Assembly (NCBI RefSeq): GCF_026151205.1
Contig: NC_087073.1
Coordinates: forward strand, 312,001 to 372,000
Direction of reading: 5' to 3'
DNA length: 60,000 nucleotides
Source of the DNA: Bolinopsis microptera
Taxonomy: Eukaryota; Ctenophora; Tentaculata; Lobata; Bolinopsidae
Each line of letters begins with the position of its first letter. Position 1 is the stretch's first letter. The translations under genes were made by a program, and so were the position numbers. The notes under the pieces are model-generated. The model was given only the letters and a program-made list of their open reading frames with translations, was not told the DNA's origin and did no database searches. This document shows, piece by piece, positions 1 to 60,000 of the stretch.

Positions 1-328
1 TTGTGACATGGTGATGACTTACTTGTTGGCTTGATTGGGAGGTAGATCATGGTACACTTGTACCCCCCAACCTTTGTGGGACCCCACTGGTTGTTTCTCT
101 TTACATATCCGACATACCACTTTTGAACCCTCAACCTAAATTCAAAATGTTAATGTCAATTTTGAATAGTTTTCAACAATATTTAATCTTTTGTGAGTTT
201 TCGACTTTTAATAGATAATAATTATATTATAGTTTTTTGAGTCCACATTGGCTGGTACTTCGGCCAGTCCCCAACAAAAAAAGAGTCATTTAAATTCCTC
301 TAATTTGTCATAAGAAATATGTTCTTAC
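1..328. other. non-coding left edge
   Basis: No exon or repeat family was recognised here. The stretch lies just 3' of the last visible exon of the minus-strand gene (a donor site is at 323-328 on the minus strand), so it is most likely intron of that gene. Confidence 0.4.
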
Positions 329-3300
329 CCTAAAGTACGCAGGAGGTTGAACATTGCATATTTGTTGCAGAGAAGTAGCATTCATCAAACAGCTTTGAAC
401 ATGTGTTAACGTTAGGAGTGGCGGAAGTGGTGCTGCATGAGCAGGGGTTACGAGTGCTGGTGCTGTCTGTAGCAGAAACAGCTGCCTATCCCTGCTTTGA
501 TTGGCTTGAGGTAATTGTGCACCAACAGCAGGTTGTTGTGCACCAACAGCAGGTTGTTGTGCACCAACAGGAGGTAATTGTGCACCAACAGCAGGTTGTT
601 GTGCAACAACAGGAGGTTGTTGGACAACAACAGCAGGTTGTTGTGCACCAACAGCAGGTTGTTGTGCACCAACAGGAGGTAATTGTGCACCAACAGGAGG
701 TTGTTGTGCATCAACAGGAGGTTGTTGGACAACAACAGGAGGTTGTTGGGCAACAACAGCAGGTTGTTGGACAACAACAGGAGGTTGTTGGACAACAAAA
801 GGAGTAGGTCGGGAACCAGAAGGCTGGATACCGAGTGAAGGAGGTTGGAGGTTCATAGGAGGAGGTTGGGAACCTACTTGAGGTCGTGCTGGCCCCGAAT
901 TTAGTAGGATTGCTTCTTTTAGGATACCATCCATTGCAGATCTCTCGTCCTGATTTTAAATTTTGTCATTTTCAACACAGAAATGTCATAACAGTTGTAA
1001 TTTGTATGATTGAAATTGTTTGCCTAGTGAAAAATCAACTTAACCAAGAACACGCTACACAGTACATGATGTTTGATCCAGAAGAGATGTTCCGAGTAAA
1101 AAGAAAGAAGCCGGCTTTAACACTATTTTCATGTAAACTTGGACGGCATTTCCCTATGATTATTGTCTAAGCCTCTAGGGGTCGTTCACATATTACGAAA
1201 TCAGCAGAGGGGAGTTTCCAAATGATTACGCTAGTGTAATTTTGAAACAATAGCTTAAGCTATGTGTAAAACTGATTACATAGGGAGGGATTTGTCCAAA
1301 AATTGATTACATAATGTGAGAACGACCCCTAGACAATAATTAAAGACCCCCTAGAACCCCCAGTTCAACAACTTATGGAAGGCGCAAACTTAATATTATG
1401 GTAAAAAAGAAAATTAATCATCTACGTTGACATGACAGGAATGGTCCGCGCGCAGTTGTCATCAATCCCGTCCTCCTAATCTTTAAACCTATGACTTACT
1501 TTTATCTGCGACTGTAGCTTGTGGGATAGTGATTTTAGTTCAATCCTTTGAGCCGAGGAGGACTGGCCCTCCGCAATTCCCTCAGCAAGTGTAATCATAG
1601 CTACCACAAGGTCGTCTACTGACTTTGGAGGTCTCAGCATTTTCCTTTTCCCACTCTTCTGGCGCTGAAAGATATTGTAGAGTTGCTTTGCAGGAATTTA
1701 CATTAATAAAACACCATCATTCTCAGAAACGATCAATTTAGCTGATTTCTATTTATCACCACAAGAAGTGCTTTAATTTTATAATTTGTCGGCATTTCAG
1801 TAAACTAGAGCATGGATGAATACAGATGAGCCAACGCTAGCATTATCATAAACTTTTATAAGCTAAAAGCTTATTCGCTAACATTATATTTCTCACCTCG
1901 TCAGGGTAAAGATGTAGCTTGCGGGTAAGTTCAATTTAAAGCTATCAAAACCATGAAAACAGATTTATAACGTAAATTATGTACAGTATAAATATTTAAA
2001 AATTAAAATCCGTACTGTAAAAACCTGTTATAAAATCATATACATTTTTGTTTCTATGAGCGATTTACATTTCAAAAGCAAACAAGAATATTCAATCAAG
2101 ACAATACAGCAGATACAGAAAAGATTGACAGTTAAACACTAAACAGCGTGTAGTTAAGTACAAGTGTACCAGTTGAACAACAACTGACAGTGAAATCATT
2201 CAGCAAAGTTCAATCATAGGAATAATTACTTATTTGATTTGTGACTTACAGTTGCAACGATTTTCCCTTTTCCAGATTTATTTTAATTATCGTGGAAGTA
2301 TGATTATAACATTTTCATCAATCAGCGATTCAGCATGGCATTTTGATTAATATCGAATGCGTTTACATCAGTATCAAACAGCTTAAATCCTAATCACAAA
2401 GAATAAACTGGATGCTGGTCATGAATGCTGGTTGCAAAGCTAAAGCTAAAACCAGTTTTTACGTTAGAATTGCTGGATGCTTTTTCTTACCACTATTTCG
2501 ACATTGTGTCACTTTTATATTCTCTCTGAGTTAAAACAAAACATTATTTGTGCTTGATAACGGTTAGCAGGTTAGAGGTCTTCTTTGCAGTTAAATTCAC
2601 AAGTTTAGAAGTTTTTATCACGGTAAATTCCGGTAAGAAGTAAATATTAAATAAATAATATACTTACAATCTGGTTCACGAGTCTGATTGGTGTGTTATT
2701 AGCAGGGTTGTCGGAGACTGTTGAGCTAGCGACTTGGGAAGTGCTCACTGGCTGTAACAACGAAAACTGCGAATCCATGCTTTGGTTCCCCGAAGGACCG
2801 GCTGTAGGCGATTGGGGGCTACCTGGAGTTGGTTGAAGGACCACTGGATGTGCGTGTCCCGATGAAGCTGGTTGTGGGGCTACTGGATCAGATAGCGCTG
2901 GACTTGATAAAGATGGTGTTGGGACCGTTGGGGCTTTTGCTGTAGATGAGCTTGACCTGCTTACCACAGAAATAATCTGAAGAATTTCTCATTTAAAAGC
3001 AGCACGGAGATTGTGTTGAAAGTTAGTCATTTCCACTAACAACAGGTCTGTTAAACAAAATTATACGACTAAATAAGGACGGGATAAAACGATAAGTTGT
3101 AATTCTTAAGTTTTTTTGTCGTATCAACAATTTGTTCCTTTCAGTTAAAGTTCATAAAAGTCAAGCAAAACAAAAGTACTTACCATGGGGCGAGCAATCA
3201 AATTAAAATGGTCCGACAGTCTCTGGCTCGTTCCTACTCCAAAGGGTGTCCAACTCATAGATTTACCCCTGGAATGAGAAATAATCATGTGATGTGACTT

Positions 3301-3990
3301 TTATCAAATGTCAGAACGGTGAAATGTTTCGATTCTGCTGTAACCGTGGTAACTTTGAAACTCTAGAGTGTTCTTCAATCAGAGAACGGATGGTGATATA
3401 CAGTATACACTATACAGTATGTTTGTACTATATATTATACACGGTGTTTCGAAAGTCTGGATAGGATGTACTTTTTAAATACTTTTGTATCTTTTGGGTC
3501 GTACACTTATAATATTACGTAATCACTGAGGGGGAGGGAGGGCGTTTCTTTGGGATTACGCTTGTTTAATTTGAACGCAATACCTATAATGTGTACAACT
3601 GATTACAGGGGATTAAGGCGGGTTAAATATGGACCAAAAAGGAATACATAATATGTGAACACTGAACAACGTCTAATTGCTATATGGAATCTTTAGTGCT
3701 TAACATTGGATATGTTCGGCCAATGTTTATGTAATATGTTAGTTAATTGTTTGATGATTATTGACAATTGTGTCGCCAATTAGTTCCCCTATTACTTACC
3801 CATGCCTACTCTTTTCATGACTCGTCTTATCGTTCTTCTTTACTCCATCCTTCTTTCTTCCAGCAAAACCACACTCACAAGTAAATTTCATCATAATTCT
3901 TTCATTTTCTGTCCTAAACATTGATTGACCTTTAGAAAATACAGTGTACGAAGCTAACGTCAACATATTATTGATGGTTGAAAACATATA
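329..3990 (-). CDS. multi-exon host gene, unknown S/P/Q-rich protein (partial)
   Basis: Five minus-strand exons can be read from splice sites: 3800 to about 3920 (upper limit uncertain, open to 3987), 3268-3184, 2976-2668, 1664-1500 and 949-329. Every exon ends in GTAAGT or GTAAGA and starts after an AG, and all phases match. For example, two bases at 3801-3800 plus one at 3268 complete a Gly codon, and the next three exons are exactly 103, 55 and 207 codons. The product starts with a short Cys/Lys-rich part (FTCECGFAGRKKDG), continues through SWTPFGVGTSQRLSDHF, then a Ser/Pro-rich exon, a helical exon (SVDDLVVAMITLAEG), and a long exon of QQP(P/A)V(V/G) repeats. An NQSxDxQxxLLQ motif occurs in both the 2668-2976 and 329-949 exons. 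The gene continues past the left edge. I recognise no family; a nuclear or DNA-binding role is only a guess. Confidence 0.6.
517..800 (-). repeat. in-frame coding tandem repeat (QQPPV-type)
   Basis: Units of about 21-24 bp built on GTTGTTG(T/G)(G/A)CA(C/A)CAACAG repeat inside the last visible exon of the minus-strand gene. They encode (V/G)(V/A)QQP(P/A)V. All units preserve the minus-strand frame. The open plus-strand frame over the same bases is a shadow. Confidence 0.8.
1159..1340. mobile_element. MITE, family A (CTAGGGGTCGTTC ends)
   Basis: The ends are inverted repeats: ATTATTGTCTA followed by CTAGGGGTCGTTC on the left, with their complement on the right (GAACGACCCCTAG then ACAATAAT). 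The left end carries an 8-base interruption. The element is under 200 bp, non-coding, and lies in an intron of the minus-strand gene. Related ends occur at about 3496-3668 and 10761-11970. Confidence 0.7.
3496..3668. mobile_element. diverged MITE, family A
   Basis: The left end reads GGGTCGTACACTTATAATATTACGTAATCA-like sequence and the right end reads ATACATAATATGTGAACACTGAAC. Both resemble the family A ends but have many mismatches. The size matches the 1159-1340 copy. It lies in an intron of the minus-strand gene. Confidence 0.5.
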
Positions 3991-5640
3991 TGGTAGAAAG
4001 CAAACTCCATTTACGGACGTGAGGAGAGTAAGGACTCCTCAATAGTCAATAACTACATTAAATACATTCCTTCTGTATCATACTGAATAAAACTAATTAC
4101 GAAAACAAAACTTACTAAACCTAATACTCAGTACTCAAGTTTGAGGGTCCATATAGGGATGGATTATATGTAAAATCCGGATTGGAATATTATTTACGAG
4201 TAGAATGGTTGAAATTCTTTCTTAGGTAAATTTCTATTGATCCCGTTTGATGCGACAAGGAAAAGGCTTATATCAGGTAAGAAACTATTCAACGGTTCAA
4301 TGTTACAACATCATATTCATGATATCATATTATTTGTTATAATTGGTAGTGTTGAAAGTATTAAAACTGAAGAATATGCAAAGATATTGTCGTTGACGTA
4401 TAATGAACACGTGTAACTTGTCTTAAAACACGTATGCTTTTGAAGTTGATCAGTTTCAGAAATACTGACAATTATATCTGAAAATGTATCACTCTTGTAT
4501 AAATGTAAATAACAGGCTGAATTTAACATCTAAAAGTTTCGTAAAGTTACAGTTCTTTAACTGCCTAATAATCCTTAGTAATACGGTAATATCAGATTTG
4601 TTGTCACGTTAAAGGAGAACATTGTATGTGATATGATACTCCTACAGTTTTGAAATATTTAAAAGTTCTAAATGAAAACAACCACTAAATTAAGATCAAA
4701 CTTTAACATAGATTTCGCTGCTTAATAACAATTAACAGAACAATCAAAACCCCGATTTAACGCAAACTCCAACTAAAGGCATCTTATTATTTCCCCTAAA
4801 CTATAAATTGGGGGTTATTTTCTGTGTTGACAGCTGGCGAAATGTTTCAGTCTATTAATGGATCTGAAGACAAAACACACCATCTCCTAACAATTCGATT
4901 ACCACCGAGATATGCGTTTTTATCATCTCTTTGGGTTGGAGAGGTAGCTAGGCAAGGAAGTGTAATTGGAGGGGAAGCTTGCCTGGGCGAGGGTTCACTC
5001 GTAATATCAATCGTTAGTTCCTGAAATTTGTTTTGGGTTAATTATCGATGAACAATCGGCCAATCGAGATTCAATTACCCGTCCGTCAGAAAGTCAAAAT
5101 TAGAAGATATTATTAAACGCTTATTTGATATAACTAACATGAAATAGGAGAATTCATATAATAGCTAATCAATTCAGCGGCCAATTTTTGATTTCTCTTC
5201 ATGTTTGATCCATCCCACTACCGCAGTGATCGATATCCATCAGATTAACAGGTTACACATCCGCTATCAATGCCACTTCCTGTTAAAAGACAGTTAAAAT
5301 AGAAATCGATACCGAAAACGTTGCATTTTAACCGAGAAGAGCAGCTTCGAGCACACAACCCACGTGGATGCTATTTTTAGACGTTCTTCAGCACAGGAAC
5401 CCGTTTGCTGAAGAACCAAGGCAAATAGAATACAGGTAACTGTGCGCGGCTTGACGCGCATCAGGAACCTGTTGCGCGTTTTGCGCCAAAGTTTATACTT
5501 AATATCGATATGTCTGTCGCGTTTTCCACTAAAAAAATTCCAAATTACATTTTTTTCCAAATTATTTTTTACCACGTGTGAAGTGATTTCTGGCATTTAT
5601 CTTAATAGTGCAGGTGAAAGGTGGCAAATTGAGCAAAAAA
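3991..5640. other. mostly non-coding; one possible extra exon
   Basis: No confident gene. A minus-strand stretch from 5022 down to about 4850 stays open after a good acceptor (AAATTTCAG then GAACTAACG) and could be an earlier exon of the left-edge gene, but no good donor confirms it. Bases 4320-4366 match the 3'-UTR-like sequence at 20473-20520 (TAGTGTTGAAAGTATTAAAAC), so they are probably a small LINE 3' fragment. Confidence 0.35.
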
Positions 5641-5643
5641 ACG

Positions 5644-7155
5644 TTAAAATGAAGATTCAAACATTATTTTAGGCAAGATTTTGCTAAGAACCTGGTTCCT
5701 GGGTTCTCGACTTTCTAGCGGTGGGGCCCCAGTCCTATTTAGGTGCAGCATGTCGGGTTGCCCATGCCTGTCAAACTGCTTAGACAGTTCCCAGGCAAGG
5801 ACATTGTTCTGTGCAAACTGCATAAAACCATCAACAAGCTGAACACCCTTACAGGTCTGAGGCAAGTCGAAGTGAATAGCCCTGTTAAATGTATCAACCT
5901 TTTCGTTCAGTAACATATCCTTAGTGGGTAATAATCTACAGACAGATACGGAAGTGTTAGGGCTAAGTTTCTGTATCTGTTTAACTTTCAGCTTTAGTTT
6001 CTGGTAAATATCAACAATATCAGACTGACTCTTAACATCAGGCTGCTTCACATCGTTGATCCCGCACAACAAAACAACATTAGCGTAACCCATGCAGGAT
6101 TTGGGATCAATGTCATCAATTCTGGGTGACCAGAATTTCCATCCTGGCATAAGCTCGCCAAACGTGCTCCTCTTGCAAGATCCGAAGCGTAACATACCTG
6201 TATTCGAGTCGCCCATAATACATGTGGAGTTTTTGTTTCTCCAATCTACAGATCTAAAAGTTAAGCTATATCTGATTCCAGCATCAATTGAATTTACATC
6301 TATCATATGATCAAATACTTCTTGCGATCTACGGGTCATATGGTAGAGTGATCTGTTTGGACAAGCCAATGTTGTCTCAACACCTGTTAACTTCTCTATA
6401 AACTTTATATCACACGATTGGCCAAGAGATAGAGTTAATATAGAGGATTCCGGATTGATAGTGATCTCACGATCAGAGTGGCGAGGGAGGTAGCTGGTCG
6501 GTCCATCATACCAGTTGATTAAGCATGAGTTTATGATGGGGGCACTAAGTTCGCCTGAGTCAGAGTTTGTAGAGTTAGATATTTCTGTTTGAACTTTGTT
6601 TATTTTCTCAAAAAGGGGTTTAAGTTCTTCTGGAATGGGAGGGACATTATCAGATGATTTTGATCCCATATATTCATAAGGGACACCTACTGAGTGAACT
6701 GAGTGGCCATTTTCAGGCTTGAATTCAGAGCAGGATTCAAGAAAGTTAGTAAGTGTATTGGCCTCCTCTGTTGTAATGAAGTCTGACATATTGTCTGAAG
6801 CATGAATCTGGCTATGAGGAATAGACTGCTCTGGGACAGGTGGGATTGGAGGACACGTTATTTGTGCAGGACAAGGAAGCAATGATGGGGTAGGGGTGAT
6901 GGAGGGGCCAGGATGCTGCAAGGATTGGATGGAGCTGATGGACTCTTTAAGTTCATTAATGCCTGCAGTTACATGAGGTTCATTTGCACTGAGGGCTGTT
7001 AGTTGCTCAGAGATGTTCGCTAGAAGATTCTCAGATGACTTAATCTGAGAATGAAGTATAAAGAAATTTTTAATTAGCACTGTATAGTTTTTAAGATATT
7101 TATAGCTTATTATAACCATTGACACAAAGGCCATAATCTTTCGCCAGCTCTCCAA
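5644..7155 (-). CDS. LINE ORF1 fragment: AlkB-like dioxygenase + SGNH esterase
   Basis: A 503-codon intact frame. Real homology begins near residue 38; the hydrophobic first residues look like read-in from flanking DNA. Order: short coiled coil (about 38-80), Pro-rich linker (82-115), AlkB-type 2OG-Fe(II) oxygenase (about 130-303), SGNH hydrolase (about 311-495). The oxygenase keeps H226-x-D228, distal H283, and R295/R301 in RYSLTFR. The esterase keeps GDS at 315-317, GIND at 365-368, and D468-x-x-H471. This matches the domain order of the intact ORF1 at 18252-20312 but is strongly diverged. No ORF2 follows it. It could be a truncated retroelement, a non-autonomous element, or a domesticated copy; truncation is the simplest reading. 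Confidence 0.8.
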   Translation of the reverse strand: MESWRKIMAFVSMVIISYKYLKNYTVLIKNFFILHSQIKSSENLLANISEQLTALSANEPHVTAGINELKESISSIQSLQHPGPSITPTPSLLPCPAQITCPPIPPVPEQSIPHSQIHASDNMSDFITTEEANTLTNFLESCSEFKPENGHSVHSVGVPYEYMGSKSSDNVPPIPEELKPLFEKINKVQTEISNSTNSDSGELSAPIINSCLINWYDGPTSYLPRHSDREITINPESSILTLSLGQSCDIKFIEKLTGVETTLACPNRSLYHMTRRSQEVFDHMIDVNSIDAGIRYSLTFRSVDWRNKNSTCIMGDSNTGMLRFGSCKRSTFGELMPGWKFWSPRIDDIDPKSCMGYANVVLLCGINDVKQPDVKSQSDIVDIYQKLKLKVKQIQKLSPNTSVSVCRLLPTKDMLLNEKVDTFNRAIHFDLPQTCKGVQLVDGFMQFAQNNVLAWELSKQFDRHGQPDMLHLNRTGAPPLESREPRNQVLSKILPKIMFESSF

Positions 7156-7541
7156 TATCCACCATGAAGCTGCATTTTATATCCTACACAATATAAACTA
7201 AAGTATGTTTTAGTGTAGACTTTTTGTCACAACAAGACTGCAACCTATAGTAACAACTATTACAAACAGAACCCCTACGTCAACTAAAAAATTTCTTCTA
7301 GTCCTAATATGAGCCTTGTCTCTAAAAACCTAACTGAACTAGCGTTTCGGTGTGTGCAAAAGCTTCAGGCACGCGCATTCCTTGCCCCGTTAGTTACCTG
7401 TCCTTCCAAACCCAAACTAGCAGTCAAGGACAAAAAGCCATACACCAAATGGGCATTATATTTTATGAATTGTTTTACATCTTTTTATTCTGTAAAATGT
7501 GCTAAAATTAAATTTCTTGTTTCATTGAAAAATTTCTTGTT
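7156..7541. other. spacer splitting two ORF1 pieces
   Basis: Non-coding, AT-rich. It separates the PHD-containing piece (7542-8255) from the AlkB/esterase piece, both on the minus strand. A roughly 19-base unit, AAATTTCTTGTTTCATTGA, is duplicated in tandem at 7510-7548, exactly where the PHD piece ends. The spacer may be an insertion, or the two pieces may come from different copies. Confidence 0.5.
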
Positions 7542-8255
7542 TCATTGAGATGCATGTACTGGCTCTGGAGTTGGTCGTGATGTAAGGAGTTTGAGGTCAT
7601 GCTGAAGTTCATTAATCTTGACATTGAGTGCATCTAATGATTTGTCACAGGAGATGATATCAGTGTTGTGGCCTTTGAGGGAGTTCTCATGGAGCAGTAG
7701 GTGCTGAAGACGTGTGTCAAACTGAGAGAGTGTCTCGATGTGGTTACTGAACTGTTCAAAATTGATTTTGTCAAGTTGAGCACAACATTTTGACATATCT
7801 TGGAGTTTAGATTGTGCCAAGCTTGATTCGCACTCTATATTCGTCTGTTGAAGGGAAAGAGTGTTACGACAGATGTGACAGACATCCACAACCGTAGAAA
7901 CTGTGGGGATTGGTGAGACATAACAGAACGGACAAAGGTATTCTTTCAGTTTGTTGATTGCCTTCTCTTCCAGACCCTTCAACCCCACACACTCTAAATG
8001 CCACCATTGACTGCATTGACTACAGTCTAACTTCCAGGATCCAAGAGATTTATTACAGGGACAGGCGTCCTTGTTTCTATGTGAATTCTTAAGTTTGGGG
8101 AGTTGCTGAGTGGTGGAGGATTCAATGGGACATGAATCATCAGCAGGAAGGGATGCTGAGGCATCAGGTGTTCCAGCTACTGGTTTCGATTTTTTCTTGG
8201 ATGGGAGGCTGTCCAAAGTGTTTTTCCTTATTACTGATATAACTGGTACCTTCAA
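7542..8255 (-). CDS. LINE ORF1 N-terminal fragment: PHD finger + coiled coil
   Basis: A 237-codon frame. It holds a PHD-type zinc finger (CPC...CSQCSQWWHLECVGLKG...CPFCYV, about residues 64-112), the same pattern as the PHD finger in the ORF1 at 18252-20312. A long helical, Leu/Asn-rich coiled coil (about 140-225) follows, ending just after a short Pro patch (SRPTPEPVHASQ). This is the expected N-terminal half of a PHD/AlkB/esterase ORF1. The other half, 5644-7155, lies downstream after a 386-bp break. The start is uncertain because sequence above about 8260 belongs to another LINE. Confidence 0.7.
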   Translation of the reverse strand: MKVPVISVIRKNTLDSLPSKKKSKPVAGTPDASASLPADDSCPIESSTTQQLPKLKNSHRNKDACPCNKSLGSWKLDCSQCSQWWHLECVGLKGLEEKAINKLKEYLCPFCYVSPIPTVSTVVDVCHICRNTLSLQQTNIECESSLAQSKLQDMSKCCAQLDKINFEQFSNHIETLSQFDTRLQHLLLHENSLKGHNTDIISCDKSLDALNVKINELQHDLKLLTSRPTPEPVHASQ

Positions 8256-8265
8256 TTCTTGTTAA

Positions 8266-8658
8266 AACTTCTTTCGAAACATTCCAAAAATGAAAGTCAT
8301 TTATAATACATTTAGAAATCATATTCTTTTTAAAACTTTCCAATCCAATTTTAAAACTCAAAACTGTCAAGCAGTTCTTCACCTCCGAAGGGAGTTTGTT
8401 CCAATGAGGAACAACCCGCTCTGGAACTACTGGAAGAAAAGAACACTGAAGATTCTTGACCTTTGTCACACTCTTACTACATCTATTGGATGAAACCAGA
8501 TTAAGACCTGATCTGCTTGGTCTGAACAAGTCTGAACCATAATCAGTCAAGCCATTAATAACCTCAAAAGCTTCAATAAGGTCCCCACGTATTCGCCGCT
8601 CTGCCAGCGTTGTCAAATTAAGGATTTCCAGTCTACGGCTGTAAGGAAGAGTACCCAC
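8266..8658 (-). pseudogene. CR1/L2-like LINE ORF2 C-terminus, 5'-truncated
   Basis: Reads LPYSRRLEILNLTTLAERR, then RGDLIEAFEVINGL and later VVPHWNKLPSEVKN with SFKIGLESFKKN. This is the usual C-terminal tail of CR1/L2-type polymerases after the reverse transcriptase. The RT and endonuclease are absent upstream. The open frame runs on to 8164, but the part after about 8266 overlaps the PHD ORF in another frame and is not real. The element's 3' end therefore abuts the start of the PHD fragment. Confidence 0.75.
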
Positions 8659-8659
8659 C

Positions 8660-10009
8660 TCATCAATCAGACGGTTGCAGCCAGCAGTAAATGCAAATTA
8701 AAAATAAATAAATTCCCTCTACATATTTCCGATCAGAACATTTTCGGTTATATTCACTGTCATGTTGATATATTAGGAAAACAAATTTTAGGAAAACAAA
8801 TTTAAATTTTGGTATTTATTAATAACAATCAAAACATATCATATCATAAAAATAAAGCCGCGCGTTGGTTGACTGCCTCAGCACTCAGTAAGGTGAATAA
8901 TTTAAGCTTGAAGGTACCCCGCGCATTTACAGAACCTCATGCGGCGATCACATGATCACGAGAACCTGTGAGCACCAAATTTAATTTAAAGTTTATTATA
9001 GAAATCATACATCACTACGAGTTACTCATGCTTTTGAATTATAGGAGTGCGGATTGTCATGTATTTCATTCATTCATACTTAATCGGTTTAAAGCTGTAT
9101 TCTTAGTAACTTAGAACTCACTATTGTTTAAACTATGAAAGCAGAACGTTGGAGGACTTCGCCGCTTCAACGCGCCGCGCGAACTAGCATTCTTGCTTCG
9201 CATCGAAGCATCGCCGATCGTTGCTCTGCTTCGCAGAGCAACGATCTCGATGGGTTGACATCGTCAATCAACAACAATTATTGCTCTTAGAGGAGGAAGA
9301 GAGATAAAAAGTTGTAGTGTAGTTAAAATATCAGATTTAGATATTAATTTAGAGCCAAAATTGAATTTGCTACTTTTACTAATACTACAAAGGGTTTTTA
9401 TGAAATTTTATATAGGGTCATTTTTATATTATGTGTATATTGTTTGATTACCTGGGGACCCCAGGCTATTATGTTCATAAACATAGCCTGGCGTAATTGA
9501 ACCCTCTAAAAGGCGCAAATAGGCTCGTTTATGCGATTTCACAATCAAATAATCATATTTTACAATCTAACTCAGCGCGCGGCTCTTGTAGCGAATACGT
9601 CACTTCTTTTTTATTGGTAGTTGGCGTGCACGTGATATTTTGCGCGACTGTAATCGGTTCTGAACGATCACGTGAATGCAAGTCACGTGCGCTCTAACAT
9701 CCAATGAGCATTCGCACTTTTTTCAGGGCGATGGAGATCGTAATTCACTCAGCCCGAATAAAGATTCGGCGGAATGACAGGCTGAGACCCGCCCATGAGT
9801 AAATTGTTTGAATATGACTTCTCTTGTATGTAATGGCAATAAACGTTTGTTTCCCTTCAAATTTGGTTTTTATTAAAGATTGTTGTTGAGATTGTTGCTT
9901 TCCTTTACAAAGCAACAGCCTCGAAGTAAAGGATGCGGTATCGTTAATTTAAAAGATTTATGAATGATAAAGGTTGACATTTGTATTTTAAACAATAAAC
10001 GGTATATTG
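8660..10009. other. non-coding; hairpins and CACGTG-rich patch
   Basis: No gene seen. Bases 9600-9700 carry several CACGTG/TCACGTG words. Bases 9459-9491 form an imperfect hairpin around CCAGGCTAT. Bases 9740-9870 end in AATAAACG and could be a retroposon tail, but I cannot assign a family. Confidence 0.35.
9195..9246. repeat. two adjacent perfect hairpins
   Basis: GCTTCG-CAT-CGAAGC at 9195-9209 is followed by a 14-bp perfect stem at 9216-9229/9233-9246 (GATCGTTGCTCTGC) with a 3-base TTC loop. The surrounding sequence is GC-rich, unlike its AT-rich neighbours. Confidence 0.75.
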
Positions 10010-10011
10010 TA

Positions 10012-10720
10012 CATGGTGGGCCAAAAGTCACTGGACATACGTTTGCCTTAATATAACAGCTCAGTCACTGAGTGACCAATTGAAATTATTCTTTCTGGTA
10101 CGACTTTTTTCAAATTGAAAAATATTCGAGTTCATTTTTTTGATATGAAGGTTCATTTTTGCATTAATATGATAGTTTGGATAGTCGGATCGAGCTAAAT
10201 TTTATTGAATTGTGTTTGGCCGAGATACGAAACATAACGAGTTTATTCATTACGTGTGATCAGGTGATTGGCTCACCTGATCACGTGATAAGGTCAAGGT
10301 CACCCTGTTAACCACCCCATTAAACATTATGGGTATTGTTAAGGCTGCCCAATTAAGGTGTCATGTTTTGGTGTCACATAATAACCCAGTCAATTTTGTT
10401 AACGAGATACACAACATGCTTGATAACTTCGTCATTTCTGATCTGTTTTACACCATTTTTTCAGATCAGATGCAACATTTAATAATCTACTGTCTCTGAA
10501 GAAATCAGGCGTCCAACATGTTCAGAGAGAATAATATAGGTGTTTTAATTTTGAATGGGTGTGGTCTAAGATATTCGAATTTTCAAATTTTGACGACGGA
10601 ATCCTCGAACCAGAAGGTACAGTATGCTATCTGCAAAGCAACAGCTCTCAAATATAAAACACGGCGGAGCTATTAAAGTATTAAGGCCAAGGTATGTCCA
10701 GTGACTTTTGGCCCACCCTG
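10012..10720. mobile_element. Tc1/mariner-type MITE with TA target duplication
   Basis: The terminal inverted repeats are about 36 bp. The left end reads GGTGGGCCAAAAGTCACTGG then ACATACGTTTGCCTTAAT; the right end is its near-perfect complement. The element is flanked by TA on both sides (10010-10011 and 10721-10722), the target preference of Tc1/mariner transposases. No transposase frame lies inside, so it is non-autonomous. Confidence 0.85.
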
Positions 10721-10760
10721 TAGTTCATAGTTTAATTTCAATCTGACGCGCCCTGCTAAA

Positions 10761-11970
10761 CTAAGGGGTCGTTCAAATATTACGTAATCAATATTTTAGC
10801 AATTTTTACCCCCAACTGTAATCAAGACACACCCCCCTCCTGACAGCAAAATTACGTAATCATCACCTTAATAATCTCAGAATGTGTGTGTGTCTGATCT
10901 TCTGTCTGTATGTCTTTCTGTCTGTCTGTCTGTCTGTGCATGTGTAATTTCCGGTCGTTTATATCAAAAAACGGTACGAGTTACGGGACTGTTTTTTTTC
11001 GGTATAGTGCCGAAAAAACTCTGACGAAGACAATAAGCAAATTTTTTTAAATCGGCCGGTGGTAAGTGGTTTAATTGATGGTTTTGTACCACAAATGTTA
11101 CATAAAATGGCTTGAGCAGCTTAATCAAGTTACAGGGCTCGCTCGTCTCTCCCATTACTGCATAATATTATGTAGCGTTGGTACAAATATCATAATTACG
11201 TGCTGTCATGGATACTTTAAACTTATTAGGGAAGGGAGCGCTTTAAATAGCCGCCTGTTTGAACTGTAGAGACAGTTCATACTTTCATACGACAATGACA
11301 TGTATGTTTTCAAATATGCGGGTGTGGTGCGGAGTTAATAAGGGTGAATTTCTATTGATTATTGTTTAAGATTCTATTGTTTAAGATACTATTGTTTAAG
11401 ATACTATTAGATACGTGAAGGCACCCTGAATAGAATTGCTCACCTAATGCAGGTTTTGACTCAGTGGCTAAATACTCCTACCCTTTTTAACTGCAGCAGT
11501 GAAATCCCGGTCGAAGGCCGGGTTACACTAGTAGTTAATAATAGCACTATGTTTACAGTATGCACTGAAGGGGTATCCTAGGAAGTTTCTTGAAGTTACT
11601 TGAACTTTTAACAGGTACCCCTCCTCATTTAACCCTCAATTAAGTTTCCTATCATTCGGCTGAGTCGACCGAGGAGATCCCATAGATCCAATGGATCCTT
11701 AGCTACTCCCTAGACTAGGTGACACTGGGAATTGGGATTCGAACCCTGAACCTTCTGCGCAGAAGGCGGATGCCATGACCACTAGGCCACCTAGCCCCCA
11801 AAAGTAATTTTGGCCCTGACCTCCCCCCATTGTTATGATATCCGGCCAAGCCAAGCACCTTTCAAACTAACTACTTTAGCAGCCGGATACCTGATCCCCC
11901 CCCCCCCGTAATCATTTGGGAACCCTCTCCCCCTCGGCTGATAACGTAATAATATGTGAACGACCCCTAA
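10761..11970. mobile_element. long MITE family A copy carrying nested insertions
   Basis: The left end CTAAGGGGTCGTTCAAATAT plus TACGTAATCA is matched in reverse on the right (ACGTAATAATATGTGAACGACCCCTAA). These are the ends of the 1159-1340 MITE, but this copy is about 1.2 kb. The extra length includes a CTGT microsatellite (10897-10935), a threefold 16-bp repeat ATTGTTTAAGATACT (11358-11408), a tRNA-like SINE and a 12-base C run (11896-11907). Confidence 0.6.
11640..11800 (-). mobile_element. tRNA-derived SINE (head on minus strand)
   Basis: On the minus strand the sequence starting near 11799 carries a pol III A box (TGGCCTAGTGG, 11779-11789) and a B box (GGTTCGAATCC, 11735-11745) at tRNA-like spacing, with an anticodon-arm-like stem between them. 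The acceptor stem does not close, so this is a SINE head, not a working tRNA gene. The 3' limit is unclear and may extend to about 11450. Confidence 0.65.
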
Positions 11971-13552
11971 TACATCCTTAGGCTATAGTTGCTTGTTCTT
12001 TGCTAGCAACATGCATTAAATCGAGTTTCTTGAGCATGCACAGTCAGCAGTCGGTATACGTTTAACAATGGTTAATGGGTCAGCTTAGTTGTTAACAACC
12101 AACTCAAAACGTTCTCACTTAATGGCCCAGTGGAATAAATTTTAAATATGACTAGGAATCCAGTTTGGGAAGAAAAAGAGGCTATATATTTTTCGGCCGC
12201 TACGCGGCTGACTGGTCACTGGTCAGCTCTTCTCCCAGGTCAAGTTTAATTTGAAATGCTTAGCGTATCCATTAGAATAATTACCGGATGAATATGCAAA
12301 TGTAAATTTTGAAATTAAATAAAAAATTTCTGAGAATTCTTTGATTTATTTGAAACGCAAGGAAATATTTTTTTAAAGCTCTATATACCGCACAAACATC
12401 TCAATTTGCATGCCACATACTTGTTTATCAGATGGAGCGCCAAGTTATAACTAATTCCAGCATAATGGCCGAATCGCTACTCTAAAAGTCGCTTCGACCT
12501 TGTGTTGATACTTTTGGCGTGACTTTGGATCTGAAGCTTGCTTCTGCCAGGTTATATACAATCTTTGACAATATACAATGATGAACTTCGGACTTAAAGC
12601 GGGATAGGGATTTGTAATGGAGGGGGTTATCTGCACTGTACTCTAGATGATCTAGGATGTGAAGCTTGCTTAAGCCTACCACACACGAGTTCCCCTGATA
12701 TAGTAGCAATGGCTAGATTCACTTCCTTCCCACTTGCACTGTTGTTGACTTGTAGCTACAATATTAAATTGATTCGTGGAAATCGGTCTCGGATGTGAAG
12801 CTTCCTTAAGCCAAACCCTGAGAATACTGTATTACTCGAACTTTGAGAATTTTCTAAATGAATCTAGACTAAAGGAGCCAACTTGAATCCATAAATTACT
12901 GCTCTATATTTACACCGTTCACCAGTTGATATGGCTAGAGAGGGATTGTTTTTATGAATTCACAATCCTATCCTGGAAATTGAGCCGTAATAAATTGGGA
13001 GGATTCATAGATTGTCGATTGTTTAAGCTTAACTTGATATTTTAGCGTATCAGTGCTGAAATTTTGCATGACTATTTCACATGACTATTTTACATGACTA
13101 TTTTTTCATATTCCGGGAATATTGAGGAAGCAGGAATGGATGTCGCGCGTTTTCAGCGCGTTTTTTGGTGTCTGAATGCGCAAAAAATAGTCAAGCAATC
13201 TTATAGGTAAGAAATAGTCATGGAATCTAGGAATGCGCTCGATTCGAACTTCGAGTCGATAAAGAAATGTAACATCACGTTAGCCCTGAGAGTGACCAAT
13301 TTTAATTTAATTTTAAATTAATGTGAATATTTTTTCGACAAGAATCTTTTTTTACCGGTTATCAACAAATTTTGACTAGGTGTTAAATTCCTGGACGCCT
13401 GACTATTTGCCACTGGGCTTTATGGTGACAATAGATAAAAAGAGAGAGTGGCCTGCCACACCCTCTGTAAAACGTAATTGATGAAATTTTATATAAATTT
13501 CATCCGTTAACTAAAATCTAGCCTTTGGTACATTTTCATTGAAGTGTACTAA
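11971..13552. other. no gene seen
   Basis: AT-rich. Short direct repeats only: GGATGTGAAGCTT(G/C)CTTAAGCC at about 12655 and 12791, and a threefold CATGACTATTT near 13067-13105. No exon-like open stretch with splice sites was found. Confidence 0.4.
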
Positions 13553-14179
13553 ATTAGAATTCTACAATCAAATTAAACATGACTTTGAACCAGAAACATA
13601 CTTAGGAGTGGTTAAAATCCCTGATGCTCGGAAAAGCTTAACTAGGTTTCTGCCACAACCTTTACATTGAGAGGGGCCATTCAGTTCAGTTAAACAAAAA
13701 TTCAGTTAAACAAAAATTCAATTTTTTGCCATTTATTACAGAGTAAACAAGTTTACAATAAATCAATTTGATATTTAAAGGAATCCTAATTCAATGTGTA
13801 GTATGGTTGTCACTCTTTAAATAGATTAGATATAGGTTGACAGGGCAAAGGAGTGTGCGTGCTGTTCGCTATTGCTCACACCAAACGGCAACCTAGTAAA
13901 TGTTACAAAACCCCCCTAGTACCTAGAGAACATCGATGGTCATGGTGCACTTTCTGCTTTTTCAGCAAGGGGCTTAAGCCTATTGAGGACGAAATTCATG
14001 TTTTAACTGACTGTTTACTCTACTCCTCAGTTAGAGAAAAATTTAACTTCCATCCCAAAAATATTACTGACCTAGCCGGTTTGCTATCCGATAAAACTCT
14101 AGACCCTACAAAATTTACTGCCACAGCAAGAGCAATAACTCTACTAATCCGATCTATTCATAGAAAAATAGTATTATAA
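13553..14179 (+). pseudogene. LINE 3' fragment with Cys/His C-terminal motif, disrupted
   Basis: The translation runs EFYNQIKHDFEPETYL...RKSLTRF, breaks near CHNLYIERG, is interrupted by about 175 bp of AT-rich sequence (13676-13850), and resumes as TPLVPREHRW...CTFCFFSKGLKPIEDEIHVLTDCLLYSSVREKFNF. The C-x2-C...H...C pattern near the C-terminus is common in invertebrate LINE polymerases. The copy at 23738-24189 is the same family and lacks the interruption. Confidence 0.75.
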
Positions 14180-14669
14180 AACATTTCTATTTTATCCCTA
14201 CAGTAAGTAAAACAAAGTATTTTAGTAAAACAAAGTATTTTATTTATTAGCAGTGCAATCAATTCATATGATATAATTATAAGAATATAATAGTATGTCA
14301 CACCTATTTAACTGTTACGTTCGAGTAGTCGTGCCATGGCTAAATTTAACTAGGACCAGTGGTGTCGATTAACATTTTAAAAGGTGATTCTAAGTGACAC
14401 AAATGGAAAATTTTAAGAAAAGACGGATCAAAACACAGATCCAAGGACAAGGAGACCCCACTGCAGGACCATACATGCTATTGGCTTGTGCATGGCCCAA
14501 AAGGTTCCAGCTGTCCAGGAAACTGTACGTAGCTGGTCAACTAGTTTTGAATTCAGACTAGGCTTGATGAGTTCTGGGGTTTCTAGAGTAAGATTTGATG
14601 GTGCCAGGTTTGTTCAGGCGGACATGGAAATTATGCGAGGAATATATAGGTATATAAAAATCATATCAA
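14180..14669. other. no gene seen
   Basis: Begins with a duplicated AAAACAAAGTATTTTA (about 14206-14240), perhaps a retroposon tail. The rest shows no recognisable exon or repeat before the 3' end of the full-length LINE. Confidence 0.35.
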
Positions 14670-14802
14670 TATAAAAATAGATCCAAAAATAGATCCAAAG
14701 ATTCACACGGCAGTCAGGGAACTTCCAGACAGGATGCTTTTGAAACAGGTATAATTAGCGCTTTTGTAATTAGTTGTATGCAAGGGATGGGATGCTGATT
14801 GA

Positions 14803-17800
14803 CTAAGCTGGTTCAATGCCCCAGCTATTTAGGGGGAGCCACTCAATTTCACGCCCAGGTGTTGTCAATTGCTGGGTTTCAAGTAAGAGCTTTTTGATAC
14901 GGCTCTTGATAATTGAGATGGGGGAGGAAAGGTCGGAAAATTTACTAGAGCCAGGGACCATGACATTGTTTTCATTAGGAGTGCATTTGTCGAATATTTT
15001 ATCAACCAAACTGTTCCATATAGTCGTACCTTTGAAGACAAAATTGTGTTTAGAAATTTCAAGTTTGTGTCGGGGGACCCGCATAGTTTGGCTACATGCT
15101 CTGGAACTTGTTTGGAATAAACTTGTCAGAGAGATAGGTTGATGCAGTTTCAAGATTTTAAACAGTTCAGTGGATATATGTTGGGTGTACAGGTTGTGGA
15201 TTGACATGATTTTCTCGGTATTGAATATTGGCTTAGTGTTTTCCAAAGCAAAGCTCCTTTTTGCGATGTGTTCACTGTATGGTCTTGCACGTGCACATGT
15301 TTCATAATACTCTGCCCGGTCAAAGCTTGGTTTGCTTCCAAATAGAAGGCGTACACATCTTTTTTGGACGGAGAACAGTTTAGATAGTCTATAAGGTGTG
15401 ACACCACCCCAGCTACTGATACAGTAGCTCATATGAGACTTGAATAAGGAGTCATACAGCTTATGGTACTCTGTTTCTGGAATAAACTTCATAATACGTT
15501 TAATTATAGCTATACTTGTAGTTAGTTTACTTTTTATGTTATCTAGTTGGGGTTCCCAGGATAGTTCATGGTCTATGATAACACCAAGGAATCTCACTTT
15601 ATCTACTCGTGTAAGCGTGTTGCCTGATAACGTGAGTGAGTTCTCAGAGCCATATTCACGAGCACGTGCACAGGACGAGTACCGGCCAGGTCTGAATAAC
15701 ATGTAGACCGATTTGCTTTGGTTAATGTGCAGCAAGTTAGATTCCATATAGTCATTTACAGATTCAAGTACTTTATTAGCATTCAAATAGGCTTCTTGTT
15801 CAGTTTTTCCAGCAACAAATATGTTCGTGTCATCTGCAAACAGTATGAAGTGTCCAAGTTTGCTAGAGTTGGTAATGTCATTAATGTAGAGTAAGAAGAG
15901 GAGAGGGCCTAGAACTGATCCCTGTGGTACCCCATATTCAATTTTGCAGTGATCAGAGTGTGTATTTTGGAAATCAACATACTGCTGTCGGTTACACAAA
16001 TAGCTTTCAATTAGGTCAAGACAGGGCCCTCTTATGCCATAGTGTTCAAGTTTGACAAGTAATTTTCTGTGGTCGATTGTGTCAAACGCTTTGCTTAAGT
16101 CAATGAATATGCCAATTACATGATTCTTACTTTCTAGGTTTTTAAGAATGTGGTCAATGGAGTAATTGATGGCATGTGCTGTTGAGTGGTTGGATCTGAA
16201 TCCAAACTGTTTATCGTATATGACCATATGTGAAGTAAAGAAGCTATATAGTCGGCAGTAAATTACTTTTTCAAATATCTTACCAAAGATAGGTAGAATG
16301 GATATAGGCCTGTAGTTATCAAACAGCTGTGGGTCTCCTTTCTTAAATACGGGGGTGACCTTACCTATTTTGAGAATATTTGGAAATAGACCCAGCTTCA
16401 TGAATGAGTTTAGGAAACCAGCTAGGTGTTTAGAGATTGTAGTGCAACATTTCTTAAGAACAGCTATTGATATGTCACTAGCCTTGTCACCCTGGAAGGT
16501 TTTAACAATTTTTTCGATTTCCTCAGAATCACAGGGGTTTAAGAACATACTGTTGGTAACTCTTTTGTTAAAGTAGTTCTTATAATTAAGGGGCCTCTGG
16601 CAAGCTGTGTCACGACTTATTGGTTTGGAGGAGCAGAGCTTCGCATTAAGTTTACCTGCAATGGAAGAGAAGAACATGTTAAAGCCATTCGATATGACAC
16701 GCTTGTCTTTTACTAAACTACCATCTATTTTGAACGAGGCCTTTATTCCAGTTTTTGTTTTTCCCCTCAGTTCATTGATCAGTGCCCATGTTTGCTTCAT
16801 ATTACCTGAGACTTTTGAGAATTTTCTGCAATAGTACAATTTCTTGGCAGATCTGATAATGTATTTTAACTGTCGACGGAATTTACTATAGGTTAAGTAT
16901 AGATCAGAGTCTCCAAGAGGGTTGGGTTCCTTAATTGTACTCTTCCACTGCTTGTAAAGATATTCTTTCTTTTTCACTGATGCAATGATCCCTGGTGTGA
17001 TCCAAGGGTTTGCAATCATATTTCTTTTTGACTTTTTGAACGATTCAGATTCAATTAAAAAGTTTTCTTCGATCAAAAGTTTTATCTTATTTGCAAAAAT
17101 TTCAAAGTTTTCTACGTTGTAGCACACCTGCCCACAAAAATTTGTTTGAATATCTTCTATAAACTTGGTCATATTAGATTCACAGTAGTCGTATTTTGGT
17201 TTACAAGGGTCAAGTTCTGGTTCTTCAGGCATGCTACATTCGAGAATACAGAAAATTGGAGAGTGATGCGAAACCCTGGTATCCAGTAGTCCAGCTGACA
17301 CAATATTGTCAGTGGAGTTTGTCAGAATATTGTCAATAAGCGATGGGACACAGCCTGGTTTATGGTGCGTTGCCAGTGATATAAGTGGGATGAAGTTATT
17401 TCCATATAAAATGTTTTCAAAGCTGGCAGAGCCTTTATTAAATAGATTAAAGTTGAAATCTCCAAGCAGGATAACGTTCCTATCAGGAACCTGATTAAGA
17501 AGGCTCTCAAATTCGTGTAGGGCATCTTTGTCAGATCCACCAGGTGGTCTGTATAGGACGCCAACTGTTTGGAGCCTGCCAACATTTGTTATGGAGACAA
17601 ACACTGATTCAAGGTTAGGGGTACACATACATAGTTTGTCAATACGGGTGTAAGTAAGTGACTCATTGATGTAAATTCCCACTCCACTACCTTTAGATTT
17701 GTCACGTAATTTATTGGTGTATTCAGAGAGATAACCGGGTATCCTATACAAGTCTTTGAGGTTTGCATCAATATTTGTCTCAGCCAAGCCAATAAACGAG

Positions 17801-18249
17801 AGTGGATGACTGTACTGTGAGATTTCTGTGACAAATGTATCAAAATTTGCAGCATTTCCATCAATATTGTTAAAAATACCAGTAAGGTTCTGCCCATTTC
17901 TATGATACAGCTTTATGAGGTTCTTAAAGCTTTTATGATCATAATTTTTACAGCTTTTATGGATTTCATTGATTTCAGAAACATCTTCAATTTCATCAAG
18001 GTGGACTGGGTCATGTTTGTCACGTATAAGTGCAGAAGCAAATGGGCAGTACCGTTGTGGTAAGCTGGCGATGCAGATGTAGCATTGCCAGCTATCATTG
18101 GTGTGGGTGTATTGGAAGAGATTTTTGGCACATTTAGAGTGAGTAACTGTTCCACAGGAGCTACAGTTCAAAATTTTGTGGTGTGTTGAGATAAATTTAT
18201 TGCATCCCTTGCAAACATTCTTAGTAATTTGTGGTTGTTTGATCATCAT
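14803..18249 (-). CDS. CR1-like LINE ORF2: endonuclease-reverse transcriptase
   Basis: The 1148-aa polyprotein copies element RNA into DNA at a nicked target. Order: PHD-like zinc finger (about 13-59: CKGC, CSSC, HSKC, CYIC), apurinic-type endonuclease (about 120-340, with AETN E157, GDFN D264/N266 and SHHSP H329), a linker, and reverse transcriptase (about 630-840, with FIDLSKAFD D717, YGVPQGSVLGP, and the catalytic FADD at 804-807). The usual CR1 C-terminal region follows (HMSYCISSWG, IWNSLVDKIF). In the endonuclease the common SDH motif is SHH. The start ATG follows the ORF1 stop by two bases, so translation probably depends on termination-reinitiation. Length is normal for CR1 ORF2s that carry an N-terminal finger. 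Confidence 0.93.
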   Translation of the reverse strand: MMIKQPQITKNVCKGCNKFISTHHKILNCSSCGTVTHSKCAKNLFQYTHTNDSWQCYICIASLPQRYCPFASALIRDKHDPVHLDEIEDVSEINEIHKSCKNYDHKSFKNLIKLYHRNGQNLTGIFNNIDGNAANFDTFVTEISQYSHPLSFIGLAETNIDANLKDLYRIPGYLSEYTNKLRDKSKGSGVGIYINESLTYTRIDKLCMCTPNLESVFVSITNVGRLQTVGVLYRPPGGSDKDALHEFESLLNQVPDRNVILLGDFNFNLFNKGSASFENILYGNNFIPLISLATHHKPGCVPSLIDNILTNSTDNIVSAGLLDTRVSHHSPIFCILECSMPEEPELDPCKPKYDYCESNMTKFIEDIQTNFCGQVCYNVENFEIFANKIKLLIEENFLIESESFKKSKRNMIANPWITPGIIASVKKKEYLYKQWKSTIKEPNPLGDSDLYLTYSKFRRQLKYIIRSAKKLYYCRKFSKVSGNMKQTWALINELRGKTKTGIKASFKIDGSLVKDKRVISNGFNMFFSSIAGKLNAKLCSSKPISRDTACQRPLNYKNYFNKRVTNSMFLNPCDSEEIEKIVKTFQGDKASDISIAVLKKCCTTISKHLAGFLNSFMKLGLFPNILKIGKVTPVFKKGDPQLFDNYRPISILPIFGKIFEKVIYCRLYSFFTSHMVIYDKQFGFRSNHSTAHAINYSIDHILKNLESKNHVIGIFIDLSKAFDTIDHRKLLVKLEHYGIRGPCLDLIESYLCNRQQYVDFQNTHSDHCKIEYGVPQGSVLGPLLFLLYINDITNSSKLGHFILFADDTNIFVAGKTEQEAYLNANKVLESVNDYMESNLLHINQSKSVYMLFRPGRYSSCARAREYGSENSLTLSGNTLTRVDKVRFLGVIIDHELSWEPQLDNIKSKLTTSIAIIKRIMKFIPETEYHKLYDSLFKSHMSYCISSWGGVTPYRLSKLFSVQKRCVRLLFGSKPSFDRAEYYETCARARPYSEHIAKRSFALENTKPIFNTEKIMSIHNLYTQHISTELFKILKLHQPISLTSLFQTSSRACSQTMRVPRHKLEISKHNFVFKGTTIWNSLVDKIFDKCTPNENNVMVPGSSKFSDLSSPISIIKSRIKKLLLETQQLTTPGREIEWLPLNSWGIEPA

Positions 18250-18251
18250 AA

Positions 18252-20312
18252 TTATGGTGGGCGCCTACCACCCTCTACCGCTCCGCCGAAGTTCCCCTGA
18301 CTGGTGTTAAAACGTGCTCTAGACTGGCTACTCCTTCTGCCAGCTACAGATTCCTTAATATTCGCAGCAAATTTACGGATACCACTTTTACCAAGGTGGA
18401 CAATATCTGAGGTAAGAGGGCCATTTGCAGCAATATCCCATCTGCCATACTCATCAGAGAGCTGGCGACCAAAAATAGAGTTATCAATAATAAAAATGTT
18501 TCTTTGCTGATAAGACACATCGAGGATGCCCCGATTAAAGCTTTCAACTTTTCTATTTAGAGAGTTTAGTCTAGTTGGAAGTAACATTGACAAGTGGATT
18601 TTGGATTTGGGGTAGGTTTCAGTAATGTCTCTGCACTTGGATTCGAGGACATGGAGTAGGTAGGCTTCTGATCGTGGATGAGACCGGGAGTTAATACTGT
18701 TGATTCCAGTATGGATGACAATATTACGGTAAGGGCCAATCTCAATTGCATCAGGGAGAGCCTCCATGTGACCTACCAAAACACGCTTCCCAGGGACCCA
18801 ACGACCAAAGGTACCTACTGAGTCACCAAATGTCATCCTGGAGGTGTTTGAATCACCCAGAATGATGGTCGAATTGATGAAGTGAGGAGAAATGTGTCTA
18901 AAGGTCAGGCTCACTCTCTCTGTGGAGACATTCTCGTCTGGGAGGATCCCGTGTTTCCAAAAGTCCTGCGCATATCTCGTTGTGACTAACAAGCTGTTGT
19001 CCTGAAGGGGGAGATCTTCTGATTGGCTGTCATCATTATTGCAGAAGGACATGGTACGGGCAGCTCCTAGTGAGATCGTAAGGATGTGAGATTCGGGATC
19101 AATCACAGGCTCATCATCTCTGTGCATTGGAATGTGGTTAGCACCAGAGCTATACTTACTAATGAGACACGAGTTAATCTTGATATTCCTATCATTCACT
19201 GGAGAAGGTATTTTAGGAACAATTGTGTCAATAAGCTTCTTCAGCACGTGCGGCATTTCTCTTGCTGGGTGCTCAGTGCCAGTGTACCTATACGAGAAGT
19301 CACCAAAGTACATTACTTCACGAGAGTTCTCACCAACACTAGTAAATTCGCTACAGTTACCACTGATGAACGCTTGGACTTCCTCCTTAAGTTCTGGTGT
19401 AAGGGCTAGAGGGTCATACATTTCATAGGGCTTGCACGGTGTCACATGTTTCTTTGTGTGTGGAGAGACAGTATTAGGTAGGGGAGGGGATGTGGGACCA
19501 GGACCATGGTTAGGCTGTGGCATCCTGTTTGGTGGAGGCAGAGGGCTGCTACTGCTTCTGTTGCCAAGCGACGACTTCATGGATGTGACTTGTTCAGTCA
19601 GGTGTAATAGGCTGTTTTGGATGCTAGTGACAGCTTCAGCTGTCAACAGGGTCGTGCTCTCTGGGTGTGGCTGGTCAACTCTATGGAAGGCAGACTCACG
19701 GAGGCCTTTTATCTCTTGCTGTAGCATGTTCAGTTTCTCTGTGACATCATCATTAACCAACCCCTGGTTTGAAGAGCGTTCGCTAAGACATAATGCAGTG
19801 ACAACCTCCTTAGTTGAACGGATGTCAGCGTAGAGGGATGAAGGTACCTTACTAAGTGCGGGACAGACATAACAGCTTGGGCACTCCCACAGTTCCATTT
19901 TCTTAATATCTGATGGTGAAAGGCCGAGTAGATTACTGCACCTATTATGCCATTGCTGTTGACACTTGTTGCAGGTGATGTAGGTTGAGTTTTTGTCACT
20001 CTTCTTGCATGGACACTTCTTTTTGTTTTGGGTAGGAGTTCTCTTGTTTTGAGAAGGTGTGCTCTTGGCACTTGCACTAGGAGTACCCTGGTTTGATGGG
20101 GTTTTGGGGACAAGGCACTCTGCATCAAAGAATTTGTCTCCAGTAACATCAATGGGGCTTTCTGGTATGACAGTAGGAGATTCGGTGTTACTCTTCAGTT
20201 GCTCCTTGAAGAGGGAAACTCTTGATTGAGGTGAGTCATAGAGGCTGTTATTCGGATCGTTGGGTGGAGCCTTGTGAGGACGAGCATTCCGTAGAGATCT
20301 ATCGTGTACCAT
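18252..20312 (-). CDS. CR1-like LINE ORF1: PHD + AlkB-like dioxygenase + SGNH esterase
   Basis: A 686-aa intact ORF1. Order: basic, Ser/Thr/Pro-rich N-terminus; PHD finger (about 100-150: CPC, CNKC, WHNRC, CPSC); coiled coil (about 188-248); Pro-rich linker (255-290); AlkB-type 2OG-Fe(II) oxygenase (about 300-474); SGNH hydrolase (about 481-655); basic Arg/Ser tail. The oxygenase shows the AlkB signature: Y387...G390, H397-x-D399, SLGAARTMSF, distal H454 in FWKHGI, and R466/R472 in RVSLTFR. The esterase shows GDS at 486-488, GIN at 536-538, and D636-x-x-H639. PHD and esterase domains in CR1-like ORF1s are established; the AlkB-type domain between them is read here from motifs. Its substrate is unknown; repair of alkylated element RNA or cDNA is inference. 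Confidence 0.9.
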   Translation of the reverse strand: MVHDRSLRNARPHKAPPNDPNNSLYDSPQSRVSLFKEQLKSNTESPTVIPESPIDVTGDKFFDAECLVPKTPSNQGTPSASAKSTPSQNKRTPTQNKKKCPCKKSDKNSTYITCNKCQQQWHNRCSNLLGLSPSDIKKMELWECPSCYVCPALSKVPSSLYADIRSTKEVVTALCLSERSSNQGLVNDDVTEKLNMLQQEIKGLRESAFHRVDQPHPESTTLLTAEAVTSIQNSLLHLTEQVTSMKSSLGNRSSSSPLPPPNRMPQPNHGPGPTSPPLPNTVSPHTKKHVTPCKPYEMYDPLALTPELKEEVQAFISGNCSEFTSVGENSREVMYFGDFSYRYTGTEHPAREMPHVLKKLIDTIVPKIPSPVNDRNIKINSCLISKYSSGANHIPMHRDDEPVIDPESHILTISLGAARTMSFCNNDDSQSEDLPLQDNSLLVTTRYAQDFWKHGILPDENVSTERVSLTFRHISPHFINSTIILGDSNTSRMTFGDSVGTFGRWVPGKRVLVGHMEALPDAIEIGPYRNIVIHTGINSINSRSHPRSEAYLLHVLESKCRDITETYPKSKIHLSMLLPTRLNSLNRKVESFNRGILDVSYQQRNIFIIDNSIFGRQLSDEYGRWDIAANGPLTSDIVHLGKSGIRKFAANIKESVAGRRSSQSRARFNTSQGNFGGAVEGGRRPP

Positions 20313-20469
20313 GATTATGAGAAGAGGCGGGGGCAGCCGGTGGACCGTTCGGGGTGGTGTCCCGTCAGACAGGCCTCAGGACTTGCTTGGATTAGATTGG
20401 CTCACTCCAATGTTAAGACTGCGTCGTCACCACTAACCAGTAGATTCATCATACATGAACTGTAGGCAC

Positions 20470-20703
20470 CTCAAATTATTTGTTATATAGTAGTGTTGAA
20501 AGTATTAAAACACATTTGTAAATAACTAGAATTGTGTAACTTTAAATTATTTCAGAATTATAACTATTGTGAATTCAATAAAATAATTATCACTTTTGTA
20601 TCCTTGTATCCTTGTATCCTTGTATCCTTGTATCCTTGTATCCTTGTATCCTTGTATCCTTGTATCCTTGTATCCTTGTATCCTTGTATCCTTGTATCCT
20701 CCT
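20470..20703 (+). mobile_element. LINE 3' end with (TATCCTTG)n tail
   Basis: Bases 20510-20600 match 24288-24372 closely (GTAAATAACTAGAATTGTG, then AACTATTGTG and AATAATTATCACTTTT). About 13 copies of the octamer TATCCTTG follow. Short tandem octamer tails are the typical 3' end of CR1-like LINEs. The orientation is opposite to the neighbouring full-length element, so it is a separate, heavily 5'-truncated insertion. Confidence 0.8.
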
Positions 20704-20792
20704 ATATACAAACATAATAACATGCTGTTGTATACTATGTCTTGCTGAAAACAGTATTATTCATTAATTTAAAATTGTTCACTAATTTAAGT

Positions 20793-23323
20793 ATGGAGAC
20801 ATGTGACTTTCCTGACTTTCCTGTCTATAGTACTGAGGGACTGTACTGTCCGATACCAGAATATACGTAAGTTGAGATTTTTGTACACTTTTTTATTTAT
20901 TTGTGAGGATAGCTGATTAGATACTGTACATAAAGTCAGTAAAGGTCGCCTAAGTCTGAGGACTTTGAATGTTTCCATCAAGCAGTTGTATGAATACAGA
21001 TTGTGGATGGAATAGATTCTATGATCCTTGAAAAGCGGGAGAGGCCGCGGCCGGGGGGTCGGGCCGGGGGGCAGGGAGATTCTATACCTACATTAAAAAT
21101 ACCTGCATTTCAGATCGAATTGGCTGGAGGTTGGTCTAATCTCCTTGTGTTTACTTGTTTGGGTCTCATTTTGCTGTTTGTGGTACTATGAAGGACCAGT
21201 TCCCAGATCGGCTTTTATTGTTAGATCATTAGTACCTATCTCAGTTATCTACGAGTTAACTCTTTTATGGAGCCAGAGCACAGGAAATGAAGCACTCTAT
21301 CACTATCAGTATGTGGTTTACATCGTGATACCGCTCTCATTGGTAATGCTGCGTTTTAATACTGATAAGGAAACAAACTCTCTTTTGTTACCATTGATAA
21401 TCGGTTTGTTTGCAGAGGCTATATTCTATACCCCCTTTGGTGCTTTTAGACAACGAGGAGGACAATATGGCAAGATGTGGAGATCAGGGTCTACTTTCTA
21501 TAGTTGTTGGTTACCACTATGTTATGCAATACTTTATGGAAACCTTACTTGTGTGGTTATTGTGTTCCTACCTATAAAATTTACTCAAGAGATACTTGAA
21601 GGGCTAAATTTGAACTACCTCACTACCAGTATTTCACCAGCCTTTTCTCTGTTACACAACATCTTAAGAGGATTTACTAATTTCTTTGCTATCCTTGGAT
21701 TGACCTATATTACCTTATTGTGTCATATTGGGTCTGTGATCTACTTTAGCTATCAAGGCAACAGTGGAGGAAGATTACCGGAAAATACGTAAGTCCTACA
21801 TTTAGAATCAAACTTTGTTTCCGTTAATTTATGCATCATGGGTGGCAGCGCATAGTGGCATGAAATAAACTCTATTATATAGCAAATAATTATAAACTTT
21901 GCTGATAAAACATTCTTCTCAGATTTAAGTCATTTAAGATAAGATGCAAATTAATCATCCAGAAATTCGATAATCTAAAAAGTTACATGATGAGTTGTGA
22001 ATATTCAGATTCAGATATTAAGAATTAAATATTAAGAAATAAAATGTAAAGCTCACAAAACGATTAAACGTTTTCTAAACATTTAAATGATATTTCAGGT
22101 CACATTATATTGAAGTTTCTGTTATATTCCTGAATCTGGTAATCTGGGGTATGTGGTTGGTATACAACTGTGAAGTAAAGCTTAAAAGAGCTGGAACACT
22201 GCTTTTAACTGATGCAACTGCCAACTATACCTCTACTGAACAAGTCACTGTTGAAAATATCGAGCAAGTGTTCAGATTTAATACACCATATAATTATGAA
22301 CTGGCAGCCATCAAACATATTAGTGTCTTCAGCTCACCATTAACTGCTCCGTTTAAAAGTTCCGCACCATATGTTCGCAGTTTTATGCAGCGACAATATC
22401 TACCTGTGGACTACCATGCATTTGTTGTGTTTGAAACAGATGGAATGTTTTGGGCTGTTGATAAGATGAAAGATGGGATATTTGTGAGTTGGAGTAAAAA
22501 TCTCGAATCTGCTGTATTTTACTTCCAGGATCATCTTCGTCCAAAACCTATCCACCTACTGGTTCAAGATGCATCAACTTCTTCACTTATTGACATGGTC
22601 CGCCGTTTAAAAAGCAAACTGGATTCGAATAAATACGATCTTGTGGACAGAAACTGCCAACATTTTTCAAAAGAAGTCTTTGATAAGTTTGCAATTGATA
22701 AAACATGGGACTTTACTTCTCCAACTGATTTGACAAGCCCTCTCAAACTGTTTAGCGACGGTGGATATCCTTTATTCTTATTTGTGTGGACCGTCTCTGT
22801 TTTGTGTGAGCTATTTTTTCTATACAGTGATGGTGCATTATATGAAACTTTTTATCACTATCAGTATGTTGTATACGCAGTACTAGTCACAATTGTCGTC
22901 TTGTTCGTTAATGATAGAGAAACGTTTTTGGGGGTGTTTGCTCTGAAATTGCTTAGCTTTCTTTTAATAGAATGCATACTTTGCACACCTCTGGGTACTT
23001 TCAGAAAAAGAGGAGGACAATATGCAAAGATGTGGAAATCAGCTTCCACCTTTAACACATTCTGGTTACCGATTTGTTATTTGATGGTTTATGGCATTCC
23101 TATCTTTACATTTTCTGCGGTATTGCCACTTATTTTAATAAGTACTGGCTTGTATATACACAAGAATCTGGATACACAAGAAACATCTCTCTTATCGCCT
23201 TCACTAAATGTTATTAAATGGATTTGTGATAAGAGTCTTACAGTCTGTGACAAGAGTCTTACAATCCCTTTTTATGTACTATATTATTTAGGTACAATGC
23301 TGTACTTCAGTTTGCAAAACTAG
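20793..23323 (+). CDS. multi-pass membrane protein with papain-like (LRAT/PPPDE-type) domain
   Basis: Three exons: 20793-20866, 21114-21788 and 22099-23323. Donors are TAC|GTAAGT at both introns and acceptors are TTTCAG. Both junctions split an ACN codon, and the lengths sum to exactly 657 codons plus stop. The protein has a short soluble start, a hydrophobic module of about six spans (exon 2), a soluble domain (about 270-475), and a second module. The soluble domain has H356 (DYHAFVVF) and C436 (DRNCQHFSKEVF), the H...NCxxF arrangement of circularly permuted papain-like folds such as LRAT and PPPDE. The two membrane modules are homologous: both contain YHYQYVVY, then TP(F/L)G(A/T)FR(Q/K)RGGQY(G/A)KMW. 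Acyl transfer or thioester/peptide hydrolysis at a membrane is plausible but not shown. Intron 1 holds a GC-rich patch (21036-21080). Confidence 0.75.
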
Positions 23324-23677
23324 ATCAAAGATGTGAACTGTTGAAAACTGTTGGGATTCCTTCCATTTGCCAATCTCTCTTTTACCTGTTACAGATATTA
23401 TGATCTATTATGTAAATGTAAATGAGTAACATCAGACTTCTTATCTAACGAACAATTAGTCGGAGGATTCTATCATTCAATGATGTTTCCAGATTAACTT
23501 TCATACCATATCTATTAGTCAATTAACTCATTTATTATAAATTCATTTGCTGTTGTTTTGATTCTGTTCACCCTGATCTTTAAGTCTATGATTATACTTA
23601 CACTGTATTCGATTCATAAAACTAAAATCGAATCTAGTAACGATCAAAACCTGCCCCATATTCTATTTCATTTTTTT
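23324..23677. other. 3' flank, no gene seen
   Basis: AT-rich sequence between the membrane-protein gene and a LINE fragment, presumably the 3' UTR and flank. No clear AATAAA was found near the stop codon. Confidence 0.4.
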
Positions 23678-24392
23678 TTCAAAATTTAACCAAACATATT
23701 CTCGCCAAAATTTAACCAAACATATTCTCGCCAAAACTAGAATTCTATAACTTAATTAAACATGATTTCGAACCAGAGGCATATCTACGAATTATCAAAA
23801 TACCTGATGTTCGAAAAAGTCTGACAAGGTTTCGTATCAGCTGCCACAACCTCTACATCGAAAGGGGCAGATACGAAACCCCCCTTGTACCAAGAGAAGA
23901 ACGTTGGTGCACCTACTGCTTTTTCAGCAAAGGGCTCAAGCCTATTGAGGACGAAAGTCACGTATTGATTGACTGTTTGCTCTACTCCTCAGTTAGGGAA
24001 AAATTCAATTTCCATCCCCAAAACATTACTGACCTAGTCGGTTTGCTCTCCAACAAAACTCTAGATCCTACCACACTCACTGCCACAGCAAGAGCAATCC
24101 ATTCAATTCTCTCTGTGAACGAAAATTATACAGCCTATTATAAGAGCCCAGATTTCCACTCAAATACTGGCAAGTGCATAATGCTATAGGACCTTAAAAT
24201 AAGATTGAACCATACAAACTCGATTTATCTATTTTTCTAAAACTAGCATTATATAACATTTATAAATTATCCCTACACAGTACACACTTGTAAATAATTA
24301 GAATTGTGTAACTTAAATTATTTCAGAATTACAACTATTGTGTACTCAATAAAGTAATTATCACTTTTATATCCTTGTATCCTTGTATCCTA
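23678..24392 (+). mobile_element. 5'-truncated LINE 3' end ending just before MRPL14
   Basis: Begins with a duplicated 28-base AATTTAACCAAACATATTCT unit (23681-23735). Coding sequence follows: LEFYNLIKHDFEPEAYL...RFRISCHNLYIERGRYETP...CTYCFFSKGLKPIEDESHVLIDCLLYSS, the Cys/His C-terminal region also present at 13553-14179. The 3' UTR (24200-24372) matches 20510-20600 and ends in three TATCCTTG-type octamers. The last octamer reads TATCCTAG and stops four bases before the MRPL14 ATG. Confidence 0.8.
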
Positions 24393-24396
24393 GGCG

Positions 24397-27300
24397 ATGG
24401 CATTGCAAGCAAGGTTACTCACTGGAAATATCTGTCAAACGTTTGCACCTTTGGTATGCACACGAGGAATGCTGAAACAGGCACGCCTCAACAAGCTATG
24501 TAACTTTACGGGACCTCAGGATCGAGATGACGATGGCTGGGTTAAAATAATCGGTTATTACGGTAAAGACACGACCCCTCATGTTGGAAATGTAGTCAAG
24601 GTAAGAGACACCACCCCTCATGTTGGAAATGTAGTCAAGGTAAGAGACACCACCCCTCATGTTGGAAATGTAGTCAAGGTAAGAGACACCACCCCTCATG
24701 TTGGAAATGTAGTCAAGGTAAGAGACACCACCCCTCATGTTGGAAATGTAGTCAAGGTAAGAGACACCACCCCTCATGTTGGAAATGTAGTCAAGGTAAG
24801 AGACACTACCCCTCATGTTGGAAATGTAGTCAAGGTAAGAGACACCACCCCTCATGTTGGCAATGTAGTCTAGGTAAGAGACACCACCCCTCATGTTGGA
24901 AATGTAGTCAAGGTAAGAGACACCACCCCTCATGTTGGAAATGTAGTCAAGGTAAGAGACACTACCCCTCATGTTGGAAATGTAGTCAAGGTAAGAGACA
25001 CGACCCCTCATGTTGGAAATGTAGTGAAGGTAAGAGACACTACCCTTCATGTTGGAAATGTAGTGAAGGTAAGAGACACTACCCCTCATGTTGGAAATGT
25101 AGTCAAGGTAAGAGACACGACCCCTCATGTTGGAAATGTAGTCAAGGTAAGAGACACTACCCCTCATGTTGGAAATGTAGTCAAGGTAAGAGACACCACC
25201 CCTCATGTTGGAAATGTAGTCAAGGTAAGAGACATCACCCCTCATGTCGGAAATGTAGTCAAGGTAAGAGACACCACCCCTCATGTTGGAAATGTAGTCA
25301 AGGTAAGAGACATCACCCCTCATGTTGGAAATGTAGTCAAGGTAAGAGACACCACCCCTCATGTTGGAAATGTAGTCAAGGTAAGAGACACCACCCCTCA
25401 TGTTGGAAATGTAGTCAAGGTAAGAGACACCACCCCTCATGTTGGAAATGTAGTCAAGGTAAGAGACACCACCCCTCATGTTGGAAATGTAGTCAAGGTA
25501 AGACACCACCCCTCATGTCGGAAATGTAGTCAAGGTAAGAGACACTACCCCTCATGTTGGAAATGTAATCAAGGTAAGAGACACCACCCCTCATGTTGGA
25601 AATGTAGTCAAGGTAAGAGACACCACCCCTCATGTTGGAAATGTAGTCAAGGTAAGAGACACCACCCCTCATGTTGGCAATGTAGTCTAGGTAAGAGACA
25701 CCACCCCTCATGTTGGAAATGTAGTCAAGGTAAGAGACACCACCCCTCATGTTGGAAATGTAGTCAAGGTAAGAGACACTACCCCTCATGTTGGAAATGT
25801 AGTCAAGGTAAGAGACACGACCCCTCATGTTGGAAATGTAGTGAAGGTAAGAGACACTACCCTTCATGTTGGAAATGTAGTGAAGGTAAGAGACACTACC
25901 CCTCATGTTGGAAATGTAGTCAAGGTAAGAGACACGACCCCTCATGTTGGAAATGTAGTCAAGGTAAGAGACACTACCCCTCATGTTGGAAATGTAGTCA
26001 AGGTAAGAGACACCACCCCTCATGTTGGAAATGTAGTCAAGGTAAGACACCACCCCTCATGTTGGAAATGTAGTCAAGGTAAGAGACACTACCCCTCATG
26101 TTGGAAATGTAGTCAAGGTAAGAGACACCACCCCTCATGTTGGAAATGTAATCAAGGTAAGAGACACCACCCCTCATGTTGGAAATGTAGTCAAGGTAAG
26201 AGACACCACCCCTCATGTTGGAAATGTAGTCAAGGTAAGAGACACCACCCCTCATGTTGGCAATGTAGTCTAGGTAAGAGACACCACCCCTCATGTTGGA
26301 AATGTAGTCAAGGTAAGAGACACCACCCCTCATGTTGGAAATGTAGTCAAGGTAAGAGACACTACCCCTCATGTTGGAAATGTAGTCAAGGTAAGAGACA
26401 CGACCCCTCATGTTGGAAATGTAGTGAAGGTAAGAGACACTACCCTTCATGTTGGAAATGTAGTGAAGGTAAGAGACACTACCCCTCATGTTGGAAATGT
26501 AGTCAAGGTAAGAGACACTACCCCTCATGTTGGAAATGTAGTCAAGGTAAGAGACACCACCCCTCATGTTGGAAATGTAGTCAAGGTAAGAGACACCACC
26601 CCTCATGTTGGAAATGTAGTCAAGGTAAGAGACATCACCCCTCATGTCGGAAATGTAGTCAAGGTAAGAGACACCACCCCTCATGTTGGAAATGTAGTCA
26701 AGGTAAGAGACATCACCCCTCATGTTGGAAATGTAGTCAAGGTAAGAGACACCACCCCTCATGTTGGAAATGTAGTCAAGGTAAGAGACACCACCCCTCA
26801 TGTTGGAAATGTAGTCAAGGTAAGAGACACCACCCCTCATGTTGGAAATGTAGTCAAGGTAAGAGACACCACCCCTCATGTTGGAAATGTAGTCAAGGTA
26901 AGAGACACCACCCCTCATGTTGGAAATGTAGTCAAGGTAAGAGACACCACCCCTCATGTTGGAAATGTAGTCAAGGTAAGACACCACCCCTCATGTCGGA
27001 AATGTAGTCAAGGTAAGAGACACTACCCCTCATGTTGGAAATGTAATCAAGGTAAGAGACACCACCCCTCATGTTGGAAATGTAGTCAAGGTAAGAGACA
27101 CCACCCCTCATGTTGGAAATGTAGTCAAGGTAAGAGACACTACCCCTCATGTTGGAAATGTAGTCAAGGTAAGAGTGAAGAGTATTTTTATACTGTAAGG
27201 AACGATGATTTGTGTAAATAACCACAATCACAATCAGGCCTTGATTTGTTGATTGTATATTGAGCCTCGGATATTAATTTCTTATATTTCAGTCTTGAAA

Positions 27301-27643
27301 ATGAAGACATTGATATGTATAGCCCATTTAAGCCTAATTAGCCCCCATTCAGTAGACCTATATGTTTAGGTGCTAGATCCTTTAAATCCTTAATCTTTAC
27401 AATTTGCACTGTGAAATAATAACTTGTGTTCAGGTAACATATAAAGGCCAGATGTATAAAGCAGTGATAACAGGATTAGTGCGTGACAGAAGAGATTGTC
27501 CTCGTTTTGACACAAACAACTGTGTTTTTATCAACGACAAACACGAGCCTTTGGGAACAAGGATAAGCGGCCCTGTTTCCTTAAAACTGAGAAGATATGG
27601 AAAATACAACAAACTATTATCATTATGTACTGAGTTTTACTGA
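24397..27643 (+). CDS. MRPL14: mitochondrial ribosomal protein L14 (uL14m)
   Basis: Two exons: 24397-24600 (68 codons) and 27434-27643 (69 codons plus stop), joined in phase 0 to give 137 aa, close to the usual animal length of about 145. The first 40 residues are basic and hydroxylated without acids, like a mitochondrial presequence (MALQARLLTGNICQTF). The mature part matches uL14: HVGNVVKV, YKGQMYKAVITG, PRFDTNNCVFIND, PLGTRISGPV, KYNKLLSLCTEF. uL14m sits in the large mitoribosomal subunit at the subunit interface. The donor is CAAG|GTAAGA at 24601 and the acceptor GTTCAG at 27433. The intron is nearly all a 39-bp minisatellite that repeats the exon end and donor. A LINE tail ends four bases before the ATG. 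Confidence 0.87.
24601..27168 (+). repeat. 39-bp minisatellite, 66 copies of an exon end plus splice donor
   Basis: The unit is GTAAGAG followed by ACACCACCCCTCATG, TTGGAAATGTAGTCAAG. The last 32 bases copy the 3' end of MRPL14 exon 1 and the first 7 copy the start of the intron. The count is exact: 63 units of 39 bp and 3 of 37 bp (starting at 25498, 26042 and 26976) span 2568 bp, arranged 23-1-13-1-23-1-4. The equal 23-unit blocks show segmental duplication inside the array. Every unit inspected keeps AG|GTAAGA. Three units end in CTAG instead of CAAG, the first at 24871-24873. Open frames on both strands are a by-product of a 39-bp unit. Confidence 0.95.
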
Positions 27644-28052
27644 AGCATTTTGTTAAATAATGTTGGAATGTCTTTGTAAATAGCCGGTTTGTTATAAGGT
27701 TAACTGTGGTTGCCCTTTTAAATTTGTTATCTTTTATTTAAAGGTATTGCACTTATCAACTTGTTTGTGAGGAGATTTTTAAGTGATGTTATCCAATACA
27801 TTTATATAATATATATTTGATGAGTTTTCCTAGTCCGTTCAGTTTCATTTGGGTGATAAAGATAACATCAAAAGTGTAATGAATAAGTTTTCCTAGCGCT
27901 ATCGACATTGTCATATTCTATGTCGAAAGCAAAGTAAACTTTGCGCGCACGTATTTTCGTGGCGCCAAAATTTATTCAAACTTGTTTTTTCTGATCCAAC
28001 ACAAATATTTTTACCCGTTAAAGGGAGTTTTAACTTCATATCTTTATTGCAG
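27644..28052. other. intergenic, MRPL14 3' flank / CDC20 upstream
   Basis: A short gap between two plus-strand genes. It probably holds the MRPL14 3' UTR and the CDC20 promoter or first intron. A CTTTATTGCAG acceptor ends at 28052, five bases before the CDC20 ATG, so a non-coding first exon probably lies upstream in this gap. Confidence 0.4.
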
Positions 28053-28057
28053 ATAGC

Positions 28058-28642
28058 ATGTCGAAGCAGTGCGATTTGAAGCTACACGAACCAGTTTGTT
28101 CGAGCAGAGTGGTTCCGAGATGGCAACGGAAAGAAAACGAAAAATCAAGTCGACCAACTTCTAAATCCAACTCGAACAATGCATCCTTTTCAAGCCAGAG
28201 TAATGTTTCCAGCACATTCGGCGAGTCCTTTTCTGGACCTGTTGAATCCAGGAAGACTCCAAGTAAACCTCCTTCACTGACTCTAAACATGCCATACAAG
28301 ACAACAAACCGCGATGGCACCCCCAAGAAAAAGGTCAGTTCGTCGCTGAAAAATCAAATCAAAGTTGGGACCCCCAAGAAAATGTCCAAGACTCGAGACG
28401 GAAAGAGATCCGCTCACACCACGCCTAGTTGTGACAGATTTATCCCCCCTAGAAGTGGGAACAACTTTGAGAATGCTGGTTTTGAACTGTTGAACGATGA
28501 AGATGAATCCAAAGATTCTCCCACAACTAGACGGTATAAAGATGGTATGAAACAAAACCTGAATATTGGGCAGCCCAAGATTCTGAATATGAAGAATAAG
28601 GCACCTGCTCCAGCTATGAATCTACTAAACTCTCAATCAAAG
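28058..28642 (+). CDS. CDC20: CDC20/Fizzy N-terminal coding exon
   Basis: An exon of 195 codons ending in phase 0 at CAAAG|GTAAGG. CDC20 activates the anaphase-promoting complex and is bound by the spindle checkpoint. Visible features: VPRWQRKENE near residue 20, combining the conserved RWQRK block with a KEN box; Ser/Lys-rich disorder; TPSCDRFIPPRSG, the C-box that contacts the APC/C; and QPKILNMKNKAPAPA, the conserved block before the WD40 propeller. The WD40 repeats (about 300 residues) should follow in later exons, but none was recognised in the remaining 31 kb. The gene may have a very long intron, or the exon may be stranded. Confidence 0.82.
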
Positions 28643-29858
28643 GTAAGGCAATTCAGCTATCAAATATATAAAATACACCATCGTCACAACCGGAACCGGC
28701 CGTAAAACTGATGAAGATATGGCCCAGCCTGTTTCTACTTATTAAATGTCAGACTTGACGACTTTCCATTTGTTGACAGATGTTTTTCTCGATTAATTGA
28801 ACCAATTGAGAAGTAGGCATTTCCACGGTTATCATACAATCTGCGGACCATTTCCTTGACTGCACCAGTTCGTTATCGGGTTAGAGTTTTCTGCACTGTA
28901 TCCAGGAGTAGGGGGCTTGTCTGGAAGGGTGTCTATGAAGTTTCCAAGAAATGTCTTGTCTATCTAATTTTGTTTCATAATGTTAATTGTTAACCTCAGA
29001 ATAATTTTAAGAATGTAAACGATTTCAATCCACATGTTACAGAGGACACCGATACTCGGAATTCTCAAATTCTAAATTCCAACAAAGAGAAAATTCTGAG
29101 AATTCAACTAGAAAATAGAGCCCCGGCGTCAGAATGAATTCTACCATTGTCACATGTCAGCTTTGTGGACTCCATCCCGCCCCCTCTCCTCATACCTGTT
29201 TCTTCTAAAATGACAGCTTTATCTTGCATATCCAGGAGACCTCTGTTGTCCTCAGTAAATTGCACGATAAAACTGGCCTACGGAATGTTTTCGAGTGTCT
29301 CAAATACTGTCGATTGCCAAAAACCGATGGGATAAAAAGAGATTCAATATTTTTAAGCCGGCTGTATCGTGCAATTTACTGAGGAACAAAACGGGCGTTG
29401 TGGAGCGTTCATAGATTAACAGAAGCGGAAACTAGGGTTAAATAATTAACTAGAGGAAGGCAGTGAACTATGGAGGGAATTGGACGGCTATATGGTTCCA
29501 GAGATAAGGATGTTTTGTGTGTAGCAGTTACCATGGGAATCGGCCATTCAATAAAACATTTAGAAAGGGGCTGTTATTTCCCACTTTATATCATGGACAT
29601 CCATTTATTATAGGAACGGGTTTACTCAAAATATGTAGATTCTAGAAACGAAGAAGGGACTGAATCACTTTAGCGCTGCTTTAGTGCTACTGTATGTGCA
29701 ATACTTGGAAATATTTTATAACTAAATAAGTTAAACACTAAGTTCTAAACTTGGATAGCATAATATTACCGACTAAGGTAGATATGTGTGGTATGTAAGG
29801 AGTTCAATTCAGAATACTTTTACTTTCGCGGGGAGTTATCTACAACGTCACGTACATT
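28643..29858. other. putative CDC20 intron, with a 29-bp inverted repeat
   Basis: No exon seen. Bases 29249-29277 (TCCTCAGTAAATTGCACGAT...) are repeated inverted at 29356-29385 (ATCGTGCAATTTACTGAGGA), with an 80-base loop. This could be a small MITE or a foldback. TTCTCAAATTC/GAATTCTC-rich sequence lies at 29058-29105. Confidence 0.5.
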
Positions 29859-30403
29859 GTCCCTCCCTCCCTCCCTAATTTCATAGCATTAGATGTCTCC
29901 CTCCCTCCCTCCCTCCTTCCCTCCCTCCCTCCCTCCCTCTCTCCCTCCCTCCCTCCCTCTCTCCCTCCCTCCCTCCCTCCCTCCCTCCCTCCCTCCCTCC
30001 CTCCCTCCCTCCCTCCCTCCCTCCCTCCCTCCCTCCCTCCCTCCCTCCCTCCCTCCCTCCCTCCCTCCCTCCCTCCCTGCCTCCCTCCCTCCCTTCCTCC
30101 CTCCCTCCCTCCCTCCCTCCCTCTCTCCCTCCCTCCCTGCCTCCCTCCCTCCCTGCCTCCCTCCCTCCCTCCCTCCCTCCCTTCCTCCCTCCCTCCCTCT
30201 CTCCCTCCCTCCCTCCCTACCTCCCTCCCTCCCTCCCTCCCTCCCTGCCTCCCTCTCTCCCTCCCTCCCTCCCTCCCTCTCTCCCTCTCTCCCTCCCTCC
30301 TCCCTCCCTCCCTCCTTCTCTCCCTCCCTCCCTCCCTCCCTCCCTCCCTCCCTCCCTCCCTCCCTCCCTCCCTCCCTCCCTCCTCCCTCCCTCCCTCACC
30401 TGA
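29859..30403 (+). repeat. (CCCT)n tetranucleotide array
   Basis: About 545 bp of CCCT/CCTC tetranucleotide with scattered T, G and A interruptions. One strand is almost pure pyrimidine, which favours triplex (H-DNA) formation. The Pro/Ser/Leu and Gly/Arg/Glu open frames over it are artefacts. Confidence 0.97.
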
Positions 30404-32315
30404 TCTAAGCGTCACTTTAACGAATTTCAGTAATTGTCATTCCAAAGATTTGTCGCCCCTTGTAAACGAAATAACTCGTCCTCTCCAGTCTCCACAGTGA
30501 TATATTGAAAAGAAGAAATCAGTAAAATAACTCCCTACCAAGTTGCAATCTTGTTTCTTGTAATATTATATATATATATATTTCATATACATATATATAT
30601 TATACATATATATGTATATGAAGTATTGAAATAGAGAAGTTTGGGTTCTTGAGGAAAGTCCTAGGCCTATGTTATTTGAGTTTAGACACAGGCCCCCTCC
30701 TGGAATGATATTTCAAATTGATGTTACGATAACAGAAAGTTTAAGACAATTAATGTGATGTGATCACATTTTATTGTATGTAAACTTACCACATCTCGTT
30801 CGAGAAGTGAGCAGCAGTTTACTGATATTACTGTCAATAAGAAAACTTTAACATAAAAAAATATAAAAAATGTATCGGATAAATTCGAATTTTTCCAATT
30901 CTCAACATTATGTGAGACTTTATCGCTACGTCGATTGTCTAATACCTACTCGGTCACATACTGAGCCTAAAATAACTGCAAATTTCTACCTTCGACTCAC
31001 TGGAGAGCTCGACGAAGGGCGAATTGCACGGCAAATCGAATAACCGGAAATCTAAGATCTGTATACCGAGGGTCCATCGTGTTCAAATTAATAATAGATT
31101 CTAGCCACTATTAAAAATGTCCGACGCGATGCTAAGAGGTAAAACGGAGATGCAATCTGTCATCTAATGCTATGAAATTAGAGCGAATCAATTCGTGCTA
31201 AAATTTCAAACGATAAGCCGCCCAACTTTTAAACTAGTAAATATAATTTACACTAGAAAATTCGTAAGTCAAAGAATTTGTTACAAACTTAAGGCAAGCG
31301 AACGTTTTTAAATGCGCCTATTTTCGGTCGCGTTGGCAGCATAAATTTCCTAGGCTGCAGTGATTTAGAAGCCTTAATAAATGTGAAATATGTGAACGGT
31401 AAACATGTCAGAACGAATTCGAAAACGCGCGATCCGTGATAGTACTCAATAACGGTTTTGAGAAAGCATTTATTATTTACAGGGGCTGTATCCAGGGTAT
31501 GACCTCAAAGCTCCAGAGTCCGTTAAAAATATACAAACCTCCAAGTTCATTCGAGCGGGGTTTGGTAGCACATAGGCACTTTTTTTACAAATTGTCCTGA
31601 CAACTCGATTTAGTTTTAAAACTACTTTACGCATCGCTTGTTCTTCGTTTCTTGGTCACAAAAGTGAAAATCGTGTGATGTAAGCTTGGACCATCCACTA
31701 TTTTTATTGGCAAATCGTCTCAGGAGACTGTAAATGCAAAAAGCAGGTTTATGCAATACTCATGTGCATATTTGTTCTTTATTGACGCAACAGACCTGCT
31801 TGTTCGTTAGCATGAAGAAAATGGAGACAAAGGAACCCATACTCATGAATCCCTTGGTGTGAAAAGAAGAAGCAACTCATAATTATCGTTAAAGAATAGG
31901 CATAAATCCCCGAAAAAAAACAAAAAAAAAAAAAAAAGGAGTAGTTCATTGGGGCTAAAAATCTGGGACACGTAGTTCCTGGGACAGAACGAATCAGTCT
32001 TAAGTGATGAATTAGAGGCACGGTTTTAATCGAAGCTCAATTATGCAAATCTCATGGGAATAATGCATACAACAGTTAACAACACGAAAGCTGCCAGAGC
32101 TCAGATAAGGTAGTTTTCAGTGATCTGCACTCTTGCAGATTATTTTAGATTAAGTAAACTCAATAGTCCATACTGACCAACAGAGAACATATCTTGAAGG
32201 GGCAACATTTAGATCTAAAAGAGGGCATCTTTGATTGGTCGGCGTAGACAGGTAAGCCTTCCATACGGTGGGCTTTCCGCAACAGCGTCCCATTTCCCAA
32301 CTCTTGCTGTTAAAT
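30404..32315. other. no gene seen; AT palindrome and A run
   Basis: Bases 30567-30620 are a TA-rich near-palindrome (TATACATATATATGTATATG). Bases 31914-31937 are a near-continuous A run, possibly a retroposon poly(A) tail. The rest shows no exon-like stretch. Confidence 0.4.
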
Positions 32316-32352
32316 GCTGCGGAGAGAGAGAGAGAGAGAGATAAAGAGAGAG

Positions 32353-32384
<32 letters not shown>

Positions 32385-32395
32385 TAGAGAGAGAG

Positions 32396-32436
<41 letters not shown>

Positions 32437-32437
32437 G

Positions 32438-32514
<77 letters not shown>

Positions 32515-32515
32515 G

Positions 32516-32566
<51 letters not shown>

Positions 32567-32603
32567 GAGAGAGAGAGAAGAGGAAGAGAGAGAGAGAGAG
32601 AGA

Positions 32604-32698
<95 letters not shown>

Positions 32699-32708
32699 AG
32701 AGAGAAGA

Positions 32709-32766
<58 letters not shown>

Positions 32767-32767
32767 A
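32316..32767 (+). repeat. (AG)n dinucleotide array
   Basis: About 450 bp of AG repeats with occasional T, A or GG interruptions. One strand is nearly pure purine. The Ser/Leu and Arg/Glu open frames are artefacts. Confidence 0.97.
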
Positions 32768-35050
<2,283 letters not shown>

Positions 35051-35157
35051 TAAATATTTCAAGAATATCAATAACGTATGGTTGATCCTTCACACTTGGT
35101 AAAATATATAAAAATAAAGTTAATCTACACTAGAGAATAAATAATCTATATTATATA

Positions 35158-38133
35158 GATGCGGTTAATGATAAAACTCGGTCTGAACGACTTTTAAAGA
35201 GGGAGTTACTGGGTAATGACTGCAAAAGGTACGGTATGGACATTGTGGGACTACAAGAAACTAAGTGCATTAATCAGGTGGATATCATACTTCACAACAA
35301 CTACAGACTGTTAATTTTTGATCAGAAAGAACAATGTCATGGGGGTATTGGATTTGTTATTAGCCCTAAACTGCAACCTTTCATCACAACTTTCAAACAG
35401 ATCTCTGATAGAGTTGGGTATATTGATTTTTGTTTTCCTCTCAAGGGTGGTAGTAATAAGAATTTCAGAATCATCAACAGTTATGGTCTCACATCTCTTC
35501 GTGCTCAACAACAGCCTGACAAACTGTCTCAGTTCTATAGAGATTTACACAATGTATCATCTACTCCATCAAAATGGGAAATGTTCCACTGCGGAGATTT
35601 TAACTCAAAGCTGGGTAAACGAACTAGGGTTGATGAACAATTAGGTCTGGAAGGTTTGATAGGTAGACATGGTATTGGGACTAGAAATGAAAATGGGGAG
35701 CATTTGCTTGAATTTATGGTTAAAGAAGACCTAACAGCATGCAATACTTTGTTTGATCATCCAAGTAGGCACAAACTAACTTGGACTGGTGAACACAGGA
35801 CTAAGAGAAATACTCCTATATTCGCTCAACTTGACTATGTGCTTTGCAGGAGGAGGTCTACGGTTTTAATAAAGGACAGCAGATCATACGGAGGCGCTGA
35901 GTTACGATCTGATCACAAACCTGTTGTAACTCGATTAACGCTGAAAAATCATGTTCTCATTCACAAAACCAAAAAATCAGATAGCACTCAGTTTGACTGT
36001 TCAACTCTCTACAGGGATAAAGAACTCAGACAGAAATATCAAAGTGCGATTGCTGAAAGGTTATCGGGTAAAACTTATCCAGATGACCCAAATGAGAAAA
36101 TGAATGAACTTTTTAGTGACATACGTGCGTGTGCTGAAGAAACTATACCCCTGAAAGGGAAATCCTCTAAACAAAATTTCTCCAGTGATCTAACAGTAGC
36201 TTCATTAGTTGCTAAAAAGCGTGATCAGACTCTAAAGATCAAATCAGCCCCAAATGGTAGTGATGTTAGTGGAGATAGGAGAGCAGTAAGAAAGATTCAG
36301 AATAGCATTTCTAAGAGACTTGTGCAAATAAATAACATGAAGGCTGACGCTCTAGCAGAAGAAATAAATAACACTGACGATGCTAGAAAGATGTTTGAAG
36401 CTTCAAGATCTTTAGCTGGAATAAAAAAGTCGGGTAACATAGTGGTCAATGATATCAACAACAACCCTATTGGTACTGATTTAGGGAAAGCAAACACAGC
36501 GAAATCTTTCTTCGAAAAACAACTAACAGAAGGAGTTGAAGCTGGCCTGCAACCTTTTACCTGCGATCCAAAACCACTTGATAACCCCATTACACCAGTT
36601 GAAGTTGAACTTGCTGCAAGTAAACTCAAATCAAACCGTGCCAGTGGTCCAGATAATCTCCAGAATGAGTTGATAAAGTACGCCCATCCAATCACTTTTG
36701 AGAAGTATGCTGAGGCAATTAACGAGTCATTTAGTGGGAACAAATACATAAGTTCAATAGGACAAGGTATTGTGACTCCTCTACAGAAGCCCGGTAAACC
36801 TAAAGGTCCCCTCACAAGCCTTAGACCACTTACACTGTTAAACGGATCAAGGAAGATGCTCACTCAAATTGCCTTAAAACGGGTTGAGAGTAGAATTGAC
36901 AACTACACCATGCCATGGCAGAGTGCTTACAAGAGAGGTAGGAGCTGCTCTGACATTGTGTGGGCTCAGAGAATGCTAATATCTGTTGTGATGAGGAAGA
37001 AATGGACATTTAGCAAAATGGGTATTGATATGAGTAGAGCTTTTGATACCGTGAAAAGGGACACTATCATCAATGTTTTGAAGGATGCTGGTTGTTCGGA
37101 GGACGACATTCGCTTAGTTCAATACCTTCTATCGAATACTCTCCTTAGAGTTCGTGTTAACTCCTCACTGTCGGAAGAGTTTGAAAGTTTACTCGGAGCC
37201 TTTCAAGGTGACAGTTTATCTTGAAAGCTATTCACACTTATTCTTGCAGCAGCCTTACACCACCTCAGAGCTGTATCTGGGAGACCAAACCCACCAGTAT
37301 CAGAACTAGGTTTTCCAACTGAGTGGGAATATTCAGACGATTGTGACTTTGCTGACGAGGACATCGAGAAACTGAGAATTTTCCTTCCTACAGTGAAGGA
37401 GATTCTCAAAGACTGGAACCTCCAAGTAAATGAAAGTAAAACTGAATTCAGTACCTTCTACCTGGCGAAAAAATCTGATAAAGACACAAACGGTCAGCCA
37501 TTAGCTAATAACGAACCATGGCGAAGTAACAAGTCACTAGGTTCCTTACTCTGTACTGAGAAGGACATTCAAAGAAGGAGAATCCTAGCTGAGATTGCTT
37601 TTAAGAACTTTGGAAAAGTATGGTTGTCCGGTAAGAAAATTTCCCTTGAAAGAAAGCTGAGGTTATATGATGCTCAAGTTGTATCTGTATTGATTTACAA
37701 CTCAAATAGTTGGAGTCCTAAGAAAGCAACCATGGAGAAAATGGACACACTCCATCGTAGACACCTCAGGTCCATTTTAAACATCAAATGGCCTAAAGGT
37801 ATGATAAGCAACAAAGCATTGTATGAAAGGTGCAAAGTTGAAAAGTTATCCAAGCGTATTGAACACCAGCGGTGGAAGATGTTTGGACACATTCTCAGGA
37901 GTATGGAGAACACCCCAGCCCAAACGGCTCTCTCTTTTGCTATTGAATCAGATAATTTATTCATTGGTAGATTGGGGAGACCTAGAATGAACTTGTTATC
38001 GGTTTTAAGAAGTGATTTAAGTAGTAGAAATTTGCAAATGGACAACTTGCATGAATTGAACGAAATTAGAGATATAGCTGCATGCAACAGATGTTGGGAA
38101 AATCTTTTTCAAGGGTACAGTTTACCGCATTAA
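35158..38133 (+). pseudogene. RTE-like LINE polymerase, 5'-truncated, one internal stop
   Basis: One continuous plus-strand frame broken only by a TGA at 37222-37224, inside the conserved FQGDSLS block of the reverse transcriptase. The frame starts mid-endonuclease, lacking the first strand. The endonuclease has GLQETK, HCGDFNSKLG and RSDHKPVV; the RT has GIDMSRAFDTVKRD and the catalytic EYSDDCDF; the C-terminus has TLHRRHLRSILNIKWPKG...RWKMFGHILRSM, as in RTE-type elements. A 14-bp target duplication flanks it with one mismatch: TATATTATATAGAT at 35147-35160 and TATATTATATAAAT at 38191-38204. The single stop implies a recent insertion. Confidence 0.88.
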
Positions 38134-38204
38134 GGTATTTTTAAGAATCATTTTTGTCGGTAAGATCCTGTTTTATAATAATAATAATAATATATTATAT
38201 AAAT
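38134..38204 (+). repeat. LINE 3' UTR and (ATA)n tail plus target duplication
   Basis: The short 3' UTR of the RTE-like element ends in six ATA repeats (38175-38190), the microsatellite-type tail expected for this group, followed directly by the target duplication at 38191-38204. Confidence 0.75.
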
Positions 38205-38463
38205 CAACAATATTAACTCCCCATCTTCTTGTAGTCATTTATCAAAGCGGTAGAAATCCAAGTAATTTTAGTACGCGGTGCGCAAGGAATTTCGTTTAAA
38301 AAATGTGTAGGCAAGATAAGCATAAGTGTGGCAGTGAAAATTGAAAAATAAGTTGCATAATAAATTGCAGTGACTGACTGTCAAATGCATTATCGCAGTT
38401 CATTTATTTGACTGCACTAACGTTTAGGATTCTTACAGCTGTTATATTTTGCTAATATTTTGT
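38205..38463. other. spacer between two LINEs
   Basis: A short AT-rich gap with no recognisable gene. It probably includes the 3' UTR of the minus-strand LINE that follows. Confidence 0.4.
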
Positions 38464-41400
38464 TTAAAAGTTGTAAAGGACAAAGTTCTTGTCCGTCCAC
38501 GAAAGGTTTTCTAGGTCAAGTTTTTGTTTGTCCAGTAAGTAACGTACAATGTTGTCCTTGTATGAATTAATAAACTTATCTTGTAACTTAGGTACGTTGA
38601 AGGGAAGGATTTTATTTATTTCGTTTATCGTGTTGTTATATAATCGTGGTCCTACGTTAGAGATGCTATAATCGGTGATCCGTAATCTGTTGAACTTAAT
38701 TTCAAAATACTTTGGATTTCTCCTTTCCGTTTGTCTAAGCGGTGATTTTTCAAATATACTACAGATACTCGATGGTGCTACTCCCATATAAACCTTGTAC
38801 ATCAAAGTTAGACAGCTTTTAGCAATGAGATTAGGAAGAGCCAAAATTCCTATTTTGTTGAAGATGGATTTTGTGTGAGATGGTAGTTTACGTTTTTCTT
38901 TGTCGTAAAAATAGTTATGATATTCTGAATCAGTGGCGCGAATAGCTTTCTTTTGAGCTGAGAATAATATAGACTGAATGGAATTTAAAGATTTAGTACC
39001 CCAAACAGTAGCGCAGTAATACAGGTGAGATTGAATTAAACTATTGTATAGCATTTTTTGAGCTTTATTCGGAATGGAACTTTTAAGTTTCATCATTACG
39101 CCTGCATTTCTGGATATTTTAGTCTTTAATATTTATATCCTCTGGTAATCTGTTAGTGAATATCATGTATTTAGTTTTTCCTACATTAAGTTTAAGACCG
39201 TTGTTTTTAACCCATGTCTGTACAGTATTTAAAACTCTGTTTGCACGCATGTTCAGTTCAGTGTACGTGTCGGCAGAAACGATGATGTTTGCATCATCAG
39301 CGAAAAAAATATAATGGGCTATATCGCTTACATTTGCAAGGTCGTTTATGTAAATAATGAACAATATAGGACCAAGAATGGACCCTTGAGGAACTCCATG
39401 TTCCAATCCCATTTTTTCTGAACTGCAACCGTTGACGTGAACATACTGTTTCCGGTTAGTTAGATAAGACTCAAACCAGGATAAGCTAAGGCCTCTTACA
39501 CCATAGTGCTCCAGCTTATGTAGCAGTATCTCACTGTCTACTAGGTCAAACGCCTTGGAGAAGTCAAGAAGCAGTAATGCTGACACTTGCTTCCTTTCTA
39601 GAGCTTTATGTAAGTTAAACTGAGCTTCAAGCAACGCATGTTCACAACTGTGACCCGATCTAAAACCAAATTGCGACGCATATAGAATATTACGTGATTT
39701 TAGGTGCTTTACTAAACGTGCATGCATTATTTTTCGAATATCTTTGAGAAGCAGGACAAAAGTGAGATTGGTCTGTAGTTTGTAATTTCGCTGCGCGATC
39801 CTCCTTTATGGAGTGGGATAACCTTAGCAAGTTTGAGCTTTTCGGGGAATACTCCTTCGTGAAGGGAGTGTGAGATCAGGTGATTAACTACTGGAGACAG
39901 CACATTGCAAACCTTTTTAAGAGGCTGTATATTCATATCTGAAGTCGATTTGTTCTTAAGATCATGTATGATTTCAGCAATTTCGGAGGGCGAGGAGTCC
40001 TCCAGCTCCATATCAAAATCACATCTACTAGATTGGGGAAGAGAATGTCCTACTGATCCTGCACCGCGAACCAGATTGTTTTCGCTCTTTAGGTTCTCAG
40101 CTATATTAGTAAAATAATCATTAAAACTGTCAGCTATATCTTGTGAGTCGGTTATAACTCTATTTTTATAGTTAATCTTACTTATTTTTATTTTTTCTTT
40201 TGATTTCTTGTTTAATATTTGATTAATCATTTGCCATTGTAATTTGCTATTGCTCGCATGCTTTTTAAAATATGATGCGTAATACTTCTTTTTCGCAATA
40301 TCTACTTGTTTTTCAACAAACTTTTTCATATGCTTATAAGTTTTTTCATTTTTTTCAGTAGGCTCTTTAACAAAGGATTTATATAGTTGGTTCTTTCGAT
40401 TGCATGCACATTGAAGCCAATCTAATATCCACGGTTTAGAGTTTTTTCTGTGGTTTGATTTTTTCTTTTTAACTGGAAAACACTCATTATAGACTTCTTC
40501 ATATTTAGTGTGAAAAGCTTCAAATTTTGTATTTGTCCCGTCAACGTTGTGTAAAAAATTCCAATCAATAGACGCTATTTTCTCCTCAAAACGAGCGATT
40601 TTCTCTTCATTTATTACTCGGTTTGATGATTCACAAGTTTCATTTTTCAATTTATTTCCTATTCTATTAGTGTCGAGAAGTATGCCGGTAAATGTGGCAA
40701 GGTGATCAGATAGCGATTCAGTTATAATGCCTGACTTTGTTATAGCGTGGCATTGGTTTACGAAGATGTGATCAATAAGTGTAGCACTGTGACATGTAAT
40801 ACGAGTTGGTCGTGATATCGTTGGTGCGAATCCATACTCTGCAAAAATATCAACATATTTAGTAGTATGGTCATTTACGCCGTATTCTATTAGATTAATA
40901 TTGGTATCACCTAGAAATAATACGTTTTTGTTGCTATGTCGCGCCAAATCTTTTAGGGTGTTTTCCAATTTTTCTAAGTAACTGGGGACATTACCACTGG
41001 GAGACCTATACATATTGCATAGTATGATGTTTTTGTGGCCATTTTGAGCTATCTCTATTAACTGAAATTCGCCAACGTTTGGATCATCTCTATAAGATAA
41101 TTCAGATCTTGCAGTGACATCAGATAATTCACAGAGATTCTTGTTTACATAGGTTACTAGACCACCGCCCTTACCAGAGTCCCTTGCGGGAGCCTGAATA
41201 AAGGGGGGATGAAAGCCTTCTAACTCTAATTCTTTGCCTTGAAAAGCCATACTTACAACCGTGCAGTTTGTTTCGTTGAAACACAGAACATCAAATTTTA
41301 GGTGCTGCTCAATTTCATCACGTATATTAGAGATTGCTTTGCTCAAAGATCGAATATTAAGAGATTGTACTTTAAGTTCATAAGGCCTACTCGTGTTGAT

Positions 41401-42036
41401 TTGCCGTGGTTCGTAGTATTTACAACTATTTAGTACATCTGAGCAGTTTTCCCATGGATTAAAGTTTAAGTCATTGTTTTCTTCAAAAGTATTACCTATA
41501 TAATTAGAGTCATGGTTTCTATGGTATGGGTTAAATTTTGCGCTATTCTCGTAATTACCGTGTACGGTGTATAATTGTCTAGGTGATACCTCGAAACCAG
41601 GAAAAAATTCACGTGTGCAGCTTTTGCATCCTAACTCGCCCGCCGAGCATTTATTGTGCGAATAAGCGTCGCATATCCAGCAAACCGCCATTTTTGATTT
41701 GTTTCCTAGCTTTTTACAAGTTTTGCAACTCACCCTGGCAAAACTTACTTTAGATTTAGCTTTTGTTTCTGTACTACAGGGTATGTAAGTGTTACACGAA
41801 TTTTCATTAGTTAGAGTGGTAATATCAGTATTAGTAAACGGAAATATGTCAGTAGTACATGCCAAACAATACCAATTTATGAAACTATTGTCTAATTTCA
41901 TTCGATTTACGTCATTTGGTTCAAGATTAGCACATTTCCGATGAAAAATACCGTTACAAAGGCTGCATTTTAGCGGATCTTTACGTTCTAAACATTTTTT
42001 AGAACATAATCTACATCTACAAGACTCTTTGCACAT
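38464..42036 (-). pseudogene. CR1-like LINE ORF2, frameshifted and internally deleted
   Basis: Minus-strand ORF2 in three pieces. The piece 42036-39727 (769 codons) has two zinc-finger-like regions (CRLCSKKC...CNGIFHRKC...CLAC, then CKTCKKLG...CWICDAYSHNKC...CKSC), an endonuclease (FNETNC, LGDTNINL, LSDHLATF) and the first RT block (NYRPISLLSCFSKIFEK). A one-base slip in an A run near 39733 moves the frame. The piece 39727-39119 carries LLLLDFSKAFDLVD, HGVPQGSILGP and the catalytic FFADDAN. A short deletion near 39120 removes the usual FLGV block and changes frame again. The piece 39096-38464 is the C-terminal region (SHLYYCATVWG). The second finger pair is unusual. The element is inactive as it stands. 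Confidence 0.88.
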
Positions 42037-42618
42037 CTTTAATTTGCAAAGTATAACTATAGATTACTGGTTATATGATATACGATAGATTACTGATTAT
42101 CAATATAAAATTAAAGATCTAAAGAGATTTATACAGGAACTGTGGGTCAAGAAAACGGGTTAAGTTTTATGTTTGACTCCTAGTTCCAAAATCAGTCAAA
42201 ATCTGTAAAGGTTAAATAATTGATTAAATAGTTAAAATATTTAAATATAAATACACTGAATTTACTCCAGTAATTCTACGCTTGTGTTGTGTTGAAATTA
42301 GTTCGGTCCGGATTTATGTTGTTGTTATCTGCAATTTTGCTTATAACCGGTTCAGATAAGATAAGAAAGAGTAAAAAACCGTTTAAAATTTACTGTGATG
42401 CATTTACCATGGTCTATAAGTATAAGCTATCGCAATAAAAAATAATTTATGATTAGAAAAGAAAAAAGAAGATAAGGGACTTGCTGTTTTTTGAAAAATT
42501 TGAACTTAGGTACTTTCTGTGAACGTTACTATACGTTGAGCTTTGAAAAATTAAATTTGTTCAAAATTGTGTTGTAAACGATTATGTATTCACGACGAAA
42601 AATTTGATTTAAGAATTT
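42037..42618. other. gap between ORF2 and the next ORF1
   Basis: AT-rich, non-coding, with TATATGATATACGATAGATTACTG-like short repeats. If the flanking ORF1 and ORF2 belong to one element this is an unusually long inter-ORF spacer; otherwise it is the junction of two elements. Confidence 0.4.
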
Positions 42619-44453
42619 CTACTGCATTGGCAAAAGAGATCGGAACTCATCCCTTAAAGGCCACACCTCTTCAATTACTGTCGGTCTTCGCCTGGCCAGT
42701 TCAATGATGCAGTCCAAAAGACGCGAAACGATCCCTTTCTTGGCTGCTAAGGTTAGATGAATACCGTTCCCATTTGGATCTAGTATAGTGCACCTTTTCC
42801 TCATCAGCTCAAAGCATATTTGATGCGAGTCAAACATCAATAGATTTTCAACCTTCGTAGTTAAAATAAATAAAGACTCGTTAAACCTACGAATTTCTGG
42901 ATTTAGCCAGTGTGATAAGTGGTTAGTGTTATGGAGTTAAAGATGAATGTGGTGTTTGGGTATCTCTCACAATAAGTACGCAGATCATTCGCCACGACAT
43001 CAAACAACGAGTAAGAACGGTGATTATACCTGGACAAATCATTGATGCCTGCCGAGATCACCACGTAACTCATGTGAGGGAATAGGTGCTCAAACTTGTG
43101 AAGATCAGTGATTTTGTACATTGTCTCCTTGGTGCATGGCAAGTGAGTAGGAAACAAGCTGACGGGTGTGGTTGAATGAATTGAATCCGTCAATAGCAGA
43201 ACACGTTCCGTTGGAATCGGAGTTGGGTCTGTTTCTGGTCTACTAGATTGGCGGATTGGTGGTATATGCTGTGGTGTGGTGGGAGCTGAGAGTCTGCGAA
43301 AAGTTAGTGATAGTCTCTCGCCTTGTGCTGTGGGATCTGCTTTAATACCATGTTCCCAAAAGTCCTGAGAGGACCTTGACATGCAATAAGTCTGCCCGTG
43401 TTTGAGGTGTATGGATTGTGTCGTGGGAGGTCCTATTTTGCTGCGGAAGTCAATTGTTCGGGTAGCACCGAGACTGACTGTGATTATGTTACTGGGATTT
43501 ACGATGCAAGCTTCGTTGTCACTGTGCATGGGAATTGAAGATTTACCGTTCTCATAACGAGTAAGAAGGCAAGTTATGTTGTCTGTGGTGAATGTTGGGT
43601 CTTCTGTGTGATGAGCGATTGAGTCTATGATTTCAAGGAGTGGGCGATTCGTGGGAATATCAAGTGGTTTGTGTACTGTTCTGCCATAACGATACTCTGT
43701 TTTACCAAAAAATGCTGTCTGTCGATGCCCTATCTTAGTAAAATGTACTCCGTGGCAAACTGTCGCCAGGTCTAAATGTTCAAAGTTTATATCACACGGT
43801 TCAACAGCACCTGGTATCGTTGGTATTGTCACCGTGTTGAGCTGTGCTGGTGGTGGCGGTGGGGTTGATGGAGGAGTTCTTCTAGAGTTGGCGGCGCTTT
43901 CATAAGCTAACATGTCCGTGATACACTGTTTTGCTGCCGCTATCGACTCTGTTAGTTGTCCAATAATCCTCACATGATGGCTTTCTGCTTCTTGAAGTTT
44001 CTCGGAAATGAGGGAGGTTACGGAAGTGAACTGATGCAAATTTTTAGAAATATCATCTACATTGCTAGTTAGGTGTTGCTCTAGGTGTTGCTTTAAATGT
44101 TCATAGGCATGTGCCTTTCTATCCCTAGTTAGCATCCCTACACCTATTGTATGATCTGTAAAACCACAGATTGTAGCGTGGTATTCCGATTCATGTTTAA
44201 GTTGTTCTTCTGTCAGGGTTGAGAAGAGCTCTAAACTTGTTTTAGGAGATAATAGTGCCGTCCTAAAAGTTTTATCGTACGTACCGTCTTGTTGTGGGGG
44301 TACCAGGCAGGTCTTTAAAGAGGTAGTGAGTGGGTCACTACCTGGTAGCCCCTTGTCATCTGGTGAAGGATTCGTCTCGTGAGATGGGTGGGTGGTTGGC
44401 TGATCCAATAAGTTGAGCGCGGCGTCGACCATGGTAAATTTTCTTATCAGCAA
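42619..44453 (-). pseudogene. third AlkB + SGNH LINE ORF1, one frameshift
   Basis: Minus strand. The main frame, 44453-42903 (516 codons), has a helical N-terminus without a PHD finger (about 80-185), a Pro-rich linker (193-203), an AlkB-type oxygenase (about 225-390; H310-x-D312, SLGATRTIDF, H368 in FWEHGI, R380/R386 in RLSLTFR) and an SGNH domain starting with TDS at 422-424 and GIND at 469-472. A stop at 42903 cuts the esterase. The last third continues in another frame down to 42619 with DPNGNGIHL, the expected D...H block. The true start may be the ATG before VDAALNLL. The esterase nucleophile motif is TDS instead of GDS. It is far diverged from the other two copies, yet the oxygenase residues are all kept. 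Confidence 0.85.
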
Positions 44454-44820
44454 ACGAATTTCATGCGTAATGTAAAAGACAAATATATTAATTATATATA
44501 TATTGTAGTATGCGAGGATGGTTCGGAGTTCACAGATTGCGCCTGCAAGTACAAGTGTAAACAGACACCCAGATAGTGCACCTGCAAGTGTAAACAGACA
44601 CCCAGATAGGCAGTCACCCTGAAAAGCGCCCAGCAGACTCAGAAACTGAGCTGATAGCGCTCCGTTAACGTTTCCCTAAGAACTGTGTTAGAAAAGAGGA
44701 GTCTTACTAATGTCTAATATTATTATTCAAATATAAATAAATAAATAATTCTCTAATTAAATATAAAGGTGGCGGGTTACGGGCAATAATCGGTGTATTT
44801 ATGTCTAATGTTCGTAGAAT
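44454..44820. other. 5' leader of ORF1 and short duplication
   Basis: Contains a tandem duplication of about 30 bp (GTAAACAGACACCCAGATAG at about 44557 and 44590). No gene. It probably includes the 5' UTR of the LINE. Confidence 0.45.
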
Positions 44821-46902
44821 TGAGTAATATATAGTATAGTAGTATAGTAGTATATTGAGTAATATATAGTATAGTAGTATAGTAGTATATTGAGTAATAA
44901 ATAGTATAGTAGTATAGTAGTATATTGAGTAATATATAGTATAGTAGTATAGTAGTATATTGAGTAATATATAGTATAGTAGTATAGTAGTATATTGAGT
45001 AATATATAGTATAGTAGTATAGTAGTATATTGAGTAATATATAGTATAGTAGTATAGTAGTATATTGAGTAATATATAGTATAGTAGTATAGTAGTATAT
45101 TGAGTAATATATAGTATAGTAGTATAGTAGTATATTGAGTAATATATAGTATAGTAGTATAGTAGTATATTGAGTAATATACAGTATAGTAGTATAGTAG
45201 TATATTGAGTAATATATAGTATAGTAGTATAGTAGTATATTGAGTAATATATAGTATAGTAGTATAGTAGTATATTGAGTGATATATAGTATAGTAGTAT
45301 AGTAGTATATTGAGTAATATATAGTATAGTAGTATAGTAGTATATTGAGTAATATATAGTATAGTAGTATAGTAGTATATTGAGTAATATATAGTATAGT
45401 AGTATAGTAGTATATTGAGTAATATATAGAGCACTGTATTATATTGAGTAATATATAGTATAGTAGTATAGTAGTATATTGAGTAATATATAGTATAGTA
45501 GTATAGTAGTATATTGAGTAATATATAGTATAGTAGTATAGTAGTATATTGAGTAATATATAGAGCACTGTATTATATTGAGTAATATATAGTATAGTAG
45601 TATAGTAGTATATTGAGTAATATACAGTATAGTAGTATAGTAGTATATTGAGTAATATATAGTATAGTAGTATAGTAGTATATTGAGTAATATATAGTAT
45701 AGTAGTATAGTAGTATATTGAGTAATATATAGTATAGTAGTATAGTAGTATATTGAGTAATATATAGTATAGTAGTATAGTAGTATATTGAGTAATATAC
45801 AGTATAGAAGTATAGTAGTATATTGAGTAATATATAGTATAGTAGTATAGTAGTATATTGAGTAATATATAGTATAGTAGTATAGTAGTATATTGAGTAA
45901 TATATAGTATAGTAGTATAGTAGTATATTGAGTAATATACAGTATAGAAGTATAGTAGTATATTGAGTAATATATAGTATAGTAGTATAGTAGTATATTG
46001 AGTAATATATAGTATAGTAGTATAGTAGTATATTGAGTAATATATAGTATAGTAGTATAGTAGTATATTGAGTAATATATAGTATAGTAGTATAGTAGTA
46101 TATTGAGTAATATATAGTATAGTAGTATAGTAGTATATTGAGTAATATATAGTATAGTAGTATAGTAGTATATTGAGTAATATATAGTATAGTAGTATAG
46201 TAGTATATTGAGTAATATATAGTATAGTAGTATAGTAGTATATTGAGTAATATATAGTATAGTAGTATAGTAGTATATTGAGTAATATATAGTATAGTAG
46301 TATAGTAGTATATTGAGTAATATATAGTATAGTAGTATAGTAGTATATTGAGTAATATATAGTATAGTAGTATAGTAGTATATTGAGTAATATATAGTAT
46401 AGTAGTATAGTAGTATATTGAGTAATATATAGTATAGTAGTATAGTAGTATATTGAGTAATATATAGTATAGTAGTATAGTAGTATATTGAGTAATATAT
46501 AGTATAGTAGTATAGTAGTATATTGAGTAATATATAGTATAGTAGTATAGTAGTATATTGAGTAATATATAGTATAGTAGTATAGTAGTATATTGAGTAA
46601 TATATAGTATAGTAGTATAGTAGTATATTGAGTAATATATAGTATAGTAGTATAGTAGTATATTGAGTAATATATAGTATAGTAGTATAGTAGTATATTG
46701 AGTAATATATAGTATAGTAGTATAGTAGTATATTGAGTAATATATAGTATAGTAGTATAGTAGTATATTGAGTAATATATAGTATAGTAGTATAGTAGTA
46801 TATTGAGTAATATATAGTATAGTAGTATAGTAGTATATTGAGTAATATATAGTATAGTAGTATAGTAGTATATTGAGTAATATATAGAACACTGTATTAT
46901 AT
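44821..46902 (+). repeat. 35-bp AT-rich minisatellite, 60 copies
   Basis: The unit is TGAGTAATATATAGTATAGT plus AGTATAGTAGTATAT. The spacing gives 57 units of 35 bp and three of 29 bp; the short ones (starting 45416, 45550 and 46874) carry AGCACTG or AACACTG in place of the AGTATAG block. The minus strand has no stops in any frame because none occurs in the unit, giving spurious Tyr/Ile/Leu open frames. Confidence 0.95.
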
Positions 46903-47630
46903 TGAGTAATAAGTGATGAAATGACAGGTATCACTCCACCACATTTCTAAACATGCAGCAGTTACAAATAATAACGAACAAACTAACAAACAAGATAGAC
47001 ATAACTCTGCAGTCTGCAATACGGTGGTCTATATAATGAGCGTTGTCCGGCACGTTATCCAACGTTTATGGGAAATCTAGCTTCCCTCATTCTAATTTGT
47101 CTCACGCAATAAACTTAAAGAGTTTCAGCAGCTTGCAGCAGCGTCATGTCACTTATACGTATGTGGGGGTGCGCAGTGTTTTAGAGAGAAGGGGGGGGGC
47201 ATAGATTGCAAGTTGAGTTGATATCGTCAGAAGGATATGATGAGCACTATGCCGCTGGGAGCTGAGATGGATCTCTAGGGGGGGGGGGGGGGGAGTGCAG
47301 GGAGGACTTCTTTCGAGAGGGACGTGTCATGTGGAAGAAGGAAAGTTTTTTGCATTGAGGGGGTGGGGGGGGGGGGGGGGGGAATAGTAAAGATATGAGA
47401 GGGATGTTTAAATGATATAGGTGGTATTATGTTGTGTAGAGAGGGATTTTACGAAGTCCAAAGATTATAGCGTAGTACGGTAGTATAATTTAAATGTTAA
47501 TGTGAGTGTTTGATTGTGTTAGTGGTGTAAGATATGTGCATAAGGTGAGTATAGGAGAGCGGTGTTTTAATAGTATGTGGAGAATTAGTGGAATTGTATT
47601 GGGTTGGATGGAGAGCTTATATGTGTGCGC
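46903..47630. other. non-coding flank with long G runs
   Basis: No gene. Runs of 9 to 18 G occur at about 47191-47199, 47278-47293 and 47365-47382, well suited to G-quadruplex or R-loop formation. Plus-strand cytosine falls steadily from about 47150 onward. Confidence 0.7.
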
Positions 47631-48063
47631 TGTGTTGTTATATTTTTAAAAGTTAGGGTGTATAATGTTTTTTGTTGTGATTGTGTGATGATAAGATAAT
47701 TATTATTTTTAATTATTAGTTATGGATATAGTAAGGGGATGATTAGAGTTTTTAGATGGTAGATATTTAGTGTGTTTTTTTGGTGGTAGAAGTAGAAGGT
47801 GAGGGTGGGGTTTGTTTTAAGTAAAAGGTGAGTTTTTTTTAAATTAATATGAAATGAAATGTATTGATGTATTATATAGAATTGGATTAGAGAAAGATAG
47901 TTGATAGTTAAAGTTAATATTGTTAAGGTTATATGAAATATGATTAGTAAGAAAAAGAGTGTTGGATATATGGGTAGGAGGGAGGTGGATAGTTATTGTA
48001 TGGTTATAGTAAAAGATAAAATAAATTTAGTTGATTTTTTTATAGAAAATATGTGTTGAAAGA
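47631..48063. other. 433-base tract with no cytosine on the plus strand
   Basis: Read base by base, the plus strand holds only A, G and T from 47631 to 48063. It is not a simple repeat; the sequence is complex. Cytosine returns abruptly at 48064 (AGACAACTTTACTTC). No coding potential is seen. Confidence 0.9.
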
Positions 48064-48937
48064 CAACTTTACTTCTTGCAGGTACGTGGAATATTTATAG
48101 TAAAGAGACTTTCTTAAGTTATAAAACTCAGCTAAATTCAGCTACTCAACTAACCCGAGTTTAGCTAAATTCAGCTAAACTCGGGGTAGTGAGTACTGTT
48201 TCTTTTCTTTTTTTCGTGTAACTTACTACATAATATAAATTACCAATACAATGCAAATGTTATATTAGTCTCAGTTGGGTTATTATGGCTGATACTGGAA
48301 AGTACCGTGATTTAATATAGATTTTCACCTGGCATAGCTGGGGCCTGGAGCACTAACAATTTACATCTCCAATAATATGGACTTTACGCCCAGTAAAGTT
48401 ATGTGTTTGTGGGCAATTTGGGGGCCTGGGACACTTACACTTTGCATGTACAGCCGTTATAACTTCAAACGGGATTAATACAAATTTATACAATAACAAG
48501 AATACATTGCAACCAGGCGACTCATAAATGATAAACAATACTCCAATCCGGATTTTACATGTTTTAAGTATAACTTCTGGTACACCTTTTTCAATGGTTT
48601 TTGATTGAAAATGTTTTCAGTGACTGAGTTTCAAGAAACTTTGAAAAGCGATTTTGAGAAGAAACCTGTTTCCTTATTCCTAACTAATCTATTTTGACCT
48701 TGTGAAGACTTCGTCCTACCCCAGGTTATCAAATATCAGGTTTGTGAATGTTTTACAAAACAACTTAATCTTTCTTTTATATTACTTTTTAATTAATAAA
48801 TATGCTGATTAATTTTAGGGACATCTATTTCTCGGTAAGCGCCAATACCATTTAAGAATACGACTGCCAGCACGCTATTTTGAAGCGATAAGATACTCAG
48901 TATCTAGACAGCTCAAATCTCAATCTTTCTCCCACAA
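48064..48937. other. no gene seen; one strong hairpin
   Basis: Bases 48154-48185 form a perfect 13-bp stem (CCCGAGTTTAGCT / AGCTAAACTCGGG) with a 6-base loop, beside further AGCTAAATTC copies. Bases 48690-48905 resemble parts of 50843-51080. Confidence 0.5.
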
Positions 48938-50535
48938 TTATTGGTTCTTGATCAGCCACGTAGCCAGCAATAAGATTAAGGCAGGAACTTGGCGAAGCGC
49001 CAGATAACCCCATCCATATATATTCCTGTCCCGCATCAGGGTTCGCAGTTCCTCTTTAGAGTTTGTCACAACTTCCTTCAGTAACATAGACAAGTAGCTT
49101 TGTCTTGGTCGGCCTTGCTGTGCTCTACCATGCATAGGTTCCCATAAGACTAAATCACTAGCAAGTAGCTTAGGATGTCTGATGCAGTGTCCTGCCATTT
49201 TTAATCTCCTGCTTCGTAACCCTACTCGGCGTCAGTCAATTGCATAATTGAATAACTGATGCCTTGGTAGGCTACCATACAAAGTTATATTGCTGACCTT
49301 GTTCTTCCATGAGATACCCAGCGCCATACGCAGCATCTTTGTGTATGTCCCGTCCAAACTTTTCTCTTGAGCCTTCGTCAGTTTCCAGGTTTCTGATCCG
49401 TAGAGCAGTACTGCATACTGATCACAAGCCGCTATGAACAATCTAATCTTAAGGCTCTTTCAGGGTTTGAATTTCCAAATATCCTTCAGTCTATGTAGGG
49501 CACCCCATGCTTTTCCCTTTCTAACCCTTATCTCCCTATCTGTGCTATGTAACTTACATTGTAGGGCACCTCATGCTTTAGAGGTCGCTAGATCGATCCT
49601 CCATATTCAAATTTCAATGTCATAACCTTGGTCTTGCCTTTGAGCGTGCTAAATCAGTCGATCTTCGAGATTGTTCTTAAAGGGCCCCCGACAGTTGAAA
49701 ACAGCTTGAATCGATGTATTTTCGGACTTTGATTCAGAATCACACCCCATGACATAGGGTTAAAATGCTCCCCTGCCAAGATATTGGCGAAAAACTGTCT
49801 TGATCACGTGATATGACCGTGCGTATAAGGAAGTTAGTCGAATTTCTCGTTCGGTTAGGGTTTCAGCATATGCTTTTGTTAGGGATTGGGTTAGGGTTAG
49901 GGTTGGGATCAGATAACTAGAGGGTTAGGGTTTCGAATAGTCGTTCAAGGCCAGCTAGAAAATGGGTTGAAAAAGTCACGTGACAGTCGAGTGTAGAGTG
50001 ATTAATCATCATCCTCTTGCCTTCGTTTAAGTGTAGCCATACGCTCGCTGCCGCCGCGATTCTACTCGGAGCAGGAAGTGAGGAACTCGTTGGCCTTGTC
50101 CATGTCCTCAGAAATAAGTGGTATATCATCTGCAAAGTCCACATCGGTGATGATCTTGGGCCCCATGACTCTTCTGCTTTTTTTACGTTTGAGAGTGAGT
50201 CCAAGTCGCTCCGCATCATCACCTATGGCTTGCCTCATACAGTAGTCGATGACTATTGCAAAAATGTAAGGTGCTAAGGTTTCACCCTGTAACACACCTG
50301 CTAGTACCTCAAACAACAGTCTCTCCGTCTGGAGTTATATTAGGACTTTGGCCGTTGTCTTCTCGTACATAAGCCGTATAAGCTGTACGATTTTGACTGG
50401 AATGCCGTAAGCTTCTAGAATCTTGAGCATTTTCCCACGATGTACACTGTAGAAAGCCTTCTTAAAGTTTATAAATGTCAGAACAGCTGGCAGTTTCCGA
50501 CTCTTGACACCCTTTATTAGATGCCTCAGTACCAA
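48938..50535 (-). pseudogene. degenerate RTE-like LINE remnant
   Basis: Minus-strand pieces in several frames. 50535-50335 has RT text (VLTFINFKKAFYSVHRGKM). 50316-50062 has LAGVLQGETLAPYIFAIVIDY and the catalytic DVDFADDIPLI. 49640-49441 has RKGKAWGALHRLKDIWK. 49441-49232 has AVLLYGSETWKLTKAQEKSL. 48938-49198 is the final C-terminal part. The endonuclease is missing. Non-LINE sequence (about 49660-50000) interrupts the coding order. The copy is old and inactive. Confidence 0.8.
49660..50000. mobile_element. insertion inside the LINE remnant, with TTAGGG-like words
   Basis: About 340 bp separates RT-derived and C-terminal LINE sequence that should be nearly adjacent. It contains GGGTTAGGGTTAGGG at about 49890, a second GAGGGTTAGGGTTTCG, and two TCACGTGA/GTCACGTGAC sites. 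The boundaries are approximate and no terminal repeats were confirmed. Confidence 0.45.
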
Positions 50536-50601
50536 TATCTGCTGGGCTTAGATGTCCCTCACATAAATCGAGGCCTTTTTTTCAAAAAGCTAAGGCAAAA
50601 T

Positions 50602-50676
50602 GCAGGATAACGTGGAAAATGCAGGATAACGTGGAAAATGCAGGATAACGTGGAAAATGCAGGATAACGTGGAAAT
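50602..50676 (+). repeat. 19-bp tandem repeat, 4 copies
   Basis: The unit GCAGGATAACGTGGAAAAT starts at 50602, 50621, 50640 and 50659 with perfect spacing. Confidence 0.95.
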
Positions 50677-51407
50677 ATTCTCAAATTCTCTCAAAATGTT
50701 TCATTCGGCTTTACGTCCCCTGGCCCTAGCTGTCCGGTCGGACTCGCCTGCCATGGCAGATTATCTTCTTATCTTGGCTACGGGGCTGTTCTTGATTAGT
50801 TAATTACCTACTTAATATCAATTAATTAATTCCTCCATTTATGTGAGGGACATCTGAGTTAGTACCATTTTAGAATACGACTGCCCGCGTCCTATTGTAA
50901 AGCTGTAAAATAAAAAACTCACGCGGAGAATTTCAGTGATAAGAAGTACAGGATCACAACAACTTATTCGAGCAACTACTTTCTAACTGGTATCTATCTT
51001 CTGAAGACTCTCTCCTCAACCCCAAGTTATCAGGTTTGTAAACGTTTTATAGTATTTAGACGACATAGTCTTCGTTCTCATATTATTTGTTTTAGATAAG
51101 ACTCATTGTTGTGCCCTATTCGTTCCTTGTGCCCCACCCTGCTTAGTGCTGTGTTCGACCTTGGCTAACTGTGAGAAATTTCCGGGCATTGACCGTTTAT
51201 TAGTGTATTTGTAGGCAGTTATTGTGTTCGTCGTATTGCTACTGTTAGTTCAATTGCTCTGAAAGGACAGACATTTTTTCAATTCCTAGAATTGCAGGAT
51301 ACTTCGAGAATTGTAGCATATACATTGAGCTTTTTTCGTGTCCATATAGAGTCATTGTATTGTTCCTTAATTCCTTATTAAGGCAAAATAGGGCTTCAAC
51401 AGAAGGG
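50677..51407. other. no gene seen
   Basis: Bases 50843-50895 (GGGACATCT...AGAATACGACTGCC) and 51000-51050 (GAAGACTCTC...TTATCAGGTTTGTAAACG) resemble 48822-48870 and 48700-48755, in the same orientation. The two sites flank the LINE remnant. Confidence 0.45.
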
Positions 51408-52405
51408 TGGGCGACAATTGACCCCCCGACAATTGAGCCCCCGACAAATAACCCCCCGACAATAGATCCCCGACAATTTACCCCCCGACAATTGACCCCC
51501 CCCCCCCGGCTGACCAGGACCCAGGACCCAGGCCCCTGACCCTGACCCTGACCCTGACCCTGACCCTGACCCTGACCCTGACCCTGACCCTGACCCTGAC
51601 CCTGACCCTGACCCTGACCCTGACCCTGACCCTGACCCTGACCCTGACCCTGACCCTGACCCTGACCCTGACCCTGACCCTGACCCTGACCCTGACCCTG
51701 ACCCTGACCCTGACCCTGACCCTGACCCTGACCCTGACCCTGACCCTGACCCTGACCCTGACCCTGACCCTGACCCTGACCCTGACCCTGACCCTGACCC
51801 TGACCCTGACCCTGACCCTGACCCTGACCCTGACCCTGACCCTGACCCTGACCCTGACCCTGACCCTGACCCTGACCCTGACCCTGACCCCAACCCCAAC
51901 CCCAAACCCCAAACCCAACCCCAACCCTGACCCTGACCCCACCCCAACCCCAACCACAACCCTCAAACCCAAACCAAACCCTAACCCCAAACCCAACCCC
52001 AACCCTAACCCTAACCCTAACCCTTACCTTTACCCTTACCCTAACCCTAACCCTTACCCTGACCCAGGACCCTAACCCTAACCCTATTCCTAACCCTGAC
52101 CCAGGACCCTGACCCAGGATCCTGATCCAGGACCCTGACCCTAACCCGATCAATTGACCCCAGTGTAATTACGTGGGGGGTCAATTGTCGTACTCAGCCC
52201 TAGATTTCGCAACAATTGACCCCAGTGTAATTACATAGGGGTCAATTGTCGGGGGGTCAATTGTCGGGGGGTCAATTGTCGTACTGAGCCCTAGATTTCG
52301 CAACAATTGACCCCAGTGTAATTACATAGGGGTCAATTGTCGGGGGGTCAATTGTCGGGGGGTCAATTGTCGGGGGGTCAATTGTCGGGGGTTCAATTGT
52401 CGCGG
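51408..52405. repeat. telomere-like block flanked by inverted GACAATTG repeats
   Basis: The left arm (51411-51505) repeats CCCCCCGACAATTGA-type units. The right arm (52150-52405) repeats the complement, GTCAATTGTCGGGGG. Between them lie a CCCTGA array, a degenerate CCCCAAC/CCCTAA region (51890-52080) and CCCTGACCCAGGA units (to 52145). The right arm also contains three copies of a hairpin unit, CAATTGACCCC...GGGGTCAATTG, with a 14-base loop. Confidence 0.85.
51535..51889 (+). repeat. (CCCTGA)n hexamer array, about 59 copies
   Basis: A continuous CCTGAC hexamer of 355 bp with no interruption seen. On the minus strand it reads TCAGGG, one base from the animal telomere unit TTAGGG. The Gly/Gln, Gly/Ser and Arg/Val frames are artefacts. 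Confidence 0.97.
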
Positions 52406-52590
52406 TACCCTCCAGAACAGTACAGGTAGGGATATTGAAAATGTATAGTAATTGCACAATTGCACTCTTTATGGTAGATCGTTGTACTGGTTATTTTCAA
52501 GAGATTTCCCATTTAGGCCCATCCTGACCAATCAAATCGTTAATATTTTAGGAAGAAACAAAATTGAGATGAATCTTACATGTGGAGTTG

Positions 52591-55500
52591 CTATGTTGCA
52601 TAAGTAGATATACGTAACGAGGCATAATTCATCTAGCTTGCATTATGTAGATATACGTAACGAGACATAATTCATCTCGCTTACATTATGTAGATATACG
52701 TAACGAGGCATAATTCATCTCGCTTGCATTATGTAGATATACGTAACGAGGCATAATTCATCTCGCTTGCATCATGTAGATATACGTAACGAGGCATAAT
52801 TCATCTCGCTTGCATTATGTAGATATACGTAACGAGGCATAATTCATCTCGCTTACATTATGTAGATATACGTAACGAGGCATAATTCATCTAGCTTGCA
52901 TTAAGTAGATATACGTAACGAGGCATAATTCATCTCGCTTACATTATGTAGATATACGTAACGAGGCATAATTCATCTCGCTTGCATTATGTAGATATAC
53001 GTAACGAGGCATAATTCATCTAGCTTGCATTATGTAGATATACGTAACGAGGCATAATTCATCTCGCTTGCATTATGTAGATATACGTAACGAGGCATAA
53101 TTCATCTCGCTTGCATTATGTAGATATACGTAACGAGGCATAATTCATCTCGCTTGCATTATGTAGATATACGTAACGAGGCATAATTCATCTCGCTTGC
53201 ATTATGTAGATATACGTAACGAGGCATAATTCATCTCCCTTGCATTATGTAGATATACGTAACGAGGCATAATTCATCTCGCTTGCATTATGTAGATATA
53301 CGTAACGAGGCATAATTCATCTCGCTTGCATTATGTAGATATACGTAACGAGGTATAATTCATCTCGCTTGCATTATGTAGATATACGTAACGAGGCATA
53401 ATTCATCTCGCTTGCATTATGTAGATATACGTAACGAGGCATAATTCATCTCGCTTGCATTATGTAGATATACGTAACGAGGCATAATTCATCTCGCTTG
53501 CATTATGTAGATATACGTAACGAGGCATAATTCATCTCGCTTGCATTATGTAGATATACGTAACGAGGCATAATTCATCTCGCTTGCATTATGTAGATAT
53601 ACGTAACGAGGCATAATTCATCTCGCTTGCATTATGTAGATATACGTAACGAGGCATAATTCATCTCGCTTGCATTATGTAGATATACGTAACGAGGCAT
53701 AATTCATCTCGCTTGCATTATGTAGATATACGTAACGAGGCATAATTCATCTCGCTTGCATTATGTAGATATACGTAACGAGGCATAATTCATCTCGCTT
53801 GCATTATGTAGATATACGTAACGAGGCATACTTCATCTCGCTTGCATTATGTAGATATACGTAACGAGGCATAATTCATCTCGCTTGCATTATGTAGATA
53901 TACGTAACGAGGCATAATTCATCTCGCTTGCATTATGTAGATATACGTAACGAGGCATAATTCATCTCGCTTGCATTATGTAGATATACGTAATGAGGCA
54001 TAATATATCTCGCTTGCATTATGTAGATATACGTAACGAGGCATAATTCATCTCGCTTGCATTATGTAGATATACGTAACGAGGCATAATTCATCTCGCT
54101 TGCATTATGTAGATATACGTAACGAGGCATAATCCATCTCGCTTGCATTATGTAGATATACGTAACGAGGCATAATTCATCTCGCTTGCATTATGTAGAT
54201 ATACGTAACGAGGCATAATTCATCTCGCTTGCATTATGTAGATATACGTAACGAGGCATAATTCATCTCGCTTGCATTATGTAGATATACGTAACGAGGC
54301 ATAATTCATGTCGCTTGCATTATGTAGATATACGTAACGAGGCATAATTCATCTCGCTTGCATTATGTAGATATACGTAACGAGGCATAATTCATCTCGC
54401 TTGCATTATGTAGATATACGTAACGAGGCATAATTCATCTCGCTTGCATTATGTAGATATACGTAACGAGGCATAATATATCTCGCTTGCATTATGTAGA
54501 TATACGTAACGAGGCATAATTCATCTCGCTTGCATTATGTAGATATACGTAACGAGGCATAATTCATCTCGCTTGCATTATGTAGATATACGTAACGAGG
54601 CATAATTCATCCCGCTTGCATTATGTAGATATACGTAACGAGGCATAATTCATCTCGCTTGCATTATGTAGATATACGTAACGAGGCATAATTCATCTCG
54701 CTTGCATTATGTAGATAAACGTAACGAGGCATAATTCATGTCGCTTGCATTATGTAGATATACGTAACGAGGCATAATTCATCTCGCTTGCATTATGTAG
54801 ATATACGTAACGAGGCATAATTCATCTCGCTTGCATTATGTAGATATACGTAACGAGGCATAATATATCTCGCTTGCATTATGTAGATATACGTAACGAG
54901 GCATAATTCATCTCGCTTGCATTATGTAGATATACGTAACGAGGCATAATTCATCTCGCTTGCATTATGTAGATATACGTAACGAGGCATAATTCATCTC
55001 GCTTGCATTATGTAGATATACGCAACGAGGCATAATATATCTCGCTTGCATTATGTAGATATACGTAACGAGGCATAATTCATCTCGCTTGCATTATGTA
55101 GATATACGTAACGAGGCATAATTCATCTCGCTTGCATTATGTAGATATACGTAACGAGGCATAATTCATCTCGCTTGCATTATGTAGATATACGTAATGA
55201 GGCATAATTCATGTCGCTTGCATTATGTAGATATACGTAACGAGGCATAATTCATCTCGCTTGCATTATGTAGATATACGTAACGAGGCATAATATATCT
55301 CGCTTGCATTATGTAGATATACGTAACGAGGCATAATTCATCTCGCTTGCATTATGTAGATATACGTAACGAGGCATAATTCATCTCGCTTGCATTATGT
55401 AGATATACGTAACGAGGCATAATTCATCTCGCTTGCATTATGTAGATATACGTAACGAGGCATAATTCATGTCGCTTGCATTATGTAGATATACGTAACG

Positions 55501-56929
55501 AGGCATAATTCATCTCGCTTGCATTATGTAGATATACGTAACGAGGCATAATTCATCTCGCTTGCATTATGTAGATATACGTAACGAGGCATAATTCATC
55601 TCGCTTGCATTATGTAGATATACGTAACGAGGCATAATATATCTCGCTTGCATTATGTAGATATACGTAACGAGGCATAATTCATCTCGCTTGCATTATG
55701 TAGATATACGTAACGAGGCATAATTCATCTCGCTTGCATTATGTAGATATACGTAACGAGGCATAATTCATCTCGCTTGCATTATGTAGATATACGTAAC
55801 GAGGCATAATTCATCTAGCTTGCATTATGTAGATATACGTAACGAGGCATAATTCATCTCGCTTGCATTATGTAGATATACGTAACGAGGCATAATTCAT
55901 CTCCCTTGCATTATGTAGATATACGTAACGAGGCATAATTCATCTCGCTTGCATTATGTAGATATACGTAACGAGGCATAATTCATGTCGCTTGCATTAT
56001 GTAGATATACGTAACGAGGCATAATTCATCTCGCTTGCATTATGTAGATATACGTAACGAGGCATAATTCATCTCGCTTGCATTATGTAGATATACGTAA
56101 CGAGGCATAATTCATCTCGCTTGCATTATGTAGATATACGTAACGAGGCATAATTCATCTCGCTTGCATTATGTAGATATAGGTAACGAGGCATAATTCA
56201 TCTCGCTTGCATTATGTAGATATACGTAACGAGGCATAATTCATCTTGCTTGCATTATGTAGATATACGTAACGAGGCATAATTCATCTCGCTTGCATTA
56301 TGTAGATATACGTAACGAGGCATAATTCATCTCGCTTGCATCATGTAGATATACGTAACGAGGCATAATTCATCTCGCTTGCATTATATAGATATACGTA
56401 ACGAGGCATAATTCATCTCGCTTGCATTATGTAGATATACGTAACGAGGCATAATTCATCTCGCTTGCATTATGTAGATATACGTAACGAGGCATAATTC
56501 ATCTCCCTTGCATTATGTAGATATACGTAACGAGGCATAATTCATCTCGCTTGCATTATGTAGATATACGTAACGAGGCATAATTCATCTCGCTTGCATT
56601 ATGTAGATATAGGTAACGAGGCATAATTCATCTCGCTTGCATTATGTAGATATACGTAACGAGGCATAATTCATCTTGCTTGCATTATGTAGATATACGT
56701 AACGAGGCATAATTCATCTCGCTTGCATTATGTAGATATACGTAACGAGGCATAATTCATCTCGCTTGCATTATGTAGATATACGTAACGAGGAATAATT
56801 CATCTCGCTTGCATTATATAGATATACGTAACGAGGCATAATTCATCTCGCTTGCATTATGTAGATATACGTAACAAGGCATAATTCATCTCGCTTGCAT
56901 TATGTAGATATACGTAACGAGGCATAATT
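52591..56929 (+). repeat. 43-bp minisatellite/satellite, about 101 copies
   Basis: The unit is TAGATATACGTAACGAGGCA, TAATTCATCTCGCTTGCATTATG. The TAGATA word recurs from 52605 to 56905, exactly 100 times 43, so there is no net indel over 4.3 kb. Variants are point changes only (ATTCATC to ATATATC, CTCGCTT to CTAGCTT, CATCTC to CATGTC), some recurring at intervals, which indicates higher-order amplification. Confidence 0.97.
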
Positions 56930-57428
56930 AACATATAATATTTGTTGGGAGGTGCCATACCATTCTTGTCCAAAATTGGAGATTTCCAACGAAGTAAATG
57001 GCTACACCATGAATGTACATTGTATTATTATAGAACAACATTATACACTGTATATAAGCAAACATTGTAACTTAAAGTAAACTCTAATGCCATCTTGGGC
57101 ACTGCAAAAGCACTCATTTCACAATTCTTTTCATATCAATATTTCACCTTTGTAGGGATTGTACGCCCCTACGTGTATAATATCAATATTTCACCTTTGT
57201 AGGGATTGTACGCCCCTTCTTTTCATATCAATATTTCACCTTTGTAGGGATTGTACACCCCTACGTGTATCATATCAATATTTCACCTTCGTAGTGATGA
57301 CGTAGGGGAGTGAGTTTCGCAATACTAATACTGACGGTTCGGTTGGAAGAGGTGTAATATCAGACGTAGTGATGACGTAGTAATGACGTAGTGATGACGT
57401 AGAATACGTTATCTATTAAATGAGCTGC
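56930..57428 (+). repeat. short tandem repeats between two satellites
   Basis: Bases 57136-57295 hold four copies of about 45-55 bp of ATATCAATATTTCACCTTTG followed by TAGGGATTGTACGCCCC. Bases 57363-57402 hold three GTAGTGATGAC/GTAGTAATGAC units. Bases 56930-57120 are AT-rich with no gene seen. Confidence 0.85.
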
Positions 57429-60000
57429 AGCAGATTAGCTACACGTGATACAGCTACTGACACAGCATCTACACAGGATTTAACAGCAGATTAGCTACAC
57501 GTGATACAGCTACTGACACAGCATCTACACAGGATTTAACAGCAGATTAGCTACACGTGATACAGCTACTGACACAGCATCTACACAGGATTTAACAGCA
57601 GATTAGCTACACGTGATACAGCTACTGACACAGCATCTACACAGGATTTAACAGCAGATTAGCTACACGTGATACAGCTACTGACACAGCATCTACACAG
57701 GATTTAACAGCAGATTAGCTACACGTGATACAGCTACTGACACAGCATCTACACAGGATTTAACAGCAGATTAGCTACACGTGATACAGCTACTGACACA
57801 GCATCTACACAGGATTTAACAGCAGATTAGCTACACGTGATACAGCTACTGACACAGCATCTACACAGGATTTAACAGCAGATTAGCTACACGTGATACA
57901 GCTACTGACACAGCATCTACACAGGATTTAACAGCAGATTAGTTACACGTGATACAGCTACTGACACAGCATCTACACAGGATTTAACAGCAGATTAGCT
58001 ACACGTGATACAGCTACTGACACAGCATCTACACAGGATTTAACAGCAGATTAGCTACACGTGATACAGCTACTGACACAGTATCTACACAGGATTTAAC
58101 AGCAGATTAGCTAAACGTGATACAGCTACTGACACAGCATCTATACAGGATTTAACAGCAGATTAGCTACACGTGATACAGCTACTAAAACAGCATCTAC
58201 ACAGGATTTAACAGCAGATTAGCTACACGTGATACAGCTACTGACACAGCATCTACACAGGATTTAACAGCAGATTAGTTACAAGTGATACAGCTACTGA
58301 CACAGCATCTACACAGGATTTAACAGCAGATTAGCTACACGTGATACAGCTACTGACACAGCATCTACACAGGATTTAACAGTAGATTAGCTACACGTGA
58401 TACAGCTACTGACACAGCATCTACACAGGATTTAACAGCAGATTAGCTACACGTGATACAGCTACTGACACAGCATCTACACAGGATTTAACAGCAGATT
58501 AGCTACACGTGATACAGCTACTGACACAGCATCTACACAGGATTTAACAGCAGATTAGCTACACGTGATACAGCTACTGACACAGCATCTACACAGGATT
58601 TAACAGCAGATTAGCTACACGTGATACAGCTACTGACACAGCATCTACACAGGATTTAACAGCAGATTTGCTACACGTGATACAGCTACTGACACAGCAT
58701 CTACACAGGATTTAACAGCAGATTAGCTACTCGTGATACAGCTACTGACACAGCATCTACACAGGATTTAACAGCAGATTAGCTACACGTGATACAGCTA
58801 CTGACACAGCATCTACACAGGATTTAACAGCAGATCAGCTACACGTGATACAGCTACTGACACAGTATCTACACAGGATTTAACAGCAGATCAGCTACAC
58901 GTGATACAGCTACTGACACAGCATCTACACAGGATTTAACAGCAGATTAGCTACACGTGATACAGCTACTGACACAGCATCTACACAGGATTTAACAGCA
59001 GATTAGCTACATGTGATACAGCTACTGACACAGCATCTACACAGGATTTAACAGCAGATTAGCTACTCGTGATACAGCTACTGACACAGCATCTACACAG
59101 GATTTAACAGCAGATTAGCTACACGTGATACAGCTACTGACACAGCATCTACACAGGATTTAACAGCAGATCAGCTACACGTGATACAGCTACTGACACA
59201 GTATCTACACAGGATTTAACAGCAGATCAGCTACACGTGATACAGCTACTGACACAGCATCTACACAGGATTTAACAGCAGATTAGCTACACGTGATACA
59301 GCTACTGACACAGCATCTACACAGGATTTAACAGCAGATTAGCTACACGTGATACAGCTACTGACACAGCATCTACACAGGATTTAACAGCAGATTAGCT
59401 ACGCGTGATACAGCTACTGACACAGCATCTACACAGGATTTAACAGCAGATTAGCTACACGTGATACAGCTACTGACACAGCATCTACACAGGATTTAAC
59501 AGCAGATTAGCTACACGTGATACAGCTACTGACACAGCATCTACACAGGATTTAACAGCAGATTAGCTACACGTGATACAGCTACTGACACAGCATCTAC
59601 ACAGGATTTAACAGCAGATTAGCTACATGTGATACAGCTAGTGACACAGCATCTACACAGGATTTAACAGCAGATTAGCTACTCGTGATACAGCTACTGA
59701 CACAGCATCTACACAGGATTTAACAGCAGATTAGCTACACGTGATACAGCTACTGACACAGCATCTACACAGGATTTAACAGCAGATCAGCTACACGTGA
59801 TACAGCTACTGACACAGTATCTACACAGGATTTAACAGCAGATCAGCTACACGTGATACAGCTACTGACACAGCATCTACACAGGATTTAACAGCAGATT
59901 AGCTACACGTGATACAGCTACTGACACAGCATCTACACAGGATTTAACAGCAGATTAGCTACACGTGATACAGCTACTGACACAGCATCTACACAGGATT
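57429..60000 (+). repeat. 56-bp minisatellite, at least 46 copies, runs off the window
   Basis: The unit is CAGATTAGCTACACGTGATA, CAGCTACTGACACAGCATCT, ACACAGGATTTAACAG. The start word recurs from 57431 to 59951, exactly 45 times 56, with no net indel. Variants are point changes (TTAGCT to TCAGCT, CACGTGA to CTCGTGA, CAGCATC to CAGTATC) and recur as groups, e.g. at 58835-58900, 59169-59230 and 59787-59850. The unit contains CAC(G)TGATACAG and no long open frame. Confidence 0.97.

Follow-up and report, generated by a model that had tools for sequence, protein, structure and literature searches.

The window, a stretch of 60,000 nucleotides covering bases 312001-372000 of contig C2 (23.0 Mb, in a genome of 264.65 Mb and 232 contigs), carries two coding exons of MRPL14, the gene for the mitochondrial ribosomal protein uL14m, separated by an intron that is largely made up of a minisatellite (Table 1). 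Joined together, the two exons encode 137 residues, and residues 70-135 of this product match the Pfam family Ribosomal_L14 (PF00238, E=4.4e-10). The top matches in the PDB are mitochondrial uL14m, the first two having E=2.8e-13 and 4.3e-13 with residues 51-136 aligned, and judging from the entry names we take these chains to be the human protein. The alignment crosses the exon junction free of gaps (...HVGNVVK/VTYKGQ... against ...KVGDQILLAIKGQ..., the slash marking the junction), and splicing from the first donor, donor 1, therefore yields the ordinary protein. A preliminary description of this DNA had assigned the gene to MRPL14 and had ended exon 1 at that donor, and both assignments agree with these alignments. 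The boundary of exon 1 is a predicted one, placed by alignment, and the ATG at 24397 is a putative start codon that may lie in the transcript's first exon. TAG/GCGATGG lies ahead of the start codon in both of the MRPL14 copies described below, and TAG/GCG could alternatively be an acceptor. The unspliced open frame at 24394-24870 has no Pfam match.

Table 1. Coordinates of the MRPL14 features in the window and of the exons of the second copy on contig C2
Feature	Position	Strand	Description	Basis
First coding exon, MRPL14/uL14m	24397..24600	+	68 codons, ending ...VGNVVK; phase-0 boundary	Translation, ungapped human alignment, identical paralog protein
Exon-borne unit	24562..24600	+	Final 39 bp of exon 1; homologue of the array units; GGTAAA at start	TRF array start, sequence
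Donor 1 (GTAAGA)	24601..24606	+	Sole donor giving a protein colinear with human uL14m	Translation, alignment
Minisatellite	24601..27168	+	66 units, 63 of 39 bp and 3 of 37 bp, each an exon end with its donor	TRF, splitting at GTAAG
In-frame TAG	24871..24873	+	End of seventh unit; full-length protein impossible from donor 8 or any later donor	Translation
Last donor	27169..27174	+	Followed by unique intron (GTAAGAGTGAAG); 265 nt from acceptor	
Unique 3' part of intron	27175..27433	+	Ends in TTGTGTTCAG; largely common to the paralog	
Second coding exon, MRPL14	27434..27643	+	69 codons plus stop	Translation, Pfam, PDB alignment
Paralog exon 1	C2:56321-56118	inverted		Genome search
Paralog exon 2	C2:49529-49323	inverted		Genome search

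TRF reports the minisatellite as a single array at 24562-27175 with a period of 39, 67.2 copies and 96% matches, and splitting at GTAAG gives 66 units that fill their interval exactly (63 x 39 + 3 x 37 = 2568 bp). Read directly from the sequence, the 39-bp unit consists of the last 32 bases of exon 1 and the first 7 of the intron, with the intron part GTAAGAG joined to the exon part ACACGACC within each unit. This composition had been recognized in the preliminary description, to which the division into 39-bp and 37-bp units is an addition. The exon-borne copy and the intron units do not begin alike (GGTAAAGACAC compared with GGTAAGAGACAC). There are 67 consecutive donors, the exon's own at 24601 and 66 more up to 27169, the number of extra donors that had been counted before; all of them read AG/GTAAGA (here and below the slash marks the splice position), and as nine-mers 64 are AAG/GTAAGA and 3 are TAG/GTAAGA. 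In a 200-kb sample of the same genome, matches to the 8-mer [ACG]AGGTRAG have a background rate of 0.10 per kb on each strand, so that chance is excluded as a source of the 64 found in about 2.6 kb of the array. Given the TAG that ends the seventh unit, donors 1-7 would add 0-6 copies of a 13-residue repeat; translation agrees with this arithmetic and with the stop beyond the seventh donor, both of which had been put forward earlier. The 37-bp units (donors 25498, 26042 and 26976) shift the reading frame, and they lie past the stop. The acceptor that yields uL14m, ending at 27433, is outside the array, and the last donor at 27169 is probably where the intron started before the expansion.

A second MRPL14 gene lies inverted on the same contig (C2:56321-49323), about 280 kb away. 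A genome pattern search with a 33-base piece of the unit gave 36 forward and 105 reverse matches. Counts of this piece at the two loci are 36 for the window and 105 for the second locus, so all 141 genome matches are explained by these two arrays. Each MRPL14 exon likewise has two genome matches, the window copy and the paralog. The array of the paralog has 160 units, of which 138 are 39 bp and 22 are 37 bp long, and each of its 161 donors reads AAG/GTAAGA; over both copies (67 + 161), 228 of 228 donors are AG/GTAAGA. The 137-residue protein is identical in the two genes, which differ at 4 of 414 coding positions (24480, 24573, 27565 and 27568), all synonymous. Since the protein is the same and the only changes are synonymous, the comparison suggests that both copies have been under selection or are kept alike by gene conversion, with the qualification that four changes are few.

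Similarity between the two loci extends beyond the genes. The matching flanks span window positions 20510-27901 and are interrupted by insertions that differ between the copies. Over the upstream pieces that are in register, 3185 aligned columns contain 40 mismatches, a count that leaves out gap columns. The exon-1 piece has 3 mismatches in 213 columns, and the intron piece that directly follows the array has 1 in 98. There are 30 in 644 in the final matching piece, which comprises the rest of the intron, exon 2 and the 3' flank. Three other matches are out-of-register repeats or weak, with 356 columns at 90.7%, 350 at 96.0% and 244 at 73.4%, the one of 350 columns being the end of a LINE-like element. 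Outside 20510-27901, with 35 kb compared, there is one match of at least 60 bp among those listed (244 columns at 73%). Arrays of this type are hard to assemble, and the lengths of 66 and 160 units come from one assembly, but an assembly artefact is a most improbable source of either the second copy or the array lengths, considering that the matching segments are broken by different insertions in each copy, that similarity fades in this manner outside them, and that both copies are on one 23-Mb contig.

Relative to the window, the upstream flank of the paralog has two extra stretches, C2:61430-60702 and 59025-57901, whose break points overlap by 4 bases (window 21356-21359 and 23030-23033), as if they derived from transposons with 4-bp target duplications. 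The window copy has a fragment at 23716-24390, for which the label LINE is our own reading; it contains a 157-residue open frame with no Pfam match and ends in TTGTATCC repeats 6 bases ahead of the MRPL14 start codon. The paralog has other sequence at this site, and the 350-column piece, which has the same 3' end, is found elsewhere in its region at 96%.

The two copies agree in the left end of the array (TACGGTAAAGACAC...) and in its right end (GGTAAGAGTGAAGAG), and the array is therefore older than the gene duplication. A total of 26 unit types is present, 12 in the window copy and 17 in the paralog, and only 3 are common to both, which indicates fast turnover since the duplication. The longest run common to the two arrays is 6 units of the commonest type. 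Blocks have been copied inside the arrays, the best lags being 36 and 21 units in the window and 57 units in the paralog. A single tandem duplication of 39 bp, broken just past GGTAAA and GGTAAG, would account for the founding event. These two sequences, at 24562 and 24600, are alike and 38 bases apart, and the likeness of the exonic GGTAAA to the GGTAAG of the donor perhaps aided the duplication. Repeated unequal exchange or slippage would then have enlarged the array, to 66 units here and to 160 in the segmental duplicate. Site 24573 (ACG/ACT), one of two coding differences between the copies in exon 1, lies within the last 32 bases of the exon. Both the ACG and the ACT forms occur among the array units, for which reason the exon edge and the array may exchange sequence.

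Against the commonest unit, the arrays have 17 distinct substitutions (5 synonymous, 11 non-synonymous and 1 nonsense), a count that leaves out the 2-bp deletion of the 37-bp units, compared with 30 synonymous, 84 non-synonymous and 3 nonsense substitutions that are possible. These proportions (5:11:1 versus 30:84:3) give no sign of selection on the array substitutions at the protein level. None of the 14 substituted positions, however, falls in the seven-base donor core (hypergeometric P=0.03, post hoc), and 1 of 14 falls within -3 to +6 (P=0.08). Avoidance of the donor core runs weakly against an array of purely idle, neutral decoys.

Tandem repeats at exon-intron borders have been named mirages in amphioxus Adh3, where the units are 10-72 bp, and are also described in the amphioxus globins BflGb6 and BflGb9, two haplotypes of BflGb6 having 6 and 3 units, each 150-160 bp long (PMC3087553). 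Mirages are further reported in TnC and PGBD5 (PMC3902484), and according to these accounts normal splicing is undisturbed by the amphioxus mirages (PMC3087553, PMC3902484). The MRPL14 unit similarly spans the exon-intron boundary of a uL14m gene, with 32 exon and 7 intron bases, and the copies carry splice signals at 228 of 228 donors. The MRPL14 arrays differ from those of amphioxus in having 66 and 160 units, mostly of 39 bp and each followed by a strong donor, and in belonging to a mitoribosomal gene with two paralogs. In human IFI6 (6-16, G1P3), as in MRPL14, the repeat units carry donors and several are offered to one acceptor; the IFI6 unit is said to be 12 bp, in about 26 copies and in an in-frame arrangement. 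MRPL14 has 66 donors beyond the exon's own, with donors 1-7 open in frame (1-51 in the paralog), and has the larger copy number. Its donors are predicted, whereas in IFI6 two repeat units downstream are reported to serve as donors (PMC4526556, citing Turri 1995).

Variable minisatellites are also described at exon-intron borders of recently duplicated human genes, where the variable repeats average four 30-bp units and boundary repeats are linked to new introns (PMC2812944); unlike them, MRPL14 has no evident new intron. AGGT intron gain, as outlined for potato RdRp (PMC4974935), resembles the MRPL14 case in that a tandem duplication crosses an intron boundary. The model was rejected here, as the acceptor that yields uL14m is located outside the array and the intron seems to have been pre-existing. 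Repeats in earthworm metallothionein genes are intronic arrays that are not reported to span a donor (PMC12783039). No paper linking MRPL14 to a minisatellite was found in the literature searched, which is thin in subscription journals. The kind of array thus is known; its novelty seems to lie in the gene, in the scale, with 67 and 161 strong donors, and in the pair of paralogs.

It is probable that the array is a mirage-type minisatellite which arose from tandem duplication across the exon-intron boundary, is almost wholly intronic, and leaves donor 1 as the site that is mainly used. Most or all of the mRNA would come from donor 1, since this site ends the real exon, is synthesized first, and has the exon-near position that tends to win among equal donors in long introns; the conserved protein would favour it as well. 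The remaining 66 donors would be silent decoys, with donors 2-7 contributing at most a small in-frame ladder. Since the donors have virtually the same sequence, position must decide between them. Calculated from the coordinates, the intron that starts at donor 1 is 2,833 nt in the window copy and 6,588 nt in the paralog, and that from the last donor is 265 nt and 392 nt, respectively, so rules that depend on intron length and on intron proximity predict opposite ends of the array. For near-equal 5' splice sites, the upstream one is reported to be preferred if introns are long and the downstream one if the intron is under about 250 nt (PMC9225289). Before matching for strength, the downstream donor was in the majority in all four classes of that study, and the upstream preference was derived from internal exons with an upstream acceptor (PMC9225289). 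For MRPL14 exon 1 such an upstream acceptor is only a possibility, which weakens the case for donor 1; the use of downstream repeats in human IFI6 also counts against it. The last donor would be predicted by the classical rule of Reed and Maniatis, recounted in PMC9225289, that the donor nearer the intron is preferred, and its 265-nt intron is near the 250-nt border.

If the last donor or scattered donors were used, most transcripts of the window copy would carry the TAG and be destroyed, and that copy would be weakened or dead. Preference for intron-proximal sites in short introns (as reported in PMC9225289) and the short distance between last donor and acceptor are consistent with such an outcome, as is the LINE-like element that abuts the start codon in the window copy. 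We nevertheless consider it very unlikely, given that an identical protein with synonymous-only changes argues for selection, an argument tempered by the small number of changes and by possible gene conversion.

The preliminary description had also suggested that the array might generate length variants of the ribosomal protein. According to this reading the array is a working source of variants, with donors 2-7, or 2-51 in the paralog, adding VRDTTPHVGNVVK to uL14m. The unit length of 39 is a multiple of 3, and the open run takes in the first 6 units of the window copy and the first 50 of the paralog; in addition, use of the two downstream units in IFI6 is said to give three mRNAs (PMC4526556, citing Turri 1995), and 66% of boundary-repeat intron modifications are reported to have support from repeat-keeping transcripts as well (PMC2812944). 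An insertion from a later donor would, however, place 13 residues per 39-bp unit within the aligned, conserved core of uL14m, where the human protein has none and the product of donor 1 aligns ungapped. No coding constraint is evident in the neutral-like array substitutions, and between the copies the length of the open run varies about eightfold (6 versus 50 whole units) with no pattern. Length variants are therefore unlikely and have gained no positive evidence, while the other half of the earlier interpretation, that the array offers a test of donor choice, has been strengthened by the copy with 161 donors.

The U1 snRNP protects transcripts from premature polyadenylation. Conceivably, the array has been retained since its 67 and 161 tandem, intact U1-matching sites, placed in an early MRPL14 intron, form a landing strip for this particle, together with a weak ladder from donors 2-7 adding VRDTTPHVGNVVK. 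Such a strip would shield the MRPL14 transcript from premature polyadenylation or raise its output. The intactness of all 228 donors and the post hoc result (P=0.03) that none of the 14 variable positions falls in the seven-base donor core are hints in this direction, but the proposal appears highly doubtful. Hiding of the decoys by RNA structure was considered and rejected, as neither the exon end nor a stretch of three units folds more stably than shuffles (z of 0.75 and 1.65).

Choice among equal donors is usually studied in minigenes with few sites. With donor 1 as the probable main site, the MRPL14 pair is a natural test of choice among 67 and 161 near-identical donors for one acceptor, in which the donors are spaced in steps of 39 nt, sometimes 37 nt, and the product must presumably stay constant. 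First-donor rules, such as exon definition and order of synthesis, and the last-donor rule of intron proximity make opposite and easily read predictions. The pair also demonstrates that the exon edge of a housekeeping gene can bear a fast-changing minisatellite while the protein stays identical.

Tandem arrays were sampled in 20 random 10-kb stretches (of 100 drawn) from contigs C1-C3, 200 kb in all, taking units of at least 12 bp in at least 4 copies with overlaps removed. The sample held 24 arrays totalling 15,765 bp (7.9%), and with tandem arrays so abundant an array on an exon edge is no great surprise. AGGTRAG was present in the consensus unit of 0 of the 24 arrays in these 200 kb, whether any preceding base was allowed or T was excluded; in the window the corresponding figures are 2 of 10 (MRPL14 and an 18-bp array) and 1 of 10. 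Donor-bearing arrays are thus not the rule in this genome, as far as a small sample goes, and the idea that they are a general habit of the genome was rejected on the 0 of 24 count from only 200 kb.

The window has no Rfam match at gathering scores. Downstream of MRPL14 and outside the duplicated segment, an open frame at 28058-28642 has no Pfam match and weakly resembles the N-terminal part of CDC20 (E=0.0076 to CDC20 chains). The 18-bp array, at 34820-34965, has 8 copies bearing a donor-like AATAG/GTGAGA on the minus strand, and no gene was evident on reading 1 kb around it. The term subtelomeric is not claimed for the region: tandem repeats were listed at both ends of C2 and the first 600 bases were read at one, and there are minisatellites and no clear telomere repeat. 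Three further long minisatellites are present in the window, at 44819-46887 (35 bp x 59), 52596-56929 (43 bp x 101) and 57428-60000 (56 bp x 46), the last of which extends to the window end.
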